Shown here piece after piece: positions 1 to 57,617 of a DNA stretch of 57,617 nucleotides (its first letter is position 1; every line of letters starts with the position of its first letter). Below the pieces are notes generated by a model that saw only the letters and a program-made list of their open reading frames with translations, made no database searches and had not been told where the DNA came from. The position numbers and the translations under genes are program-made. The stretch covers positions 1-57,617 of the forward strand of contig NZ_VICE01000090.1 in assembly GCF_006546775.1 (NCBI RefSeq), given 5' to 3'. The DNA is from Marilutibacter aestuarii. Lineage in GTDB: Bacteria > Pseudomonadota > Gammaproteobacteria > Xanthomonadales > Xanthomonadaceae.

Positions 1-1737
1 CGCGCGCCCGCCCTCGGGCAGGTCGCGCGGACGGCTGATGCGCAGCGGCTGGCCGGCGACGCGCACCTTCTTCAGGTGCTCCATCAGCTCCTTGGGAATG
101 CCCTCGGGCAGGTCGACGTAGCTGTGGTCCTGCTGGATGTCGATGCGGCCGATGAAACGGCTCTCCAGCTCGGCCTCGTTGGCGATCGCGCCGACGATGT
201 TGCCCGGTTTGACGCCATGCACGTGGCCGACCTCGATGCGGAAGGTCTCCATGCCGGCTTCGGGTGCGTGCGCGCCACGATCGCGCGGCGGCCTGGGCGC
301 GGCATCGGCGAAGCCCTGTTCGCCGCGGTTGCCCGCGAAGGGACGCGCTTCGCCGCGCTCGGGCTGCGAAGCGCGCTCGGGACGCGGGCGCTCGCGGGGC
401 TGGTCCAGCAACAGCGGCTGTTCGCCCTGGACGAGGCCGGCCAGGGCGGCGGCGATCTCGGCCATCGGCACGTTCTTCTCGCGCTCGTAGCGCTCGACCA
501 GGTCGCGGAACAGCGACAGGTCGGGGCGCTCGAGCGACTCGCCGATGCGGCCGAGGAACTTGTTCACGCGCTGCTCGTTGACCGTGTCGATGCTGGGCAG
601 TTCCATCTGCTCGATCGGCTGGCGGGTGGCGCGCTCGATGGCGCGCAGCATGCCGCGCTCGCGCGGGGTGACGAACAGGATCGCCTCGCCGCTGCGGCCG
701 GCGCGGCCGGTACGACCGATGCGGTGCACGTAGCTTTCGGTGTCGTAGGGGATGTCGTAGTTCAGCACGTGGCTGATCCGCTCCACGTCGAGCCCGCGCG
801 CGGCGACGTCGGTCGCGACCAGCACGTCGATGCGGCCGTCCTTGAGCTGCTGCACGGTCTTCTCGCGCTGCGCCTGCTGGACGTCGCCGTTGATCGAAGC
901 GGCGGAGAACCCACGCGCGGTCAGCTTCTCGGCCAGCTCGTCGGTGCCGAGCTTGGTGCGGGCGAAGATGATCATCGCGTCGAAGGGTTCGGCCTCCAGG
1001 ATGCGGGTCAGCGCATCGAGCTTGTGCACGCCGCTGACCGACCAGTAGCGCTGGCGGATGTTCGCCGCGGTGCTGGTCTTGTTCTTGATCGAGACCTCGA
1101 CCGGGTCCTTCAGGTAGGTCTGGGCGATGCGCCGGATCTGGCTGGGCATCGTCGCCGAGAACAGCGCGACCTGGCGCGTCTCGGGGGTCTTCTTCAGGAC
1201 CGCCTCGACGTCGTCGATGAAGCCCATGCGCAGCATCTCGTCGGCTTCGTCCAGGACCAGGCCGCGGAGCTCCGACAGGTCCAGCGAGCCGCGCTCGAGG
1301 TGGTCGATGACACGCCCCGGGGTGCCGACGACCACGTGCACGCCGCGCCGCAGCGCCGCCAGCTGCGGATGGTAGCTCTGGCCGCCGTAGATCGGCAGCA
1401 CGTGGAAGCCCGGCAGGTGGGTGGCGTACTTCTGGAAGGCCTCGGCGACCTGGATCGCCAGCTCGCGGGTGGGCGCCAGGACCAGCGCCTGTGGCTTCTT
1501 CTGCGCCGGGTCGATGCGCGCCAGGATCGGCAGCGCGAACGCGGCGGTCTTGCCGGTGCCGGTCTGCGCCTGGCCAAGCATGTCGCGGCCTTCAAGCAGC
1601 GGCGGGATGGTGGCGGCCTGGATCGGTGAGGGCGACTCGTAGCCGACGTCGCGCAAGGCCCGGAGCAACGGCTCGGGCAGCGCCAGGTCGCTGAACTTCA
1701 TTTGGGGAGTGCTGTCGCCAGCGGTGTCGTCGCTCAT
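1..1737 (-). CDS. deaD: DEAD-box ATP-dependent RNA helicase (DeaD/CsdA-like), 3' end outside window
   Basis: ATP-dependent RNA helicase of the cold-shock/ribosome-assembly type, acting in the cytoplasm on structured RNA. Visible motifs in order: Q motif (SPIQ, about 36-39), Walker A AQTGTGKT (57-64), PTRELA, TPGRV, DEAD at 163-166, SAT, and HRIGRTGR starting at 338. A linker rich in Arg, Pro and Glu (about 445-495) leads to a DbpA-type RNA-binding domain (about 497-563, containing GRIDI). The domain order matches DeaD/CsdA rather than the shorter RhlE or RhlB. The reading frame is still open at base 1, so the C-terminal tail is missing. The start at 1737 is preferred over the in-frame ATG at 1701 because a GAGGG stretch lies just upstream. 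Assignment to DeaD rather than a paralogue rests on the C-terminal domain. Confidence 0.93.
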   Translation of the reverse strand, partial: MSDDTAGDSTPQMKFSDLALPEPLLRALRDVGYESPSPIQAATIPPLLEGRDMLGQAQTGTGKTAAFALPILARIDPAQKKPQALVLAPTRELAIQVAEAFQKYATHLPGFHVLPIYGGQSYHPQLAALRRGVHVVVGTPGRVIDHLERGSLDLSELRGLVLDEADEMLRMGFIDDVEAVLKKTPETRQVALFSATMPSQIRRIAQTYLKDPVEVSIKNKTSTAANIRQRYWSVSGVHKLDALTRILEAEPFDAMIIFARTKLGTDELAEKLTARGFSAASINGDVQQAQREKTVQQLKDGRIDVLVATDVAARGLDVERISHVLNYDIPYDTESYVHRIGRTGRAGRSGEAILFVTPRERGMLRAIERATRQPIEQMELPSIDTVNEQRVNKFLGRIGESLERPDLSLFRDLVERYEREKNVPMAEIAAALAGLVQGEQPLLLDQPRERPRPERASQPERGEARPFAGNRGEQGFADAAPRPPRDRGAHAPEAGMETFRIEVGHVHGVKPGNIVGAIANEAELESRFIGRIDIQQDHSYVDLPEGIPKELMEHLKKVRVAGQPLRISRPRDLPEGGRA

Positions 1738-1776
1738 CGGGGTGACCCTCGTGCTGCCCGCGAGGGCCAATCGGAC

Positions 1777-1782
1777 ATTTTA
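1777..1782 (-). promoter_or_regulatory. Candidate -10 box TAAAAT of the helicase gene
   Basis: Read on the minus strand this is GCG-TAAAAT, 39 bases upstream of the 1737 start codon. It would give a leader of roughly 30 bases. No convincing -35 hexamer is visible. The same GCG-TAAAAT string precedes the ferredoxin reductase gene at 38521-38526. Confidence 0.4.
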
Positions 1783-1842
1783 CGCTCCCAACCGCCCCGG
1801 ATGGTGCATTGCGTCATGGCCGGGTCAGGCGCGATTGGGCTT

Positions 1843-2937
1843 TCAGCCCAGCACCACGCGATCGCAGCCGCGCAGCCGTGCTTCCCGCATCGCCGCTTCG
1901 GCGCGCCCGGTCGCGGCCTTCAGTGCCTCGCGTTCGCGGGTCTGGGTGATCCCGACGCTCAGGGTGATGGGCGTGTCGCCCCCCATGCCGGCGATCGCGC
2001 CACGGATCCGTTCGACCACGCGCGTCGCGGCGTCGGCGTCGCTGCCCGGCAGCATGACCACGAAGCTGCGGCCATCCACGCGTGCGAGCAGGTCCCCGTG
2101 GCGCAGGCAGTCGCGCATGACGCGGGTCGACCGCTTCATCAGTTCGGCGACCGATTCGTTGCCATGCCGTTCGCGGATGTCGTCGACGGGGTCGAGGTCG
2201 AGCCGGACCACCGACAGGTCCTTCTGGATGTCGCGCTGGTGCCGGTGCAGGAAGTGGGCCCGGGTTTCCCAATGGTCGCGGTCGCCGGCTTCGAAAGAGG
2301 CCTGGTTGGCAGCGGCCTGGTGCAGGCGCCGGAGCAGACGTTCCCGGTACAGGAAGATGTCCATCGACGAGGACAGTTGCGCGCGGCGCAGGGTGGCCCC
2401 GATCACCACGCCCGCGACGAAGAAGAGGGTGTAGGCCCCCCACAGCCCCCTTGGCGCCTCGAGGTACCAGAGCATGCCGTACATCGGCAGGATCAGCGCC
2501 AGCGCCGTGGCGACCGCGGTCACGCGGGTCAAGGCGAAGGGCAGCAAGATGATCGCCATCAGCATGATCGGCACGTGGGTCAGGCTGAGGCGTTCGGGTT
2601 CGATCGAGGAGGTCACCGCGATGGCGATGCTGAAGAGAAGCGCATAGAGCGTGCCGAACAGCTCGGCGCTGCGGCTGAAGCCCGACAGCCAGGTCAGGCT
2701 GGCCAGGATGAGCAGGCCGAAGGTCAGTGAAAGCCGCAGCAGCAGGGTCCACTGGGCGGTGTCGCCCATCATGACCAGGTCGCGTGCCCAGCCCAGCGCG
2801 AACAGCAGCGGCAGCCCGAACATGAGCAGGCGCAGCGCGTGGCGCATCTTCTTGTAGGCGAATTTCTGGAAGCGCAGGAACTCGTCGGCCGACAGCCGAT
2901 GCCTGGCCTTGTCGTAGTTCAGCAGTCCGGAAAACAT
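1843..2937 (-). CDS. Membrane protein with degenerate GGDEF domain
   Basis: 364 residues: about six hydrophobic segments (roughly 37-52, 63-85, 92-110, 121-137, 140-155, 168-180), a short coiled region, then a GGDEF-fold domain (about 235-364). The catalytic loop that should read GGDEF reads DGRSF (288-292), so diguanylate cyclase activity is unlikely. RHGD at 279-282 sits exactly five residues before the loop, matching the RxxD inhibitory site that binds c-di-GMP in active cyclases. A receptor or signalling-adaptor role is inferred. The ATG at 2937 is chosen over 3012 because AGGGGG lies 8 bases upstream and the membrane domain begins directly after it. It is divergent from selO. Confidence 0.85.
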   Translation of the reverse strand: MFSGLLNYDKARHRLSADEFLRFQKFAYKKMRHALRLLMFGLPLLFALGWARDLVMMGDTAQWTLLLRLSLTFGLLILASLTWLSGFSRSAELFGTLYALLFSIAIAVTSSIEPERLSLTHVPIMLMAIILLPFALTRVTAVATALALILPMYGMLWYLEAPRGLWGAYTLFFVAGVVIGATLRRAQLSSSMDIFLYRERLLRRLHQAAANQASFEAGDRDHWETRAHFLHRHQRDIQKDLSVVRLDLDPVDDIRERHGNESVAELMKRSTRVMRDCLRHGDLLARVDGRSFVVMLPGSDADAATRVVERIRGAIAGMGGDTPITLSVGITQTREREALKAATGRAEAAMREARLRGCDRVVLG

Positions 2938-3011
2938 CGATCGCGCCCCCTGTTCGACTGATCGAGATCCTGTGATGGTCTCGCCTGCCAATCCTTGCGG
3001 GCGCCTCGGCA

Positions 3012-3017
3012 TACAAT
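3012..3017 (+). promoter_or_regulatory. Candidate -10 box TACAAT of selO
   Basis: TACAAT lies 36 bases upstream of the selO ATG, in the gap between two divergent genes. No clear -35 hexamer is seen at 16-18 bases. It is one of several TANAAT boxes close to starts in this window. Confidence 0.4.
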
Positions 3018-3053
3018 CGGGTGGACCCGGCTCCCTGCCCGGATTCGCGACGC

Positions 3054-4622
3054 ATGCCCACGCCCCCCAGTCTACGCTTCGACAACGCCTTTGTGACGAG
3101 CCTGCCCGGTGATCCGGAGACCGGCCGGCACGTCCGCGCGGTCGAGGGCGCGCTATGGTCCCGGGTGGCGCCGGAGCCGGTCGCCGCGCCCCGCATGCTG
3201 GCCTGGTCCGCGGACATGGCCGCGCGCCTGGGCCTGGACCCGGGATGGATGCGCACGGAGGCGGCGGCGGAAGTCCTGGCGGGCAACCGGCTGCTGGAGG
3301 GCATGGCGCCTTTTGCCAGCAATTACGGCGGCCACCAGTTCGGGCATTGGGCCGGACAGCTGGGCGACGGCCGCGCGATCGGCCTGGGCGAAGTGCTCGA
3401 TCCGGGCGGGCGCCGCTGGGAGCTCCAGCTCAAGGGCGCCGGCCCCACGCCGTATTCGCGCAGCGCCGACGGGCGGGCGGTGCTGCGCTCCTCTCTGCGC
3501 GAGTTCCTGTGCAGCGAGGCCATGCACCACCTGGGCGTGCCGACCACGCGCGCGCTCAGCCTGGTCGGGACCGGCGAGCAGGTGGTGCGCGACATGTTCT
3601 ACGACGGCCACCCCGCGCCCGAGCCCGGCGCGGTGGTGTGCCGGGTTGCACCGTCCTTCATACGCTTCGGCCATTTCGAACTGCCGGCGTCGCGCGGCGA
3701 CGTCGACCTGCTGCGGACGCTGGTCGATTTCTGCATCGCGCGGGATTTCCCGCACCTGCAGGGCACCGGCGAATCCTTGCTGGGCGACTGGTTCGGCGAA
3801 GTCTGCGAACGGACCGCGGTGATGGTCGCGCACTGGATGCGGGTCGGCTTCGTGCATGGCGTGATGAACACCGACAACATGTCCATCCTCGGCCTGACCA
3901 TCGACTACGGCCCCTACGGCTGGATCGACGACTTCGATCCCGACTGGACCCCGAACACCACCGACCGCCAGCATCGGCGCTACCGCTTTGGCCAGCAGCC
4001 CCAGGTGGCCTACTGGAACCTCTCGCGCCTGGCTGGGGCACTGTCGCCTGTTTTCGACGGGCACGAGGCCCTGCAGGCCGGGCTGCGCCGCTTCGTGGAC
4101 GCCTATGGCGCGGCCGACCGGGGCAACACCGCGGCCAAGCTCGGGCTGTCCGCCTGCCGGGACGAGGACCTCGACCTGATGCAGGCCTTGCGCGACCTGT
4201 TGAAGGCCGGTGAGGTCGACATGACCCTGTTCTTCCGCCACCTGGCCGACATCGATCCGGACGCGCCCTCGCTGGACGGGTTCGACGACGCGTTCTACGA
4301 CGCCTCGCGCCGCGCGTCGGTCGAGGCGGCGCTTGGCGAGTGGCTGCGGACCTACGCCGCCCGTGTCGCCGGTGACCCCTTGCCCGCGGAGCACCGCAAG
4401 GCGCTGATGGATGCCGCCAACCCGCAATACGTGCTGCGCAACTACCTGGCGCAGGAGGCGATCGACCTGGCCCACGGGGGCGACATGTCGCGCACCGAAG
4501 CGCTGCTTGCGGTGCTGGGCCACCCCTACGACCTCCAGCCCGGGCGGGAGGCGTTTGCCCGCCGTCGCCCGGACTGGGCGCGCGACCGCGCGGGCTGCTC
4601 GATGCTCTCGTGCAGTTCATGA
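3054..4622 (+). CDS. selO: Protein adenylyltransferase SelO (YdiU/UPF0061)
   Basis: 522 residues, full family length. SelO is a pseudokinase-fold enzyme that transfers AMP from ATP to Ser, Thr or Tyr of target proteins and is linked to oxidative-stress responses. Diagnostic stretches are [18 protein letters not shown] (91-108), [12 protein letters not shown] (about 125-136), [10 protein letters not shown] with N272 and D274, and DYGPYG with D284 as metal ligand. The protein ends CSMLSCSS; in selenoprotein homologues the third residue from the end is selenocysteine, here it is Cys. The ATG at 3054 fits the family N-terminus; an in-frame GTG at 3021 is possible but lies almost on the -10-like TACAAT. 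Confidence 0.95.
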
Positions 4623-4686
4623 AACCTCGACAGGCGCGGGCGCAGCATCGGCGACACCTGGCTTCGATGGATGGGAGGACACCTCG

Positions 4687-5325
4687 ATGGGACAGCTACT
4701 TTCGCAGGGCCCATGCCCGGCCTCACTGCTCCGGAAATGCGGCCTGCTGGTCGTCGCGCTTGCCCTGACCGCCTGCGCCACCGGCAGCGGTCCGGTCGCC
4801 AACGGGAGTGCCGGCAAGGCGTTCGTGGGCACGGTGGCCAGGATCGACATGGCCGACCGCCGACTCGCGCTGGCCGACGACAGCCGCACCGGCAACGCCC
4901 TGGGGCAGGGCGCCAGCACCCACCTGCGTTTCGACGCCGATACCCCGGTGCGTGAGGCCGGGCGCGCCGTCCCGCTCGCCGGACTCGCCGTGGGCGACCG
5001 CGTGCGGGTCGAAGCCGGCGACGACGGCACCCTACCCATGGCCCGCCGCATCGACGTGCTACACGCGCCCGATGCGCCCTTGCCCTGGGGGCGGTACGTG
5101 CATGGGCGAATCGTGTCGATCAACACCCGCAGCCGTACCGTCAACCTGGCGCAGGCGGGGACCAACCTGTCGGTCCGCGTGCGCTACGAAGCCGACACCA
5201 GCGTGGTCGATCTCCAGGGCGCGCCGATCGACGCCGCCGGGCTGGTGCCCGGAGACGAGGTCGACGTCGTGCTGCGCGTGGTCACGCCCGATCCGGTCGC
5301 GCTGAAAGTCACTCGCCTGCGCTGA
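4687..5325 (+). CDS. Lipoprotein with two OB-like (DUF5666-type) repeats
   Basis: 212 residues. A signal peptide ends in a lipobox LTAC (Cys30), so this is a predicted lipoprotein. The mature part has two similar units: FVGTVARIDMADRRLALAD near 45-63 and VHGRIVSINTRSRTVNLAQ near 138-156. Each is followed by a segment containing a GDRVRVE- or GDEVDVV-type strand, a pattern seen in DUF5666/OB-fold proteins. The start is fixed by GGGAGG 8 bases upstream. No function can be assigned. It lies between selO and uup on the same strand, and the uup -10 box follows just after its stop. Confidence 0.8.
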   Translation: MGQLLSQGPCPASLLRKCGLLVVALALTACATGSGPVANGSAGKAFVGTVARIDMADRRLALADDSRTGNALGQGASTHLRFDADTPVREAGRAVPLAGLAVGDRVRVEAGDDGTLPMARRIDVLHAPDAPLPWGRYVHGRIVSINTRSRTVNLAQAGTNLSVRVRYEADTSVVDLQGAPIDAAGLVPGDEVDVVLRVVTPDPVALKVTRLR

Positions 5326-5341
5326 ACACGCGCATCCCCCG

Positions 5342-5347
5342 TAGAAT
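5342..5347 (+). promoter_or_regulatory. Candidate -10 box TAGAAT of uup
   Basis: TAGAAT ends 6 bases before the uup ATG at 5354, so transcription would begin at or beside the start codon and yield a leaderless or nearly leaderless mRNA. No canonical -35 is obvious. Confidence 0.5.
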
Positions 5348-5353
5348 GGGCGG

Positions 5354-7258
5354 ATGTCCCTGATCAATCTCATCGACGTCGACTACAGCGTCGGCGGTCC
5401 CCTGCTGCTCGAACGCGTCAACCTGGCCATCGAGGCGGGCGAGCGTGTCGCCCTGATCGGCCGCAACGGCGCCGGCAAGTCGACCCTGCTGCGCCTGCTG
5501 TCGGGCGAGCTCCAGGCCGACGACGGCGAGGTGCGTGGCGAGGACGGCCTGCGCGTGGCGCGACTGGAGCAGGAAGTGCCGGCGGGCGCCGGGGGCGACG
5601 TCTGGGACGTTGTCGCCGAGGGCCTGGGCGAGCTGGGCCGCTGGCTGGCCGAGTACCACCACCTCAGCCATGCGGACGAAGTCGACATGGATGCACTGGC
5701 CCGCGTGCAGGGCCGGATCGAGGCCGCCGACGGCTGGTCGCTCGACCAGCGCGTGACCGAGACGCTGGACAAGCTGGAACTCGACGGCGATGCGCCCTTC
5801 GCGCGCCTGTCCGGCGGCATGAAGCGCCGGGTGCTGCTGGCCCGGGCGCTGGTGTCCTCGCCGGACGTCCTGTTGCTCGACGAGCCGACCAACCACCTCG
5901 ACATCGAGGCGATCGACTGGCTCGAGGGCTTCCTCAAGGGATGGCAGGGCGCCCTGGTGTTCATCACCCACGACCGCCGCTTCCTGCGTTCGCTGGCGAC
6001 GCGCATCGTCGAGATCGACCGCGGCCAGGTCACCAGCTGGCCGGGCGACTGGGCGAACTACGTCCGGCGCCGCGAGGAGCGCCTCAACGCCGAGGCGCAG
6101 GAGAACGCGCGCTTCGACAAGCTGCTGGCGCAGGAAGAAGCCTGGATCCGGCAGGGCATCAAGGCACGGCGCACCCGCGACGAGGGCCGGGTCAGGCGCC
6201 TGAAGCAGATGCGCAGCGAACGCGCCGAGCGGCGCGAGCTGCAGGGCAACGTGCGCATGGACCTCGCCCGCGGCGAGTCCTCCGGCAAGAAGGTCATCGA
6301 CGCCAAGGGGCTGGGCTTCGCCTACGGCGACCGCGTGCTCGTGCAGGGCCTGGACACCACGGTCTTCCGCGGCGACCGCATCGGCCTGATCGGCCCCAAC
6401 GGCAGCGGCAAGACCACGTTGATCAAGCTGCTGCTGGGCGAGATCGCGCCCTCGCGCGGCGAGGTACGACTGGGCAGCAACCTGCAGGTCGCGTATTTCG
6501 ACCAGTACCGGGCGACCCTGCGCGAGGACTGGAACGCGCTGGAGAACGTCGCCGAGGGCCGCGAGTTCGTCGAGGTGGGCGGGAAGCAGAAGCACGTCAT
6601 CGGCTACCTGCAGGACTTCCTGTTCACGCCCGAGCGCGCGCGCGCGCCGATCACCCGCCTGTCCGGCGGCGAGCGCAACCGCCTGCTGCTGGCCAAGCTG
6701 TTCGCCCAGCCGTCCAACCTGCTGGTGATGGACGAACCGACCAACGACCTGGACGTGGAAACCCTCGAGCTGCTCGAGGAACTGCTGGGCGACTACCCCG
6801 GCACCCTGCTGCTGGTCAGCCACGATCGCGACTTCCTGGACAACGTGGTGACCTCGACCATGGTCATGGAGGGCGGGGGACGGGTGGGCGAATACGTCGG
6901 CGGTTACACCGACTGGCTGCGCCAGCGGCCGCGCCAGGTTCCGTCCACGGCCAGTGTCGATCGAACGGCGGCAGCTGCCAGTCCGGCGGCGACCGACACC
7001 GCCAGTGCTGTCCCCGGCGCGCCCTCGCCACGGCGCAAGCTGAGCTACAAGGATGCGCGCGAACTCGAGCAACTGCCCGCTCGCATCGAGTCGCTGGAAG
7101 CGCGTCTGTCCGAGCTCACTGCGGCGATGAGCGATCCGGCGTTCTTCCAGGGCGAACCCGACGCGGTGGCCGGACATACCGCCCAGCTGGGCGCCGTCCA
7201 GGCCGAGCTCGACGCCGCCTATGCGCGCTGGGGCGAGCTGGAAGGCGAGGCGGGCTGA
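5354..7258 (+). CDS. uup: ABC-F ATPase Uup
   Basis: 634 residues: two ABC ATPase domains with no membrane segments, as in the ABC-F family that acts on ribosomes. First Walker A GRNGAGKST (36-44) with LSGGMKRR and LLLDEPTNHLD; second Walker A GPNGSGKTT (347-355) with LSGGERNR and MDEPTNDLD. An Arg/Lys-rich linker between them (KARRTRDEGRVRRLKQMR) is typical. The C-terminal charged coiled coil (about 555-634, starting RKLSYKDARELEQLP) is the Uup-type extension and separates it from EttA or YheS. Homologues are tied to replication-fork and ribosome quality functions. thpR starts 20 bases after the stop and is probably co-transcribed. Confidence 0.95.
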   Translation: MSLINLIDVDYSVGGPLLLERVNLAIEAGERVALIGRNGAGKSTLLRLLSGELQADDGEVRGEDGLRVARLEQEVPAGAGGDVWDVVAEGLGELGRWLAEYHHLSHADEVDMDALARVQGRIEAADGWSLDQRVTETLDKLELDGDAPFARLSGGMKRRVLLARALVSSPDVLLLDEPTNHLDIEAIDWLEGFLKGWQGALVFITHDRRFLRSLATRIVEIDRGQVTSWPGDWANYVRRREERLNAEAQENARFDKLLAQEEAWIRQGIKARRTRDEGRVRRLKQMRSERAERRELQGNVRMDLARGESSGKKVIDAKGLGFAYGDRVLVQGLDTTVFRGDRIGLIGPNGSGKTTLIKLLLGEIAPSRGEVRLGSNLQVAYFDQYRATLREDWNALENVAEGREFVEVGGKQKHVIGYLQDFLFTPERARAPITRLSGGERNRLLLAKLFAQPSNLLVMDEPTNDLDVETLELLEELLGDYPGTLLLVSHDRDFLDNVVTSTMVMEGGGRVGEYVGGYTDWLRQRPRQVPSTASVDRTAAAASPAATDTASAVPGAPSPRRKLSYKDARELEQLPARIESLEARLSELTAAMSDPAFFQGEPDAVAGHTAQLGAVQAELDAAYARWGELEGEAG

Positions 7259-7277
7259 GCTTCGCGGGCGAGGGCGC

Positions 7278-7862
7278 ATGGACCAGCTGACACTGGGCGG
7301 CTTCGAGCCGTCGCCGGAACGGCTTCGCCATCGCCTGTTCTTCGCGCTCTTGCCGGACGCGGCGACGCGGGCACGGATCGAGGCCGTGACGCTCCAGTCG
7401 CTGTCCCGCGTTCCCGGAGGCGGGCGCCGAGTGCGTCCGCACCGGTACCACCTGACGCTGCGCTGGCTCGGCGATCATCCGGACGCGCACGCCCACGTGC
7501 TGGACATGGCCACGCATGCGGCGCGAGGCGTGCGCTTGGCTCCCTTCGACCTGGACCTGGACCTGCGCGGCGCCTTCCCTTCGGCGCGCGTGTGCTGGCT
7601 GGGATGTCGCCAGGCGCCCGCTGCGCTCCCGGCGTTGCGGGTCCGCCTCGACCAAGGCCTGTTGGGTGGTCCCGTGCGCCTGAAGGGCGGGACGGCGCTG
7701 GTGCCGCACGTGACGGTGCTGCGCGACTGCATCGATCCCTGGCCCGAAGGCGCGCTCGAATCGCCGGTGCCCTGGCGGGTCGAGCGCTTCGTCCTCCTGC
7801 GCAGTGACCTGGACGGCGGGCACGCCTACGAGGAAGTCGCGGCCTGGCCGTTGCAGGGCTGA
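7278..7862 (+). CDS. thpR: RNA 2',3'-cyclic phosphodiesterase ThpR (LigT)
   Basis: 194 residues. A 2H-phosphoesterase fold is shown by the two HxT(S)x motifs: HLTL in YHLTLRWLG (about residues 57-65) and HVTV in PHVTVLRD (about 148-155). Members hydrolyse 2',3'-cyclic phosphate ends of RNA and can ligate tRNA halves in vitro. The opening FFALLPDAATRARI is typical of the family. It starts 20 bases after uup, so co-transcription is likely, and it converges on the lipoprotein gene with a 24-base gap. A GCGAGGG stretch upstream of the ATG may act as ribosome-binding site. Confidence 0.9.
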   Translation: MDQLTLGGFEPSPERLRHRLFFALLPDAATRARIEAVTLQSLSRVPGGGRRVRPHRYHLTLRWLGDHPDAHAHVLDMATHAARGVRLAPFDLDLDLRGAFPSARVCWLGCRQAPAALPALRVRLDQGLLGGPVRLKGGTALVPHVTVLRDCIDPWPEGALESPVPWRVERFVLLRSDLDGGHAYEEVAAWPLQG

Positions 7863-7886
7863 ACGCCTGCCGCCCCGGCGTGCCGG

Positions 7887-8963
7887 TCAGGGCGCGGGGA
7901 AGCTGCCGCAGCCGCGAAAGGTCTCGCCATTGACGTGCAGGCGCGCGCTGGCCTCGAAGGACTCGCCGCTCATGTCGTCCTGGCAGGCGGTGCGCTCGAC
8001 CTCGAGCCGCACGACGCTGCCGTCCGTGGCCGTGCCGGCATAGCCCAGCCCCTGCGCGGCCGCGCGCTCGACCTCGACCGTGCGTGTGCCGTAGTCGAGT
8101 TCGGCCTTGAGCCGGGGCGCATCGCCGGTGCCCACTTCCACGTGCCAACCGGGTTCGTTGCCGGCCGCACGAAAGGCGATGCCGCGACGGGCCGCGGCGC
8201 CCCAGGGCGAGGGCGTCTCGACCGGCGTGCAGGCGACGGCAGGTTGTCCCGCAAGCGAAAGCGCGTAAGCGCCGTCGCGTGTATCCAGCGCGTTGCCCAG
8301 GTCGTCCTCGTAGCGATTGCCGTCGTCGGCCGAGGCGAGCACGAGCTGCCGGCCGGAGAGGGCCAGCATGGCCTTGCCGTCACCGGGGCGCAGCTGGGCG
8401 TCGACGCGCAGGTCGCCGCACTGGAGCGTGAGGCCGGCTTGCGGCACTTCGCCTGGCGTATCGGGCGCGGCGCGACCGGCCACGCGCTTCATCAGCAGCT
8501 CGATCGGCGCGTCGCTGGCCGGGTCGACCGCATGACGGGTATCGGTGACGAAGAGCAGTCTGCCGTCGGGGCCCCTCACCGAGGCGTGCAGACCGTACAG
8601 GCCGTTCGGGCGCAGCTCCGTGGCGTCGTAGGGCAGGCGGAAGGGAATCGGCGAGCTGCGCGCGTCCTCGACCTCGACCTCGGCCAGGACAGCCCTGGGC
8701 GTGTCGGCCAACTGGTTGTCGAGCAGCTGCACGCTCAGTCGCGATCCCGGCGGAAGCAGCATGCGCTCGCGGTAGGTCGCCCGTCCCTCGATCATGGCGT
8801 CCGCGGGCGCGGGCGCCGCTTCCGCGGGCGTCGCGGCCGCATCGCCCGCCGCGGTGGCCGGAGCGGGCGGTGTGGGCTGGCAGGCCGAGAGGGCGAGCAC
8901 CAGGCCTCCCAGCAGGCTCGCGGGCAGGGCATGGGGACGGAAGGATCGAGGGACCAGCTGCAT
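7887..8963 (-). CDS. Three-domain lipoprotein: YbaY-like + MliC-like + COG3650-like
   Basis: 358 residues. A signal peptide ends in the lipobox LSAC (Cys28), followed by an Ala/Pro linker. Residues about 56-148 resemble YbaY/YscW lipoproteins (GRATYRERMLLPPGSRL, and later FRLPYD and YGLHASVR). Residues about 178-247 resemble MliC, the membrane-bound inhibitor of C-type lysozyme, with flanking Cys182 and Cys245 and a DGNRYED core. Residues about 260-355 resemble COG3650 (GNEPGWHVEV, Cys327 and Cys352). Outer-membrane or periplasmic location is expected. A role in protecting peptidoglycan from host or rival lysozymes is inference from the central domain only. Domain calls are by eye. Confidence 0.8.
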   Translation of the reverse strand: MQLVPRSFRPHALPASLLGGLVLALSACQPTPPAPATAAGDAAATPAEAAPAPADAMIEGRATYRERMLLPPGSRLSVQLLDNQLADTPRAVLAEVEVEDARSSPIPFRLPYDATELRPNGLYGLHASVRGPDGRLLFVTDTRHAVDPASDAPIELLMKRVAGRAAPDTPGEVPQAGLTLQCGDLRVDAQLRPGDGKAMLALSGRQLVLASADDGNRYEDDLGNALDTRDGAYALSLAGQPAVACTPVETPSPWGAAARRGIAFRAAGNEPGWHVEVGTGDAPRLKAELDYGTRTVEVERAAAQGLGYAGTATDGSVVRLEVERTACQDDMSGESFEASARLHVNGETFRGCGSFPAP

Positions 8964-9039
8964 GGGACGCTCCCGCGTGGGTGACGGCGCCAGTATGCGC
9001 CGCCGCCGTCTAGGTCGCGTCAGCGCCGGTGCCCGCGCC

Positions 9040-10824
9040 TCAACGGGAGGGGTCGGCGTCGGTGCGCAGCACCGGGTACAGGTTGTAGCGGTCGTCCCAT
9101 GCGCTGTGCATCCGGTAGAAGTAGTCCAGTCGTGCCTGCGGACTGTCCGCGAAGGCCTTGTCCGATGCCACGCGCCGTTCGAAGGCGGATTTCAGGGCCG
9201 GGTCGCGGTCGAGCATCTCGCGCGCGACCTCCTCGGCGACATAGTCCTCCATGTACTCCTTGCGTTCGAAGGCGTTGTTGAACGCGCCCCAAGCGAGGAG
9301 GGCGTCGGGCGCAGCCGGCTCCAGCAGCGCCATGACCAGCCGCGCCTTGGGCTGCGCGATCGGCACGAACAGGGCGCCGGCGCGCAGGTCGTGGCGCCCG
9401 CGTGCCCAGTCCCCCTCGACCTCCAGGCGCTGGTGGCCTTCCAGCGGCGTGCTGGCGAACGTCGAGCTCGTGGCGCGGAAGGCCTCGGCCTCGACCCCTT
9501 CGACGGGGTGCGCCAGGCGTATGAAGCGGATGTCGTGCACGGCCAGCCGGGGCGCGACACGGTCGGCCTGCGCAGCCGGCACGAGGTAGCCGCCGCGCGG
9601 CGCGGTCGCGACGTCGTCCGGGACGATGCGGTCGTACAACGGGACCTTCCAGACCTGCGGTTGGCTTTCGTCGTAGCGGGTCATCAGCGCGCCGGACACC
9701 TCCGAGGGCGTGCGGGTGTAGGCATAGCCCCGGAACTCGATGGTGCGCGGCGTGTCGGTCGTCTTGTAGTCCAGAGGCACGGCTTCGCCACCCAGGCGGC
9801 TGGCACGCAGGTCGGCGTCGCGCGCCTGGCGCTGCCACTGGCGGCCGTGCCGGGCCACCAGGCTGAGCGATGCGAGGATGGTGTCGTGGGTGGCCTTGAC
9901 CCGCTCCGGATAGGTCTTCCAGGAGTGGGTCTCCACCAGCATGCCGATGCGGTTGCGCAGCCAGGGATAGCCGTGCGAGAAGCGCGGCGGGGCGACGCCG
10001 TCACGGAACCCCGAAGCCGGGTTGTCGTACTCGATGAAGGAGGGGTAGAAGGGCAGGGGCATGGAGCCGGCGCGCTCGAGCGCGGCCAGCACGCCGTCGC
10101 GGAACGCCAGGCCGACCTTGCGCATCCCGGCGTCGCCGGCATTCAAGGGCTCGACCTGGATCGAGATGTCGTGTTCGAACTTGGCGCCGTCGGTCACGTG
10201 CAGGTCGAGGTAGGCCAGCGGGTCCCAGGCGTTGTACAGCGCCAGCATCGCCTGCATCTCCGGCGCGTCGGCCTTGGCGTAGTCGCGGTTGAGGTTGTAG
10301 TTCTGCGCCGTCGTGCGCCAGCCCATTTCCTCCGGGCCCCGCTGGTTGGGCCGGTTCCAGGCCTTGAAGCGTTCATGCCCGTCGACGTTGAAAACCGGCA
10401 CGAACAGCAGGACCTGCGCGGCCAGCGGGTCGCCCTCGATCTCGCCGTCGAGCATTTCCCGCAGGGCCAGGAAGCCCGCGTCCTTGCCGTCGATCTCGCC
10501 GGCGTGGATGCCGCCCTGGACCAGGGTGACCGGCAGGCCCTGCTCGCGCGCCTGGGCCGGGGTGAACGCGCCGACGCGCGATGCCACCAGCAGTTTCATC
10601 GGCCGTCCCTCGGGCGTGGTGCCGAAGGTCTCGCACCGCACCGCGTCCGGATAGCGCGCGGCGAAGGCATCGCACAGCGCGATCACTTCCTCGTAGCGAC
10701 CCGTCCGGACGAACCCGCTGCGCTCGGCGACGGTCCGCAGGCCGTCGTCGGCGGTGGCCGCGGACACGGGAGGGGCGAGAGTGGTGCAGGCAAGGACGAG
10801 GGCAGTGCAGAGGCGTCGGATCAT
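9040..10824 (-). CDS. Secreted M14 family zinc carboxypeptidase
   Basis: 594 residues with a Sec signal peptide (MIRRLCTALVLAC, cleavage near AATA, about 23). The M14 zinc site is complete: HxxE at H107/E110 in GGIHAGEIDG, the third ligand H209 in DLHVTDG, and catalytic Glu E299 in LVETHSW. The region after about 330 is a long C-terminal extension without an obvious match. M14 enzymes remove C-terminal residues or cleave gamma-D-glutamyl bonds; the substrate here is unknown. The ATG at 10824 is chosen because the signal peptide begins there; the frame is open further upstream but without signal-like sequence. It is divergent from the POT peptide transporter, suggesting use of extracellular peptides. 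Confidence 0.9.
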   Translation of the reverse strand: MIRRLCTALVLACTTLAPPVSAATADDGLRTVAERSGFVRTGRYEEVIALCDAFAARYPDAVRCETFGTTPEGRPMKLLVASRVGAFTPAQAREQGLPVTLVQGGIHAGEIDGKDAGFLALREMLDGEIEGDPLAAQVLLFVPVFNVDGHERFKAWNRPNQRGPEEMGWRTTAQNYNLNRDYAKADAPEMQAMLALYNAWDPLAYLDLHVTDGAKFEHDISIQVEPLNAGDAGMRKVGLAFRDGVLAALERAGSMPLPFYPSFIEYDNPASGFRDGVAPPRFSHGYPWLRNRIGMLVETHSWKTYPERVKATHDTILASLSLVARHGRQWQRQARDADLRASRLGGEAVPLDYKTTDTPRTIEFRGYAYTRTPSEVSGALMTRYDESQPQVWKVPLYDRIVPDDVATAPRGGYLVPAAQADRVAPRLAVHDIRFIRLAHPVEGVEAEAFRATSSTFASTPLEGHQRLEVEGDWARGRHDLRAGALFVPIAQPKARLVMALLEPAAPDALLAWGAFNNAFERKEYMEDYVAEEVAREMLDRDPALKSAFERRVASDKAFADSPQARLDYFYRMHSAWDDRYNLYPVLRTDADPSR

Positions 10825-11074
10825 CGTAGTTCTGGCAGCGGATGGCAGTGCCGACATGTTAACGGAGCCGTGGCGTTTGGCCCTGGCGCGGGGCACGTCT
10901 GCTGCCACCTGCCGTCGGCAGTGAGCGGCCCGGAGCGGCATGCGTACGGACGCGGGGCCCTGCCGCCGACTGGAGCGATGGGTGCCAATGCCCGCTTTGC
11001 CGGCATGGGGGCATCCCCCGAGAGGACGATCTGCGGTAGGCTCGCGGGTTAGTGCCTGCTCCCTGGACCGCCTG

Positions 11075-12655
11075 ATGTCGACGAACGCCGCAGCCCCCTC
11101 AACGCCCGGGAAGATGCCCCGGCAGATCCCCTACATCATCGGCAACGAGGCCTGCGAGCGGTTCAGCTTCTACGGGATGCGCAACATCCTGGTCCCGTTC
11201 CTGGTCAGCAGCGTGCTGCTGGCCTACCTGCCCGAGGCGGACCGCGACGGCGCGGCGAAGGACATCTTCCACACCTTCGTCATCGGCGTGTACTTCTTCC
11301 CCCTGCTGGGCGGTTGGCTGTCGGACCGCTTCTTCGGCAAGTACAACACCGTGTTCTGGCTGTCGCTGGTCTACTGCGCGGGCCATGCCTGCCTGGCGCT
11401 GTTCGAGGAGAACCGCACCGGCTTCTATACCGGCCTGTTCCTGATCGCGTTGGGCTCGGGCGGCATCAAGCCCCTGGTGTCGGCCTTCGTCGGCGACCAG
11501 TTCGACCAGAGCAACAAGACCCTGGCCAAGGTGGTCTACGACGCCTTCTACTGGACGATCAACTTCGGCTCGTTCTTCGCGTCCTTGCTGATGCCGCTGT
11601 TCCTGCGCGAGCTGGGGCCGAGCATCGCGTTCGGCATACCGGGCATCCTGATGTTCGTCGCCACGGTGATCTTCTGGAGCGGGCGCCACAAGTACATCCA
11701 CGAGCCGCCGTCGCCGCGCGACCCCCACGGCTTCCTGGCGGTGGTGAAGACCTCGCTGTTCGGCGCGGGCAGCGGCGGTGGCACCGTCCTGGCGGTCGCC
11801 GGCATGGTGCTGGCGGTGGCCTCGCTGGGCCTGATCCCGGCGCTGGGCTTCGTCAAGGCGGCGCTGATCGGGCTGGGCGTGCTGATCGCCCTGGTCGGCA
11901 TCGGAGCGTCCATGCAGCTCGACCGCGCGCGCGGCCGGCATCCCGACGTGGCGGTGGAGGGCGTGCGTGCGGTGCTGCGCATCCTGATCGTGTTCGCCCT
12001 GGTCACGCCGTTCTGGTCGCTGTTCGACCAGAAGGCCTCCACCTGGGTGCTGCAGGGTGCGGACATGCGCATCCCGCACGAAAGCTGGTGGTGGCCGAGC
12101 TGGCTGGTGAAGGAGGCCGCGCAGATGCAGGCGCTCAACCCGATCATGGTCATGGCGCTGATCCCCTTCAACAACCTGGTGCTGTATCCGGCCTTGCGGC
12201 GGATGGGCTTCGAGCCCACGGCCCTGAAGCGGATGGGCTTCGGCATCGCGTTCTCGGGCCTGGCGTGGATCGTCGCCGGCATCGTGCAGCTGTGGATCGA
12301 CGGCGGCGACCCGGTCTCGCTGGCCTGGCAGATCCTGCCCTATGCGTTGCTCACCTTCGGCGAGGTGCTGGTGTCGGCCACCGGCCTGGAATTCGCCTAC
12401 AGCCAGGCGCCCAAGTCGATGAAGGGCACGATCATGAGCTTCTGGCTGCTGTCGGTGTCCTACGGCAACCTCTGGGTGCTGATGACCAATGCCGCGGTGC
12501 GCAACGACGCCGTCACCTCGCAGATCGCCAGCACCGGGCTCAGCGAGAACGCCTTCCTGATGTTCTTCTTCGCGGCGTTCGCCTTCGTCGCGGCCCTGCT
12601 GTTCGGGTGGTACGCCAAGCACTACCCGATGCAGGACCACTACCGCACGGTCTGA
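11075..12655 (+). CDS. POT/PTR2 family proton-dependent oligopeptide transporter
   Basis: 526 residues with about 12-14 transmembrane helices. The POT signature ExxERFxxY is present (E25, E28, R29 in NEACERFSFYG), followed by the MFS loop GGWLSDRFFGK. The family imports di- and tripeptides with protons across the inner membrane. The ATG at 11075 (MSTNAAAP) precedes a family-typical short cytoplasmic N-terminus; the open frame upstream is GC-driven. The rhomboid gene starts 12 bases after the stop, so the two are probably one transcript. The secreted M14 carboxypeptidase is divergent, which fits a peptide-scavenging unit. Confidence 0.94.
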   Translation: MSTNAAAPSTPGKMPRQIPYIIGNEACERFSFYGMRNILVPFLVSSVLLAYLPEADRDGAAKDIFHTFVIGVYFFPLLGGWLSDRFFGKYNTVFWLSLVYCAGHACLALFEENRTGFYTGLFLIALGSGGIKPLVSAFVGDQFDQSNKTLAKVVYDAFYWTINFGSFFASLLMPLFLRELGPSIAFGIPGILMFVATVIFWSGRHKYIHEPPSPRDPHGFLAVVKTSLFGAGSGGGTVLAVAGMVLAVASLGLIPALGFVKAALIGLGVLIALVGIGASMQLDRARGRHPDVAVEGVRAVLRILIVFALVTPFWSLFDQKASTWVLQGADMRIPHESWWWPSWLVKEAAQMQALNPIMVMALIPFNNLVLYPALRRMGFEPTALKRMGFGIAFSGLAWIVAGIVQLWIDGGDPVSLAWQILPYALLTFGEVLVSATGLEFAYSQAPKSMKGTIMSFWLLSVSYGNLWVLMTNAAVRNDAVTSQIASTGLSENAFLMFFFAAFAFVAALLFGWYAKHYPMQDHYRTV

Positions 12656-12667
12656 CGGAGCGCCCGC

Positions 12668-13270
12668 ATGCTGACCCTGATCCTGATCGCCGTCACCGTG
12701 CTGGTGTCATGGCAGGCGTTCGAGCGGCCCCGGCTGATCGAGCGCCTGATCCTGTGGCCGCCGGCGATCGAGCGCAATCACCAGTACGACCGCCTGGTGA
12801 CGCATGGCTTCATCCATGCCGACTGGCAGCACCTGCTGTTCAACATGATCACGCTGTTCTTCTTCGGACGCGCGGTCGAGCCGGTGTTCGCCCAGTTGCT
12901 GGGCCCGGTGGGTTACGTGTTCTTCTACCTGTCGGCGATCGTGGTGGCGATCCTGCCGACCTGGCTCCGCCATCGGCATGATCCGCGCTATCGCAGCCTG
13001 GGCGCGTCGGGCGCGGTGTCGGCGGTGCTGTTCGCCTACATCCTGCTGTCGCCGTGGTCGCTGATCTTCGTGTTCTTCCTGCCGGTGCCGGCGATCCTCT
13101 ACGGCGTGTTCTACGTCGGCTATTCGTTCTGGATGGACCGCCAGGGCGGGGACAACATCAACCACAGCGCCCATCTGTCCGGGGCGATCTACGGCGTGCT
13201 GTTCATGCTGCTGATGGAGCCGCGCGTGGGTGCGGTCTTCCTGGAGAGGCTGCTCAACCCGTCGTTCTGA
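12668..13270 (+). CDS. Rhomboid family intramembrane serine protease
   Basis: 200 residues, six hydrophobic segments. The catalytic dyad is visible: S114 in GASG (112-115) and H169 in SAHLSGA. The HxxxN motif (H55, N59 in HLLFNM) that builds the oxyanion hole is also present. Rhomboids cleave transmembrane substrates within the inner membrane. Only 12 bases separate it from the POT transporter stop, so translation is likely linked. It may act in quality control of membrane proteins; a specific link to the transporter is only contextual. Confidence 0.92.
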   Translation: MLTLILIAVTVLVSWQAFERPRLIERLILWPPAIERNHQYDRLVTHGFIHADWQHLLFNMITLFFFGRAVEPVFAQLLGPVGYVFFYLSAIVVAILPTWLRHRHDPRYRSLGASGAVSAVLFAYILLSPWSLIFVFFLPVPAILYGVFYVGYSFWMDRQGGDNINHSAHLSGAIYGVLFMLLMEPRVGAVFLERLLNPSF

Positions 13271-13282
13271 ACGTGGCCCGGT

Positions 13283-13304
13283 GGTCCGGGGCCGGCCCGG
13301 GACC
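13283..13304 (+). terminator. GC-rich near-palindrome between convergent genes
   Basis: A 22-base sequence, palindromic except for one mismatched pair of positions, lies 13 bases after the rhomboid stop and before the convergent 65-residue gene. It could form a hairpin that ends both transcripts. There is no T tract on either side, so factor-independent termination is doubtful. Confidence 0.35.
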
Positions 13305-13330
13305 GGCCGTGGGCGTGCGGTCCTGACGGC

Positions 13331-13528
13331 TCAGGCCGCCATCATGGTCTCGACGGGCATGTCTTCCAGGGACTGGCCGTAGGCGCGCGCGAGGCGCTGG
13401 TAGACCTCATGGTCGATCACGGAGAACTCCTCGGCGCCGGCGTTGCCGTTGCGGACCATGGAGAACAGGCGCTCGACGAGGACGGAGTCGCTGGCGGCGT
13501 GGATCAGGGCAATCTGGTTGTCGGTCAT
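13331..13528 (-). CDS. Small conserved-looking protein of unknown function
   Basis: 65 residues, MTDNQIALIHAASDS at the start, no membrane segment, no cysteines, acidic. Predicted helical throughout. I do not recognise the family. The start is supported by AGGGGAG 8 bases upstream of the ATG at 13528, and the compact reading frame and codon use resemble its neighbours. It stands alone, convergent with the rhomboid gene, with a 329-base non-coding stretch upstream. Confidence 0.7.
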   Translation of the reverse strand: MTDNQIALIHAASDSVLVERLFSMVRNGNAGAEEFSVIDHEVYQRLARAYGQSLEDMPVETMMAA

Positions 13529-13857
13529 GGACTTAGCTCCCCTCGGTGATCGTTACCTCAATTCCCAAGCATGTTCCGTGCCAACGCTTCAGCTTCCTTT
13601 CATCTCACGGTGTGCCAAAAAAAATGTGACGAAGTACGTCAATTCTGGTCCTGCAATGGAGGCTCCTGCCCTTGGACGCCGTCCGCGGACCACCCGGCGT
13701 CGGCGGCATCACTTGCGGTGCAGCGGCCCCATGGTAAGGATGGACCGCCCGGTACCGGTGTCCTGCGAGATGAGCAAACGGCGCTGGCCATCGGCGCCGG
13801 TCACGTCCCCACCGGGGCAGCCGGCACGCTTCCCGATCCCGTCCCTTGGAGCCAGGC
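13529..13857. other. Non-coding gap with an A8 tract and a small hairpin
   Basis: No convincing gene. An ORF from 13571 (MFRANASASF) has no ribosome-binding site or recognisable family. The stretch is less G+C-rich than its surroundings. It holds A8 at 13617-13624 followed by TGACG-AAGTA-CGTCA (13627-13641). On the minus strand this reads as a 5-base-pair hairpin followed by T8, a weak terminator or attenuator upstream of the 65-residue gene. Confidence 0.5.
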
Positions 13858-14160
13858 ATGAGCCCCCAGAACCCGACCCCGTCCCACGCCCCGGAGATCC
13901 ACCACGACGGCGACGTGCGCCGGTTCGCCACCACCGTCGACGGCGCGAAGGCCTACCTGGACTATCGCCAGGCCGATGGTGTCATGAGCATCACCCACAC
14001 CTGGGTGCCTGCCGAGATCGGCGGGCGCGGCATCGCCGGCCAGCTGGTGCGCGCCGCGCTCGAGCATGCGCGCGCGTCCGGGCTGAAGGTCGAGCCCGCC
14101 TGTTCGTATGCCGCCGGCTGGATCCAGCGCCACCCCGAGTACGCCGACCTGGTGGCCTGA
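13858..14160 (+). CDS. Small GNAT-type N-acetyltransferase (YjdJ/NATD1-like)
   Basis: 100 residues, the length of single-domain GNAT-like proteins. The acetyl-CoA-binding stretch reads GGRGIAGQLVRAAL (about 55-68), and the C-terminal CSYAAGWIQRHPEYADLV is characteristic of the YjdJ/NATD1 group. The acceptor substrate is unknown in this group. GGAG 6 bases upstream supports the ATG at 13858; an in-frame TTG at 13846 overlaps that site and is rejected. It stands alone, ahead of the DUF3298 lipoprotein gene. Confidence 0.88.
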   Translation: MSPQNPTPSHAPEIHHDGDVRRFATTVDGAKAYLDYRQADGVMSITHTWVPAEIGGRGIAGQLVRAALEHARASGLKVEPACSYAAGWIQRHPEYADLVA

Positions 14161-14317
14161 GCAGGAGGGGGCAGGCCTGCGGTCCTTGCGCTGGGCACCC
14201 CGCGAGGGTGGCCGCTGGCGTCCCGGGCATGCGTTTTCCCGTGCGGCGCGGGCCCGTGACCCTCACGTCACGCGGCCCCCGATAACGTTCGCGCATCGAA
14301 GACACAGGGGCCCCCGG

Positions 14318-15187
14318 ATGAGTTCGTACCTTGCCGTTTCGCCGCCACGCCTGCGCGACGCGCTCCTGGCTTGCGGCCTGGCAGTCGTGCTGGCCAGCTG
14401 CGATCGCGGCGGCGGCACGCCCGAGGCGGAGCCGCCGACGGGCGGCGCGCTCGACGCTGTGGATCAGCCCGCAGCATCCGCGCCGGACACGCCCGTGGGC
14501 CCGGTGGAACTGGTCGACGTCTCCGACGCCACCGCCGACTATGTCGTCGGGATCACCTATCCGCCTTCCGCGGCCCGCTATCCCGCCCTGGCGGCCCGAC
14601 TGAAGGCCTATGCCGACGCGGCCCGCGACGACCTCATGCAGGCCGTGCAGGCGAAGGGCGAGGGTGGCCCACCGAGCCTTTACGACCTGTCGCTGTCGTT
14701 CACCGAAGTGGTCGACACGCCCGAGCTGTTCGCCGTCGCCGCGGAAGGCAGCAGCTATACCGGCGGTGCGCACAGCGCGCCCCTGCTGGCGCGCTTCGTA
14801 TGGCTGCCCAAGGAGAACCGCCTGCTCGAGATCACCGACCTCATTCCGGAGGGCGACGGCTGGCGGGACATCGCCGGGATGGTGCGCGAGCAGCTTCACA
14901 CCTCGCTCTCGCAGCGTATCGACGCCGACAAGCTGGAGCCGGGCGAGCGCGACGCCATGGCGCGCGAGGCAGGACGCATGATCGACGACGGCACCGGCCC
15001 CGAGCCGGAGAACTACCGCGATTTCGAGCCCGTTGTCGACCGCAGCGGGCGCATCGTCGCCATTCGCTTCGTGTTTCCGCCCTACCAGGTGGGGCCGTAT
15101 TCCGATGGCGCGCAGAGCGTCGAGATTCCCGCGGCCGCGCTGCGTCCCCACGTGGCCCAGGCATACCGCGACCTGTTCGTTCCCTAG
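14318..15187 (+). CDS. Lipoprotein with DUF4163 and DUF3298 (RsiV/PdaC-like) domains
   Basis: 289 residues. The signal peptide ends in a lipobox LASC (Cys28). A DUF4163-like region (about 65-160) contains the SSYTGGAHSAP stretch, and a DUF3298-like region (about 205-289) contains YQVGPYSDGAQSVEIP. These paired domains occur in RsiV-type anti-sigma factors, where the extracellular part binds lysozyme, and attached to polysaccharide deacetylases. Here there is no transmembrane or cytosolic anti-sigma part and no deacetylase, only the lipid anchor. Envelope location is clear; lysozyme binding would be an inference from the family. Confidence 0.87.
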   Translation: MSSYLAVSPPRLRDALLACGLAVVLASCDRGGGTPEAEPPTGGALDAVDQPAASAPDTPVGPVELVDVSDATADYVVGITYPPSAARYPALAARLKAYADAARDDLMQAVQAKGEGGPPSLYDLSLSFTEVVDTPELFAVAAEGSSYTGGAHSAPLLARFVWLPKENRLLEITDLIPEGDGWRDIAGMVREQLHTSLSQRIDADKLEPGERDAMAREAGRMIDDGTGPEPENYRDFEPVVDRSGRIVAIRFVFPPYQVGPYSDGAQSVEIPAAALRPHVAQAYRDLFVP

Positions 15188-15275
15188 TCCGGTCGTCGCT
15201 CCGGGCCGCCTTGACCTGACGCTGACGCCCCGTGGCGATATGGTAGGGGCCGGGTACAGGCAAGCGGGGACCCGC

Positions 15276-16445
15276 ATGGCAGACGCCTCGAACCTGATCG
15301 GTCACCGATCCGCGACGCGCGGCTTCGCGCGCGAGCGCGTGCACGCGCTGCTCGCCTCGGCCGGCGTACGCGTCCGCGAGGGCGACGGCGGCGGCAGCCA
15401 GGACGATGAACTGGTGGTGCACGACCGGCGTCTTTACGGTCGGCTGCTGTTGCAGGGCTCGCTGGGCCTGGGCGAGGCCTACATGGACGGCTGGTGGGAC
15501 GCGCCGTCGCTGGACGGGGTGCTCGCGCGGATCCTCGGCGCGCGGCTGGACCGTCGCGTCACCGGCGTGGCCGCGCGCCTGGACGGACTGCGTGCCCGCT
15601 GGTTCAACCTGCAGACCCGACGCCGAAGCCGCGAGGTCGGCCGAAGGCACTATGACCTCGGCAACGACCTCTACCGCGCCATGCTCGGCAAGCGGCTGGT
15701 CTACAGCTGCGGCTACTGGCGCGAGGCCGGTGACCTGGACGCCGCCCAGGAGGCCAAGCTCGACCTCGTCTGCCGCAAGCTGGGCCTGCGCCCGGGCATG
15801 CGCGTGCTCGACATCGGCTGCGGATGGGGCGAGGCGCTGAAGTTTGCCTGCGAGCGATATGGCGTCCGCGGCGTCGGCGTGACCATCTCCGCCGAGCAGG
15901 CCGGTTTCGCCCGCGCATTGTGCGCCGGACTCCCGGTCGAGATCCGGTTGCAGGACTACCGCGACGTCGACGAGCGCTTCGACCGCATCTTCTCGATCGG
16001 CATGTTCGAGCATGTCGGCCACGCCAACTACACCGCCTTCATGGACGTCATGCGCCGATGCCTGCCGGACGACGGCCTGTGCCTGCTGCATACGATCGGT
16101 CGCAACGTGTCGCGGCGGATCACCGATCCCTGGATCGCGCGCTACATCTTCCCCAACTCGATGCTGCCCTCGGCGATGCAGGTCAGCCATGCCGTGGAAG
16201 GGCGCTTCGTCATCGAGGACTGGCACAACTTCGGTACCGACTACGACCGCACCCTGCAGGCTTGGCGAGACAACATCGAACAGGCCTGGGAGCGCCTGCC
16301 GGCCCGATACGACGCCCGCTTCCGGCGGATGTGGCGCTTCTACCTGGCCGGTGCCATGGCCAGCTTCCGGACCCGGCGCGCGCAGCTGTGGCAATGGGTG
16401 CTCTCGCCCCATGGCGTCCCCGGCGGCTACGTCGCGCCGCGCTGA
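15276..16445 (+). CDS. cfa: Cyclopropane-fatty-acyl-phospholipid synthase
   Basis: 389 residues. It transfers a methylene group from S-adenosylmethionine to unsaturated acyl chains of membrane phospholipids, usually on entry to stationary phase or under acid stress. Seen: HYDLGNDLY (125-133), YSCGYW (143-148), the SAM-binding loop VLDIGCGWG (177-185), and the family string MFEHVGHANY. The length matches E. coli Cfa. The ATG at 15276 follows GGGGA by about 5 bases. The next gene, a glycerophosphodiesterase, also acts in lipid metabolism but is 123 bases away. Confidence 0.94.
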   Translation: MADASNLIGHRSATRGFARERVHALLASAGVRVREGDGGGSQDDELVVHDRRLYGRLLLQGSLGLGEAYMDGWWDAPSLDGVLARILGARLDRRVTGVAARLDGLRARWFNLQTRRRSREVGRRHYDLGNDLYRAMLGKRLVYSCGYWREAGDLDAAQEAKLDLVCRKLGLRPGMRVLDIGCGWGEALKFACERYGVRGVGVTISAEQAGFARALCAGLPVEIRLQDYRDVDERFDRIFSIGMFEHVGHANYTAFMDVMRRCLPDDGLCLLHTIGRNVSRRITDPWIARYIFPNSMLPSAMQVSHAVEGRFVIEDWHNFGTDYDRTLQAWRDNIEQAWERLPARYDARFRRMWRFYLAGAMASFRTRRAQLWQWVLSPHGVPGGYVAPR

Positions 16446-16568
16446 GCGACGCCCGTCACGGGGTCACGCCGCCGTTGCCGGGCGGTAACGCGCGCGACAT
16501 GCCCGCACACGAAGCTGGCGTCGCCGGCGGAGGGGGTGCTGGCGCCACCCCCGCCATTGGAGGCACGC

Positions 16569-17927
16569 ATGAACCCGGACACCCCCGTAGCCCCGTGCCG
16601 TCGCGCGACTGCCCGCAGGCGGCTTGCCTGCCTCTTGCTGGCAGGCTGCAGCGTCACGCATGGTTTGCCGGCACTCGCCGCCGGTCCCTCCGCGGCGGAT
16701 GGCGCCAAGGCCCACGCCGCGCCGTCGCACCATCGCCCGCGCGCACCGCGCGACGGCCTCATCGTCATCGCCCATCGCGGCGCCAGCGGCTACCGGCCCG
16801 AGCACACCCTGGAGGCCTATCGCCTGGCGATACGACAGGGCGCTGACTTCATCGAGCCCGACCTGGTCGCCACGCGCGACGGCGTGCTCATCGCCCGCCA
16901 CGAGAACGAGATATCCGGGACCACCGACGTTGCCCGCCATCCGGAGTTCGCCGATCGCCGCACGACCAAGCGCGTCGACGGCCAGCTGGTCACCGGCTGG
17001 TTCACGGAAGACTTCACCCTCGCCGAGATCCGCCGGTTGCGTGCGCGCGAGCGTATCCCCGGCATACGCCCGGACAATGCCCGCTTCGACGGCCTGTACA
17101 CGATTCCCACCTTCGCCGAGATCCTGCGACTGGCCGCGCGCGAGAGCCGCGGGCATCGCCGCATCGGGGTGTATCCGGAAACCAAGCACCCCACCTACTT
17201 CGCGCGCGAGGGTCGCAGGCTGGACGGCTCGCCGATCGGCATCTCGCTCGGGCAGGCTCTGGTCGAGACCCTGGTGGAGGAGGGTTTCACCGATCCCCGG
17301 CGGGTCTTCATCCAGAGCTTCGAGTTCGAGAACCTGATCGAGCTGCACGAGGCGATCATGCCGGCGGCAGGCGTCGACCTGCCGCTGGTCCAGCTCTACG
17401 ACGACCTGGACACGGCCGTGCCCTACGACCTGGCCTACAACGTGGCGCAAGGACGCGACCTGGCGACCGTGTACGGCGAGCTCGGCAGCAAGGTCGAGGG
17501 CGGCCTGCAGGCCGGCACGCCGTATGGCGCGTTCGCCACGCCGGCGGTGCTGGGCTGGATGAAGGCGAACTACGCCAGCGGGGTGGGGCCGTGGAAGGGC
17601 AACCTGCTGCCGCGCGCACCGCTGGCGCCACCGGTCGATGGCGACGGCGACGGCGAGGCGGAGGTGGTCTCGCGCAGCACCGCGCGCGTGCATCCGATGC
17701 TCGGCGATGCACTGGCGCAGGGCCTGCTGGTGCATCCCTATACCCTGCGCGCCGAAGAGGGCTACCTCGCTCAGGCGCCGAACGGCAACGTCGCCACGGC
17801 GCTGGCCGAAGCCGTCCAGTTGTATGGGCTGGGCGTCAACGGCTTCTTCATCGACCAGCCGGACGTGGGCGTCGCCGCCCGCGACATCTTCCGCGAGATC
17901 AACCGGCCGCTGATCGAGGGGCGTTGA
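16569..17927 (+). CDS. glpQ: Glycerophosphodiester phosphodiesterase (GlpQ-like), exported
   Basis: 452 residues. It hydrolyses glycerophosphodiesters to glycerol-3-phosphate and an alcohol, here outside the cytoplasm. The active site is present: HRGASGYRPEHT with H69/R70, metal ligands E96 and D98 in FIEPDLV, and general acid/base H111 in ARHENEIS. The signal sequence carries a LAGC match (Cys27), so it may be a lipoprotein; a Sec-cleaved soluble form is also possible. GGAGG just upstream supports the ATG at 16569. An insert rich in Asp and Gly near 358-363 (DGDGDGE) resembles a calcium-binding loop. Its last 29 bases overlap the end of the convergent sirtuin gene. Confidence 0.93.
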   Translation: MNPDTPVAPCRRATARRRLACLLLAGCSVTHGLPALAAGPSAADGAKAHAAPSHHRPRAPRDGLIVIAHRGASGYRPEHTLEAYRLAIRQGADFIEPDLVATRDGVLIARHENEISGTTDVARHPEFADRRTTKRVDGQLVTGWFTEDFTLAEIRRLRARERIPGIRPDNARFDGLYTIPTFAEILRLAARESRGHRRIGVYPETKHPTYFAREGRRLDGSPIGISLGQALVETLVEEGFTDPRRVFIQSFEFENLIELHEAIMPAAGVDLPLVQLYDDLDTAVPYDLAYNVAQGRDLATVYGELGSKVEGGLQAGTPYGAFATPAVLGWMKANYASGVGPWKGNLLPRAPLAPPVDGDGDGEAEVVSRSTARVHPMLGDALAQGLLVHPYTLRAEEGYLAQAPNGNVATALAEAVQLYGLGVNGFFIDQPDVGVAARDIFREINRPLIEGR

Positions 17928-18855
17928 CCTGCAAGGGCCCGGCGTCCGCGCGATCGTCCTGACCGGTCGACGCGGATGCCGGGCCGGGGGGCAGGCCAAG
18001 CGCCGCGGGCAGGACCTGCACGGCATCGGCCGCCAGCTTCAGCGTCGCCAGCGCATCGGCGCGGGTGACCCCGGCGGTGAGGATCGCCAGGGGCAGTCCC
18101 GCTTCGCGCGCCGCCCGGGCGAAGCGGAACCCCGAATAGACCATCAGCGAGGAGCCGACCACGAGCATTGCATCGGCGCGGGCGAGGGCGGCCTGGGCCT
18201 CGGCGACGCGGGGGCGGGGCACGTTCTCGCCGAAGAACACGACGTCGGGCTTGAGCAGGCCGTTGCAGGCGGGGCAGCAGGGCGGCCGGAACGCGCCGAA
18301 GTCCAGGCCCTCCAGGTCGGCGTCGCCGTCGGGAGCGGCGCCCGCGTCCAGTCCCGTCCAGGCGGGGTTGAGGCGATCGAGCATCGCTTGCACGGCCGCG
18401 CGCGGGACGCGGTGGCCGCAGTCCAGGCACACCGTCATGTCGATGCGGCCATGCAGGTCCACCACGCGCCGGCTGCCGGCGCGCTGGTGCAGGCCGTCCA
18501 CGTTCTGGGTGACCAGGCATTCGACCTGGCCGCGTGCCTCCAGCTCCGCCAGGGCCAGGTGCGCGGGATTGGGCCGGGCGGCGGCCACGACCGGCCAGCC
18601 CACGTGGCTGCGCGCCCAGTAGCGGGCACGGGCGAGCGGGTCGCCGGTGAAGGCCTGCCAGGTGATCGGTGGCGACCGCTTCCAGGCCCCGCTGGCGTCA
18701 CGATAGTCGGGGATCCCCGAACCGGTGCTGCACCCCGCGCCGGTGAGGACGAGTACCCGTCGATGCGCGTCCAGCCAGTCTGCAAGCACGGCGCCCACAT
18801 CCAGTTCATCAACGGGATCGGGCGGTTTGGCTGACCTGGGTGGGACCGCGGACAT
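17899..18855 (-). CDS. cobB: NAD-dependent protein deacylase, SIR2 family
   Basis: 318 residues. Removes acyl groups from lysine using NAD. Seen: NAD-binding GAGCSTGSGIPDYR (39-52), TQNVDGLH (116-123), catalytic His135 in LHG, and zinc-binding Cys at 143/146 and 194/197 (VCLDC, CPAC). Longer than CobB of E. coli, with a C-terminal tail after about 285 of no evident function. The gene begins 21 bases after the end of the cyclic glucan synthase gene on the same strand, so the two may be co-transcribed, and it overlaps the convergent glycerophosphodiesterase gene tail to tail by 29 bases. The symbol is by family only; the class is closer to SIR2 proteins with an insert between the zinc pairs. 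Confidence 0.92.
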   Translation of the reverse strand: MSAVPPRSAKPPDPVDELDVGAVLADWLDAHRRVLVLTGAGCSTGSGIPDYRDASGAWKRSPPITWQAFTGDPLARARYWARSHVGWPVVAAARPNPAHLALAELEARGQVECLVTQNVDGLHQRAGSRRVVDLHGRIDMTVCLDCGHRVPRAAVQAMLDRLNPAWTGLDAGAAPDGDADLEGLDFGAFRPPCCPACNGLLKPDVVFFGENVPRPRVAEAQAALARADAMLVVGSSLMVYSGFRFARAAREAGLPLAILTAGVTRADALATLKLAADAVQVLPAALGLPPGPASASTGQDDRADAGPLQVNAPRSAAG

Positions 18856-18876
18856 GATCCGATGCTACCAGCCGCG

Positions 18877-21800
18877 TCAGTCAGCCGGACGGGAACTGCG
18901 TGGCCATACGACGTCCACTGTGTGCTCGATGCCGTCGTCGACGAGCGTCAGCTGGAAGTCCGCCTGCTCGATGCCATCCAGTCGCAGGGTGGGATGCGTG
19001 ACATCGGCTTGCAGCACGTCTATCGAGTAGGTGGTGCCCCCATGGCGGTATCGGAGCCGGTAGCCCGGCCAGTCCGTGGGCAGGCAGGGCTTGAGTGAGA
19101 GCCGGTCCCCCACGCGCCGCAGGCCCAGCAGCGATTCGGTGAGGAGCCTGTACATCCAGCCGGCCGAACCCGTGTACCAGGTCCAGCCGCCGCGGCCCTC
19201 GTGGGGCGCGACCCCGTAGACATCGGCCGCGAGGACGTAGGGTTCGGCCTTGTAACGGGCCACGGCCTCCGCGTCGCGCGCGTGCTCGATGGGGTTGATC
19301 ATCCGTGCCAGCTGCCACGCGCGCGCGGCATCTCCCTGCTCGGCGAAGGCCATTGCCGCCCAGACCGCCGCGTGCGTGTACTGCCCACCGTTCTCGCGCA
19401 CCCCGGGCACGTAGCCGCGGATGTAGCCGGGGTCCTTGGTCGTCTTGTCGAACGGGGGATCGAGCAACTGGATCAACCCCGACGCGTGCTTCACCAGGTG
19501 ACGGTCGAGCGACGCCATGGCCTGCTCCGCACGGGCGGGATCAGCGGCACCCGACAGCACCGACCAGCTCTGGGAGATGGAGTCGATCCGGCATTCGTCG
19601 CTCTGGCTGGAGCCGAGCGGAGTGCCGTCGTCGAACCAGGCGCGGCGATACCATTTCCCGTCCCAGGCATGCAGCTCGAGGTTCGAACGCAGGCGCTCGG
19701 CCTGGTCGCGACACGTCTCGGCGAACGCCTCGTCGCCGCGTGCACGGGCGACATCGGCGAAGCGCCGCAGCGCGTCGAACAGGAAGAAGCCGAGCCAGAC
19801 GCTTTCGCCACGGCCCGCTTCGCCGACCCGGTTCATGCCGTCGTTCCAGTCGCCGGTGCCGATCAACGGCAGGCCGCGTTCGCCCAGGAGGCGACACCCG
19901 CGTTCCAGGGCCAGCACGCAGTGCGCGTAGAGCGGCTGCTGGAGGTAGGAAGACACGGGCATGTCGTAGTAGGACTCTTCCTCGGGGCTGACCGGGCGCC
20001 CATCGATGTAACGCACGTTCTCGTCGAGCACGCTGGTGTCGCCGGTGACCTCGAGATAGCGGCACGCAGCCAGGGGCAGCCACAGGTAGTCGTCCGAGCA
20101 TCGCGTGCGCACCCCGCGGCCCTGCGGGGGATGCCACCAGTGCATGACGTCCCCCTGCGGGAACTGGTGCGCGGCGCACAAAAGCAGGTGCTCGCGTGCG
20201 AGTGCGGGCCTGGCGTGGACGAGGGCCATCGTGTCCTGCAACTGGTCGCGGAAGCCGAACGCGCCGCCTGACTGGTAGAAGCCGCTGCGGGCCAGGTAAC
20301 GGCAACCGAGGGTCTGGTAGGGCAGCCAGCCATTGACCAGGACGTCGACGCCGGGGTCCGGGGTCTCCACCTGGATGGAGGAAAGCAGGTGCCGCCAATG
20401 GATGCGGACGGCATCGAGTGCATCGTGGGCCCAGTCGGACCCGCGGACCCGCAACGCGGTGCGCACGGCATCGCCCTGGTCCTTGCCGATGCCCAGTCGG
20501 AACACGGTCTCGTGTTCCGCGCCGTCGGCCAGCTGGAGCGGTACCTGGATGGCGGCGCAGGGATCGAGCCCGACGCCGAGGCGCCCCGCGAGATTCTCCT
20601 GGCGCAGTGCCGCGGGATCGCGTGGATCGCCATTGCGGCCCAGGAATCCGGTGCGGTCGGCGGTGTAGCTGCAACCGTTGGCATCGGTGTCGAAGAAGGC
20701 GACGCGGCCCTGGAACTCGGTGTTGTAGGGATTGCGCGCGGTCAGCAGGCCGATGTCGGCGTGCAGTTCGCTGACCACGTGCATCTGCGACTTCACCCTC
20801 AGGTCGCCCAGTACCCACTCCACGTATCCGGTGGCGGTCAGCCGGCGCGCGCGGCCCGACAGGTTCCGCACGCGCAGCACGCTGACCTTCACCGCCTCGT
20901 CGAGGGCGACGTACACCCAGAGTTCACTGGCAATGCCGTCCTCGACGTGCTCGAAGACGCTGTAGCCGAAGCCGTGGCGGGTGCGGTAATCGCCCTGGCC
21001 TCGGCAGGGAAGGGGCATGGGCGACCAGACGCGACCGCTGTCCTCGTCGCGCAGGTAGAAGGCTTCGCCGCCGCTGTCGCCGACGGGGTCGTTGTGCCAG
21101 GGGGTCAGGCGGAACTCGTGCGCGTTCTCGAACCAGGTGTAGCCGGGTGCACTTTCGCTCACCACGGTGCCGAATTCGGCGTTGGCCAGCACGTTGCACC
21201 AGGGGGCCGGCGTCGGCGCACCCTCGCGGGAGACGATCACGTACTCGCGGCCATCGGCGGAGAAGCCGCCGACGCCGTTGTCGAACAGGCGGTCGTCCGA
21301 CACGGCGCCGAAGGGCCAGGCGTCGAAGGTCTCCTCCTGGCTCCGCGGCGGGGGCAGGCCCGACGGGACCGGGTCCGGCGTGCCTGACTCCGGGGGCTCG
21401 ACGTTGCCAGCCGGCACCAGCGCAGGGACCGTCCGCCCGTGCGGCACGTGGCGGCCGACCTGGGTCGCGAGCGTCCCGTTCTGGTCGCTGATGATGACCC
21501 TGGCGACCGACTGCAGCAGGATGCGGTCTTCCTGGGAAATGTGCTGCGCCGGGCGCACGAAGATGCCACCGGGGCGGTCGAGCATGCTGGCGTCGGTATC
21601 GGCGGAGATCATGCCGTGGATCTGTTCCTGCAACTGCTGCCGGTATCCAGCCTGGCTCTCGTTCCATATCACCAGGTCCGCGCGGAGGCCCTTGAGCCGC
21701 CAGTAGGCGTGCGCCTGGACCATCTGGCGCACCAGTTCGAGGTTGTCGGCGTCGGCGATCTTCAGAAGGACGATGGGCAGGTCGCCGGAGATCGAGTGCC

Positions 21801-24800
21801 CCCACAAGCCGGACTGGCCGCGCTGGTTCTGGAGCAGGACCTCGGGGTCCGCGCGCAGCATCGGATGGGCGTAGACCATGAGCCCTGCAAGGCGTTCGTA
21901 GAGCTGGGCATCGGCCTGGGAGGCATTGATCTGGCGCCTGACCACCTGGCTGTGGGTCCAGGCGAGATCGAACACGCGGTCGGCCAGGCGGCGGTCGCGG
22001 TACTTGTCCACCAGCCCCGTGCAGGCCTCGCGATCGACGCCCACGCCCTGGACCATGTCGATGATCGCGGTCTGGCCGGGTGCCAGTTCGATCCGGCAGC
22101 GGATCGCCACGATCGGATCCAGCACCGAGCCCTCGCTGTCGGACAGGACGTCGAGGGACGAGAGTGCCAGCGGCGCACGGGCCGTATTGCCGCGGCCGAG
22201 GAAGCGCGCGCGGTCGGTCTCGTATGAGATCGCGCTGATGTCCGCGTCGTGGACCGCTACCAGGTGGAACATCCACGGCGGCACCTCGTCGTGGGCGCGC
22301 GGCCGGCGCGTGCACAGCAGCGCCTGCTTGGCGCGCAGGATCTCCGATTGCACGAACAGGTTGCTGAAGGCCGGGTGCAGTTCGTCGGAGATCGCCGGCG
22401 CGAGCACGACCTCGGCGTAGGTGGTGACCTCGATCGTACGCGTCCGTCGGCTGCGGTTGCTCAGGCGCAGGCGGCGCAGTTCGATGTCGTCCTCGGCCGA
22501 GATGGCGATCTCGAGATGGCTCTCGTAACCCCGCATGCGTCCGCGGAACTCGGCCTTGGCATCGGAGAAGATCGCTTCGTAGTGGTCGACGGGCACGCAG
22601 GTTGGCTGGTGCGCGGCGGACCAGTACTGGCCGCTGTATACGTCGCGCAGATAGCAGAAGCTGCCCCAGTGGTCCCGCGTGCCATCTTCGCGCCAGCGCG
22701 TGACGGCCATCTCCCGGTGGCGACTGTAGCCGCCGCCGGCGCTGGTGAGCAGCCCATGGTAGCGTCCGTTGGACAGCAACTGGAGGGCCGGCCGGGACGT
22801 GGAAGGATTGCGGAACACGCGCAGGCGTGAACCGGCATCTTCGCTGCTTGCCCGCGTTTCCGTGGTTTCCGCCTCGTGTGGATGGAAGACGCCGGTGTGC
22901 GGGATCCTCTCCTGCAGCAGCAGCAGGGTGGCCTGGAACTGGGTGTCGGCGACGAAGCGGCGCTGCATCGGCTGCCGGCGCAGCAAATGGTCCAGTGCCA
23001 GCAGGCCCATGCCCTGGTGGTGGGCCATGAACGAGCGCACCACCACGTGATCCTGTCCGGGCGGCACGCGCGCCCGGGTATAGTCGATCGCCTCGTACAG
23101 GCCGAATTCGCCGCCGAAGCCCAGTGCCGTGAGCCGCTGCAGGTTCTGGCAGGCGGCTTCCGGTGCGACCATCAGCGCCATCATGCTCGCATAGGGCGCG
23201 ATCACCAGGTCCTGCCCGAGGCCCCGCTTGAGTCCGAGGCCGGGGACGCCGAACGCCCGGTACTGGTAGTTCATCCGCGCATCGACGGCGTTGTAGCCCG
23301 ATTCGGAAACCCCCCACGGTACCGCGCGGTCGTTGCCGTGGGCGATCTGCGCATCGACGGCATGGCGCGAGGTCTGGTCGAGCAGGGTGTCCGGGTAGCT
23401 GGGCATCACCAGCTGCGGCATCAGGTACTCGAACATGGAACCGCTCCAGGACAACAGGGTGGCGTTTCCATTGACTTCGGTGAGCAGCCGACCGAGCGCG
23501 AACCAGCTGTCCTTGGGCAGCAACCCCAGGGCAATGGCGACGAAGCTGCACAGGCGCGCCTCCGATGCCAACAGGTCGTAGGCACCTTCGTCGAGGTGGT
23601 GTTCGTCGACGTTGTAGCCGATCGACAGCAGGTGGCGGGAACGGTCGTAGAGGAACTCGTATTCCATCAACGAGAGCTGCCCCGCCGCGTGAGCGAGCCG
23701 TTCGAGCTGATGGACGCGTTCGCTGGCGCGCGAGCGGGCCAGGCCGTTGCCGGCGCCCGCCTGCAGCTCGCGCAGGGTCGGGATGCGTTCGTCCGGCATC
23801 CCGCCCGAGGGATGGCTGGCTTCCGCGGCGTCCGGCGGGCAAAGCTCCAGCGCGGCCCGGGCCGACCGGCAACCGGCAGCCAATGCATGCGCCCATCGCG
23901 CCGCGCGCGGTGCGTCCGTGCCGGGCAGGGCGGCGACGATCCGATCGGCGAGCGCCGCGAGTCGGGCCAGCCTACGGTCGGCTTCGGACACGCTGGAAGG
24001 TGCCCGAGCCAATGCCGGCTCCAGGGCGGTCCGGAATTCGGCCAGTGCAGCGGAGAGACCCGCATCGTCCCGTGCATCGACGGCACGGTCTTCTTCCAGT
24101 ACGCCGAGCGTATCGGCCAGGCCGGTGAAGGTGCACGGCGCCAGCACGGGCGCGTCGATCAGCGCCAGCAGCCCCTGGCGCAGGGTCAGCAGGTGCCCGG
24201 CCAGGTTGCCGCTGTCGACGGTGGAGACGTAGCGCGGCGGAAGCGGTTGCAGGGTTTCGGTGTCGTACCAGTTGTAGAAATGGCCACGGTGGCGCGGCAG
24301 CTCTTCGAGGGTGGCGAATACCCGTTGCGTGTTGCGCGCCACTTCATTGGCCTGCAGGTAGCCGAAGTCATGGGCCGCCAGGTTGGCCAGCAACGACAGG
24401 CCGATGTTGGTCGGGGACGTGCGGCGCGCCACGACCAGGGCGGGGTGCTCCTGGATGTTGTCCGGCGGCAGCCAGTGGTCCTCGGCGCGAACATGGGTTT
24501 CGAAAAAGCCCCAGGTGCGACGCGCGAGCTTGCCCAGGAACTCGAGCTGCATCGGCGAGAGCTGGGCCGCTTGCTGCGGGGGCGGGTGGGCCAGCCACGC
24601 CATGAGCAGGGGCGACAGCAGCCAGAGGACCAGCAGGGGCGCGGCGACCCACAAGGACGCGGGCTGGACGATGGACAGCAGCAGGGCCACGCCAACGGCG
24701 AACACGGGCGCGAACCACATGCCACGCAGTTCCGCGTCCATGCCATCGCCGAGGCTGCGCTCGACTTCGCTGGAGGGATTCCATTGCAGCAGGTGCCGGC

Positions 24801-27600
24801 GGCTCGCGAGCAGGCGCCAGAGCGTTCGTGCGATCGCGTCCAGGCTCAGGGCGGTTTCGTACGGCAGGCACGCGACGTTGACGCCGGCGCGCCGGAGCTC
24901 GCCAAGGGCGGCGTCGCCGACGCGCACCAGGTGGGCTTCCAGCGGCACGTCCACGGGGAGGGCGGCGGCATGGCGCAACGCCGGCAGGAGGACCGGGAGC
25001 AACCAGAGGCATGACAGCCACGCCATCCAGGCGAGCAGATGGGTCGAGAAGATCCAGCCCAGCAGCAACAGGGTGGTGGCGGCCACCGGCACCAGGCTGC
25101 GTCGGAGATTGTCCAGCAGCTTGCCTCGCGACAGCCACGAGAGCGGGTTGCGCTCATGGCCTTTCCCTGCGCCCGGCACCCAGGGCAACAACCAGGGCAA
25201 CAGCTGCCAGTCACCGCGGATCCATCGATAACGTCGCTTGGCATCGGCCGCGTAACGCGTGGGGTAGTCCTCGAAAAGACGCACGTCACTGACCAGCCCG
25301 GCGCGTGAATAGCAGCCTTCGAGGAGGTCGTGGCTGAGGATGCTGTTGTCCGGGAAACGGTCCGCTAGCGCCGCCTCGAACGCATCCACGTCGTAGATGC
25401 CCTTGCCGACGAAAGACCCCTCGCCGAACAGGTCCTGGTACACGTCGGAGACGGTGCGGGTGTAGGGATCGATGCCGGGCTCGCTGCCGAACATGCGTGC
25501 ATAGCGCGTGCTCGGTCGTCCGCTCTGGCTGGTGCCCACGCCGGGCTGCAGGATGCCGTACCCCCTTACGACCCGTCGCAAGGAGGGGTCGAAGCGCGCG
25601 TGGTTCAGCGGGTGCGCGAGCGTGGCGACGAGTTCTCGCGCCGCGTCGCGGGGGAGCCGCGTGTCGGTATCCAGGGTGATCACGTAGCGGACCTGCGCCA
25701 GCACGGCGACTTCGCCGGCGACGGCGGAAAAACCCGCGTCGGTGGCGCCGTTGCGCAACAGCCTGTTCAACGCGGCCAGCTTGCCCCGCTTGCGCTCATG
25801 TCCCATCCAGCAGCCTTCGCGCGGATTCCATGCGCGCGGCCGGTGGAACAGGAAGAACACGTCGCCGCTTTCGGGGGAGTAGCGGGTGTTGAGCAATCGG
25901 ACCTGTTGCACGGCCCGCGCCACCAGGGTGTCGTCACCGGGCAGGTTTTCCTGCGCGGCATCCAGGAAGTCGGTCAGCAACGCGAAGTGGAGGTGCGGGT
26001 CGCGGTTGGCCAGGAAGCGGACCTCGAGCCCTTCGACCAGGCGGTCGACCCCTTCGATGCTGGCCAACATGCTGGGCACGACCACCAGGCTCCGGCAATC
26101 GGCGGGGATGCCGGACGAGAAGTCCAACCGCGGAAGGGGGCGCGGCGGGACGAGGAGGGTGGCGGTCCAGTTCACCAGGGCGATGCCCAGCTCGCTGAAG
26201 ACCACCACCGCGAGGGCCGCCAGCAGCCATGCCGGGATCCCCTGCTGCGGTATCCCCGCGCCCGCGGACAGCAATCCCCAGGTGAACAGCCCGGTCACCA
26301 GGGCGATGGGGGCAAGGTAGGCCGGCAGGGGAAGATGCCGTGCGCGCAGCCCCTTCATGCCCTTGCCGGGCCTCGACGCCGACAAGGCGGCCCGGGTCCG
26401 CGACATGCCGTCATCGACCAGGTAATAGCCGACGTGCGACTCGAGCACGCCGGGCGCCGACGCGGCGGTGGCCGAACGTGCCAGTCCCAACACCAGGTCC
26501 GCGACCTCCACCTCGTCGGCGCCACTGAGACGCGCCATCTTCTCCACCATGCGCCGGTAGCTGTCGCGCGTGTGGAAGTCCATCCGTGGGTAGGTCCCGG
26601 CGGGGTCTTCGCGCAGCCGCGCGTCGATCAAGCTGGTGTTTTCGACGAAGCGCCGCCAGTCCATGCGGGACAGGAAGCGCAGGCTGCCAATGCTGTTGCT
26701 GACCGAGACCTGGTCGGCGGCCTGTTGCTGGCTCTCCAGATGCACCAGCGCCTCGACGCTGTGTCCGCCGTCGGCCACCCATTGTTCGAGCCAGGTGGTG
26801 CACATCGACAGGACCGCGCCGCGACCCTGCAGCCCCCGGGTCAGCTCCGACACGAATGCACCGGTCAACGGTGGCGTGGAGCGCGCCAGGTCGGCGACTA
26901 CCATCACCAGTGCCTTGGGATTCTCGGCGGCGGTCTCGTTCAAGCGGCGTGTCCAGCCGCTTGCCAGGCGATGGTCGGCGCCATCGCGCATGACCCGCAC
27001 GGCCACGCGTCGCAGGTTGTCGATCAGGGCCAGGCGCAACATGATCGGAATGGCCCAAAGTTCGCCCAGCTTCAACGGCGCGGTTGACTGGTACGCCATG
27101 ACGAAGCGATCCAGGGTCTGGGCATCGATGCGCCCATCGCCGTGGGCGATGGCTTCCAGCGACAGGTCGTACACCCGGGGAAGGCCCGCCGACGGGCCCT
27201 GGCTCAGCGAGGGGAGCTCCCGGCTGTAGCCCTTGGGGAGGTGGCGCCGGGCGGTGTGGATCTGTTCCTCGATCAGGTAGTAGTTGTCGAGCAGCCATTC
27301 ACCGGCGGGGGTGACGCGCATCCCGTCGTGCACCATCCGCGCCAGCAGGGTGTAGGCGTCGTCGAGCAGGCCTTCGTTCTCCTCCAGCCGCTCCAGCAGG
27401 CGTTCGGGGCCGGCCCGGGGATTCAGCTGGTGCAGGCGGGAAAGTGCCCTCCCGTGAAGCTCCATTTGCTCGGCATTGAACAACTGGGACCGGAGCGGGG
27501 GCTCGGTTCCCAACGGACCGGGAATGGTGTCGCGCCGCCAGCGCCACAGGCGCCGCCGCAGGCGCAACCATCGGCCGTAGATGTTCCAGGGAGTAGGCAT
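18877..27600 (-). CDS. ndvB: Cyclic beta-glucan synthase, NdvB/ChvB type (GT84 + GH94)
   Basis: 2907 residues in one intact frame, the usual giant size of this family. NdvB builds cyclic beta-1,2-linked glucans from UDP-glucose at the inner membrane; the products act in osmoadaptation and host interaction. Seen: an N-terminal cytoplasmic region, membrane segments near 433 and 467, a GT84 glycosyltransferase with DTDTRLP (about 643-650), further membrane segments near 840 and 967, a middle glucoamylase-like region, and tandem C-terminal GH94 phosphorylase-like parts including GTGDWNDG, whose second Asp (about 2588) matches the general acid. The C-terminal domain trims chain length in characterised homologues. 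ATG 27600 is chosen over 27648 by the family-like N-terminus. No ndvA exporter is adjacent. Confidence 0.92.
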   Translation of the reverse strand: MPTPWNIYGRWLRLRRRLWRWRRDTIPGPLGTEPPLRSQLFNAEQMELHGRALSRLHQLNPRAGPERLLERLEENEGLLDDAYTLLARMVHDGMRVTPAGEWLLDNYYLIEEQIHTARRHLPKGYSRELPSLSQGPSAGLPRVYDLSLEAIAHGDGRIDAQTLDRFVMAYQSTAPLKLGELWAIPIMLRLALIDNLRRVAVRVMRDGADHRLASGWTRRLNETAAENPKALVMVVADLARSTPPLTGAFVSELTRGLQGRGAVLSMCTTWLEQWVADGGHSVEALVHLESQQQAADQVSVSNSIGSLRFLSRMDWRRFVENTSLIDARLREDPAGTYPRMDFHTRDSYRRMVEKMARLSGADEVEVADLVLGLARSATAASAPGVLESHVGYYLVDDGMSRTRAALSASRPGKGMKGLRARHLPLPAYLAPIALVTGLFTWGLLSAGAGIPQQGIPAWLLAALAVVVFSELGIALVNWTATLLVPPRPLPRLDFSSGIPADCRSLVVVPSMLASIEGVDRLVEGLEVRFLANRDPHLHFALLTDFLDAAQENLPGDDTLVARAVQQVRLLNTRYSPESGDVFFLFHRPRAWNPREGCWMGHERKRGKLAALNRLLRNGATDAGFSAVAGEVAVLAQVRYVITLDTDTRLPRDAARELVATLAHPLNHARFDPSLRRVVRGYGILQPGVGTSQSGRPSTRYARMFGSEPGIDPYTRTVSDVYQDLFGEGSFVGKGIYDVDAFEAALADRFPDNSILSHDLLEGCYSRAGLVSDVRLFEDYPTRYAADAKRRYRWIRGDWQLLPWLLPWVPGAGKGHERNPLSWLSRGKLLDNLRRSLVPVAATTLLLLGWIFSTHLLAWMAWLSCLWLLPVLLPALRHAAALPVDVPLEAHLVRVGDAALGELRRAGVNVACLPYETALSLDAIARTLWRLLASRRHLLQWNPSSEVERSLGDGMDAELRGMWFAPVFAVGVALLLSIVQPASLWVAAPLLVLWLLSPLLMAWLAHPPPQQAAQLSPMQLEFLGKLARRTWGFFETHVRAEDHWLPPDNIQEHPALVVARRTSPTNIGLSLLANLAAHDFGYLQANEVARNTQRVFATLEELPRHRGHFYNWYDTETLQPLPPRYVSTVDSGNLAGHLLTLRQGLLALIDAPVLAPCTFTGLADTLGVLEEDRAVDARDDAGLSAALAEFRTALEPALARAPSSVSEADRRLARLAALADRIVAALPGTDAPRAARWAHALAAGCRSARAALELCPPDAAEASHPSGGMPDERIPTLRELQAGAGNGLARSRASERVHQLERLAHAAGQLSLMEYEFLYDRSRHLLSIGYNVDEHHLDEGAYDLLASEARLCSFVAIALGLLPKDSWFALGRLLTEVNGNATLLSWSGSMFEYLMPQLVMPSYPDTLLDQTSRHAVDAQIAHGNDRAVPWGVSESGYNAVDARMNYQYRAFGVPGLGLKRGLGQDLVIAPYASMMALMVAPEAACQNLQRLTALGFGGEFGLYEAIDYTRARVPPGQDHVVVRSFMAHHQGMGLLALDHLLRRQPMQRRFVADTQFQATLLLLQERIPHTGVFHPHEAETTETRASSEDAGSRLRVFRNPSTSRPALQLLSNGRYHGLLTSAGGGYSRHREMAVTRWREDGTRDHWGSFCYLRDVYSGQYWSAAHQPTCVPVDHYEAIFSDAKAEFRGRMRGYESHLEIAISAEDDIELRRLRLSNRSRRTRTIEVTTYAEVVLAPAISDELHPAFSNLFVQSEILRAKQALLCTRRPRAHDEVPPWMFHLVAVHDADISAISYETDRARFLGRGNTARAPLALSSLDVLSDSEGSVLDPIVAIRCRIELAPGQTAIIDMVQGVGVDREACTGLVDKYRDRRLADRVFDLAWTHSQVVRRQINASQADAQLYERLAGLMVYAHPMLRADPEVLLQNQRGQSGLWGHSISGDLPIVLLKIADADNLELVRQMVQAHAYWRLKGLRADLVIWNESQAGYRQQLQEQIHGMISADTDASMLDRPGGIFVRPAQHISQEDRILLQSVARVIISDQNGTLATQVGRHVPHGRTVPALVPAGNVEPPESGTPDPVPSGLPPPRSQEETFDAWPFGAVSDDRLFDNGVGGFSADGREYVIVSREGAPTPAPWCNVLANAEFGTVVSESAPGYTWFENAHEFRLTPWHNDPVGDSGGEAFYLRDEDSGRVWSPMPLPCRGQGDYRTRHGFGYSVFEHVEDGIASELWVYVALDEAVKVSVLRVRNLSGRARRLTATGYVEWVLGDLRVKSQMHVVSELHADIGLLTARNPYNTEFQGRVAFFDTDANGCSYTADRTGFLGRNGDPRDPAALRQENLAGRLGVGLDPCAAIQVPLQLADGAEHETVFRLGIGKDQGDAVRTALRVRGSDWAHDALDAVRIHWRHLLSSIQVETPDPGVDVLVNGWLPYQTLGCRYLARSGFYQSGGAFGFRDQLQDTMALVHARPALAREHLLLCAAHQFPQGDVMHWWHPPQGRGVRTRCSDDYLWLPLAACRYLEVTGDTSVLDENVRYIDGRPVSPEEESYYDMPVSSYLQQPLYAHCVLALERGCRLLGERGLPLIGTGDWNDGMNRVGEAGRGESVWLGFFLFDALRRFADVARARGDEAFAETCRDQAERLRSNLELHAWDGKWYRRAWFDDGTPLGSSQSDECRIDSISQSWSVLSGAADPARAEQAMASLDRHLVKHASGLIQLLDPPFDKTTKDPGYIRGYVPGVRENGGQYTHAAVWAAMAFAEQGDAARAWQLARMINPIEHARDAEAVARYKAEPYVLAADVYGVAPHEGRGGWTWYTGSAGWMYRLLTESLLGLRRVGDRLSLKPCLPTDWPGYRLRYRHGGTTYSIDVLQADVTHPTLRLDGIEQADFQLTLVDDGIEHTVDVVWPRSSRPAD

Positions 27601-27690
27601 CGTGGACCCGCGGTGGGCGAGCGATCGCCGTGGGGGCCATCCTTGCATCGCGTCGCGGACAGCGAGGTGAACGCGCGTCCGGCAGGACGG

Positions 27691-27721
27691 AAAAGGCCGC
27701 CCCGGTTGCGCGGGGCGGCCT
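27691..27721 (-). terminator. Intrinsic terminator after the M3 peptidase gene
   Basis: A perfect 11-base-pair stem (27694-27704 with 27711-27721) and a 6-base loop. On the minus strand it is followed directly by TTTT. It lies 31 bases after the peptidase stop and upstream of ndvB, so it should separate the two minus-strand units. Confidence 0.85.
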
Positions 27722-27752
27722 CATCACAATGGGCTTGGAGCGAGCCGGGGGC

Positions 27753-29966
27753 TTACTTCGTCCCGGCCGGCTCCGTCGGACCCGCGGCGGGTGCGCCGTC
27801 GTCGGCTTCCGGCTTCAGTCCGCGCTTGATCAGCAGGGGTTCGATCTGCGGGTCGTGGCCGGCGAAGTCGCGGAAGATCTTCATGGCGTCCTGGCTGCCG
27901 CCCTGCGAGAGCAGGGTGTCGCGGAAGTGGTCGCCGTTCGCGCGGGTCAGGCCACCGTTCTCCTTGAACCACTGCACGCTGTTGGCGTCCAGGACCTCGG
28001 ACCAGATATAGGCGTAGTAGCCCGCCGAGTAGCCGCCCATGATGTGGCTGAAGTACGGCGTGCGGTAGCGCGGCGGCACCGGCTTGTAGTCGATGCCGTC
28101 GGCGGCGAGCGCGTCGGCCTCGAACTTCAATACGCCCGACGCGTCCGGGACCTGGTCGGCGGTGACCTGGTGCCAGCGCTGGTCCAGCATGGCCGCGCCC
28201 AGGTACTCGGTGGTGGCGAAGCCCTGGTTGAACTTCGACGATGCCAGGACCTTGTCGAGCAGCGCCTGCGGCATGGCCTCCCCGGTCTGGTAGTGCTTGG
28301 CGTAGTTGGCCAGGATCTCCGGCCAGTCGGCCCACATCTCGTTGACCTGCGAGGGGTACTCGACGAAGTCGCGCGGCACGCTGGTGCCGCTGAAATACGG
28401 GTACTTCACGTCCGAGAACATGCCGTGCAGGGCGTGGCCGAACTCATGGAACGTGGTGGTGACCTCGTCCCAGGTCATCAGCGTCGGGTCGCCTTCCGGC
28501 GGCTTCGGGATGTTGAGGTGGTTGGCCACCACCGGCTTGTCGCCGCTCAGCTCGGACTGCGACACGTAGGAGTTCATCCACGCGCCACCGCGCTTGGAAT
28601 CGCGCGCGTAGGGGTCGAAGATGAAGATCGCCAGCTGGCTGCCGTCCTCGTTGAAGACGTCGTAGGTCCAGGTGTCGGGATGGTACTTCGGCAGGTCGGT
28701 GCGTTCCTTGAAGTCCAGGCCGTAGAGCTTGTGGGCGGCGAAGAACACGCCGTTCTCCAGGACGTTCTTCATCTCGAAGTAGGGCTTGAGCTGCGACTCG
28801 TCGAAGTTGTACTTCTCCGCGCGCACCTTCTCGGTGTAGAACGCCCAGTCCCAGGGCTCGAGCTTGAAGCTCGGCTCGCCCTTGGCGGCCTGTTCGCGGT
28901 CGATCATCGCCTGCAGGTCGGCGCCTTCGCGGCGGGCATTGGCGACCGCGGCGGGGGCGAGCTGGCCGAGCATCGCGTTGACCGCCTCCGGGGTCTTGGC
29001 GGTCTGGTCCTCCAGGCCGTAGGCCGCGTGGTTCGGGTAGCCCAGCAGCTTGGCGCGCTCGGCGCGCAGCTTCATCACCCGGGAAATGATCCCGCGGTTG
29101 TCGAATTCGCCGCCGTGGCTGCCGCGGGCGACGGAGGCCTCGTGGATGCGCTGGCGCAGGGCGCGGTTGGTCAGCTGCGACTCGGGCGGCTGGCCGGTGG
29201 TGTTGAGCAGGGTGATGACGTACTTGCCCTCCTTGCCGCGTTCCTTGGCGATGCGCGCCGCGGTGGCGATCTGGGCCTCGGTCAGGCCATCGAGTTCGGC
29301 GACGTCGTCGACGACGACCGCGGAGGCGTTGACGTCCTTGAGCACGTTGTCGCTGAACTTCGTGCCCAGCTCGGCCAGCTCGGCGTTCATCGCCTTGAGC
29401 TTGGCCTTGTCGGCGTCATCGAGCTTGGCGCCCGCGCGCACGAAACCGGTGTGGTAGCGCTCGATCAGGCGGACGGCCTGGGCGTCCAGGCCCAGGTCGC
29501 TGCGCTTGGCGTAGAGCGCGTCGATGCGCTCGAACAGCTTGCCGTTGAGGTTGATCGCGTCGCCATGGGCGGCGAAGCGGGTCGCGTAGTCGCTGCGCAG
29601 CTTGTTGCGCGTGTCGTTGGTGTCGGTGCCGACGAGGTTAAAGAACACCGTCGTCGCGCGGTCCAGGACCTGGCCGCTCTTCTCCATCGCGATGATGGTG
29701 TTGTCGAAGGTCGGCGGCTCGGGGTTGTTGGCGATCGCCTCGATCTCCTTCAGGTGCTGCGACATGCCGTAGTCGAAGGCCGGGGCGAAGTCGCTGTCCT
29801 TGATCTTGTCGAACTGCGGGTAGTGCAGCGGCAAGGGGCTTTCGGACATGAACGGGTTGGAGCTCTGGGGCGTCATCGCGGCACCGGTATCGGCGGATTG
29901 GGCATGGGCGGGAATGGCGACGACGGATACGGCCATCGCCAGGGCCAGCGCAAGGGGGTGCTTCAT
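27753..29966 (-). CDS. dcp: Periplasmic M3 family dipeptidyl carboxypeptidase (Dcp-like)
   Basis: 737 residues with a Sec signal peptide (MKHPLALALAMAVSVVA, cleavage after AHA near 22). The zinc motif is HEFGH at 507-511, in TFHEFGHALHGMF, with a downstream Glu region (EYPSQVNEMWADW). M3 dipeptidyl carboxypeptidases remove C-terminal dipeptides from oligopeptides. The length and the FSDVKYPYFSGTSVPRDFVE context fit Dcp rather than cytosolic oligopeptidase A. The tail ends in a Pro/Ala-rich stretch. It is monocistronic, with a strong terminator after it and a divergent DUF1223 gene 279 bases upstream. Together with the M14 enzyme and POT transporter it suggests a peptide-feeding lifestyle. Confidence 0.94.
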   Translation of the reverse strand: MKHPLALALAMAVSVVAIPAHAQSADTGAAMTPQSSNPFMSESPLPLHYPQFDKIKDSDFAPAFDYGMSQHLKEIEAIANNPEPPTFDNTIIAMEKSGQVLDRATTVFFNLVGTDTNDTRNKLRSDYATRFAAHGDAINLNGKLFERIDALYAKRSDLGLDAQAVRLIERYHTGFVRAGAKLDDADKAKLKAMNAELAELGTKFSDNVLKDVNASAVVVDDVAELDGLTEAQIATAARIAKERGKEGKYVITLLNTTGQPPESQLTNRALRQRIHEASVARGSHGGEFDNRGIISRVMKLRAERAKLLGYPNHAAYGLEDQTAKTPEAVNAMLGQLAPAAVANARREGADLQAMIDREQAAKGEPSFKLEPWDWAFYTEKVRAEKYNFDESQLKPYFEMKNVLENGVFFAAHKLYGLDFKERTDLPKYHPDTWTYDVFNEDGSQLAIFIFDPYARDSKRGGAWMNSYVSQSELSGDKPVVANHLNIPKPPEGDPTLMTWDEVTTTFHEFGHALHGMFSDVKYPYFSGTSVPRDFVEYPSQVNEMWADWPEILANYAKHYQTGEAMPQALLDKVLASSKFNQGFATTEYLGAAMLDQRWHQVTADQVPDASGVLKFEADALAADGIDYKPVPPRYRTPYFSHIMGGYSAGYYAYIWSEVLDANSVQWFKENGGLTRANGDHFRDTLLSQGGSQDAMKIFRDFAGHDPQIEPLLIKRGLKPEADDGAPAAGPTEPAGTK

Positions 29967-30245
29967 CGGGTGGAACCTCGTCGTGAGTCAGTCCCCAGCC
30001 TAACGGATGAACACGAGACGATCCCATGACGAAAGCCATGCACGGGCCGGCCGTAACCCTGGGGCGCCCCGGTGCGAACGGGTCGGGTGGGCGATTGGCG
30101 CCCGGTACCCGCACGAAAGCGGCCCTTCATGAACGGGGCGCTGGCGTGCTTAATGGGACGATCCGCGCCGGCAGGGCGGTCCGCGGGTGGCACCCGGCAC
30201 GCGATAGGAGCATATGGCTGTGTTTTCGCAGGAGTTGGCGGCTCG

Positions 30246-31058
30246 ATGAGGCACTTCATACCCCGCGCGGCCACCGCGGCCGCCATCGCCTGCCTGCTCC
30301 AGGCGGTCACTGCGCCGGTACGGGCGGCGCCCGCCTGCGAGGTCGCCAGCGGATCGCAGGTCGTCCCGCTCGTGGAGCTCTACACGTCCGAGGGCTGCAA
30401 CAGCTGCCCGCCTGCCGACGCCTGGTTGACGCGGCTGGCCGCGCGCGAGGACGCCGCCGCGACCTCGTTGCTGGCCTTCCACGTGGACTACTGGGACGAC
30501 ATCGGCTGGGTCGACCGCTTCGGCGCGGCCGCGCATACGCGGCGCCAGCGTGCGCGGGTGACGCTCGACAAAGGAACGACGGTGTTCACACCCCAGGTCA
30601 TGATCGGCGCCGATACCCGGGTGGACTGGCGCGACGAGGGGGATGCGCGTCGCGCCCTGCGGACCGCGAAGGGCAAGTCCTCACCGGTCTCGCTGGTGAT
30701 GCGGGTCGTGCCGGCGGACGACCGGGTCCGGGTCGGCATCAAGGCCGCGCCGGTGGGCGGGACGGTTGCCGGGCGCGGGATGTTGTGGCTGGCGCTGTAC
30801 CAGGATGGCCTGCGCACCGAGGTCAGGGCCGGTGAGAACCAGGGCCGGACCCTGCGCCACGATCGCGTGGTGCGCACGCTCGAAGGGCCTTGGGACGTGG
30901 GCATGGCGCCCGTGGTCGGCGAGGCCACGATCAGGTATCCGGAAGGTGCGGACCCGGCGACGCTGGGCCTCGTCCTGTTCGCCGAGTCGATCGAGGACGG
31001 TCGCGGGTGGCAGTCGCTCAACCTGCCGCTGGCCGCCTGCGCGCGCCCGGAACCCTAG
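30246..31058 (+). CDS. DUF1223 thioredoxin-like secreted protein
   Basis: 270 residues with a signal peptide (cleavage near APA, about 27-30). The DUF1223 signature VELYTSEGCNSCPPAD contains a CxxC pair at Cys51/Cys54, and downstream FHVDYWDDIGW and VFTPQVMI stretches are typical. The fold is thioredoxin-like, and a periplasmic redox role is likely but not demonstrated for the family. AGGAG lies 11 bases upstream of the ATG, a slightly long spacing. It is divergent from the dcp gene and followed after 245 bases by the amidohydrolase gene. Confidence 0.87.
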   Translation: MRHFIPRAATAAAIACLLQAVTAPVRAAPACEVASGSQVVPLVELYTSEGCNSCPPADAWLTRLAAREDAAATSLLAFHVDYWDDIGWVDRFGAAAHTRRQRARVTLDKGTTVFTPQVMIGADTRVDWRDEGDARRALRTAKGKSSPVSLVMRVVPADDRVRVGIKAAPVGGTVAGRGMLWLALYQDGLRTEVRAGENQGRTLRHDRVVRTLEGPWDVGMAPVVGEATIRYPEGADPATLGLVLFAESIEDGRGWQSLNLPLAACARPEP

Positions 31059-31303
31059 CGCGCGATCGTGACGCCGCCCGCCAACGCCACCGGAGGCATC
31101 GCGGTAGCGGTTGGCGGACGCCCCGCGCCGGGCCCCTGTCGCCCCATGCCCCCCGTCACCCTCTCGTAGGGCCCTTGCCCGCGCCCCGGGCATGTTGCAT
31201 GTTGGCGCGTACATTTCGCCCGGCCCCGCGGCCCGACACGGGGACATCAGATCGCCGCGAGGCCCGGGCCATCGCGGCGCACGTCGCCACAAGGAGATCC
31301 GCG

Positions 31304-33379
31304 ATGCCGAGCCATGCCGTTTCCCCGCCCAGGGGCCTATCCTCGCTTGCCGTGGCGCTTTGCCTCGCCGCGCTCGCGACGCCGATCCATGCCTTCGCGG
31401 CCGAGACGTTGCGTTACGTCGCCCTCGTCGATGGTGGCCGCCAGGCCGGCCAACAGGTCGTGACCCGCGCCGACGACGGCACCGTCGACGTCGACTTCGT
31501 GTTCAAGGACAACGGCCGCGGCCCCGAACTCAAGGAACGTTTCACCCTGGCCGCGGACGGCACCTTCAGCACCTACCGGGTCAAGGGGACCTCGACCTTC
31601 GGCGCGCCGGTGGACGAAAGCTTCACCCTGGCCGACGGCATCGCCCGCTGGAAGTCGACCTCCGACGAAGGCCGGCAAGCGGTCGAGGGCGCTGGCCAGT
31701 ATTCCCCGCTCGCGGGCACCCCGGCGACGCTGTCGGTGGCGATCCGGGCCCTGTCCAGGCGGCTGGACGGGCGCCTGCCGCTGATCCCGAGCGGGACGCT
31801 GACGATGCGGCCGGTCGAGACGGTCGAGGTCGGCGAAGGCACGAAACGGCGCAAGGTCCAGCTGCTGGCACTCACCGGCGTGGGCCTGACCCCGACCTTC
31901 GCCTGGGCGACCACCGGCGAGTCGCCGCGACTGTTCGCCTTCATCGCGCCCGGTTGGGTCCAGCTCATCGAGGATGGCTGGCAGTCCAGTGCCGACGACC
32001 TCGAGGCCCGGCAGAAGAAGGCCGAGGGCACCGTGCTCGCGGAACTGCACCGACGCCTCGCGCACCCTGCCGGCGGCACCCTGCTGATCCGCAACGCACG
32101 CGTGTTCGACAGCGAGCACGCGCGCCTGGGCGAGGCCAGCGACGTGCTGGTGCGCGCGGGACGCATCGTTTCGGTCAGCGCGACGGGCAGCGAGCGCGCG
32201 CCGGCCGACCAGGTCGTCGACGCCGGCGGTCGCGTGCTGCTGCCGGGCCTGTTCGACAGCCACGCCCACGTGGGCCGCTGGGACGGCGGCCTCAACCTTG
32301 CCTCGGGCGTGACCAGCGTGAGGGACATGGGCAACGACAACGCCACCCTGCAGCAGGTCAAGCGCGACGCGGAGGCGGGCAAGCTGATCATGCCGCGCAT
32401 CGTCGCGGCCGGCTTCCTCGAGGGCGAAAGCGATTTTTCCGCGCGCAACGGCTTCGTGGTCAGCGACCTGGCCGGGGCGCGCAAGGCCGTGGACTGGTAC
32501 GCCGCCAACGGCTATCCCCAGATCAAGATCTACAACTCCTTCCCGAAGGCCATCCTCGCCGACACCGTCGACTATGCCCACGGCAAGGGCCTGCGGGTGA
32601 GCGGGCACGTGCCGGCCTTCCTGCGCGCGCAGGACGTGATCGACGCCGGTTTCGACGAGATCCAGCACATCAACCAGCTGCTGCTGAACTTCTTCGTCAC
32701 CGACACCACGGACACCCGCACACTGGAACGCTTCTACCTGGTCGCGGAAAAGACCGCCGGCCTGGACCTGGACAGCGCGCCCGTGCAGGACTTCATCGCC
32801 AGCCTGGTCGAGCACGAGGTGGTGATCGATCCGACCCTGGCCACCTTCGAATTCCTCCACCAGCGCGACGGCGAGATGTCGCCGATCGTCGCCGACGTCG
32901 CCGACCACCTGCCGCCGGATATCCAGCGCAGCCGCCGCTCGGGCGAGATGAACATCCCCGACGATGCGACCGGCGCGCGCTACGACCGCAGCTTCGCCGG
33001 CCTTGTCGACTTCGTCGGTCGCGCCCATGCCGCCGGCGTGCCCGTGGTCGCCGGTACCGACGAGATGGTCGGCTTCACCCTGCAGCGCGAGCTGGAGCTC
33101 TACGTGCAGGCCGGCATGACGCCGTCCGAAGCCTTGCAGACGGCGACCTGGAACGGCGCCCGCTATGCGCGCGTGCTCGACCAGCGTGGCTCGATCACGC
33201 CCGGCAAGCAGGCCGACCTGGTCCTGGTCGACGGTGACCCGACCCGCGATATCCGCGACATCCGCAAGCTGGCCTTCGTGCTGCAGGGCGACCGGGTCTA
33301 TTACCCGGCGGAGATCCACGAGGCCATCGGGATCGAGCCGTTCACCCAACCGCTTCGTTTCCAGCCCACGGCCCGCTGA
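31304..33379 (+). CDS. Secreted metal-dependent amidohydrolase with an N-terminal extra domain
   Basis: 691 residues. Signal peptide (cleavage near AFA, about 32). Residues about 33-260 form a beta-rich domain (RYVALVDGGRQAGQQ onwards, reminiscent of SRPBCC/DUF-type secreted modules) that I cannot name. From about 262 an imidazolonepropionase-like amidohydrolase follows: HAH metal motif H320/H322 in DSHAHVG, Lys408 in the KIYNSF stretch, SGHVPAF and QHINQ histidines, and AGTDEMVG with the active-site Asp. Substrates of this clade include prolyl dipeptides and xenobiotics; none can be chosen here. AAGGAG 7 bases upstream fixes the start. A TonB receptor gene follows after 304 bases. Confidence 0.9.
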   Translation: MPSHAVSPPRGLSSLAVALCLAALATPIHAFAAETLRYVALVDGGRQAGQQVVTRADDGTVDVDFVFKDNGRGPELKERFTLAADGTFSTYRVKGTSTFGAPVDESFTLADGIARWKSTSDEGRQAVEGAGQYSPLAGTPATLSVAIRALSRRLDGRLPLIPSGTLTMRPVETVEVGEGTKRRKVQLLALTGVGLTPTFAWATTGESPRLFAFIAPGWVQLIEDGWQSSADDLEARQKKAEGTVLAELHRRLAHPAGGTLLIRNARVFDSEHARLGEASDVLVRAGRIVSVSATGSERAPADQVVDAGGRVLLPGLFDSHAHVGRWDGGLNLASGVTSVRDMGNDNATLQQVKRDAEAGKLIMPRIVAAGFLEGESDFSARNGFVVSDLAGARKAVDWYAANGYPQIKIYNSFPKAILADTVDYAHGKGLRVSGHVPAFLRAQDVIDAGFDEIQHINQLLLNFFVTDTTDTRTLERFYLVAEKTAGLDLDSAPVQDFIASLVEHEVVIDPTLATFEFLHQRDGEMSPIVADVADHLPPDIQRSRRSGEMNIPDDATGARYDRSFAGLVDFVGRAHAAGVPVVAGTDEMVGFTLQRELELYVQAGMTPSEALQTATWNGARYARVLDQRGSITPGKQADLVLVDGDPTRDIRDIRKLAFVLQGDRVYYPAEIHEAIGIEPFTQPLRFQPTAR

Positions 33380-33683
33380 GCGGGCCCGCGACCGGTCGTG
33401 GCACGGGGCCGCGGCCGGCCGCCCGGGACGGCCTGCATACGCCTTCGTACGCACCCTTTAACGATGTTGTAACATCTGCCTGCCACGCGACCTGCCGCGG
33501 CGTGCCGATGCGCGCCCGGGCCGTCAAGGGACGGTCCCCGAGAACCCGGTCCACCCCGCGTCCCGACGGGCATGCCCGTGCCGGACCCGGCGGACCGACA
33601 TGCCGAACCGCCCCGGCCCGCACCGTCGCGCCCGGGGCGCCCGCCCAGACAGTCCTCCCGACAAACCCTTGCCGAGACCCCTC
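33380..33683. other. 304-base gap upstream of the TonB receptor gene
   Basis: No gene seen. The first 70 bases are G+C-rich, then an A+T-richer patch at 33457-33477 contains the palindrome described separately. The remaining 200 bases are very G+C-rich and would form a long leader of the receptor mRNA if transcription starts at the A+T-rich patch. Confidence 0.5.
33463..33476. promoter_or_regulatory. Palindrome GATGTT-GT-AACATC, candidate operator/promoter
   Basis: A perfect 6-base inverted repeat with a 2-base spacer, in the most A+T-rich part of the gap before the TonB receptor gene. TAACAT within it could be a -10 box. Its distance of about 208 bases from the start codon leaves a long leader. 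The bound factor is unknown. Confidence 0.4.
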
Positions 33684-35999
33684 ATGACTGCCCATCGCAC
33701 CCCGGTCCGTCCCGGACTTTCCCGCCATGCCCTGGCCGCCGCCGTCGCCGCCGCGCTCGTCCTTGCCCTGCCGGCCGCCGCCGCGGCGCAGGAGGCCGAT
33801 CCGGTCGATCCCGCCAGCACGACCGATGCCAAGACCCTCGACACCCTGATGGTGACGGCCCAGCGCAAGATCGAGAACGCGCAGGACGTGCCGATCTCCA
33901 TCACCACCGTCGACCCGCAGAAGCTCGACGTGCTGAACTCCGGCGGCGGCGACGTCCGCGTGCTGTCGGGCCGCGTGCCGAGCCTGAACGTCGAATCCTC
34001 GTTCGGGCGTGCCTTCCCGCGGTTCTACATCCGCGGCTACGGCAACACCGATTTCCGCCTCAACACCTCGCAGCCGGTGTCGCTGGTCTATGACGACGTG
34101 GTGCAGGAAAACCCGATCCTGAAGGGCTTCCCGATGTTCGACCTCGAGCAGGTCGAAGTGCTGCGCGGCCCGCAGGGCTCGCTGTTCGGCCGCAACAGCC
34201 CGGCCGGCGTGGTCAAGTTCGACTCCGTGCGCCCGTCCCAGGACATGGACGGTTACGCCAAGCTCGGGGTCGGCAGCGACAACATGGTCAACTTCGAGGG
34301 CGCGGTTGGTGGCGGCGTCAGCGAGCGCTGGTCCATGCGCGCCTCGGCGATGTTCCAGCGCCGCGACGACTGGGTGGAGAATACCTTCGACGGCCCCAAC
34401 GACGGCTTCGAGGGCTACGACGAGTCCGCCGCGCGCGTCCAGGCGCTGTACGAAGGCGAGGATTTCCAGGCCCTGCTCAACGTCCATGGTCGCCACCTCA
34501 ACGGCACCGCCCGCCTGTTCCGCGCCAACATCTTCAAGCCGGGCAGCAACGACCTGGTCGACGGCTTCGACGAGGACAAGGTCTCGCTGGACGGCTACAA
34601 CCATTCCGAGCTCGACAGCGAAGGCGCGAGCGCCCGCCTGAGCTGGGACCTGGGCGGCTACACGCTGCACTCGATCACCGGCTACGAGTCCGTGGAGACC
34701 TACAGCCGCGGCGACGTCGACGGCGGCTACGGTGCCTCGTTCCTGCCCGATTCCGGACCCGGCGTGATCCCCTTCGCCTCCGAAACCGCCGACGGTATCC
34801 CCGACCACTCGCAGTGGACCCAGGAAATCCGCCTGGAATCGGACTCCGGCACCGCCTTCAACTGGCAGGCCGGCCTGTTCTATTTCGCCGAGGACTACGA
34901 CGTCGAGAGCTTCAGCTACGACTCGCTCAACGGCGGTGCGCAGGACGGTTACCAGCGCGTGCGGCAGACCAACGATTCCTGGGCCGTGTTCGCCGCCGCG
35001 ACCTGGGACGTGAGCCCATCGTTCCAGCTGCGTGGCGGCCTGCGCTACACCTGGGACGAGAAGGAGCTGACGGTCGAGGAATACTGGAACACCGGCTTCG
35101 TGCCCTGCGTGCTCGAGGGCAAGTGCACCCTGGACCAGCTGGCCGCGCTCGAGCCCGACGGCGACCTCTCGGCCTCGCCCGAGGACAAGAAGCTGAGCTG
35201 GGACCTGTCGGGCACCTACGCGCTGAGCGATGAGGTCAAGCTCTACGGCCGCGTCGCCACCGGCTACCGTGGCAGCAGCATCCAGTCCGCCGGTGCGTTC
35301 AACGCCAAATCGGTGGCCGATCCGGAGACCTCCACCTCGATCGAGGTGGGCGTCAAGGCCGACCTGTGGGAGCGCCGCGCGCGCCTCAACGCCGGCCTGT
35401 TCTACTACGAGGTCAAGGACCAGCAGCTGACCGCCGTGGGCGGCGCGTCGAACGCCAACATCCTGCTCAACGCCGAGCGCAGCACCGGCCAGGGTTTCGA
35501 GATCGACTTCCAGGCCTACCTGACCGACGGGCTGCTGCTGACCGTGGGCAGCAGCTACAACGACACCGAGATCAAGGACGACGACCTCGCCGTGTCGATA
35601 TGCGCGGCCTGCACCGTGACCGACCCGCTCGACGGCACCGGCCGGGCCCTGATCGATGGCAATGCCCTCCCGCAGGCGCCGGAGTGGACGCACAACCTGA
35701 CCCTGCGCTGGGGCGTTCCGGTCGGCGAGACCGGCGAGTTCTACGCCTTCACGGACTGGTCGTACCGCAGCGAAGTGAACTACTTCCTCTATGAATCCAG
35801 GGAGTTCACCGGCAAGTCGCTGGTGGAGGGAGGGCTGCGCCTGGGCTACAACTGGGCGTACGGCAAGTACGACGTGGCCCTGTTCGGCCGCAACATCCTC
35901 GACGAGGTCCAGGCCGTCGGCGGCATCGACTTCAACAACCTGACCGGCTTCATCAACGAGCCGCGCGTGGTCGGGGTGGAGTTCAAGGCCGCCTTCTGA
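33684..35999 (+). CDS. TonB-dependent outer-membrane receptor
   Basis: 771 residues. Signal peptide (cleavage near AAAAQ, about 36), TonB-box-like TLDTLMVTAQ (about 51-60), plug domain with FYIRGYGNTDFR and VEVLRGPQGSLFGRN, then a beta-barrel ending in Phe (GVEFKAAF), as required for outer-membrane assembly. It imports a substrate with TonB energy; the ligand is not evident. No Fur-type site or siderophore genes are adjacent, so iron is not implied. An external loop has two Cys pairs (PCVLEGKC and CAAC). The start follows a weak ribosome-binding site. The preceding secreted amidohydrolase might process the same substrate class; that is context only. Confidence 0.93.
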   Translation: MTAHRTPVRPGLSRHALAAAVAAALVLALPAAAAAQEADPVDPASTTDAKTLDTLMVTAQRKIENAQDVPISITTVDPQKLDVLNSGGGDVRVLSGRVPSLNVESSFGRAFPRFYIRGYGNTDFRLNTSQPVSLVYDDVVQENPILKGFPMFDLEQVEVLRGPQGSLFGRNSPAGVVKFDSVRPSQDMDGYAKLGVGSDNMVNFEGAVGGGVSERWSMRASAMFQRRDDWVENTFDGPNDGFEGYDESAARVQALYEGEDFQALLNVHGRHLNGTARLFRANIFKPGSNDLVDGFDEDKVSLDGYNHSELDSEGASARLSWDLGGYTLHSITGYESVETYSRGDVDGGYGASFLPDSGPGVIPFASETADGIPDHSQWTQEIRLESDSGTAFNWQAGLFYFAEDYDVESFSYDSLNGGAQDGYQRVRQTNDSWAVFAAATWDVSPSFQLRGGLRYTWDEKELTVEEYWNTGFVPCVLEGKCTLDQLAALEPDGDLSASPEDKKLSWDLSGTYALSDEVKLYGRVATGYRGSSIQSAGAFNAKSVADPETSTSIEVGVKADLWERRARLNAGLFYYEVKDQQLTAVGGASNANILLNAERSTGQGFEIDFQAYLTDGLLLTVGSSYNDTEIKDDDLAVSICAACTVTDPLDGTGRALIDGNALPQAPEWTHNLTLRWGVPVGETGEFYAFTDWSYRSEVNYFLYESREFTGKSLVEGGLRLGYNWAYGKYDVALFGRNILDEVQAVGGIDFNNLTGFINEPRVVGVEFKAAF

Positions 36000-36027
36000 C
36001 GCGGCATCGCTGCCCCGCTGGTCGCAA

Positions 36028-36056
36028 GCGAACGCCGGGCTCGTCCCGGCGTTCGC
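36028..36056 (+). terminator. Perfect 12-base-pair stem-loop after the TonB receptor gene
   Basis: Arms 36028-36039 and 36045-36056 pair perfectly around a 5-base loop, 28 bases after the receptor stop. No T tract follows, so it may act as a transcript-end stabiliser or Rho-independent-like pause rather than a classical terminator. Confidence 0.6.
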
Positions 36057-36126
36057 GCATGCGGCATCCGCGAGGGTGCCCGTGGCGCTATGCTGGGGTC
36101 TCGCCCCGGACACAGGAAGCGCCCGC

Positions 36127-36612
36127 ATGACCACCGCCTTCGATTTCAGTGCCGTCGACATCGACGGCCAGCAGCAGTCGCTCGATGCCTACCGGGGCAA
36201 GGTGCTGCTGGTCGTGAACGTCGCTTCCAAGTGTGGCTTCACGCCCCAGTACGAGGGGCTGGAGAAGCTCTGGCGCGAGTTCGGGCCGCAGGGCCTCGTC
36301 GTACTGGGCTTCCCCTGCGACCAGTTCGGGCACCAGGAGCCGGGCAACGAAGCCGAGATCAAGGACTTCTGCTCGCTGACCTACGACGTGACGTTCCCGA
36401 TGTACGCCAAGGTCGATGTCAATGGGGATGCCGCCCATCCGCTGTGGAAGTGGCTCAAGGACGAGAAGGGCGGCTTCCTCGGCATCGACGCGATCAAGTG
36501 GAACTTCAGCAAGTTCCTCGTCGGTCGCGACGGGCATGTCATCAAGCGCTACGCCCCGACCGACAAGCCGGCCTCCCTGGCCGCCGACGTCCGCGCGGCG
36601 CTGGCGACCTAG
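36127..36612 (+). CDS. gpx: Glutathione peroxidase family thiol peroxidase
   Basis: 161 residues, the bacterial GPx length. Peroxidatic Cys36 in NVASKCGFTPQY, Cys64 in GFPCDQFG, resolving-type Cys82 in FCSLTYDVTFP and catalytic Trp125/Asn126 in KWNFSKFLV. Cys rather than selenocysteine, with a resolving Cys, suggests thioredoxin-dependent reduction of peroxides, as in most bacterial GPx. Cytoplasmic (no signal peptide). It is followed 10 bases later by the small SpoIIAA-like gene, so the two may be one transcript. Confidence 0.94.
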   Translation: MTTAFDFSAVDIDGQQQSLDAYRGKVLLVVNVASKCGFTPQYEGLEKLWREFGPQGLVVLGFPCDQFGHQEPGNEAEIKDFCSLTYDVTFPMYAKVDVNGDAAHPLWKWLKDEKGGFLGIDAIKWNFSKFLVGRDGHVIKRYAPTDKPASLAADVRAALAT

Positions 36613-36622
36613 GGCGTCCGCC

Positions 36623-37015
36623 ATGGGAGGCAGGGATTGCCCGTACACCATCGCCTACGACGGGAACCGCGGCATGCTCCGCGCGCATGTCACCGGGACC
36701 AACGGCAGCTTCGAGACATCGCTGCGCTACTGGCTCGACATTGCCGGGGAGGTGCGCCGGGTGGCGCCCGAAAGCCTGCTCGTCGTCGACGAGATGAGCG
36801 GCGAGGTACCTCCGCCGGGACAGCTCGCACAGCTGGTGGAGGCACTCATGCACCAGGGCTTCGAGGGCGTCCGCGTGGCCTACGTCGAGTCCCACCCCGA
36901 GCAGATCCCCGAGGTCGAGGTGGCCGAGATCCATGCCCGCGAGCGCGGATACGCGTTCCGCGTGTTCGGCGACGAAGCCGCGGCGCGGGTCTGGCTCCAG
37001 TACGGCGGCGCCTGA
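36623..37015 (+). CDS. Unrecognised protein, possibly SpoIIAA/STAS-like
   Basis: 130 residues, soluble, with alternating strand/helix pattern. The middle (ESLLVVDEMSGEVPPPGQL, then GVRVAYVESHPEQIPE and FRVFGDEAAARVWL) resembles STAS/SpoIIAA-like folds of unknown function, but no conserved motif proves it. The gene starts 10 bases after gpx with no clear ribosome-binding site of its own, which favours coupled expression. It converges on the TlpA-like gene with a 7-base gap. No function is proposed. Confidence 0.75.
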   Translation: MGGRDCPYTIAYDGNRGMLRAHVTGTNGSFETSLRYWLDIAGEVRRVAPESLLVVDEMSGEVPPPGQLAQLVEALMHQGFEGVRVAYVESHPEQIPEVEVAEIHARERGYAFRVFGDEAAARVWLQYGGA

Positions 37016-37022
37016 GGCGGCG

Positions 37023-37571
37023 TCAGTTGCCGGCCGGTCGCGCCAGGACCTCAGGTGGCAGCAGGGCCAGGATCTCCTGCGAGAAACCGGCCAGCATCTC
37101 CTCGGAATACCCCCTGTGGACGTGGGCGACGCGGCCTTCGCGGTCGATCACGAACATGTTCGGCAGGACGGACACGCCGTAGCGATCGCCGGCCTTTCCG
37201 CGGGCATCGTGCACCCAGGTCACCTCGAGGTCGCGGTTGGCGCGCAGGACCGACAGGAAGTCCTGCCGAGGCTCCTTGAGGTTGATGGCGACCACTTCGA
37301 GGTGGTCGCGACCCACGACCTTCTGCAAGCGATCGAGGATCGGCAGTTCCTTCCTGCACGGTCCGCACCACGAGGCCCAGAACGTGACGATCAGGACCTT
37401 GCCGCGGTACTGGCTTACCGTGAGCGCGTTGCCCTGGCGGTCGCTGCCCAGGGAATCCGGGGGTGCCTGGCCGACTCGCGGCTGCTCCGGCTCCGCGGCG
37501 ATCGCGGCGACCGCGAACAGACAGAGCAGGAGAAGGCCCATCGCGCACATGGCCTGCTTGTTCTTCTGCAT
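37023..37571 (-). CDS. TlpA-like thiol-disulfide oxidoreductase, exported or membrane-anchored
   Basis: 182 residues. An N-terminal hydrophobic signal/anchor (about 8-26) places the thioredoxin domain in the periplasm. The active site is WCGPC, Cys69/Cys72, in FWASWCGPCRKELP. The SVLPNMFVIDREG stretch holds the cis-Pro loop; in it the usual TP before the loop is LP. Such proteins reduce periplasmic disulfides, for example in cytochrome c maturation. The ATG at 37571 has an AGGGCAAG-type site upstream. It lies 109 bases downstream of the ferredoxin-NADP reductase gene on the same strand. Confidence 0.9.
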   Translation of the reverse strand: MQKNKQAMCAMGLLLLCLFAVAAIAAEPEQPRVGQAPPDSLGSDRQGNALTVSQYRGKVLIVTFWASWCGPCRKELPILDRLQKVVGRDHLEVVAINLKEPRQDFLSVLRANRDLEVTWVHDARGKAGDRYGVSVLPNMFVIDREGRVAHVHRGYSEEMLAGFSQEILALLPPEVLARPAGN

Positions 37572-37680
37572 CGACTTGCCCTGGTTCGTCCTTGAAGCCC
37601 CAAGCATCGGGGATCGTGGCGCCGGCGTCGAGAGGCCCGCGAAACGGGCCACGGCGTCGCCGGGCTCGCGGGACGCGGTC

Positions 37681-38490
37681 CTACTTCTCGACGAACGCGC
37701 GCTCGAACACGTACTGCCCGGGCGTGCCGATGCGGGGCGCGGCGCTGAAGCCACGGCCGTCCAGCAGGGTGCGGAAATCGGCCAGCATCTGCGGGCTGCC
37801 GCAGACCATCGCCCGGTCGCGCTCGGGGTCGAGTGCCTCGATGCCCAGTTGCTGCATCATCTGCCCGCTGGCCATCAGGTCGGTCATGCGCCCGCGGTGG
37901 TCGTGGCCGTCGAACACGAAAGGCTCGCGCGTGACCGCGGGGTAGTAGCGCAGTTGACGGGCGATGGTCTCGCCGAGGAACTCGTGGTGCGGCAACTCGT
38001 TGACGATGTAGTCGCGATAGGCGAGGTCCTGCGCGTTGCGCACGCCATGGCAGAGGATCACGCGCTCGAAGCGCTCGTAGGTCTCCGGGTCCTTGATGAT
38101 CGACAGCCATGGCGCGAAGCCGGTACCCGTGCCCAGGAGGTAGAGGTTGCGCCCCGGGTGCAGGTCGCTGATCAGCAGGGTGCCGGTGGGCTTGCGGCCG
38201 ATCAGGATGCCGTCGCCGGGCTTGATGTGCTGCAGGCGCGAGGTGAGCGGGCCATCGGGCACCTTGATGCTGAAGAACTCCAGCTGCTCTTCCCAGTTGG
38301 CGCTGGCGATCGAGTACGCGCGCAGCAGCGGCTTGCTGCTGCCATCGGCCTGCTCGACCGGCAGGCCGATCATCACGAACTGGCCGTTGTCGAAGCGGAA
38401 ACCGTCGTCGCGGGTGGTGGTGAAACTGAAGTAGTCGTCCGTCCAATGACGGACGTCCAGCACGGTTTCGGTGCCGAAAGCTGAGGACAT
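37681..38490 (-). CDS. fpr: Ferredoxin/flavodoxin-NADP+ reductase
   Basis: 269 residues. Exchanges electrons between NADPH and ferredoxin or flavodoxin. Seen: FAD-binding RAYS (57-60), NADP-binding GTGTGFAP starting near 120, VCGSPQM near the C-terminus and the terminal FVEK that is typical of gammaproteobacterial Fpr enzymes of this subclass. The ATG at 38490 has no strong ribosome-binding site. A candidate -10 TAAAAT lies 31 bases upstream and the heptad inverted repeat lies directly above it. In related bacteria this gene responds to oxidative stress; no SoxR-type site is visible here. Confidence 0.94.
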   Translation of the reverse strand: MSSAFGTETVLDVRHWTDDYFSFTTTRDDGFRFDNGQFVMIGLPVEQADGSSKPLLRAYSIASANWEEQLEFFSIKVPDGPLTSRLQHIKPGDGILIGRKPTGTLLISDLHPGRNLYLLGTGTGFAPWLSIIKDPETYERFERVILCHGVRNAQDLAYRDYIVNELPHHEFLGETIARQLRYYPAVTREPFVFDGHDHRGRMTDLMASGQMMQQLGIEALDPERDRAMVCGSPQMLADFRTLLDGRGFSAAPRIGTPGQYVFERAFVEK

Positions 38491-38520
38491 GTCGGGGTGG
38501 GGGCGTGGAGCGAAGCCGTT

Positions 38521-38526
38521 ATTTTA
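38521..38526 (-). promoter_or_regulatory. Candidate -10 box TAAAAT of fpr
   Basis: Read on the minus strand as GCG-TAAAAT, 31 bases before the fpr start. The expected -35 position falls in the left arm of the inverted repeat at 38536-38548, so that repeat could affect transcription. Confidence 0.45.
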
Positions 38527-38530
38527 CGCG

Positions 38531-38594
38531 ATTTGGTGATGGGTGATTGGGGAATGGGGGGCGCAGGTCCCGATGAATCACCCATCACGAATCC
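38531..38594. repeat. Heptad-phased inverted repeat in the fpr/ABC gap
   Basis: GTGATGGGTGATT at 38536-38548 and its exact complement AATCACCCATCAC at 38576-38588, 27 bases apart. The arms and their flanks repeat roughly every seven bases (GTGATGG, GTGATTG, GGGAATG; and CACCCAT, CACGAAT). It is strikingly A+T-rich for the region. Similar runs of short GATT/GGGATT-type units occur between genes in xanthomonads; membership in such a family here is inference. Confidence 0.7.
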
Positions 38595-38598
38595 CTGG

Positions 38599-40461
38599 TC
38601 ACCTGTACCCCGCCGCCTGCAGCTCGAACAGCTCCGCGTAGCGGCCGCCGGCGGCCATCAGCTCGTCATGGGTGCCGCTGGCCTCGAGCCGGCCTTCGGC
38701 CAGCACCAGGATGCGGTCGGCCATGCGCACGCTGCTGAAGCGGTGCGAGATCAGCACCGCCGTGCGGCGGTCGGACAGTTCCTTGAAGCGCTGGAACACC
38801 TCGAACTCCGCCCGCGCGTCCAGCGCGGCGGTGGGTTCGTCGAGGATCATCACCTGTGCTTCGCGCATGTAGGCGCGGGCGATCGCGATCTTCTGCCATT
38901 GCCCGCCGGACAGGTCCACGCCGGTCTTGAAGCGCCGTCCGATGACCTGGTCGTAGCCCTGTGGCAGGCCGGCGATCATCGTATCGGCCATCGCGCGCGC
39001 GGCCGCGTCGCGGATCCGCCCGGCGTCGTCCATGGCCTCGATCCGGCCGACGCCGATGTTCTCGCCGGCGGTGAGGTGGTAGCGGACGAAATCCTGGAAG
39101 ATCACCCCGATGTTGGCCCGCAACTGTTCCAGGTCGTACTCGCGCAGGTCGTGGCCATCGAGCAGGATGCGGCCCTCGTCGGGGTCGTAGAGGCGCGCCA
39201 GCAGCTTGACCAGGGTGGTCTTGCCCGCGCCGTTCTCGCCGACCAGTGCCAGCACCTCGCCGGCGCGAAGCTCGAAGTCCAGCCCGCGCAGCGCCCACGT
39301 GTCCGCGTCCGGATAGCGGAAGCCGACGTTCTCGAACACGAAGCCTTGCCGGATCGGCTGCGGCACGTCGCGCGGTGCCGCTGGCGTGGCGATCTCCGGC
39401 CGGATCGCGAAGAACGAAAACAGGTCGTCCAGGTACAGGGCCTGGCCGGCGACCTGCGAGAAGCCCACCAGCAGGCCTTCCAGCAGCTGTCGCAGGCGCA
39501 GGAAACTGCCGGCGAGGAAGGTCAGGTCGCCGATGCTGAAGTCGCCGCTGACGGTGCGCCAGGCGATGTAGGCGTACGCGACGTAGTACCCCAGCGTGCC
39601 GAGCGCCGCGAGCAGCGTGCCCCAGAACGCCCGGCGCCGGGCGAGCGTGCGGTTCGCGCGGAAGAAGCGCCCCGCCAGTTCGCGGTAGCGTTCGATCAGG
39701 AAGGTGTGGAGGTTGAAGATCTTCACCTCCTTGGCGGTCTCGACGCTGGCCCCCATCTGGCGGACGTACTCGAGCTGGCGACGCTCGGGCGTCCACGCGA
39801 AGTTGAGCGAGTAGCCGAGTGCGTTGAAGTGCGACTCCCCGATGAAGGCCGGGACCAGGGCCACCGCGAGCAGGGCGATCAGCCAGGGCGCGTACACCAG
39901 CAGGCCGGCGGCGAAACTGGCCACGGTGATCATGTCCTGCACCTGGCCGAAGATCTGGCTCATCAGGTTGACCCGGCCCATGGTCTGGCGCCGGGCGCGG
40001 TCGAGCTTGTCCTGCAGGTCGGGATCCTCGAAGTCCTCCAGGTCGAGCGTCGCGGCGTGCTCCATGAGGCGCACGCTGGTCGCGTTGGTGAACAGCTCCG
40101 AGAGCAGGGCATCGCCATAGCTCACCAGCCGGCCGATCAGGTCCGAGGCGATCGCCAGTCCGAATTCGGCCGCCAGCAACGTGGCCAGGGTATCGAAGCG
40201 ATGGCTGGCGATGGCGTCGGCCAGCGTGCCGGTGGCCACGCCGCTGCCGACCAGGGCGACCACCTCGTCGATGATCAGCTTGCCGACGAACAGCATCAGC
40301 ACCGGCAGGAAGGCCCGCACCAGGCGCAGGCCGAGGGTCATCAGGGTGAGCGCGGGACTGGTCGCCCAGATCATCCGCAGGAATGGCGGCAGGTTGCGCA
40401 GCGCGTCGAAGCGCTCGCGCAGGCTGGGTTTGGAACCGCCTTGCGATGCGGGGGCGGGCAT
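38599..40461 (-). CDS. ABC transporter, fused permease/ATPase (exporter type)
   Basis: 620 residues: an N-terminal six-helix membrane domain (about 25-330) followed by one ATPase domain. Walker A GENGAGKTT (408-416), Q-loop FQDF, signature LSGGQ, Walker B VMILDEPTAALD, switch His in ISHRFSSV. It should work as a homodimer exporting lipid, peptide or drug-like substrates; none is specified. The permease half lacks peptidase or double-glycine-processing domains. It is the only exporter in the window, 11 kb from the glucan synthase; it is not obviously the glucan exporter NdvA. The ATG at 40461 begins a Pro/Ala/Gly-rich tail. Confidence 0.93.
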   Translation of the reverse strand: MPAPASQGGSKPSLRERFDALRNLPPFLRMIWATSPALTLMTLGLRLVRAFLPVLMLFVGKLIIDEVVALVGSGVATGTLADAIASHRFDTLATLLAAEFGLAIASDLIGRLVSYGDALLSELFTNATSVRLMEHAATLDLEDFEDPDLQDKLDRARRQTMGRVNLMSQIFGQVQDMITVASFAAGLLVYAPWLIALLAVALVPAFIGESHFNALGYSLNFAWTPERRQLEYVRQMGASVETAKEVKIFNLHTFLIERYRELAGRFFRANRTLARRRAFWGTLLAALGTLGYYVAYAYIAWRTVSGDFSIGDLTFLAGSFLRLRQLLEGLLVGFSQVAGQALYLDDLFSFFAIRPEIATPAAPRDVPQPIRQGFVFENVGFRYPDADTWALRGLDFELRAGEVLALVGENGAGKTTLVKLLARLYDPDEGRILLDGHDLREYDLEQLRANIGVIFQDFVRYHLTAGENIGVGRIEAMDDAGRIRDAAARAMADTMIAGLPQGYDQVIGRRFKTGVDLSGGQWQKIAIARAYMREAQVMILDEPTAALDARAEFEVFQRFKELSDRRTAVLISHRFSSVRMADRILVLAEGRLEASGTHDELMAAGGRYAELFELQAAGYR

Positions 40462-40505
40462 GGCGCCTTCCTGGACCGGGATGCCGGGAGTGTACGCGTT
40501 CGGCG

Positions 40506-40536
40506 ACGACGGCCGGCGCCGGGTGCCGGCCGTCGT
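40506..40536 (-). terminator. Perfect 12-base-pair stem-loop after the AhpD-like gene
   Basis: Arms 40506-40517 and 40525-40536 with a 7-base loop, 17 bases after the stop of the AhpD-like gene and before the ABC gene on the same strand. No T tract follows on the minus strand, so its strength as a terminator is uncertain. Confidence 0.5.
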
Positions 40537-40553
40537 TCCTCCGGTCCTGCGGC

Positions 40554-41021
40554 TCAGGCTGCGGCGGCGACGTACGGCGTCTCGGGCAGGGGCCGGCGCA
40601 GGCCGACGTTGAGCATGTTCCAGGCCCGGATGGCCGCGACCGCGAAGCTCAGCTCACTGACCTCGCGCGCATCGAACTCGGCCTGAAGCGCCTCGAGCGC
40701 GCCCTCGGGAACCGCTTGGCAGCCCAGCGCATTGAGTGCCTCGGCCCAGGCGAGCGCGGCACGTTCGCGCGCATCGAACAACGGCGACTCGCGCCATGCC
40801 GCCACGGTATCGAGCTTGCGTTGGGCGACACCCGAGCGGCGCAGCGCTTCGGCATGCATGTCCAGGCAGAACACGCAGCCATTGAGCTGGGACACGCGCA
40901 GCGACACCAGTTCCACCAGTCGTGGCCCCAGCGGGCCCTTGTAGAGCTGTGCGCTGAGCTGGGCCAGCTGCTGGAACGCGCGCGGTGCGTGCGTGGCGTA
41001 GTCGACGGGGGCATTGTCCAT
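40554..41021 (-). CDS. AhpD/carboxymuconolactone-decarboxylase-like protein, ECF41 partner
   Basis: 155 residues, all-helical CMD/AhpD fold. The alkylhydroperoxidase motif is CVFCLDMH, with Cys49, Cys52 and His56. It probably has peroxidase or disulfide-reductase activity, as AhpD does, but its electron donor is unknown. The ATG at 41021 follows AGAGGA at 8 bases. It lies 96 bases downstream of the ECF sigma gene on the same strand, with its own ECF41-type promoter in that gap (41071-41097). A CMD-family gene is one of the standard neighbours of ECF41 sigma factors, so it is the likely target of the adjacent regulator. Confidence 0.92.
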   Translation of the reverse strand: MDNAPVDYATHAPRAFQQLAQLSAQLYKGPLGPRLVELVSLRVSQLNGCVFCLDMHAEALRRSGVAQRKLDTVAAWRESPLFDARERAALAWAEALNALGCQAVPEGALEALQAEFDAREVSELSFAVAAIRAWNMLNVGLRRPLPETPYVAAAA

Positions 41022-41070
41022 GGGGTTCGTCCTCTTCGCATTGCGGCCGGGATGGCCGTTCCAGGTCAAG

Positions 41071-41097
41071 GACGTGGCGCGACGCTTGCGCGTGACA
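41071..41097 (-). promoter_or_regulatory. ECF41-type promoter of the AhpD-like gene
   Basis: On the minus strand TGTCACG (41097-41091), a 16-base spacer and CGTC (41074-41071), matching the motif reported for ECF41 sigma factors except for the last base of the first element. It starts a leader of roughly 45 bases that includes a good ribosome-binding site. Confidence 0.85.
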
Positions 41098-41117
41098 CTG
41101 CGCGGACGCCGCCTTGC

Positions 41118-41981
41118 TCAGTTCGCCCGCCAGTGGCGCAGCTTGACGGGGTTCAGGACGGTGAATATGCCGTCGATGCGGCCCTCGCGGAGGGTGATCG
41201 TGGTGACCGACTCCAGCCGGCCCTCGCGCGTGCGGATGATGGCCGGTTCGCCATTGACCGTGCCGATCGTGGCGTGGATCTCCTGGCCGACCCTGCGCGC
41301 GACCGCGGCGTAGAGCCGGCCGATGCGCTCGGCGCCGAACAGGGGCCGGATGGCCGCCGTGACCTTGCCGCCGCCGTCGGAGACCAGGCGCGCGTTCGCG
41401 TCGAGCAGGCGCACGATGGCGGATTCGTCGCCGGTCTGGGCGGCCTGCATGAAGCGCGTGAGCAGTTCGCGATGGCGATCGCGGTGGACTTCGAAGCGCG
41501 GGCGTCCCGCCTGCAGGCGCCCACGTGCGCGATGCACCATCTGCCGGCAGTTGGCCACGCTGTGCCCCAGGAGCGCCGCGATCTGCTCGTAGTCATGGTC
41601 GAAGGCTTCCTTCAGCAGGAAGGCCGCGCGTTCCTCGGGTCCCAGCCGCTCGAGAAGGGCCAGGAAGGCCAGCGACACCTGGTCGGCGATCTCGGCGCCG
41701 GCCTCGGGCGTGGCGGATGCATCCACGTCCACGGGTTCGGGCAGCCAGGGGCCCGGGTAGGCGTCGCGTTCGTGCCGGAGCCTGCGCAGGCGGTCGATCC
41801 CCAGCCGCGTGGTCGCGGTGACCAGCCAGGCTTCCGGGTCGCGGACGGCGTCCCGTTCCGCCTGCGACCACCGCAGCCAGGCGTCCTGGACCACGTCCTC
41901 GGCGTCGCCGCGGCTGCCGAGCAGCCGGTAGGCCAGCGCGAACAGGCGTGGGCGGTGGTGCTGGAAAATGTCGATGGTCAT
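41118..41981 (-). CDS. sigJ: ECF41-type RNA polymerase sigma factor (SigJ-like) with SnoaL-like C-terminal domain
   Basis: 287 residues: sigma region 2 (about 5-75), linker with WLPEP (79-83), region 4 (about 100-158) and a C-terminal SnoaL-like domain (about 165-287) carrying DGGGK (202-206) and NPVKL (277-281). These three motifs are hallmarks of ECF41 sigma factors, in which the fused C-terminal domain replaces a separate anti-sigma factor and both restrains and supports activity. The usual last motif letters are DGGGR and NPDKL, so small changes are present. ATG 41981 is chosen because the promoter lies directly upstream; an upstream ATG at 42041 falls before that promoter. It probably controls itself and the AhpD-like gene. 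Confidence 0.93.
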   Translation of the reverse strand: MTIDIFQHHRPRLFALAYRLLGSRGDAEDVVQDAWLRWSQAERDAVRDPEAWLVTATTRLGIDRLRRLRHERDAYPGPWLPEPVDVDASATPEAGAEIADQVSLAFLALLERLGPEERAAFLLKEAFDHDYEQIAALLGHSVANCRQMVHRARGRLQAGRPRFEVHRDRHRELLTRFMQAAQTGDESAIVRLLDANARLVSDGGGKVTAAIRPLFGAERIGRLYAAVARRVGQEIHATIGTVNGEPAIIRTREGRLESVTTITLREGRIDGIFTVLNPVKLRHWRAN

Positions 41982-41990
41982 GTGGGGCAG

Positions 41991-42017
41991 GACGGGGCAG
42001 GGCGCGTGCGCGTGACA
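41991..42017 (-). promoter_or_regulatory. ECF41-type autoregulatory promoter of the sigma factor gene
   Basis: On the minus strand TGTCACG (42017-42011), a 16-base spacer and CGTC (41994-41991). The -10 element ends 9 bases before the ATG, so the transcript should be leaderless or nearly so. Its first 11 bases (TGTCACGCGCA) are identical to those of the second promoter at 41071-41097. Confidence 0.85.
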
Positions 42018-42030
42018 GTGCGGGACCGGT

Positions 42031-42663
42031 TCAGGCGGCATCGTCCCCGGGCGGGGCCTGCAGGGCCTTGGGCAAGTGCCAGCCGTAGCGCAGCGCCGCC
42101 AGCCGCAGGGAGAAGCACAGCGCGACGCCCGCGACGGTCACCGGCACCGGGGGCAGATGCAGCACGCTCCCGACCGCCACCACGCTGGCGCCGGCCAGTG
42201 CCGCGATCGCGTAGAGCTCGGCATGCAGGACCAGCGGCACCCGGGCCAGCAGGACGTCGCGCAGCATGCCCCCGCCGATCCCGCTCAGCATGCCCAGGCA
42301 GGGCGCCATCAGCGGCCCGATCCCCGCGCCGAGCGCCTTGTCGGTGCCGGCGACGGCGAACACCGCCAGGCCCAGGGCGTCGAACACGCGCACCGGCTGG
42401 TGCAGGCGCTCGATCCAGGGGCTCCAGGCGAAGGCGATCAGGCCGGCGCTGATCCAGATGGCCGGGTAGCGCCAGTCGTGCAGCGCGGCGGGCGGGGTGG
42501 CGCCGATCAGCAGGTCGCGCAGGATGCCGCCGGCGCTGGCGGTGGCGAAGGCCAGCACCAGCACCCCGAACAGGTCCAGGCGGTGGCGCACGCCGAGCAT
42601 GGCGCCGCTGAGCGCGAACACGAAGGTGCCGATCAGGTCGAGATGGAGGATGAGGCTTTGCAT
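42031..42663 (-). CDS. TRIC-type trimeric cation channel family protein (UPF0126, YadS-like)
   Basis: 210 residues, about seven transmembrane helices. Two UPF0126 repeats, each with a glycine-rich kink and Arg-Asp: SAGGILRDLLIG and SGIGGGMLRDVLLAR. Prokaryotic TRIC proteins are homotrimeric potassium-permeable channels in the inner membrane; the physiological role is not settled. It ends 50 bases before the sigma factor start, and that gap contains the sigma factor's own promoter, so it need not belong to that regulon. It is divergent from the fumarase gene. Confidence 0.9.
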   Translation of the reverse strand: MQSLILHLDLIGTFVFALSGAMLGVRHRLDLFGVLVLAFATASAGGILRDLLIGATPPAALHDWRYPAIWISAGLIAFAWSPWIERLHQPVRVFDALGLAVFAVAGTDKALGAGIGPLMAPCLGMLSGIGGGMLRDVLLARVPLVLHAELYAIAALAGASVVAVGSVLHLPPVPVTVAGVALCFSLRLAALRYGWHLPKALQAPPGDDAA

Positions 42664-42765
42664 TGGGGGCGTCCGCGGCGACGGGTCCGTCCCGGCCCGG
42701 GCCGGGGCGCACCGCGCACTATACCGGCCGCGTCCGGCGCGGCTGCGTGCGGCGGGGCCGGGCAG

Positions 42766-42771
42766 TAGAAT
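42766..42771 (+). promoter_or_regulatory. TAGAAT box directly abutting the annotated fumarase ATG
   Basis: TAGAAT immediately precedes the ATG at 42772. If it is the -10 box, transcription starts inside the annotated coding sequence, which would favour the in-frame GTG at 42802 as the true start. Confidence 0.45.
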
Positions 42772-44355
42772 ATGGCCCCCACCGCCAAGCCAGCCGATGC
42801 CGTGACCGCCAGCCAGCCCGCTTCCCGGACGCCTGTTTCGATCAAGCAGGATGATTTCATCCAGTCCGTCGCCGACGCCCTGCAGTACATCAGCTACTAC
42901 CACCCGGTCGATTACATCCGGAACCTCGCCGCGGCCCATGAGCGCGAGGCCTCGCCGGCGGCGAAGGACGCGATGGCGCAGATCCTGATCAATTCGCGGC
43001 TGTGCGCCGAGGGCCACCGGCCGATCTGCCAGGACACCGGCATCGTCACCGTGTTCCTCGAGATCGGCATGGACGTGCGCTGGGACGACGCCACCATGGG
43101 CGTGGAGGACATGGTCCACGAAGGCGTCCGTCGCGCCTACAACCATCCCGACAACAAGCTGCGTGCCAGCGTCCTGGCCGATCCGGCGGGCAAGCGCGCC
43201 AATACCCGGGACAACACGCCGGGCGTCGTCAACGTGAAGATCGTGCCGGGCAACACCGTCGACGTCATCGTCGCGGCCAAGGGCGGCGGCTCGGAAGCGA
43301 AGTCGAAGTTCGCCATGCTCAATCCCTCCGATTCGATCGTCGACTGGGTGCTGCGCACCGTCCCGACGATGGGCGCCGGCTGGTGCCCCCCCGGCATGCT
43401 CGGGATTGGTATCGGCGGCACCGCCGAGAAGGCCATGCTGCTGGCCAAGGAGTCGCTGATGGAGCCGATCGACATCACCGACCTGCAGGCGCGCGGGCCG
43501 TCGAACCGCGCCGAGGAACTGCGCCTGGAGCTGTACGAGAAGGTCAATGCGCTGGGTATCGGCGCCCAGGGCCTGGGAGGGCTGACCACGGTGCTCGACA
43601 TCAAGGTCAAGGACTACCCCACGCACGCGGCGAACCTGCCGGTGGCGATGATCCCCAACTGCGCCGCCACCCGCCACGCCCACTTCACCCTCGACGGCAG
43701 CGGCCCGGTCACGCTCGATCCGCCCTCGCTGGAGGACTGGCCCGAGCTGACCTACGACGCCAGCAAGGGACGCCGGGTCGACCTCGATGCCATCACGCCG
43801 GACGAGGTCGCCAGCTGGAAGCCCGGTGAGGTGCTGTTGCTCAACGGCAAGCTGCTGACCGGGCGCGACGCGGCGCACAAGCGCATCGTCTCGATGCTCG
43901 ACAAGGGCGAGCCGCTGCCGGTCGATTTCAAGGGACGCTTCATCTACTACGTCGGGCCCGTTGATCCGGTCCGCGACGAAGTGGTGGGTCCCGCCGGTCC
44001 CACCACCGCGACACGCATGGACAAGTTCACCGAGCAGGTGCTCGAACAGACCGGCCTGCTGGGCATGGTCGGCAAGGCCGAGCGCGGCCCGGTCGCGATC
44101 GAGGCGATCCGCAAGCACCGCTCGGCCTACCTGATGGCGGTCGGCGGGGCGGCCTACCTGGTGTCGAAGGCGATCAAGGCCGCGCGCGTCGTCGCCTTCG
44201 AGGACCTAGGCATGGAGGCGATCTACGAGTTCACCGTGCAGGACATGCCGGTGACGGTGGCGGTCGACAGCCAGGGCGAGTCGGTGCACCGCACCGGGCC
44301 GCGCGAGTGGCAGGCGCGCATCGGCAAGATCCCGGTCGTGGTGGAGCCGGCATGA
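42772..44355 (+). CDS. fumA: Class I (iron-sulfur) fumarate hydratase
   Basis: 527 residues. Converts fumarate and malate in the citric acid cycle using a [4Fe-4S] cluster. Candidate cluster ligands are Cys86 in RPICQDTG, Cys205 in GWCPPGMLG and Cys297 in PNCAATRHAHF; the 119- and 92-residue spacings match class I enzymes. Other family strings: KGGGSEAKSKFAML and VGPVDPVRDEVVGPAGPTTATRMD. The first 22 residues are poor in family similarity and the enzyme core begins about IKQDDFIQS, so the start may be the GTG at 42802. The stop overlaps the GST start (ATGA), so both are translated together. Confidence 0.94.
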   Translation: MAPTAKPADAVTASQPASRTPVSIKQDDFIQSVADALQYISYYHPVDYIRNLAAAHEREASPAAKDAMAQILINSRLCAEGHRPICQDTGIVTVFLEIGMDVRWDDATMGVEDMVHEGVRRAYNHPDNKLRASVLADPAGKRANTRDNTPGVVNVKIVPGNTVDVIVAAKGGGSEAKSKFAMLNPSDSIVDWVLRTVPTMGAGWCPPGMLGIGIGGTAEKAMLLAKESLMEPIDITDLQARGPSNRAEELRLELYEKVNALGIGAQGLGGLTTVLDIKVKDYPTHAANLPVAMIPNCAATRHAHFTLDGSGPVTLDPPSLEDWPELTYDASKGRRVDLDAITPDEVASWKPGEVLLLNGKLLTGRDAAHKRIVSMLDKGEPLPVDFKGRFIYYVGPVDPVRDEVVGPAGPTTATRMDKFTEQVLEQTGLLGMVGKAERGPVAIEAIRKHRSAYLMAVGGAAYLVSKAIKAARVVAFEDLGMEAIYEFTVQDMPVTVAVDSQGESVHRTGPREWQARIGKIPVVVEPA

Positions 44356-44987
44356 GCGTCGTCCTCCACGGCTCGCGCAGCACCGCCTCGCTGGTCGTCC
44401 ACTGGTTGCTGATCGAGCTGGGCGTCGAGCACGAACTGGTGCTGCTTGACTTTGACAAGCGCGAACACAAGACCGCGGACTACCTCGCGCTCAATCCGCA
44501 GGGCCGCGTGCCCACCCTGGTCATCGACGGACAGGTGCTGACCGAATCGGCGGCCATCGCGATGCACCTGGCCGACCTGTATCCCGGTGCCGGGCTGGCG
44601 CCGCCAACCGGCACGCCGGCGCGCGCGGACTACTACCGCTGGATGTGCTTCGCGGTCTACACCCTCATGCCGGCCTACCGGGCGTGGTTCTATGCCGACG
44701 AGGCAGCCGGGGCGGAGAACGCGGACGCGGTGCGCGAGCGTGCGCGCGCGGCGATCGAATCGGCATGGGAACAGGTCGATTCGCACCTGCGCGCCCGCCG
44801 GCCCTACCTGCTCGGCACGTCGATGAGCGCGGTCGACTTCGTGTTCACGATGCTGATGCGCTGGTCGCGGAACATGCCGCGGCCGAGCGACGACTGGCCG
44901 GCGTTGCGCGCGCTGGCGCGGCGGATGAAGGACCTGCCTTCCTTCCGCGAGGTGTACCGGCGCGAAGGCCTGGAGGACTGGACCTAG
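44352..44987 (+). CDS. Glutathione S-transferase family protein
   Basis: 211 residues. N-terminal thioredoxin-fold domain (about 1-78) with LNPQGRVPTLVIDG and the glutathione-binding LTESAAI, then a helical C-terminal domain (about 90-211) with SAVDFVFTML. The catalytic residue near the N-terminus would be Ser9 or Ser11 in HGSRSTAS. The ATG overlaps the fumarase TGA by 4 bases, so it is translationally coupled and may help protect the oxygen-sensitive cluster enzyme; that is inference. It converges on the patatin gene with an 8-base gap. The real substrate is unknown. Confidence 0.92.
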   Translation: MSVVLHGSRSTASLVVHWLLIELGVEHELVLLDFDKREHKTADYLALNPQGRVPTLVIDGQVLTESAAIAMHLADLYPGAGLAPPTGTPARADYYRWMCFAVYTLMPAYRAWFYADEAAGAENADAVRERARAAIESAWEQVDSHLRARRPYLLGTSMSAVDFVFTMLMRWSRNMPRPSDDWPALRALARRMKDLPSFREVYRREGLEDWT

Positions 44988-44995
44988 GCCCAGGT

Positions 44996-45952
44996 TCAGA
45001 GCTGTTCGGCGATGCGGCCAAGCAGGCTGCGCGTCGCGGGCTGGAGGAGGTACCGGGTGGCCATCGCCTCGAGTGCGGCGATGTTGGTGTCGCTGACGTC
45101 GTCCAGGTCGTCCAGTCCCGGGGTGAGCTGCGACTGCAGGCGGAAATAGCCATCGCCGACGATGTGGCGGGCGATGTAGTCGACCGAATCGGTGTTGCCG
45201 TCAAACAGCACGTCGATGATCGGCGTCGCCCATTCCAGCGCGCCCCATTCGCGCGCCGACTTCAGGTCGATGGGCCGGTTGCGCTCGCCGGTGCCGACCG
45301 AGACCACGCGCAGGTCGTGGGCGTTGTCCACCCGCTGGTCCTTGCGCAGCGCCTCGGCGATCGCGCAGGCGGTGGGGTTGTTGGCGACCACGCCGCCGTC
45401 GATGAGGGCGCGCTTGCGCCCCTCGACCACCATGCCATGCGCGGGAAAGTAGGTCGGCGCGGCACTGGAGGCGCGACAGACTTCCCACATCGGCAGGTCG
45501 GCGTGCTCGGGCTTGAAGCTCTTGAACACCACCGGCACGCGCGCGATCGTGTCGTAGCTGGTGATCAGCAGCGGCAGCTTCGCCTCGCCCAGGGTCGTGG
45601 TGCCGAACACCTTGCGCAGGACCTTCTCCAGCCCCTTGGCGTCGTAGCGCGGCGCCGAAACGCCCTGGGTGAACAGGCGACCGGCCCGTGACCACAGGCG
45701 ACCGGCCATGCCGGGGAAGATGACGTGGCGTTCCTTGCGGTACCAGTCCGCCAGCTGCGCGGGTGACAGGCCGACGGCCAGGCCGCAGGCCATCAGCGCG
45801 CCGGTCGAGCTGCCGGCGATCAGGTCGACGTGCTTGACCAGGCCTGGCTTGCCGGCACGGGCGAGGGCATCCTCGATGCCCGACAGCCAGATGCAGCCGA
45901 CCAGGCCGCGGATGCCGCCTCCGTCGAGGGAAAGGATGCGTCGCATCTTCAT
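44996..45952 (-). CDS. Patatin-like phospholipase
   Basis: 318 residues. A patatin Ser-Asp dyad is visible: oxyanion loop DGGGIRG (10-16), nucleophile Ser49 in GSSTG (47-51) and catalytic Asp185 in DGG. No signal peptide is seen, so it is cytoplasmic or secreted by another route. Patatins hydrolyse acyl groups of phospholipids. AAGGAGG upstream of the ATG at 45952 gives a firm start. The gene lies 83 bases after pldA on the same strand. The length and the catalytic motifs fit the CapV/patatin family, but there is no neighbouring nucleotidyl cyclase gene, so a CBASS role is not supported. Confidence 0.93.
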   Translation of the reverse strand: MKMRRILSLDGGGIRGLVGCIWLSGIEDALARAGKPGLVKHVDLIAGSSTGALMACGLAVGLSPAQLADWYRKERHVIFPGMAGRLWSRAGRLFTQGVSAPRYDAKGLEKVLRKVFGTTTLGEAKLPLLITSYDTIARVPVVFKSFKPEHADLPMWEVCRASSAAPTYFPAHGMVVEGRKRALIDGGVVANNPTACAIAEALRKDQRVDNAHDLRVVSVGTGERNRPIDLKSAREWGALEWATPIIDVLFDGNTDSVDYIARHIVGDGYFRLQSQLTPGLDDLDDVSDTNIAALEAMATRYLLQPATRSLLGRIAEQL

Positions 45953-46035
45953 GCCGGTTCCTCCTTGTTGGGCCACGGGGGCCGCATCTCCTTTCGACGG
46001 ACCGACCTTCCCACCGACCGGGTCGCGTCGACCGC

Positions 46036-47184
46036 TCAGTACCACTCCAGCATGGACACGCCCAGGCCGATGTAGGTCGCGCGATGGTTGTAGTCGATCA
46101 GGCTTTCGCCATAGCCATCGAACACCTGCAGGTGCCCGCGCAGGTTGTTGTGGATCGGGAATCCCCAGTCGAACTGCAGCGAACCATGCGAGCGGTCGCC
46201 CCCGCGCAATGAATGTCGTGCGGTCAGCGAGAACTGGTGGCCGCCGCGCACGTGGACCAGGGTGGCGTCGCCGCGGCCGACGTAGTCCTCGATGTCGGCG
46301 TTGTTGTCGTCCGCGGCGTCTTCGTCCACGCGCCACCAGGGTCGCAGCACCAGCGACCAGTTGTCGCGATCCAGGCCGACGGTGCCGACGACGCGGTTCC
46401 AGCTGCGGGAGATCGGATCGGCACGGCCATTGGACTGGTGGTTGAGGCTGATGCCCGCCATGCGCCCGTTCCAGCCCAGCAGGCTGTAGTTGTTGCGGAA
46501 CATCAACGTCACTTCGGGCTCGTAGTTGGTTTCCCGGAACGGTCGCGAGATGTCGCTGTTGTAGACCTGCCAGCGCGAACTCTGGGTGTAGCCCAGCCAC
46601 AGGTCGCCGTTGTCGCCGAAGATGTTCTCCCAGGCCTTCATCTTGAAGCTCAGCTGGAACTTCGCTTCCAGCGCGTCCAGGCCGATCGGCTGGGTGACGG
46701 TGTTGTTGGGGTTGGGCGAGCTGGGCGTGTCGTTGACGTCGCTGGTCCAGAACGCGGGCAGCAGGTAGGTGGGTTTGTAGGCGCGGAAGTTGAAGATGCC
46801 CAGCTTGGAGTCGCGGGCCAGCTCCCAGCGGCTGTCGAGCAGGGACCCCTTGCCGGCGTTGGCGATCGCGCGATCGAGCGGGTCGTCGTTCGGGTACAGC
46901 TCGCCGCCCGCGCCCATCGCCGGCACCGCCTCGGGCGCGACCGCCTCGCCGACCTCGAGGTTTTCCTGGATCGCCTTGGCCTCGCGCGCGGCGATGTCCG
47001 CATCCTTGGGCGCGCGCGCGCCGCGCCCGAGGCTGCGGTCGTAGCAGGCGAGCCGGTCGGCGTCGGCCACGATCGACACGCAGGCTTCCGGCGTCGCGAC
47101 ATCCGGATCCGACTGGGCCAGCACCGGCAGCGGCAGGGCGAACGCGAGCAGGACGGGGGCGGCGGGCAGGGGCAGGCGTGGCAT
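46036..47184 (-). CDS. pldA: Outer-membrane phospholipase A (OMPLA)
   Basis: 382 residues. Signal peptide (cleavage near LAQ, about 24), an acidic N-terminal segment, then a beta-barrel. The catalytic triad pattern fits OMPLA: His249 and Ser251 in NHQSNG and Asn263 in SWNR, 12 residues after the serine as in the E. coli enzyme. It hydrolyses phospholipids misplaced in the outer leaflet, activated by calcium and dimerisation. The protein ends LEWY, with an aromatic C-terminus as expected for an outer-membrane barrel. The ATG at 47184 is preferred over an in-frame TTG at 47190. Flanked on one strand by DUF456 and patatin genes. Confidence 0.93.
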   Translation of the reverse strand: MPRLPLPAAPVLLAFALPLPVLAQSDPDVATPEACVSIVADADRLACYDRSLGRGARAPKDADIAAREAKAIQENLEVGEAVAPEAVPAMGAGGELYPNDDPLDRAIANAGKGSLLDSRWELARDSKLGIFNFRAYKPTYLLPAFWTSDVNDTPSSPNPNNTVTQPIGLDALEAKFQLSFKMKAWENIFGDNGDLWLGYTQSSRWQVYNSDISRPFRETNYEPEVTLMFRNNYSLLGWNGRMAGISLNHQSNGRADPISRSWNRVVGTVGLDRDNWSLVLRPWWRVDEDAADDNNADIEDYVGRGDATLVHVRGGHQFSLTARHSLRGGDRSHGSLQFDWGFPIHNNLRGHLQVFDGYGESLIDYNHRATYIGLGVSMLEWY

Positions 47185-47220
47185 GGGCAACTTCCGGGTC
47201 GGTCGGGAAACGGGGGCGCG

Positions 47221-47706
47221 TCAGAAGAAGAGCGCGGCGACGAACAGTCCGAGCATGGTAAAGGCGAGCCCGAGCTTGAACACGGTGCCGACGATGATGC
47301 CGACCCAGGTGCCGATGCCGACGCGGGTGGACTGGCCCATCTGCCGGGTATGCAGGAATTCGCCGAGGACGGCGCCCACGAAGGGCCCGACGAAGATGCC
47401 GATCAGTCCGAAGAACAGGCCCGCGAACGTGCCGATCACCGCGCCCGCGATCGCGAGCCGGCTGGCGCCCACCCGCTTGGCGCCCATCGCGGTGGCGGCG
47501 AAGTCGACGACCAGCGACAGCACCGTCAGGATCGCCAGGCACAGCAGGGGCAGCCAGCCCACGTGGGCGAAGTCCCCGGCCCAGGCCGCCAGCAGCATGC
47601 CGACGAATACCAGCGGAATCCCGGGCAGTGCCGGCAGTACCGTGCCGGCGATGCCGACGAGGATCATGATCGCGGCAAGCGCGTAATACAGATTCTGGAT
47701 ATCCAA
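47221..47706 (-). CDS. DUF456 membrane protein
   Basis: 161 residues, four or five hydrophobic segments, Gly-rich. The family pattern of two similar halves is seen, with GTVLPALPGIPLVFVGMLL near the N-terminus and a glycine-zipper-like GAVIGTFAGLFFGLIGIFVG. No function is known for the family. No ATG exists near the right place; the start is assigned to TTG at 47706 because the family N-terminus begins there, with no good ribosome-binding site. It lies 36 bases upstream of pldA and probably leads a three-gene unit with pldA and patatin. Confidence 0.8.
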   Translation of the reverse strand: MDIQNLYYALAAIMILVGIAGTVLPALPGIPLVFVGMLLAAWAGDFAHVGWLPLLCLAILTVLSLVVDFAATAMGAKRVGASRLAIAGAVIGTFAGLFFGLIGIFVGPFVGAVLGEFLHTRQMGQSTRVGIGTWVGIIVGTVFKLGLAFTMLGLFVAALFF

Positions 47707-47934
47707 GGGCCGGGTGTCCTGTCGGGCGGGGTATTGGCGGGGCCGGGATGGCCCGATTGCATTTTCACATTGTGCGGGGTAATTTGCCGATGCTGCGTTT
47801 GCTAGGGTCACCGTGAATCGTGGCCCGATGCGGTTGATCCAATGATCCGCTACATCGTTGCACCTCGCTTCCTCCTTGCAACCAGCACTTCGCAACCGCG
47901 ATGTCCCCGTCAACGTTCCAAGGAGCAAGTCAAA

Positions 47935-48144
47935 ATGTCCGACCGCGAAACCGGTACCGTCAAGTGGTTCAACGATGCCAAGGGCTTCGGCTTCATCAGC
48001 CGTGAGAACGGCGAAGACGTGTTCGTGCACTTCCGCGCCATCCAGACCCAGGGCTTCAAGAGCCTGCAGGAGGGCCAGAAGGTCTCGTTCACCGTCGTCC
48101 AGGGCCAGAAGGGCCTGCAGGCCGACGCCGTCGAGCCGCTGTAA
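47935..48144 (+). CDS. cspA: Cold-shock domain protein (CspA family)
   Basis: 69 residues, one cold-shock domain. RNA/DNA-binding motifs KGFGFIS (RNP1) and DVFVHF (RNP2) are intact, within [16 protein letters not shown]. It binds single-stranded RNA and prevents structure. A strong ribosome-binding site AAGGAG sits 9 bases upstream of the ATG at 47935. The 200 bases upstream are A+T-richer than the surroundings and could supply a long, cold-responsive leader, but no definite promoter is called. A classical terminator follows. The family symbol does not imply it is the major cold-induced paralogue. Confidence 0.96.
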
Positions 48145-48190
48145 ATCCAGGTCGTCCCGTCGCGGCGCCGCCCGCGAATCAGGATGCAAG

Positions 48191-48221
48191 AGAAACCCGG
48201 CCACTGGCCGGGTTTCTTTTT
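48191..48221 (+). terminator. Intrinsic terminator of cspA
   Basis: An 11-base-pair stem (48191-48201 with 48207-48217) with a 5-base loop, merging into TTTTT. It begins 46 bases after the cspA stop. Confidence 0.92.
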
Positions 48222-48299
48222 GGGCCGCTGGCAGGCCCGTTGCGGACTCCACCGCGATCGCGCTCCCCGCGGCGCATGGGAGCGCGTCGCGAGGATGCG

Positions 48300-48782
48300 T
48301 CAGCTGCCGATGATGCGGCCGTTGCTGACGCGGACCTGCTCGCCCACCTGCAGGCCGACGACGTTGTTCATGTTGATGCGGTTGGTGCGGCCGTCGCTCA
48401 TGCGGACATAGACCTCGTACTTGGTCTGGACCGAGTTCTGCACGGCGTTGCCGGCGACCGCGCCCGCGGCCGCACCGGCCACGGTGGCGGTGTTCTGGCG
48501 CCCCTTGCTCTCGTCTTCGGCCAGTTCGCGGCCGGCGACCGCGCCGACCAGACCGCCCAGGATCGCGCCGGTGGCATTGGGGGCGGTACCGGTCTCGATG
48601 GGATCGATGCGGGTGATCACGCCGCAGTCGGCGCAATTGGCCGGCTGCGAGCCGTAGCCGTAACCCGGCGAGGTGCTGCCGTAGCCCGCGCCGGCCGAAC
48701 CGTATCCGGAAGTGGCGCAACCGGTCACGGCGAGCGCGCTCGCGGCCACCAGGCCGGCCATGCGAAGGTTGAATCGGTTCAT
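48300..48782 (-). CDS. Glycine-zipper 2TM lipoprotein (SlyB/PcpY-like)
   Basis: 160 residues. Lipobox LAVTGC (Cys22) after a short signal peptide, then a Gly/Ser/Tyr-rich linker with repeated GYGS units (about 27-46). The glycine-zipper domain reads GGLVGAVAGRELAEDESKGRQ and later AGAAAGAVAGNAVQ (about 75-118). A CxxC pair (NCADC) precedes it. The end contains a small VGLQVGEQVRVSNGRI strand region. Outer-membrane lipoproteins of this kind tie to envelope stress systems. AGGAGA upstream fixes the ATG at 48782. It resembles the 266-residue protein at 51475 in its zipper. Confidence 0.9.
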   Translation of the reverse strand: MNRFNLRMAGLVAASALAVTGCATSGYGSAGAGYGSTSPGYGYGSQPANCADCGVITRIDPIETGTAPNATGAILGGLVGAVAGRELAEDESKGRQNTATVAGAAAGAVAGNAVQNSVQTKYEVYVRMSDGRTNRINMNNVVGLQVGEQVRVSNGRIIGS

Positions 48783-48899
48783 GAGGGAATCTCCTGCGTC
48801 GGGTGGGGTGGTCTTCGTCGACCACGTGCAGCCCAAGCTAGGAAAGCGATCATGAATGCGTCGTCAACGCTTCGGGGAAGCGTTCAGCGGGATGACGGC

Positions 48900-49352
48900 T
48901 CAGCGAAAATCCTGGTGGCAGGCCTTGCACGCGCCGCCGACGTCGGCGACCAGCTGCTCCACGCCGGCGCAGTTGAGCGGCGGGCTGCCGAGCGCGGTAT
49001 CCAGGGCGGCGCGCATGCCGCTCGCGGCCTTGACGAAGCGCTCGTCGTCGCGCAGGTCGGGGAAGGCCGGCTCAAGGTCGTTGGCCATCTCGCGCAGGGT
49101 CTTGATGTGCGGGATGGTGTCGGTGGCACTGCAACGGCTGTGCTCGACGTTGGAACGCAGCTGGGCCAGGTGCCACTGCTGGACCTGCATGACGCTGTCG
49201 GGGAAGTGGTCCTTGCGCGCCTGCAAGGCCCGCATCGCCATGACCGTCGCGATCGCGCCCAGCACCAGGCCGAGGATCAGCATGAAGAGGAACTTCTGCG
49301 CGTTGCCGGTCGGCTTCTTGGCCGCGGTGTCGTTGGGCTGGGGAGCGTTCAT
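48900..49352 (-). CDS. Membrane-anchored protein with C-terminal CxxCH (cytochrome c'-like)
   Basis: 150 residues. One transmembrane helix (about 19-41), then a helical domain with its only CxxCH very near the end: CKACH in GACKACHQDFR. A haem-binding CxxCH close to the C-terminus of a helical bundle is the cytochrome c' pattern. Additional Cys occur in SRCSATDT and LNCAG. Periplasmic orientation is expected from the anchor. Electron-transfer or NO-binding function is inferred. The ATG at 49352 has no strong ribosome-binding site. It is divergent from tcdA, 70 bases apart. Confidence 0.8.
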   Translation of the reverse strand: MNAPQPNDTAAKKPTGNAQKFLFMLILGLVLGAIATVMAMRALQARKDHFPDSVMQVQQWHLAQLRSNVEHSRCSATDTIPHIKTLREMANDLEPAFPDLRDDERFVKAASGMRAALDTALGSPPLNCAGVEQLVADVGGACKACHQDFR

Positions 49353-49418
49353 GGCCTGGCCTCGGGGAATGTTGTCGGCACGATATCACGGCGGCATGTG
49401 GCCACCGCGGGGAGGCCA

Positions 49419-49424
49419 TAGAAT
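49419..49424 (+). promoter_or_regulatory. TAGAAT box overlapping the start region of tcdA
   Basis: TAGAAT ends on the first candidate ATG (49423) and lies 7 bases before the second (49432). If it is a -10 box the mRNA starts at about 49431 and the second ATG is used. If GGGGAGG at 49409-49415 is the ribosome-binding site, the first ATG is used. Confidence 0.4.
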
Positions 49425-50283
49425 GGCGCCCATGCAGACTCCCGATACCATCGCCGCACCCGCCGCCGGCGCCCCGGGCCTTGGGCTCGACGCCGGCTGG
49501 CTCGAACGCTTTGCCGGCATCGACCGGCTGTACGGCCGGGGGACGGTCGCGCATTTCTCGCGTTGCCGGGTCGCCGTCGTCGGCATGGGCGGCGTGGGTT
49601 CATGGGTCGCCGAGGCCCTGGCGCGGACCGGCATCGGCCACCTCACGCTGGTGGACGCGGACGACCTGTGCGTATCCAACACCAACCGACAGCTGCCGGC
49701 GCTCGCGGGCCAGTACGGGCGCAACAAGGTCGACGCGATGGCCGAACGCTGCCTGGCCATCAACCCGGCGATCTCGGTGGACCCGGTGCCGAGCTTCCTG
49801 ACCGCGGGCAATGTCGCCGAGCTGCTGGCGCCGGGTTTCGACCTGGTGGTGGACGCCTGCGACAGCTTCCGCAGCAAGGTCGAGCTGATCGCCTGGTGCC
49901 GGCGGCGCAAGTTGCCGCTGGTGGTGGTGGGCTCGGCCGGTGGCCGTACCGACACGACGCTGGTGCGCGTGCGCGACCTGTCGCGCACCGAACACGACGC
50001 GATGCTGGCGCTGATCCGCAAGAAGCTGCGCGCCGAGTTCAATTTCCCGCGCAGCCCCTCGCGGTACTTCAGCGTCGCCGCGGTCTACTCGCTCGAGAAC
50101 GTCCAGTACCCCCAGCCCGATGGCAGCGTGTGCGGGGTGAGGCCGAAGGTCGACGGTGAGGCGGGCTTCAAGCTCGACTGCGGCGGCGGCCTGGGCGCCG
50201 CCACCCACGTCACCGGCGCGTTCGCGTTCGCGGCCGTGGGCAAGGCGATCGAACTGCTGCGCAAGGCGCGGCCGGCCGGCTGA
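49423..50283 (+). CDS. tcdA: tRNA threonylcarbamoyladenosine dehydratase TcdA (CsdL)
   Basis: 286 residues. Activates and cyclises t6A37 of tRNA with ATP. Seen: HFSRCRVAVVGMGGVGSW nucleotide-binding region, DADDLCVSNTNRQ, and a C-terminal stretch GATHVTGAFAFAAVGKAIELL typical of TcdA. Family length and domain order fit. Two start codons (49423 and 49432) are possible; 49423 is supported by GGGGAGG 7 bases upstream, while the TAGAAT box would favour 49432. It is divergent from the CxxCH gene and convergent with tatD, 15 bases apart. Confidence 0.94.
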   Translation: MAPMQTPDTIAAPAAGAPGLGLDAGWLERFAGIDRLYGRGTVAHFSRCRVAVVGMGGVGSWVAEALARTGIGHLTLVDADDLCVSNTNRQLPALAGQYGRNKVDAMAERCLAINPAISVDPVPSFLTAGNVAELLAPGFDLVVDACDSFRSKVELIAWCRRRKLPLVVVGSAGGRTDTTLVRVRDLSRTEHDAMLALIRKKLRAEFNFPRSPSRYFSVAAVYSLENVQYPQPDGSVCGVRPKVDGEAGFKLDCGGGLGAATHVTGAFAFAAVGKAIELLRKARPAG

Positions 50284-50298
50284 CGCGGGGGCGTCGGG

Positions 50299-51066
50299 TC
50301 AGGCGGGCGGGAGACCGAACAGGCGTTCGGCGTTGCGGGCGGTGGCGCGGGCCAGTGCCTCGGGCGCCATCCCGCGCAGGTGCGCGATCGCCTCGACCAC
50401 ATGGGGCAGGCGCGCGGGTTCGTTGCGTTCGCCGCGGATGCCGGCATCGGGCTGGTCGGGCGCGTCGGTCTCGACCAGCAGGCTTTCGATGTCGACCTCG
50501 GCCGCGACGCGCCGCAGGCGCCGCGCGCGCTCGTGGGTGACCGGGCCGCCGAGGCCGATCATGAAGCCCATCCCGTGCAGGCGCTGGGCCTGGTCCAGGC
50601 TCCCGGAAAAGCTGTGGACGACGCCGCGCAGCGGGGCGAAGCGGCGGATCGCGGCCATCACCGCGTCCACGGCCTTGCGCGCGTGGATGATCAGCGGCAG
50701 GTCCAGGTCGCGCGCCAGGCGCAGCTGGCCCTCGAAATAGAAGGCCTGCGCTTCGGCATCGAAGCCCTCCACGAAGAAGTCCAGCCCGCACTCGCCGACG
50801 GCGACCGCCTTCTCGGTCTGCAGCCATCGCGCAAGGCGTTCGAGGTCGCCCGGCTCGTGGGCGTCCATGAACATCGGATGCAGGCCGTAGGCCGCGTACA
50901 GGCCCGGCGCGCGCCGGCAGGCGTCGCGCAGTCCGGCCCAGGATGCCGCCGTCACCGCCGGCACCACCTGCCGCGTCACGCCGGCCGCGCGCGCCCGCGC
51001 GATCACCGCGTCGCGGTCGGCATCGAAACGCGGCGCGTCCAGGTGGCAATGGCTGTCGACCAGCAC
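50299..51066 (-). CDS. tatD: TatD family metal-dependent hydrolase/nuclease
   Basis: 255 residues with GTG start. Metal-binding HCH in DSHCHLD (His6, His8), GECGLDFF, PLIIHARK and VHSFSG, then ETDAPDQP near the C-terminus with the active-site Asp. Members are DNA exonucleases or D-aminoacyl-tRNA deacylases. The GTG at 51066 is chosen because it starts the family-typical MLVDSHCHLD and lies 13 bases after the stop of the DUF6116 gene. The two genes are probably one transcript. Confidence 0.93.
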   Translation of the reverse strand: MLVDSHCHLDAPRFDADRDAVIARARAAGVTRQVVPAVTAASWAGLRDACRRAPGLYAAYGLHPMFMDAHEPGDLERLARWLQTEKAVAVGECGLDFFVEGFDAEAQAFYFEGQLRLARDLDLPLIIHARKAVDAVMAAIRRFAPLRGVVHSFSGSLDQAQRLHGMGFMIGLGGPVTHERARRLRRVAAEVDIESLLVETDAPDQPDAGIRGERNEPARLPHVVEAIAHLRGMAPEALARATARNAERLFGLPPA

Positions 51067-51079
51067 CGCGTGGCCCCGC

Positions 51080-51298
51080 TCAGCGGCGGTCGGCGTCCAG
51101 GGTGACGCCGCGGTCCTTGCGCTTGCGCGACAGCAACAGGGTGGCCAGGCCCAGCAGCAGTTCGTCGGCGAAGGGCACCATGTCAGGCACGAACAGGTCG
51201 ACGACGAACACCGCTGCCGTCACCAGGAACAGCTTCGGGTAGCTGAGCTTCTCGACGAAACGGAAGAGCGGGGAGAGCAGGGAGGTCGCCATCGTCAT
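51080..51298 (-). CDS. DUF6116 small membrane protein
   Basis: 72 residues, two hydrophobic segments: PKLFLVTAAVFVVDLFVPD and ADELLLGLATLLLS (about 21-60), then a basic tail SRKRKDR. The two-helix pattern with a DLFVPDMVPF loop matches DUF6116, a small family mostly seen in Xanthomonadaceae. Function unknown. An in-frame ATG at 51292 is an alternative start. Its stop is 13 bases before the tatD GTG. Confidence 0.82.
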   Translation of the reverse strand: MTMATSLLSPLFRFVEKLSYPKLFLVTAAVFVVDLFVPDMVPFADELLLGLATLLLSRKRKDRGVTLDADRR

Positions 51299-51474
51299 GC
51301 CGGTGATATCGGATTCTGTGGACGCTATCACAAGGATTCGTGGGCGGCTTTTTGCCTGCGTTCACATTTGGCCCTCGTCGGGCAAAAAAATAGGTGCTTG
51401 TTCAGCTTGGAAGTGGTCGAATCACCGTCAAGACGAAGTACGGGAATCATTCCCGTTCCTAATGGAGGCCCCTG

Positions 51475-52275
51475 ATGAACAAGAGCATGTTGGCAGTTGC
51501 ACTGGCGTCCCTGCTGGTAGGCGGCATCGCCGTCGCGGCGTACAACAGCTTCTCCGGCGACGACCGGGTGGAAGAGGTCTCGCTCGATGCCGAAGGTGCC
51601 GACAGCGGCCTGTTCGGCGATCGTGAGGACAATGCCATCGGTGGCGTGGAATACGCCGACGTGGTCGAGGTCCAGCCCGTCACCGAGAAGCAGCCGCTGT
51701 ATGCCGCGGTCCTGAGCACCGACGCCGTTCGCGAGACCAGCTCCACCTCGACCCCGCGCGAAGTCTGCGAAGACGTCGTGGTGCAGGAGCGCCTGCCCGA
51801 GCGCGACGGCAACGTCGGCGGTACCGTGGCCGGCGCCATCATCGGCGGCGTGATCGGCAACCAGGTGGGCGGCGGCAACGGCCGCAAGGTCGCCACCGCG
51901 GCCGGCGCGGCGGCGGGCGGCTACATCGGCAACCGCGTCGACCGCAACCACGTCGGTGGGCAGGTCGTCGAGCGGACCGACCGCCAGTGCCGGACCGTGA
52001 CCGACACGTCCAACACCAGCCGCGTCGTCGGTTATGACGTGACCTACAAGGCGCCCGACGGCAGCACCGGCACCAAGCGCCTGGACAGCAAGCCGGGCGA
52101 GCGCATCCTGCTCGGCGACGAGGAGACCGTCGTCGCTTATGACGTGACCTACCGCTACGACGGCCAGGAGGGCTCGGTGCGCATGGACGAGCGTCCCGGC
52201 GACCGCCTGCCGGTCATCGATGGCAAGGTCGTGACCCAGACCGCCGACGCCAGCGACCCCGTCGCGCGCGGCTGA
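51475..52275 (+). CDS. Glycine-zipper 2TM domain envelope protein
   Basis: 266 residues. N-terminal signal/anchor (about 5-22, LAVALASLLVGGIAVAA), an acidic region, a glycine-zipper domain (about 114-155: GGTVAGAIIGGVIGNQVGGG, then GAAAGGYIGNRV), and a C-terminal region with two similar units, VVGYDVTYKAPDGSTGTK and VVAYDVTYRYDGQEGSVR, both ending in a PGER/PGDR turn. No cleavable lipobox is seen. Location in the inner or outer membrane with the repeats outside is inferred. GGAGG upstream fixes the ATG at 51475. A terminator follows. Its divergent neighbour is the DUF6116 gene, 176 bases away. Confidence 0.9.
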   Translation: MNKSMLAVALASLLVGGIAVAAYNSFSGDDRVEEVSLDAEGADSGLFGDREDNAIGGVEYADVVEVQPVTEKQPLYAAVLSTDAVRETSSTSTPREVCEDVVVQERLPERDGNVGGTVAGAIIGGVIGNQVGGGNGRKVATAAGAAAGGYIGNRVDRNHVGGQVVERTDRQCRTVTDTSNTSRVVGYDVTYKAPDGSTGTKRLDSKPGERILLGDEETVVAYDVTYRYDGQEGSVRMDERPGDRLPVIDGKVVTQTADASDPVARG

Positions 52276-52299
52276 TCCGTCACCAGCGCTGCACCCCGA

Positions 52300-52328
52300 G
52301 GGGCCGGCCTGTCCGGCCCCTTTTCTTT
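52300..52328 (+). terminator. Intrinsic terminator of the glycine-zipper gene
   Basis: An 8-base-pair G+C stem (52300-52307 with 52313-52320), 5-base loop, followed by TTTTCTTT. It starts 25 bases after the stop. Confidence 0.92.
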
Positions 52329-52425
52329 GGGCCGGTCCCTCGCATCGACGCGGCGCTCCGTACCGTGCCGTATCACCGTCTGTCCGGGGCGTCGGCGTGG
52401 GGTGCCGCTCGCGCCGGGGCGCCGA

Positions 52426-52431
52426 TACAAT
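52426..52431 (+). promoter_or_regulatory. Candidate -10 box TACAAT of gcdH
   Basis: TACAAT lies 28 bases before the ATG at 52460, giving a leader of about 20 bases. A -35 is not obvious. Confidence 0.5.
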
Positions 52432-52459
52432 GCCGGTCCCCTTCCTTCGCGAGCGCACC

Positions 52460-53623
52460 ATGGCCCTGCAGCCCTACGACCTGTTCGACGTCCGATCCCT
52501 GCTGACCGAGGAGGAGCGCGCGGTACAGGACACGGTGGCGCGCTTCACCGACGAGCGGGTGCTGCCGATCATCGGTGACGCCTTCGACCAGGCACGCTTC
52601 CCCCGGGAGCTCGTCGCGGAGATCGCGGAACTGGGCCTGCTGGGGTCCTCGCTGCCGGAAGAATACGGTTGCGCCGGCCTCAACGCCGTCAGTTACGGCC
52701 TGATCTGCCAGGAACTCGAGCGCGGCGACTCGGGCATCCGCAGCTTCGTTTCGGTGCAGTCCTCGCTGTGCATGTACCCCATCTACGCCTACGGCTCGGA
52801 GGAGCAGCGAAAGCGCTGGCTGCCCGACATGGCCGCGGGCAAGGTCATCGGCTGCTTCGGCCTGACCGAACCCCACGGCGGTTCCGACCCGGCCAACATG
52901 AAGACCCAGGCCAAGCGCGACGGCGACGACTGGATCCTCAACGGCTCCAAGATGTGGATCACCAACGGCAACCTGGCCGACATCGCGATCGTCTGGGCGC
53001 AGACGGAGGACGGCATCCAGGGCTTCGTCGTCGAGAAGGGCATGGCCGGGTTCGCCGCGCAGGAGATCAAGCACAAGATGAGCCTGCGCGCCTCGGTGAC
53101 CAGCTCGTTGTTCTTCGACAACGTCCGCGTACCCGACGCCAACCGGCTGCCCAACGTCAAGGGCCTCAAGGGCCCGCTCGGCTGCCTGACGCAGGCACGC
53201 TACGGCATCACCTGGGGCCCGATCGGCGCGGCGATCGCCTGCCTGGACGAAGCGCTCAATTACTCAAAGGAGCGCATCCTGTTCGACCGGCCGGTCGCGG
53301 CCACGCAGAGCGCGCAGATCAAGCTCGCCGAGATGGCGCGGCGGATCACCCTGGCGCAGTTGCTCGTCCTGCAGCTGGGACGCCTCAAGGACTCGGGCAC
53401 CATGCAGCCGCAGCAGGTGTCGCTGGCGAAGTGGAACAACTGCCGCATGGCCATCGACATCGCGCGCGAATGCCGCGACCTGCTCGGCGGCGCCGGCATC
53501 ACCACCGAGCACTCGGCGATCCGCCACGCCCTGAACCTGGAGTCGGTGATCACCTACGAGGGCACCGAAACCGTTCACCAGCTGGTCATCGGCCGCGAGC
53601 TCACCGGCATCAGCGCGTTCTGA
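52460..53623 (+). CDS. gcdH: Glutaryl-CoA dehydrogenase family acyl-CoA dehydrogenase
   Basis: 387 residues. FAD-dependent oxidation of an acyl-CoA; in GcdH, oxidation and decarboxylation of glutaryl-CoA to crotonyl-CoA in lysine/tryptophan breakdown. Seen: CFGLTEPHGGSDP, ARYGITWGPIGAA, LLGGAGI and the C-terminal YEGTETVHQLVIGRELTGISAF pattern with candidate catalytic Glu367. The ARYGI and final GITGI/SAF-type ending favour GcdH over short-chain acyl-CoA dehydrogenases. No glutarate genes are adjacent, so substrate is from sequence only. The ATG at 52460 has no strong ribosome-binding site. Confidence 0.9.
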   Translation: MALQPYDLFDVRSLLTEEERAVQDTVARFTDERVLPIIGDAFDQARFPRELVAEIAELGLLGSSLPEEYGCAGLNAVSYGLICQELERGDSGIRSFVSVQSSLCMYPIYAYGSEEQRKRWLPDMAAGKVIGCFGLTEPHGGSDPANMKTQAKRDGDDWILNGSKMWITNGNLADIAIVWAQTEDGIQGFVVEKGMAGFAAQEIKHKMSLRASVTSSLFFDNVRVPDANRLPNVKGLKGPLGCLTQARYGITWGPIGAAIACLDEALNYSKERILFDRPVAATQSAQIKLAEMARRITLAQLLVLQLGRLKDSGTMQPQQVSLAKWNNCRMAIDIARECRDLLGGAGITTEHSAIRHALNLESVITYEGTETVHQLVIGRELTGISAF

Positions 53624-53669
53624 CCGCGCGCGTCGGCGCGGCGGCACGCTTGGGATGGGAGGATTGGAC

Positions 53670-54230
53670 GTGGCATTGGAGATTGGCGGCGCGCCGGTCA
53701 TCGAGACCGGGCGCCTGGTCCTGCGCTTGCCGCAGGCCGGGGATTTCGAGCGCTATGCCGAGCTGTTCGGCGACGAGAGCGCCCGCCACATCGGCGGGCC
53801 GCTGTCGCGGGGCGACGCGTGGCGGCGCTTCCTGCAGATGCCCGGGGCCTGGATGCTCCAGGGCTTCGGGATGTTCTCGGTGGTCGAGAAGGCCAGCGGG
53901 CGCTGGGTCGGCCAGGCCGGGCCGTGGCAGCCTGACGGCTGGCCCGGCACCGAGGTCGGCTATGCCTTCCATCCCGATGCCCGTGGCCGTGGCTACGCGA
54001 CCGAAGCCTGCGAGGCGGCGATCGACTGGGCCTTCGACACCCTGGGCTGGACCGAAGTGATCCACTGCATCGCCCCGGCGAACACCGCATCGCAGCAGGT
54101 CGCGGTTCGATTGGGGTCTACCCGCCTGGGCAAGGCGGCGCTGCCTCCGCCGCTGGACACGCACGAGGCCGACCTGTGGGGGCAGAGCCGCGAGGCCTGG
54201 CGCGCCCGCCGCGCGGAGTCGTCGCGGTGA
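53670..54230 (+). CDS. GNAT family N-acetyltransferase (RimJ/RimL-like)
   Basis: 186 residues with GTG start. Early strand ETGRLVLRLPQAGDF and acetyl-CoA site HPDARGRGYATEACEAAIDW (about 105-124, R/QxxGxG/A pattern), then ANTASQQVAVRLG; this is the layout of RimJ/RimL-type acetyltransferases. Substrate unknown. GGAGG 7 bases before the GTG at 53670 decides the start over the in-frame ATG at 53655. The stop overlaps the GTG of the next gene (GTGA), so translation is coupled with the GST. Confidence 0.9.
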   Translation: MALEIGGAPVIETGRLVLRLPQAGDFERYAELFGDESARHIGGPLSRGDAWRRFLQMPGAWMLQGFGMFSVVEKASGRWVGQAGPWQPDGWPGTEVGYAFHPDARGRGYATEACEAAIDWAFDTLGWTEVIHCIAPANTASQQVAVRLGSTRLGKAALPPPLDTHEADLWGQSREAWRARRAESSR

Positions 54231-54877
54231 TCACCATCCACGGCTTCTCGCCCTCGGGCAACTGCCACAAGCTGCGCCTGTTGCTCACGCAGTTGGACCG
54301 CCCGTATCGCTGGGTCGAGACCGACAGCGCGAACGGGCAGACGCGCACGCCCGCCTACCTGGCGAAGAACCCCAATGGCAAGGTGCCGATGCTCGAGCTC
54401 GAGGACGGGCGCGTCCTCGTCGAGTCCAACGCCATCCTGCACTGGCTGGCGGACGGCACCGCGTTCCTGCCCGACGACCCGTGGCAGCGCGCGCAGGCAC
54501 TGAGCTGGATGTTCTTCGAACAGTACAGCCATGAGCCCTATGTCGCCGTGGCACGCTTCATCTGCGGCTGGACCGAACTGGACTCGCCCCGGCGCGCCGA
54601 GCTTCCCGGGCTCCGCCGCCGCGCCCACGAGGCGCTTTCGGTGATGGAGCGGCACCTGGCCGGGCAGGACTGGTTCACCGGTCCGGCGTACGGGATCGCC
54701 GACATCGCCCTGCACGCGTATACCCACGTGGCGGGCGAGGGTGGCATCGCGCTGTCGCCGTACCCCGCCATCGAAGCCTGGTGCGATCGCGTGCGCGCGA
54801 CGCCCGGTTTCGTCCCCATGCCCGCGCCCGACGCGCGTGCCGCCGAGCGTATCGCGCGCTCCCTGGCGGCCGGCTGA
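54227..54877 (+). CDS. Glutathione S-transferase family protein (second copy)
   Basis: 216 residues, GTG start. Thioredoxin-fold half with ITIHGFSPSGNCHKLRLLL, NPNGKVPMLEL and LVESNAIL (about 1-78), then an all-helical half (about 85-216). Candidate catalytic residue Ser8/Ser10 in GFSPSGN. It differs clearly from the GST at 44352. The start overlaps the upstream GNAT stop by 4 bases. Followed after 50 bases by the fused E1 gene, so a three-gene transcript is likely. Substrate unknown. Confidence 0.92.
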   Translation: MITIHGFSPSGNCHKLRLLLTQLDRPYRWVETDSANGQTRTPAYLAKNPNGKVPMLELEDGRVLVESNAILHWLADGTAFLPDDPWQRAQALSWMFFEQYSHEPYVAVARFICGWTELDSPRRAELPGLRRRAHEALSVMERHLAGQDWFTGPAYGIADIALHAYTHVAGEGGIALSPYPAIEAWCDRVRATPGFVPMPAPDARAAERIARSLAAG

Positions 54878-54927
54878 CCCTTCGAATCCAAGTGCCCCGC
54901 GACCCGTGGGGCGGAGCCCATCCATCC

Positions 54928-57198
54928 ATGTTCGCCACTGTTCCCGATCCGATACCCGCCCGCATGAAGGGCCTCAACCGTGCCGAGATCTGCGACGTCA
55001 ACTTCACCGAGTTCGTGAAGGCCTGGCAGGGCCATCGCGATGCCGCGCCCGCGCCCGGCGAGGCGATCCTGCCCCACAGCGCACTCGACGCCCGGGGCTT
55101 TCGCGAGCTGTTCGAGTCGCAGCTGGTCAGCCGCCACCTGGACCTGATGGCACGCGTGCTGCGCGTGCAGAACAAGGTCTTCTACACCATCGGCTCGTCC
55201 GGCCACGAAGGCAACGCGATGGTCGCGCGGCTTGCGCGGCACACCGATCCGGCGTTCCTGCACTACCGCTCGGGCGGTTTCATGGCCGAGCGCTTCCGCA
55301 AGCTGCCGGGCATGGACCCGGTGATGGACTCGGCGCTGTCGTTCGCCGCCAGCAAGGACGACCCGGCCAGCGGCGGCCGCCACAAGGTCTGGGGCAGCAA
55401 GCCGCTGTGGGTGCTGCCGCAGACCTCGACCATCGCCTCGCACCTGCCCAAGGCCCTGGGCACCGCGATCGCGATCGAGGCCGGCCGCCGCCTCGGCCAC
55501 GCCTTGCCGGTGCCGGACGACAGCATCGCGATCTGCTCCTTCGGCGACGCCTCGGCCAACCATGCCACCGCGCAGACGGCGTTCAATGCCGCGGCGTGGA
55601 CCGCATACCAGAAGCTGCCCGCGCCGGTGCTGTTCGTCTGCGAGGACAACGGGATCGGCATCTCGGTCAAGACGCCCGGCGGCTGGATCGGCAACCGCTT
55701 CAGCCGCATGGACGGGCTGGACTACTTCGCCGCCGATGGCCTCGACCTGGCCGCGGGCTACGGCGACGTCCAGCGCGCCGTCGAGCATTGCCGGAAGACC
55801 CGCCGCCCCACTTTCCTGCACCTGCGCACCCAGCGGCTGATGGGCCACGCCGGCACCGACTTCGAGATCGAGTGGCGCTCGATCGACGAGTTGTGCCGGG
55901 TGGAGGCGGGCGATCCGCTGCTGCGCTCGGCGGCGATCGCGCTCGAGTCGGGCCTGATGTCGAAGGACGAGGTGCTGGCGCTGTACGAAGCCACCCGGCG
56001 GCGCTGCTTCGCCGCGGCCGGGGAAGCCGATCGCCGGCCCAAGCTCGAGCGCCTGGACGAGGTGGTCGCCCCGCTGGCCCCGTTCTCGCCGGCGGCGGTG
56101 ATGGCCGAGGCGCGGCGGAAGGGCGAGCCCGAACGCCGCGAGGCCGTGTTCGGGGGCGAGTCGCGCCTGCCCGAACGGCAGGCGCCACGCCACATGGCGA
56201 TCCAGATCAACAACGCCCTGCACGACGTCTTCGCCAAGTATCCCGAGACCTTGCTGTTCGGCGAGGACGTCGCGCAGAAGGGCGGCGTCTACACCGTCAC
56301 CAAGGGCCTGCAGAAGGCCTTCGGTCCGCGCCGGGTGTTCAACACGCTGCTCGACGAGACGATGATCCTGGGCATGGCGCAGGGCTTCGCCAACATGGGC
56401 ATGCTGCCGATCCCCGAGATCCAGTACCTGGCCTACTTCCACAACGCCTGCGACCAGATCCGCGGCGAGGCGGCCAGCCTGCAGTTCTTCAGCAACAACC
56501 AGTACGCCAACCCGATGGTCGTGCGCGTGGCCGGCCTGGGCTACCAGCGCGGCTTCGGCGGCCACTTCCACAACGACAACTCGATCACTGCGCTGCGCGA
56601 CATCCCCGGCCTGGTGGTCGGCTGTCCCTCGCGCGGCGACGACGCGGCGACCATGCTGCGCACGCTGGTGGCGCTGTCGAAGGTCGACGGGCGGGTCTCG
56701 ATCTTCCTCGAGCCGATCGCGCTGTACATGACCAAGGACCTGCATGAGCCCGGCGATGGCGGTTGGTTGACCGCGTACCCGCCGCCCGGCGAGGCGATGG
56801 TACTGGGCGAGGGCCGCGTGTATGGAGAAGGCCATGACGACCTGGTCGTGTTCACCTACGGCAACGGCGTCCCGATGAGCCTGCGCGCCGCGCGCACGAT
56901 CGAGGCCGCGCACGGTTGGAAGTGCCGGGTGGTCGACCTGCGCTGGCTGGTGCCGCTCAACGTGGACTACATCCGCGAACAGGCGCGCAGCGCCAAGCGG
57001 ATCCTGGTCGTCGACGAAGGGCGCCGCAGCGGCGGCGTGGGCGAGGGCATCGTCACGGCGATCATCGAGGGCGGTTTCGGCGCGCGTCCCTATGGACGTG
57101 TGGCCGGTGCGGACACCTTCACTCCGCTTGCCGGCGCTGCGTTCGCGGTCATTCCCTCGGAAGAAGCGATCGTCGAAGCGGCCGCCGCGCTGGCCTGA
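54928..57198 (+). CDS. Fused alpha/beta 2-oxoacid dehydrogenase E1 component
   Basis: 756 residues: an alpha-type E1 half (about 45-400) joined to a beta-type half (about 423-756). Thiamine pyrophosphate motif in the alpha half reads GDASANHATAQTAFN (206-220): the usual third Gly of GDG is Ala208 and the following Glu-Gly is His-Ala, but spacing to Asn220 is kept. The beta half has EDVAQKGGVYTVTKGLQ, GMAQGFANMGM and the PSRGDDAATMLR region. Most such complexes have separate subunits. Substrate (pyruvate, branched-chain or other) is not decided; no E2 or E3 gene is in the window. An alternative start is ATG 54964. A GGAG lies 11 bases before 54928. Confidence 0.9.
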   Translation: MFATVPDPIPARMKGLNRAEICDVNFTEFVKAWQGHRDAAPAPGEAILPHSALDARGFRELFESQLVSRHLDLMARVLRVQNKVFYTIGSSGHEGNAMVARLARHTDPAFLHYRSGGFMAERFRKLPGMDPVMDSALSFAASKDDPASGGRHKVWGSKPLWVLPQTSTIASHLPKALGTAIAIEAGRRLGHALPVPDDSIAICSFGDASANHATAQTAFNAAAWTAYQKLPAPVLFVCEDNGIGISVKTPGGWIGNRFSRMDGLDYFAADGLDLAAGYGDVQRAVEHCRKTRRPTFLHLRTQRLMGHAGTDFEIEWRSIDELCRVEAGDPLLRSAAIALESGLMSKDEVLALYEATRRRCFAAAGEADRRPKLERLDEVVAPLAPFSPAAVMAEARRKGEPERREAVFGGESRLPERQAPRHMAIQINNALHDVFAKYPETLLFGEDVAQKGGVYTVTKGLQKAFGPRRVFNTLLDETMILGMAQGFANMGMLPIPEIQYLAYFHNACDQIRGEAASLQFFSNNQYANPMVVRVAGLGYQRGFGGHFHNDNSITALRDIPGLVVGCPSRGDDAATMLRTLVALSKVDGRVSIFLEPIALYMTKDLHEPGDGGWLTAYPPPGEAMVLGEGRVYGEGHDDLVVFTYGNGVPMSLRAARTIEAAHGWKCRVVDLRWLVPLNVDYIREQARSAKRILVVDEGRRSGGVGEGIVTAIIEGGFGARPYGRVAGADTFTPLAGAAFAVIPSEEAIVEAAAALA

Positions 57199-57211
57199 TC
57201 GGGGCCGGGCG

Positions 57212-57617
57212 TCAGCGCCCGAGGCCGTCCCGCAGCGGCAGCGGTTCGAGCTCGAGCGTGCCCACGCGCACGCGCGGCGCCGGCCCGCCGTCCAGCGGCA
57301 CCACGGCAAGGCAGGTCAGACCGTCACTGGATACCGAGACCACGGTGCCGGTCTCGCGTTCGCCATCGCCGACCGCGGCGCCGACGGCCACCGCCGTCCC
57401 GGCACGATACCCGGCCAGGCCGCGCTTGGCCTTGCCCAGGAAGTGGGTACGGGCCACGATCTCCTGGCCCGGGTAGCAGCCTTTCTTCACGCTGAAGGCG
57501 CGCAGTCGCTCGAGCGACAGCTGCTGCGGCGTCCACTGGCCCGACTGCGAGGCGTCCAGGCGCGGCAGGCCATGGGCCAGGTCGGCGTCGCGCCAGGCTG
57601 CCGTGGCGTCTCCGGCC
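57212..57617 (-). CDS. ygfZ: YgfZ/GcvT-like folate-binding protein, 5' part outside window
   Basis: Partial: the C-terminal 134 or so codons are present and the reading frame is open at the right edge. The hallmark KGCYPGQE is seen (KKGCYPGQEIVAR), the YgfZ signature with its conserved Cys. YgfZ assists repair or assembly of some iron-sulfur enzymes with tetrahydrofolate. An internal Met before KKG is not a start, because the frame continues upstream with family-like residues (LAHGLPRLDASQ, then QQLSLERLRAFSV). It is convergent with the E1 gene, 13 bases apart. Confidence 0.93.
   Translation of the reverse strand, partial: AGDATAAWRDADLAHGLPRLDASQSGQWTPQQLSLERLRAFSVKKGCYPGQEIVARTHFLGKAKRGLAGYRAGTAVAVGAAVGDGERETGTVVSVSSDGLTCLAVVPLDGGPAPRVRVGTLELEPLPLRDGLGR

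Follow-up and report, generated by a model that had tools for sequence, protein, structure and literature searches.

ECF41 sigma factors are widespread, and the group, its TGTCACA-N16-CGTC promoter motif and its neighbour genes were described in 2012 (Wecke 2012, PMC3426412). According to the available text of that study, the ECF-then-COE arrangement occurs at 53 of 373 loci, the motif stands before both genes in 20% of these 53, and no inducing condition was known for ECF41. The Ecf41 systems of B. licheniformis and R. sphaeroides described there share with the locus studied here the sigma2/sigma4 regions followed by a C-terminal extension, the WLPEP motif, a CMD neighbour and a TGTCACA-N16-CGTC-type promoter at both genes, and our locus differs from them in a G at the seventh base of the -35 element, a predicted leaderless sigma message and a hairpin near the 5' end of the CMD leader. 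RpoE9, the ECF41 sigma factor of S. meliloti, likewise has one CMD target and the same promoter type, its motif lying 9 nt upstream of the mapped transcription start (PMC3616915, available text), but there, unlike in our locus, the CMD gene precedes rpoE9, and the two are likely transcribed together from a single start upstream of both. Stabilising 5'-terminal stem-loops such as that of the E. coli ompA mRNA resemble the CMD leader in placing a hairpin a few nucleotides from the 5' end (here predicted), followed by the Shine-Dalgarno region; our case differs in that, within one regulon, a similar hairpin recurs at the effector gene but is missing from the sigma gene, and in that its stabilising role is putative.

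The gene pair, the motif and the autoregulated layout are not new, since all were described in 2012 (PMC3426412, available text), which bears out an earlier reading of this DNA, made from the sequence alone, in which motif and gene pairing were called established for ECF41. The main text of the same paper contains no mention of leaderless messages, hairpins or stem-loops, palindromes or inverted repeats, and a leaderless ECF41 sigma gene is not mentioned in the available text of the S. meliloti start-site paper (PMC3616915). The only stem-loop found in the ECF41 papers searched lies upstream of a fructose PTS gene. In the openly accessible literature searched we found no report of a leaderless ECF41 sigma gene or of a CMD hairpin, though an earlier one may exist. 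This is a normal ECF41 locus at which a predicted split between the 5' ends of regulator and effector messages is conserved and, as far as our searches show, undescribed. We think it rather probable that the locus is a one-component ECF41 switch in which two self-recognised promoters produce messages with opposite 5' ends.

The locus and the relatives compared

The window, the whole stretch that was analysed, is 57,617 nt of Marilutibacter aestuarii DNA (positions 1 to 57,617 of contig NZ_VICE01000090.1). Positions of the features discussed are given in Table 1.

Table 1. Features of the ECF41 locus in the window.
Feature	Position	Strand	Basis
ECF41 sigma factor, 287 aa: region 2, WLPEP linker, region 4, C-terminal SnoaL-like extension	41118..41981	minus	
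ECF41-type promoter of the sigma gene, TGTCACG-N16-CGTC	41991..42017	minus	motif match, genome count, recurrence in relatives
Sigma ATG, 9 nt after CGTC	41979..41981	minus	predicted transcription start at its A or 1 nt before
ECF41-type promoter of the CMD gene, TGTCACG-N16-CGTC	41071..41097	minus	motif match, recurrence in relatives
Predicted CMD transcription start (G), 9 nt after CGTC	41062..41062	minus	G in 72/92 leaders; S. meliloti offset
5' hairpin CGGCC-ATCCC-GGCCG, 4 nt from the predicted 5' end	41044..41058	minus	
Shine-Dalgarno-like AGAGGA of the CMD gene	41030..41035	minus	sequence
CMD/AhpD-like protein, 155 aa, with CVFCLDMH (CxxC...H)	40554..41021	minus	

Relatives came from a family set (ECF41 loci of 63 out of 149 genomes, matched at E 1e-20), an order set (68 of 250 genomes at E 1e-60, partly overlapping the family-set genomes) and a named-species set (the best 80 of at least 591 stretches, among which Stenotrophomonas, Pseudoxanthomonas and Luteimonas relatives stand at 63-68% identity). 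Sigma matches left out were two G104 fragments and G116:C76 in the family set, and G279:C80, G323 and the second G168 copy in the order set. We analysed 205 loci, or 184 after dropping those at least 95% identical, and these loci are related by descent, so that row counts are not independent. The close set comprises the 40 loci with at least 57% identity, the window included. A sigma-gene site is present in 112 of the 184 loci, a CMD match in 126, and a CMD site in 95 of those 126. Sites, spacings, the presence or absence of a Shine-Dalgarno sequence, conservation and covariation were all scored on the sequences themselves.

The sigma protein was assigned to ECF41 by the sequence-only reading, and this is upheld. 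It scores 339.7 bits against TIGR02957 (cut-off 323.25) and is the only one of nine matches in the genome to exceed that cut-off. M. tuberculosis SigJ (PDB 5xe7) can be aligned with it nearly over its full length, the C-terminal domain included (residues 3-281, E 1.7e-49). As is characteristic of ECF41, regions 2 and 4 (Pfam, residues 5-69 and 104-156 of 287) are followed by an extension of about 100 residues, in which Pfam calls no domain, and the linker carries WLPEP. We conclude that the protein is an ECF41/SigJ-type sigma factor. DGGG is a conserved motif of the ECF41 extension. The three motifs previously named as hallmarks, WLPEP, DGGGK and NPVKL, are all present; DGGGK is the commonest form of its motif and NPVKL a one-residue variant, and SigJ has DSNGK and NPDKF at these places. 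NPDKL is the conserved form of the second motif and is reported, in the available text, to connect the C-terminal domain with the linker motif when the protein is compact (PMC7730460), so the change to NPVKL (41139-41153) might loosen inhibition; NPDKL stands in 101 of the 184 loci and in the 89%-identical sister locus, L008.

The 155-aa protein belongs to the CMD family (PF02627), and its closest solved relatives include PA0269. ECF41 loci have an adjoining CMD, oxidoreductase or epimerase gene and no anti-sigma gene, and this was found here, with the PF02627 gene next door. Of the other two neighbours tested, one is a PF03458 membrane protein and the other an ABC transporter. The PF03458 gene (42031-42663, minus) runs in the same direction as the sigma gene and ends 13 bases before the sigma promoter, and read-through from it into the sigma gene is possible.

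Two ECF41-type promoters

Two minus-strand TGTCACG-N16-CGTC sites had been pointed out in the sequence-only reading, and both were found at the positions it gave, the sigma-gene site reading TGTCACGCGCACGCGCCCTGCCCCGTC and the CMD-gene site TGTCACGCGCAAGCGTCGCGCCACGTC. Both spacers are 16 bases long as claimed, but their first 11 bases are not identical: the 11 identical bases, TGTCACGCGCA, begin with the -35 element itself, at its first base, and the spacers proper have only their first 4 bases in a row in common. Both sites agree with the ECF41 consensus TGTCACA-N16-CGTC except at the seventh base, where, as had been noticed, each has G instead of the reported A.

In shuffled windows TGTCAC[AG]-N15-17-CGTC matched 0.28 times on average, and two or more matches occurred in 3 of 100 shuffles. 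The genome-wide search that had been suggested as a check was made over all 3,491,084 bases (3.49 Mb, 156 contigs), where TGTCAC[AG]-N16-CGTC occurs three times, twice at this locus, compared with a single match for the reversed control pattern. The third match sits within an ORF, which by eye we take to encode a phospholipase D-type protein. Allowing any seventh base and one base more or less in the spacer (TGTCAC-N16-18-CGTC) gave seven genome matches, and only the two at the locus have a gene start shortly downstream. The remaining five were rejected as marking further regulon members, as all lie within mechanical ORFs (100 aa or more), and no ORF of at least 100 aa starts within 150 nt of them on the strand of the site; these searches used CGTC, and no variant such as CGTT, as the -10 element. 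A consensus scan of 40400-42800 returned no sigma-70 promoter and no intrinsic terminator.

Both sites are free of mismatches in TGTCAC and CGTC in 35 of the 40 close loci (window included), which backs the earlier suggestion that the sigma factor controls its own gene and the CMD gene; on this conservation we consider that it probably does. The bases after the -10 element (41067-41070 and 41987-41990) are also alike at the two promoters: in the close set C-T is usual (C 85-97%, T 79-91%), and a G at position 4 is frequent (62-71%). This would extend the published CGTC consensus. Ten paralogous ECF41 loci (L094, L095, L102, L103, L109, L114, L115, L118, L127 and L129) have a CMD gene about 1 kb upstream and a leaderless-type ECF41 site at the sigma gene, and no ECF41 site was found before their CMD genes, so their target may differ.

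The seventh-base G, together with DGGGK and NPVKL as departures from DGGGR and NPDKL, had been taken to suggest a co-varied subgroup, a proposal that we reject on the mixed seventh bases and motif counts. G and A are equally frequent in the 112 sigma-gene sites (56 each), and the 95 CMD sites have G in 62 and A in 33. Where both bases could be paired (84 loci), the combinations are G/G 46, A/A 20, A/G 14 and G/A 4, so that the two promoters of one locus are unlike in 18 of 84 (and in 8 of 39 close loci). A simple pattern match finds DGGGK in 87 of 184 loci, alongside both G and A, DGGGR in 10 and NPVKL in one. The nearest relative (L008) has DGGGK, NPDKL and G at both promoters. DGGGR, put forward as the reported form, is absent from the main text of PMC3426412, and our literature search found it only in work on another subject.

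A predicted leaderless sigma message

In the window, the CGTC of the sigma promoter is followed by 9 nt, CTGCCCCAC, and then by ATG. There is no Shine-Dalgarno sequence in this leader, and the stretch from the site to the first 30 nt of the gene offers no alternative in-frame start. With the 9-nt offset of S. meliloti and a 9-nt spacing, the sigma message should start on the AUG or one base before it, and we predict that it is leaderless. The 2012 study gives, in its available text, a G start with a 22/23-nt leader and, in its Table 5, a distance of 31/32 nt from the postulated start (PMC3426412); the difference, a comparison that we draw ourselves, is 9 and consistent with the S. meliloti offset. 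The transcription starts expected in the sequence-only reading, 41985-41988 and 41064-41067, thus give way to about 41982-41981 and 41062. Position 9 after CGTC is C in the window and position 10 is the A of the ATG, and as the offset comes from one alphaproteobacterium and is good to about one base, transcription may begin 1 nt ahead of the AUG.

Of the 112 loci with a sigma-gene site, 58 have 8-11 nt between CGTC and ATG and 48 have 20-40 nt, and the spacing suggests leaderless translation of the sigma message in about half of them (58/112). Shine-Dalgarno-like 4-mers are present in 4 of the 58 short and 36 of the 48 long sigma leaders, and in 86 of the 95 CMD leaders. In the close set, the ATG stands at 8-9 nt in 33 of 40 loci, with two more having an in-frame ATG at 8 nt (35/40), and the other five have a sigma leader of 29-33 nt. 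On a quick tree of 108 loci (4 of the 112, with other leader lengths, were left out), the short type requires seven changes, at least three of them forced by well-supported branches; this tree has long branches and does not distinguish gain from loss. The short type is found in 35 of the 40 rows of the window's clade and in all 22 rows of a second clade, which includes Burkholderiales as well as paralogous loci from the order to which the window belongs.

The sigma protein might also be translated from a longer message reading through from upstream, its own promoter being minor, and the sigma frame is indeed open upstream to an ATG at 42041, with the upstream gene ending so close to the promoter. 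We regard this as very improbable. Some relatives have a spacing of 8 nt and others one of 9 nt; this one-base switch moves the promoter out of register with the reading frame of the gene, breaks any common upstream frame and argues against an upstream start. In addition, no Shine-Dalgarno sequence precedes the ATG at 41981. We propose instead that, because the start is leaderless and lacks a Shine-Dalgarno sequence, messages reading through from upstream would be poorly translated, and the sigma protein would come mainly from its own promoter.

A predicted hairpin near the start of the CMD message

By the S. meliloti offset, the CMD leader would be 41 nt long and open with GGAACGGCCATCCCGGCCG. 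Position 9 after CGTC is G in 72 of 92 CMD leaders, the 92 being those of 30-60 nt among the 95 (L057, L073 and L076 dropped) and serving also for the stem and folding tests. The best stem of at least 5 pairs begins 11-14 nt downstream of CGTC in 36 of the 39 CMD leaders from the close set, in 30 of 41 other leaders of downstream or opposite-strand CMD genes and in 6 of 12 leaders of upstream CMD genes. A stem at the same place occurs in 8.4-8.7% of random windows from the same loci and in 1 of 106 sigma leaders (0/48 long, 1/58 short). The window's CMD leader folds with the stem, modestly better than its shuffles (z -1.08, or -0.90 in the mononucleotide-shuffle test), and the mean z, with mononucleotide shuffles, is -1.72 where the CMD gene lies downstream or on the opposite strand and -1.02 where it lies upstream. 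No Rfam match was obtained in 40500-42700 up to E 1.

These figures bear on the view that this is a plain, known ECF41 locus, at which the sigma factor controls itself and CMD and neither the spacing of the start nor the palindrome in the leader matters for regulation. In its favour, motif, gene pairing and two-promoter arrangement were all described in 2012 (PMC3426412, available text), but a bimodal start spacing with matching loss of the Shine-Dalgarno sequence, clustered on the tree, would be unexpected without selection, as would a stem in CMD leaders and not in sigma leaders. We hold it to be improbable.

Covariation was assessed in an alignment of 68 distinct leaders of 40-57 nt, from CMD genes with at least 39% identity on the downstream or opposite side. 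Four rows without the CGGCC stem (L151, L153, L156 and L166) had been removed by hand, and L074 and L075 were already too short, so the covariation and RNAalifold results hold among stem-bearing rows; the stem frequencies given above were counted before any such removal. In these 68 selected rows, 6 of 8 pairs show double changes (32 of 544 cells), and 81.4% of cells pair, compared with 25-45% in slid controls; none of 500 shuffles reached any of five measures. The five core pairs are nearly invariant, the commonest pair being present in 61-66 of 68 rows, and the two outer pairs and the inner pair fail to pair in 36, 24 and 36 rows, respectively. RNAalifold predicts the five core pairs only, with a covariation term of -0.2.

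A nearly fixed CGGCC/GGCCG core is what would be expected of a DNA operator, in which a dimeric regulator binds CGGCC-N5-GGCCG a short way downstream of the start and gives the CMD gene alone a second input, and the constant distance from the promoter and the absence of the palindrome from sigma leaders fit this equally. Two features speak against it: the outer pairs are A-U in register for G-C in 10 and 9 of the 68 rows, and some loci (L058, L067, L069, L070, L116, L117 and L189) have a stem of different sequence in that position. Since beyond the core it is pairing rather than sequence that is kept, we favour protection of the RNA and consider an operator unlikely.

Stabilising 5' stem-loops tolerate only a few unpaired bases at the 5' end. 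The features listed as protecting bacterial mRNAs from cleavage include stem-loops and the presence or absence of a leader (PMC7509114, available text, citing Emory 1992). For the switch with two opposite 5' ends that we prefer, we infer start sites, leaderless translation, hairpin stabilisation and sigma dependence as follows. The C-terminal SnoaL-like domain of the sigma factor would inhibit it, as reported for ECF41 relatives, and once active the sigma factor would initiate at both TGTCACG-N16-CGTC sites. Transcription of the sigma gene would begin at the AUG and yield a leaderless mRNA lacking a Shine-Dalgarno sequence; at the CMD gene it would begin 4 nt before a GC-rich hairpin, which is followed by a Shine-Dalgarno sequence and most likely shields the 5' end and lengthens the life of the message. 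The sigma message would in this way be tightly gated and the effector message durable, with the same promoter signal driving both. The leaderless route could tie the switch to conditions that favour leaderless messages, and the CMD hairpin would explain unequal output of regulator and effector from one promoter signal.

More tentatively, the two messages may represent split designs, with a leaderless regulator message lacking a Shine-Dalgarno sequence and a hairpin-capped, long-lived effector message, conserved together in the window's clade and each found without its counterpart elsewhere in ECF41. Translation without a Shine-Dalgarno sequence would then make the sigma message largely independent of ordinary 30S initiation. 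Among Burkholderiales, a stem is found in 2 of 7 CMD leaders (weakly in L151, and in L189), and L151, L156, L164 and L166 combine leaderless-type sigma sites with no strong 5' stem at the CMD gene, so that the leaderless-type sigma site and the CMD stem are separable.
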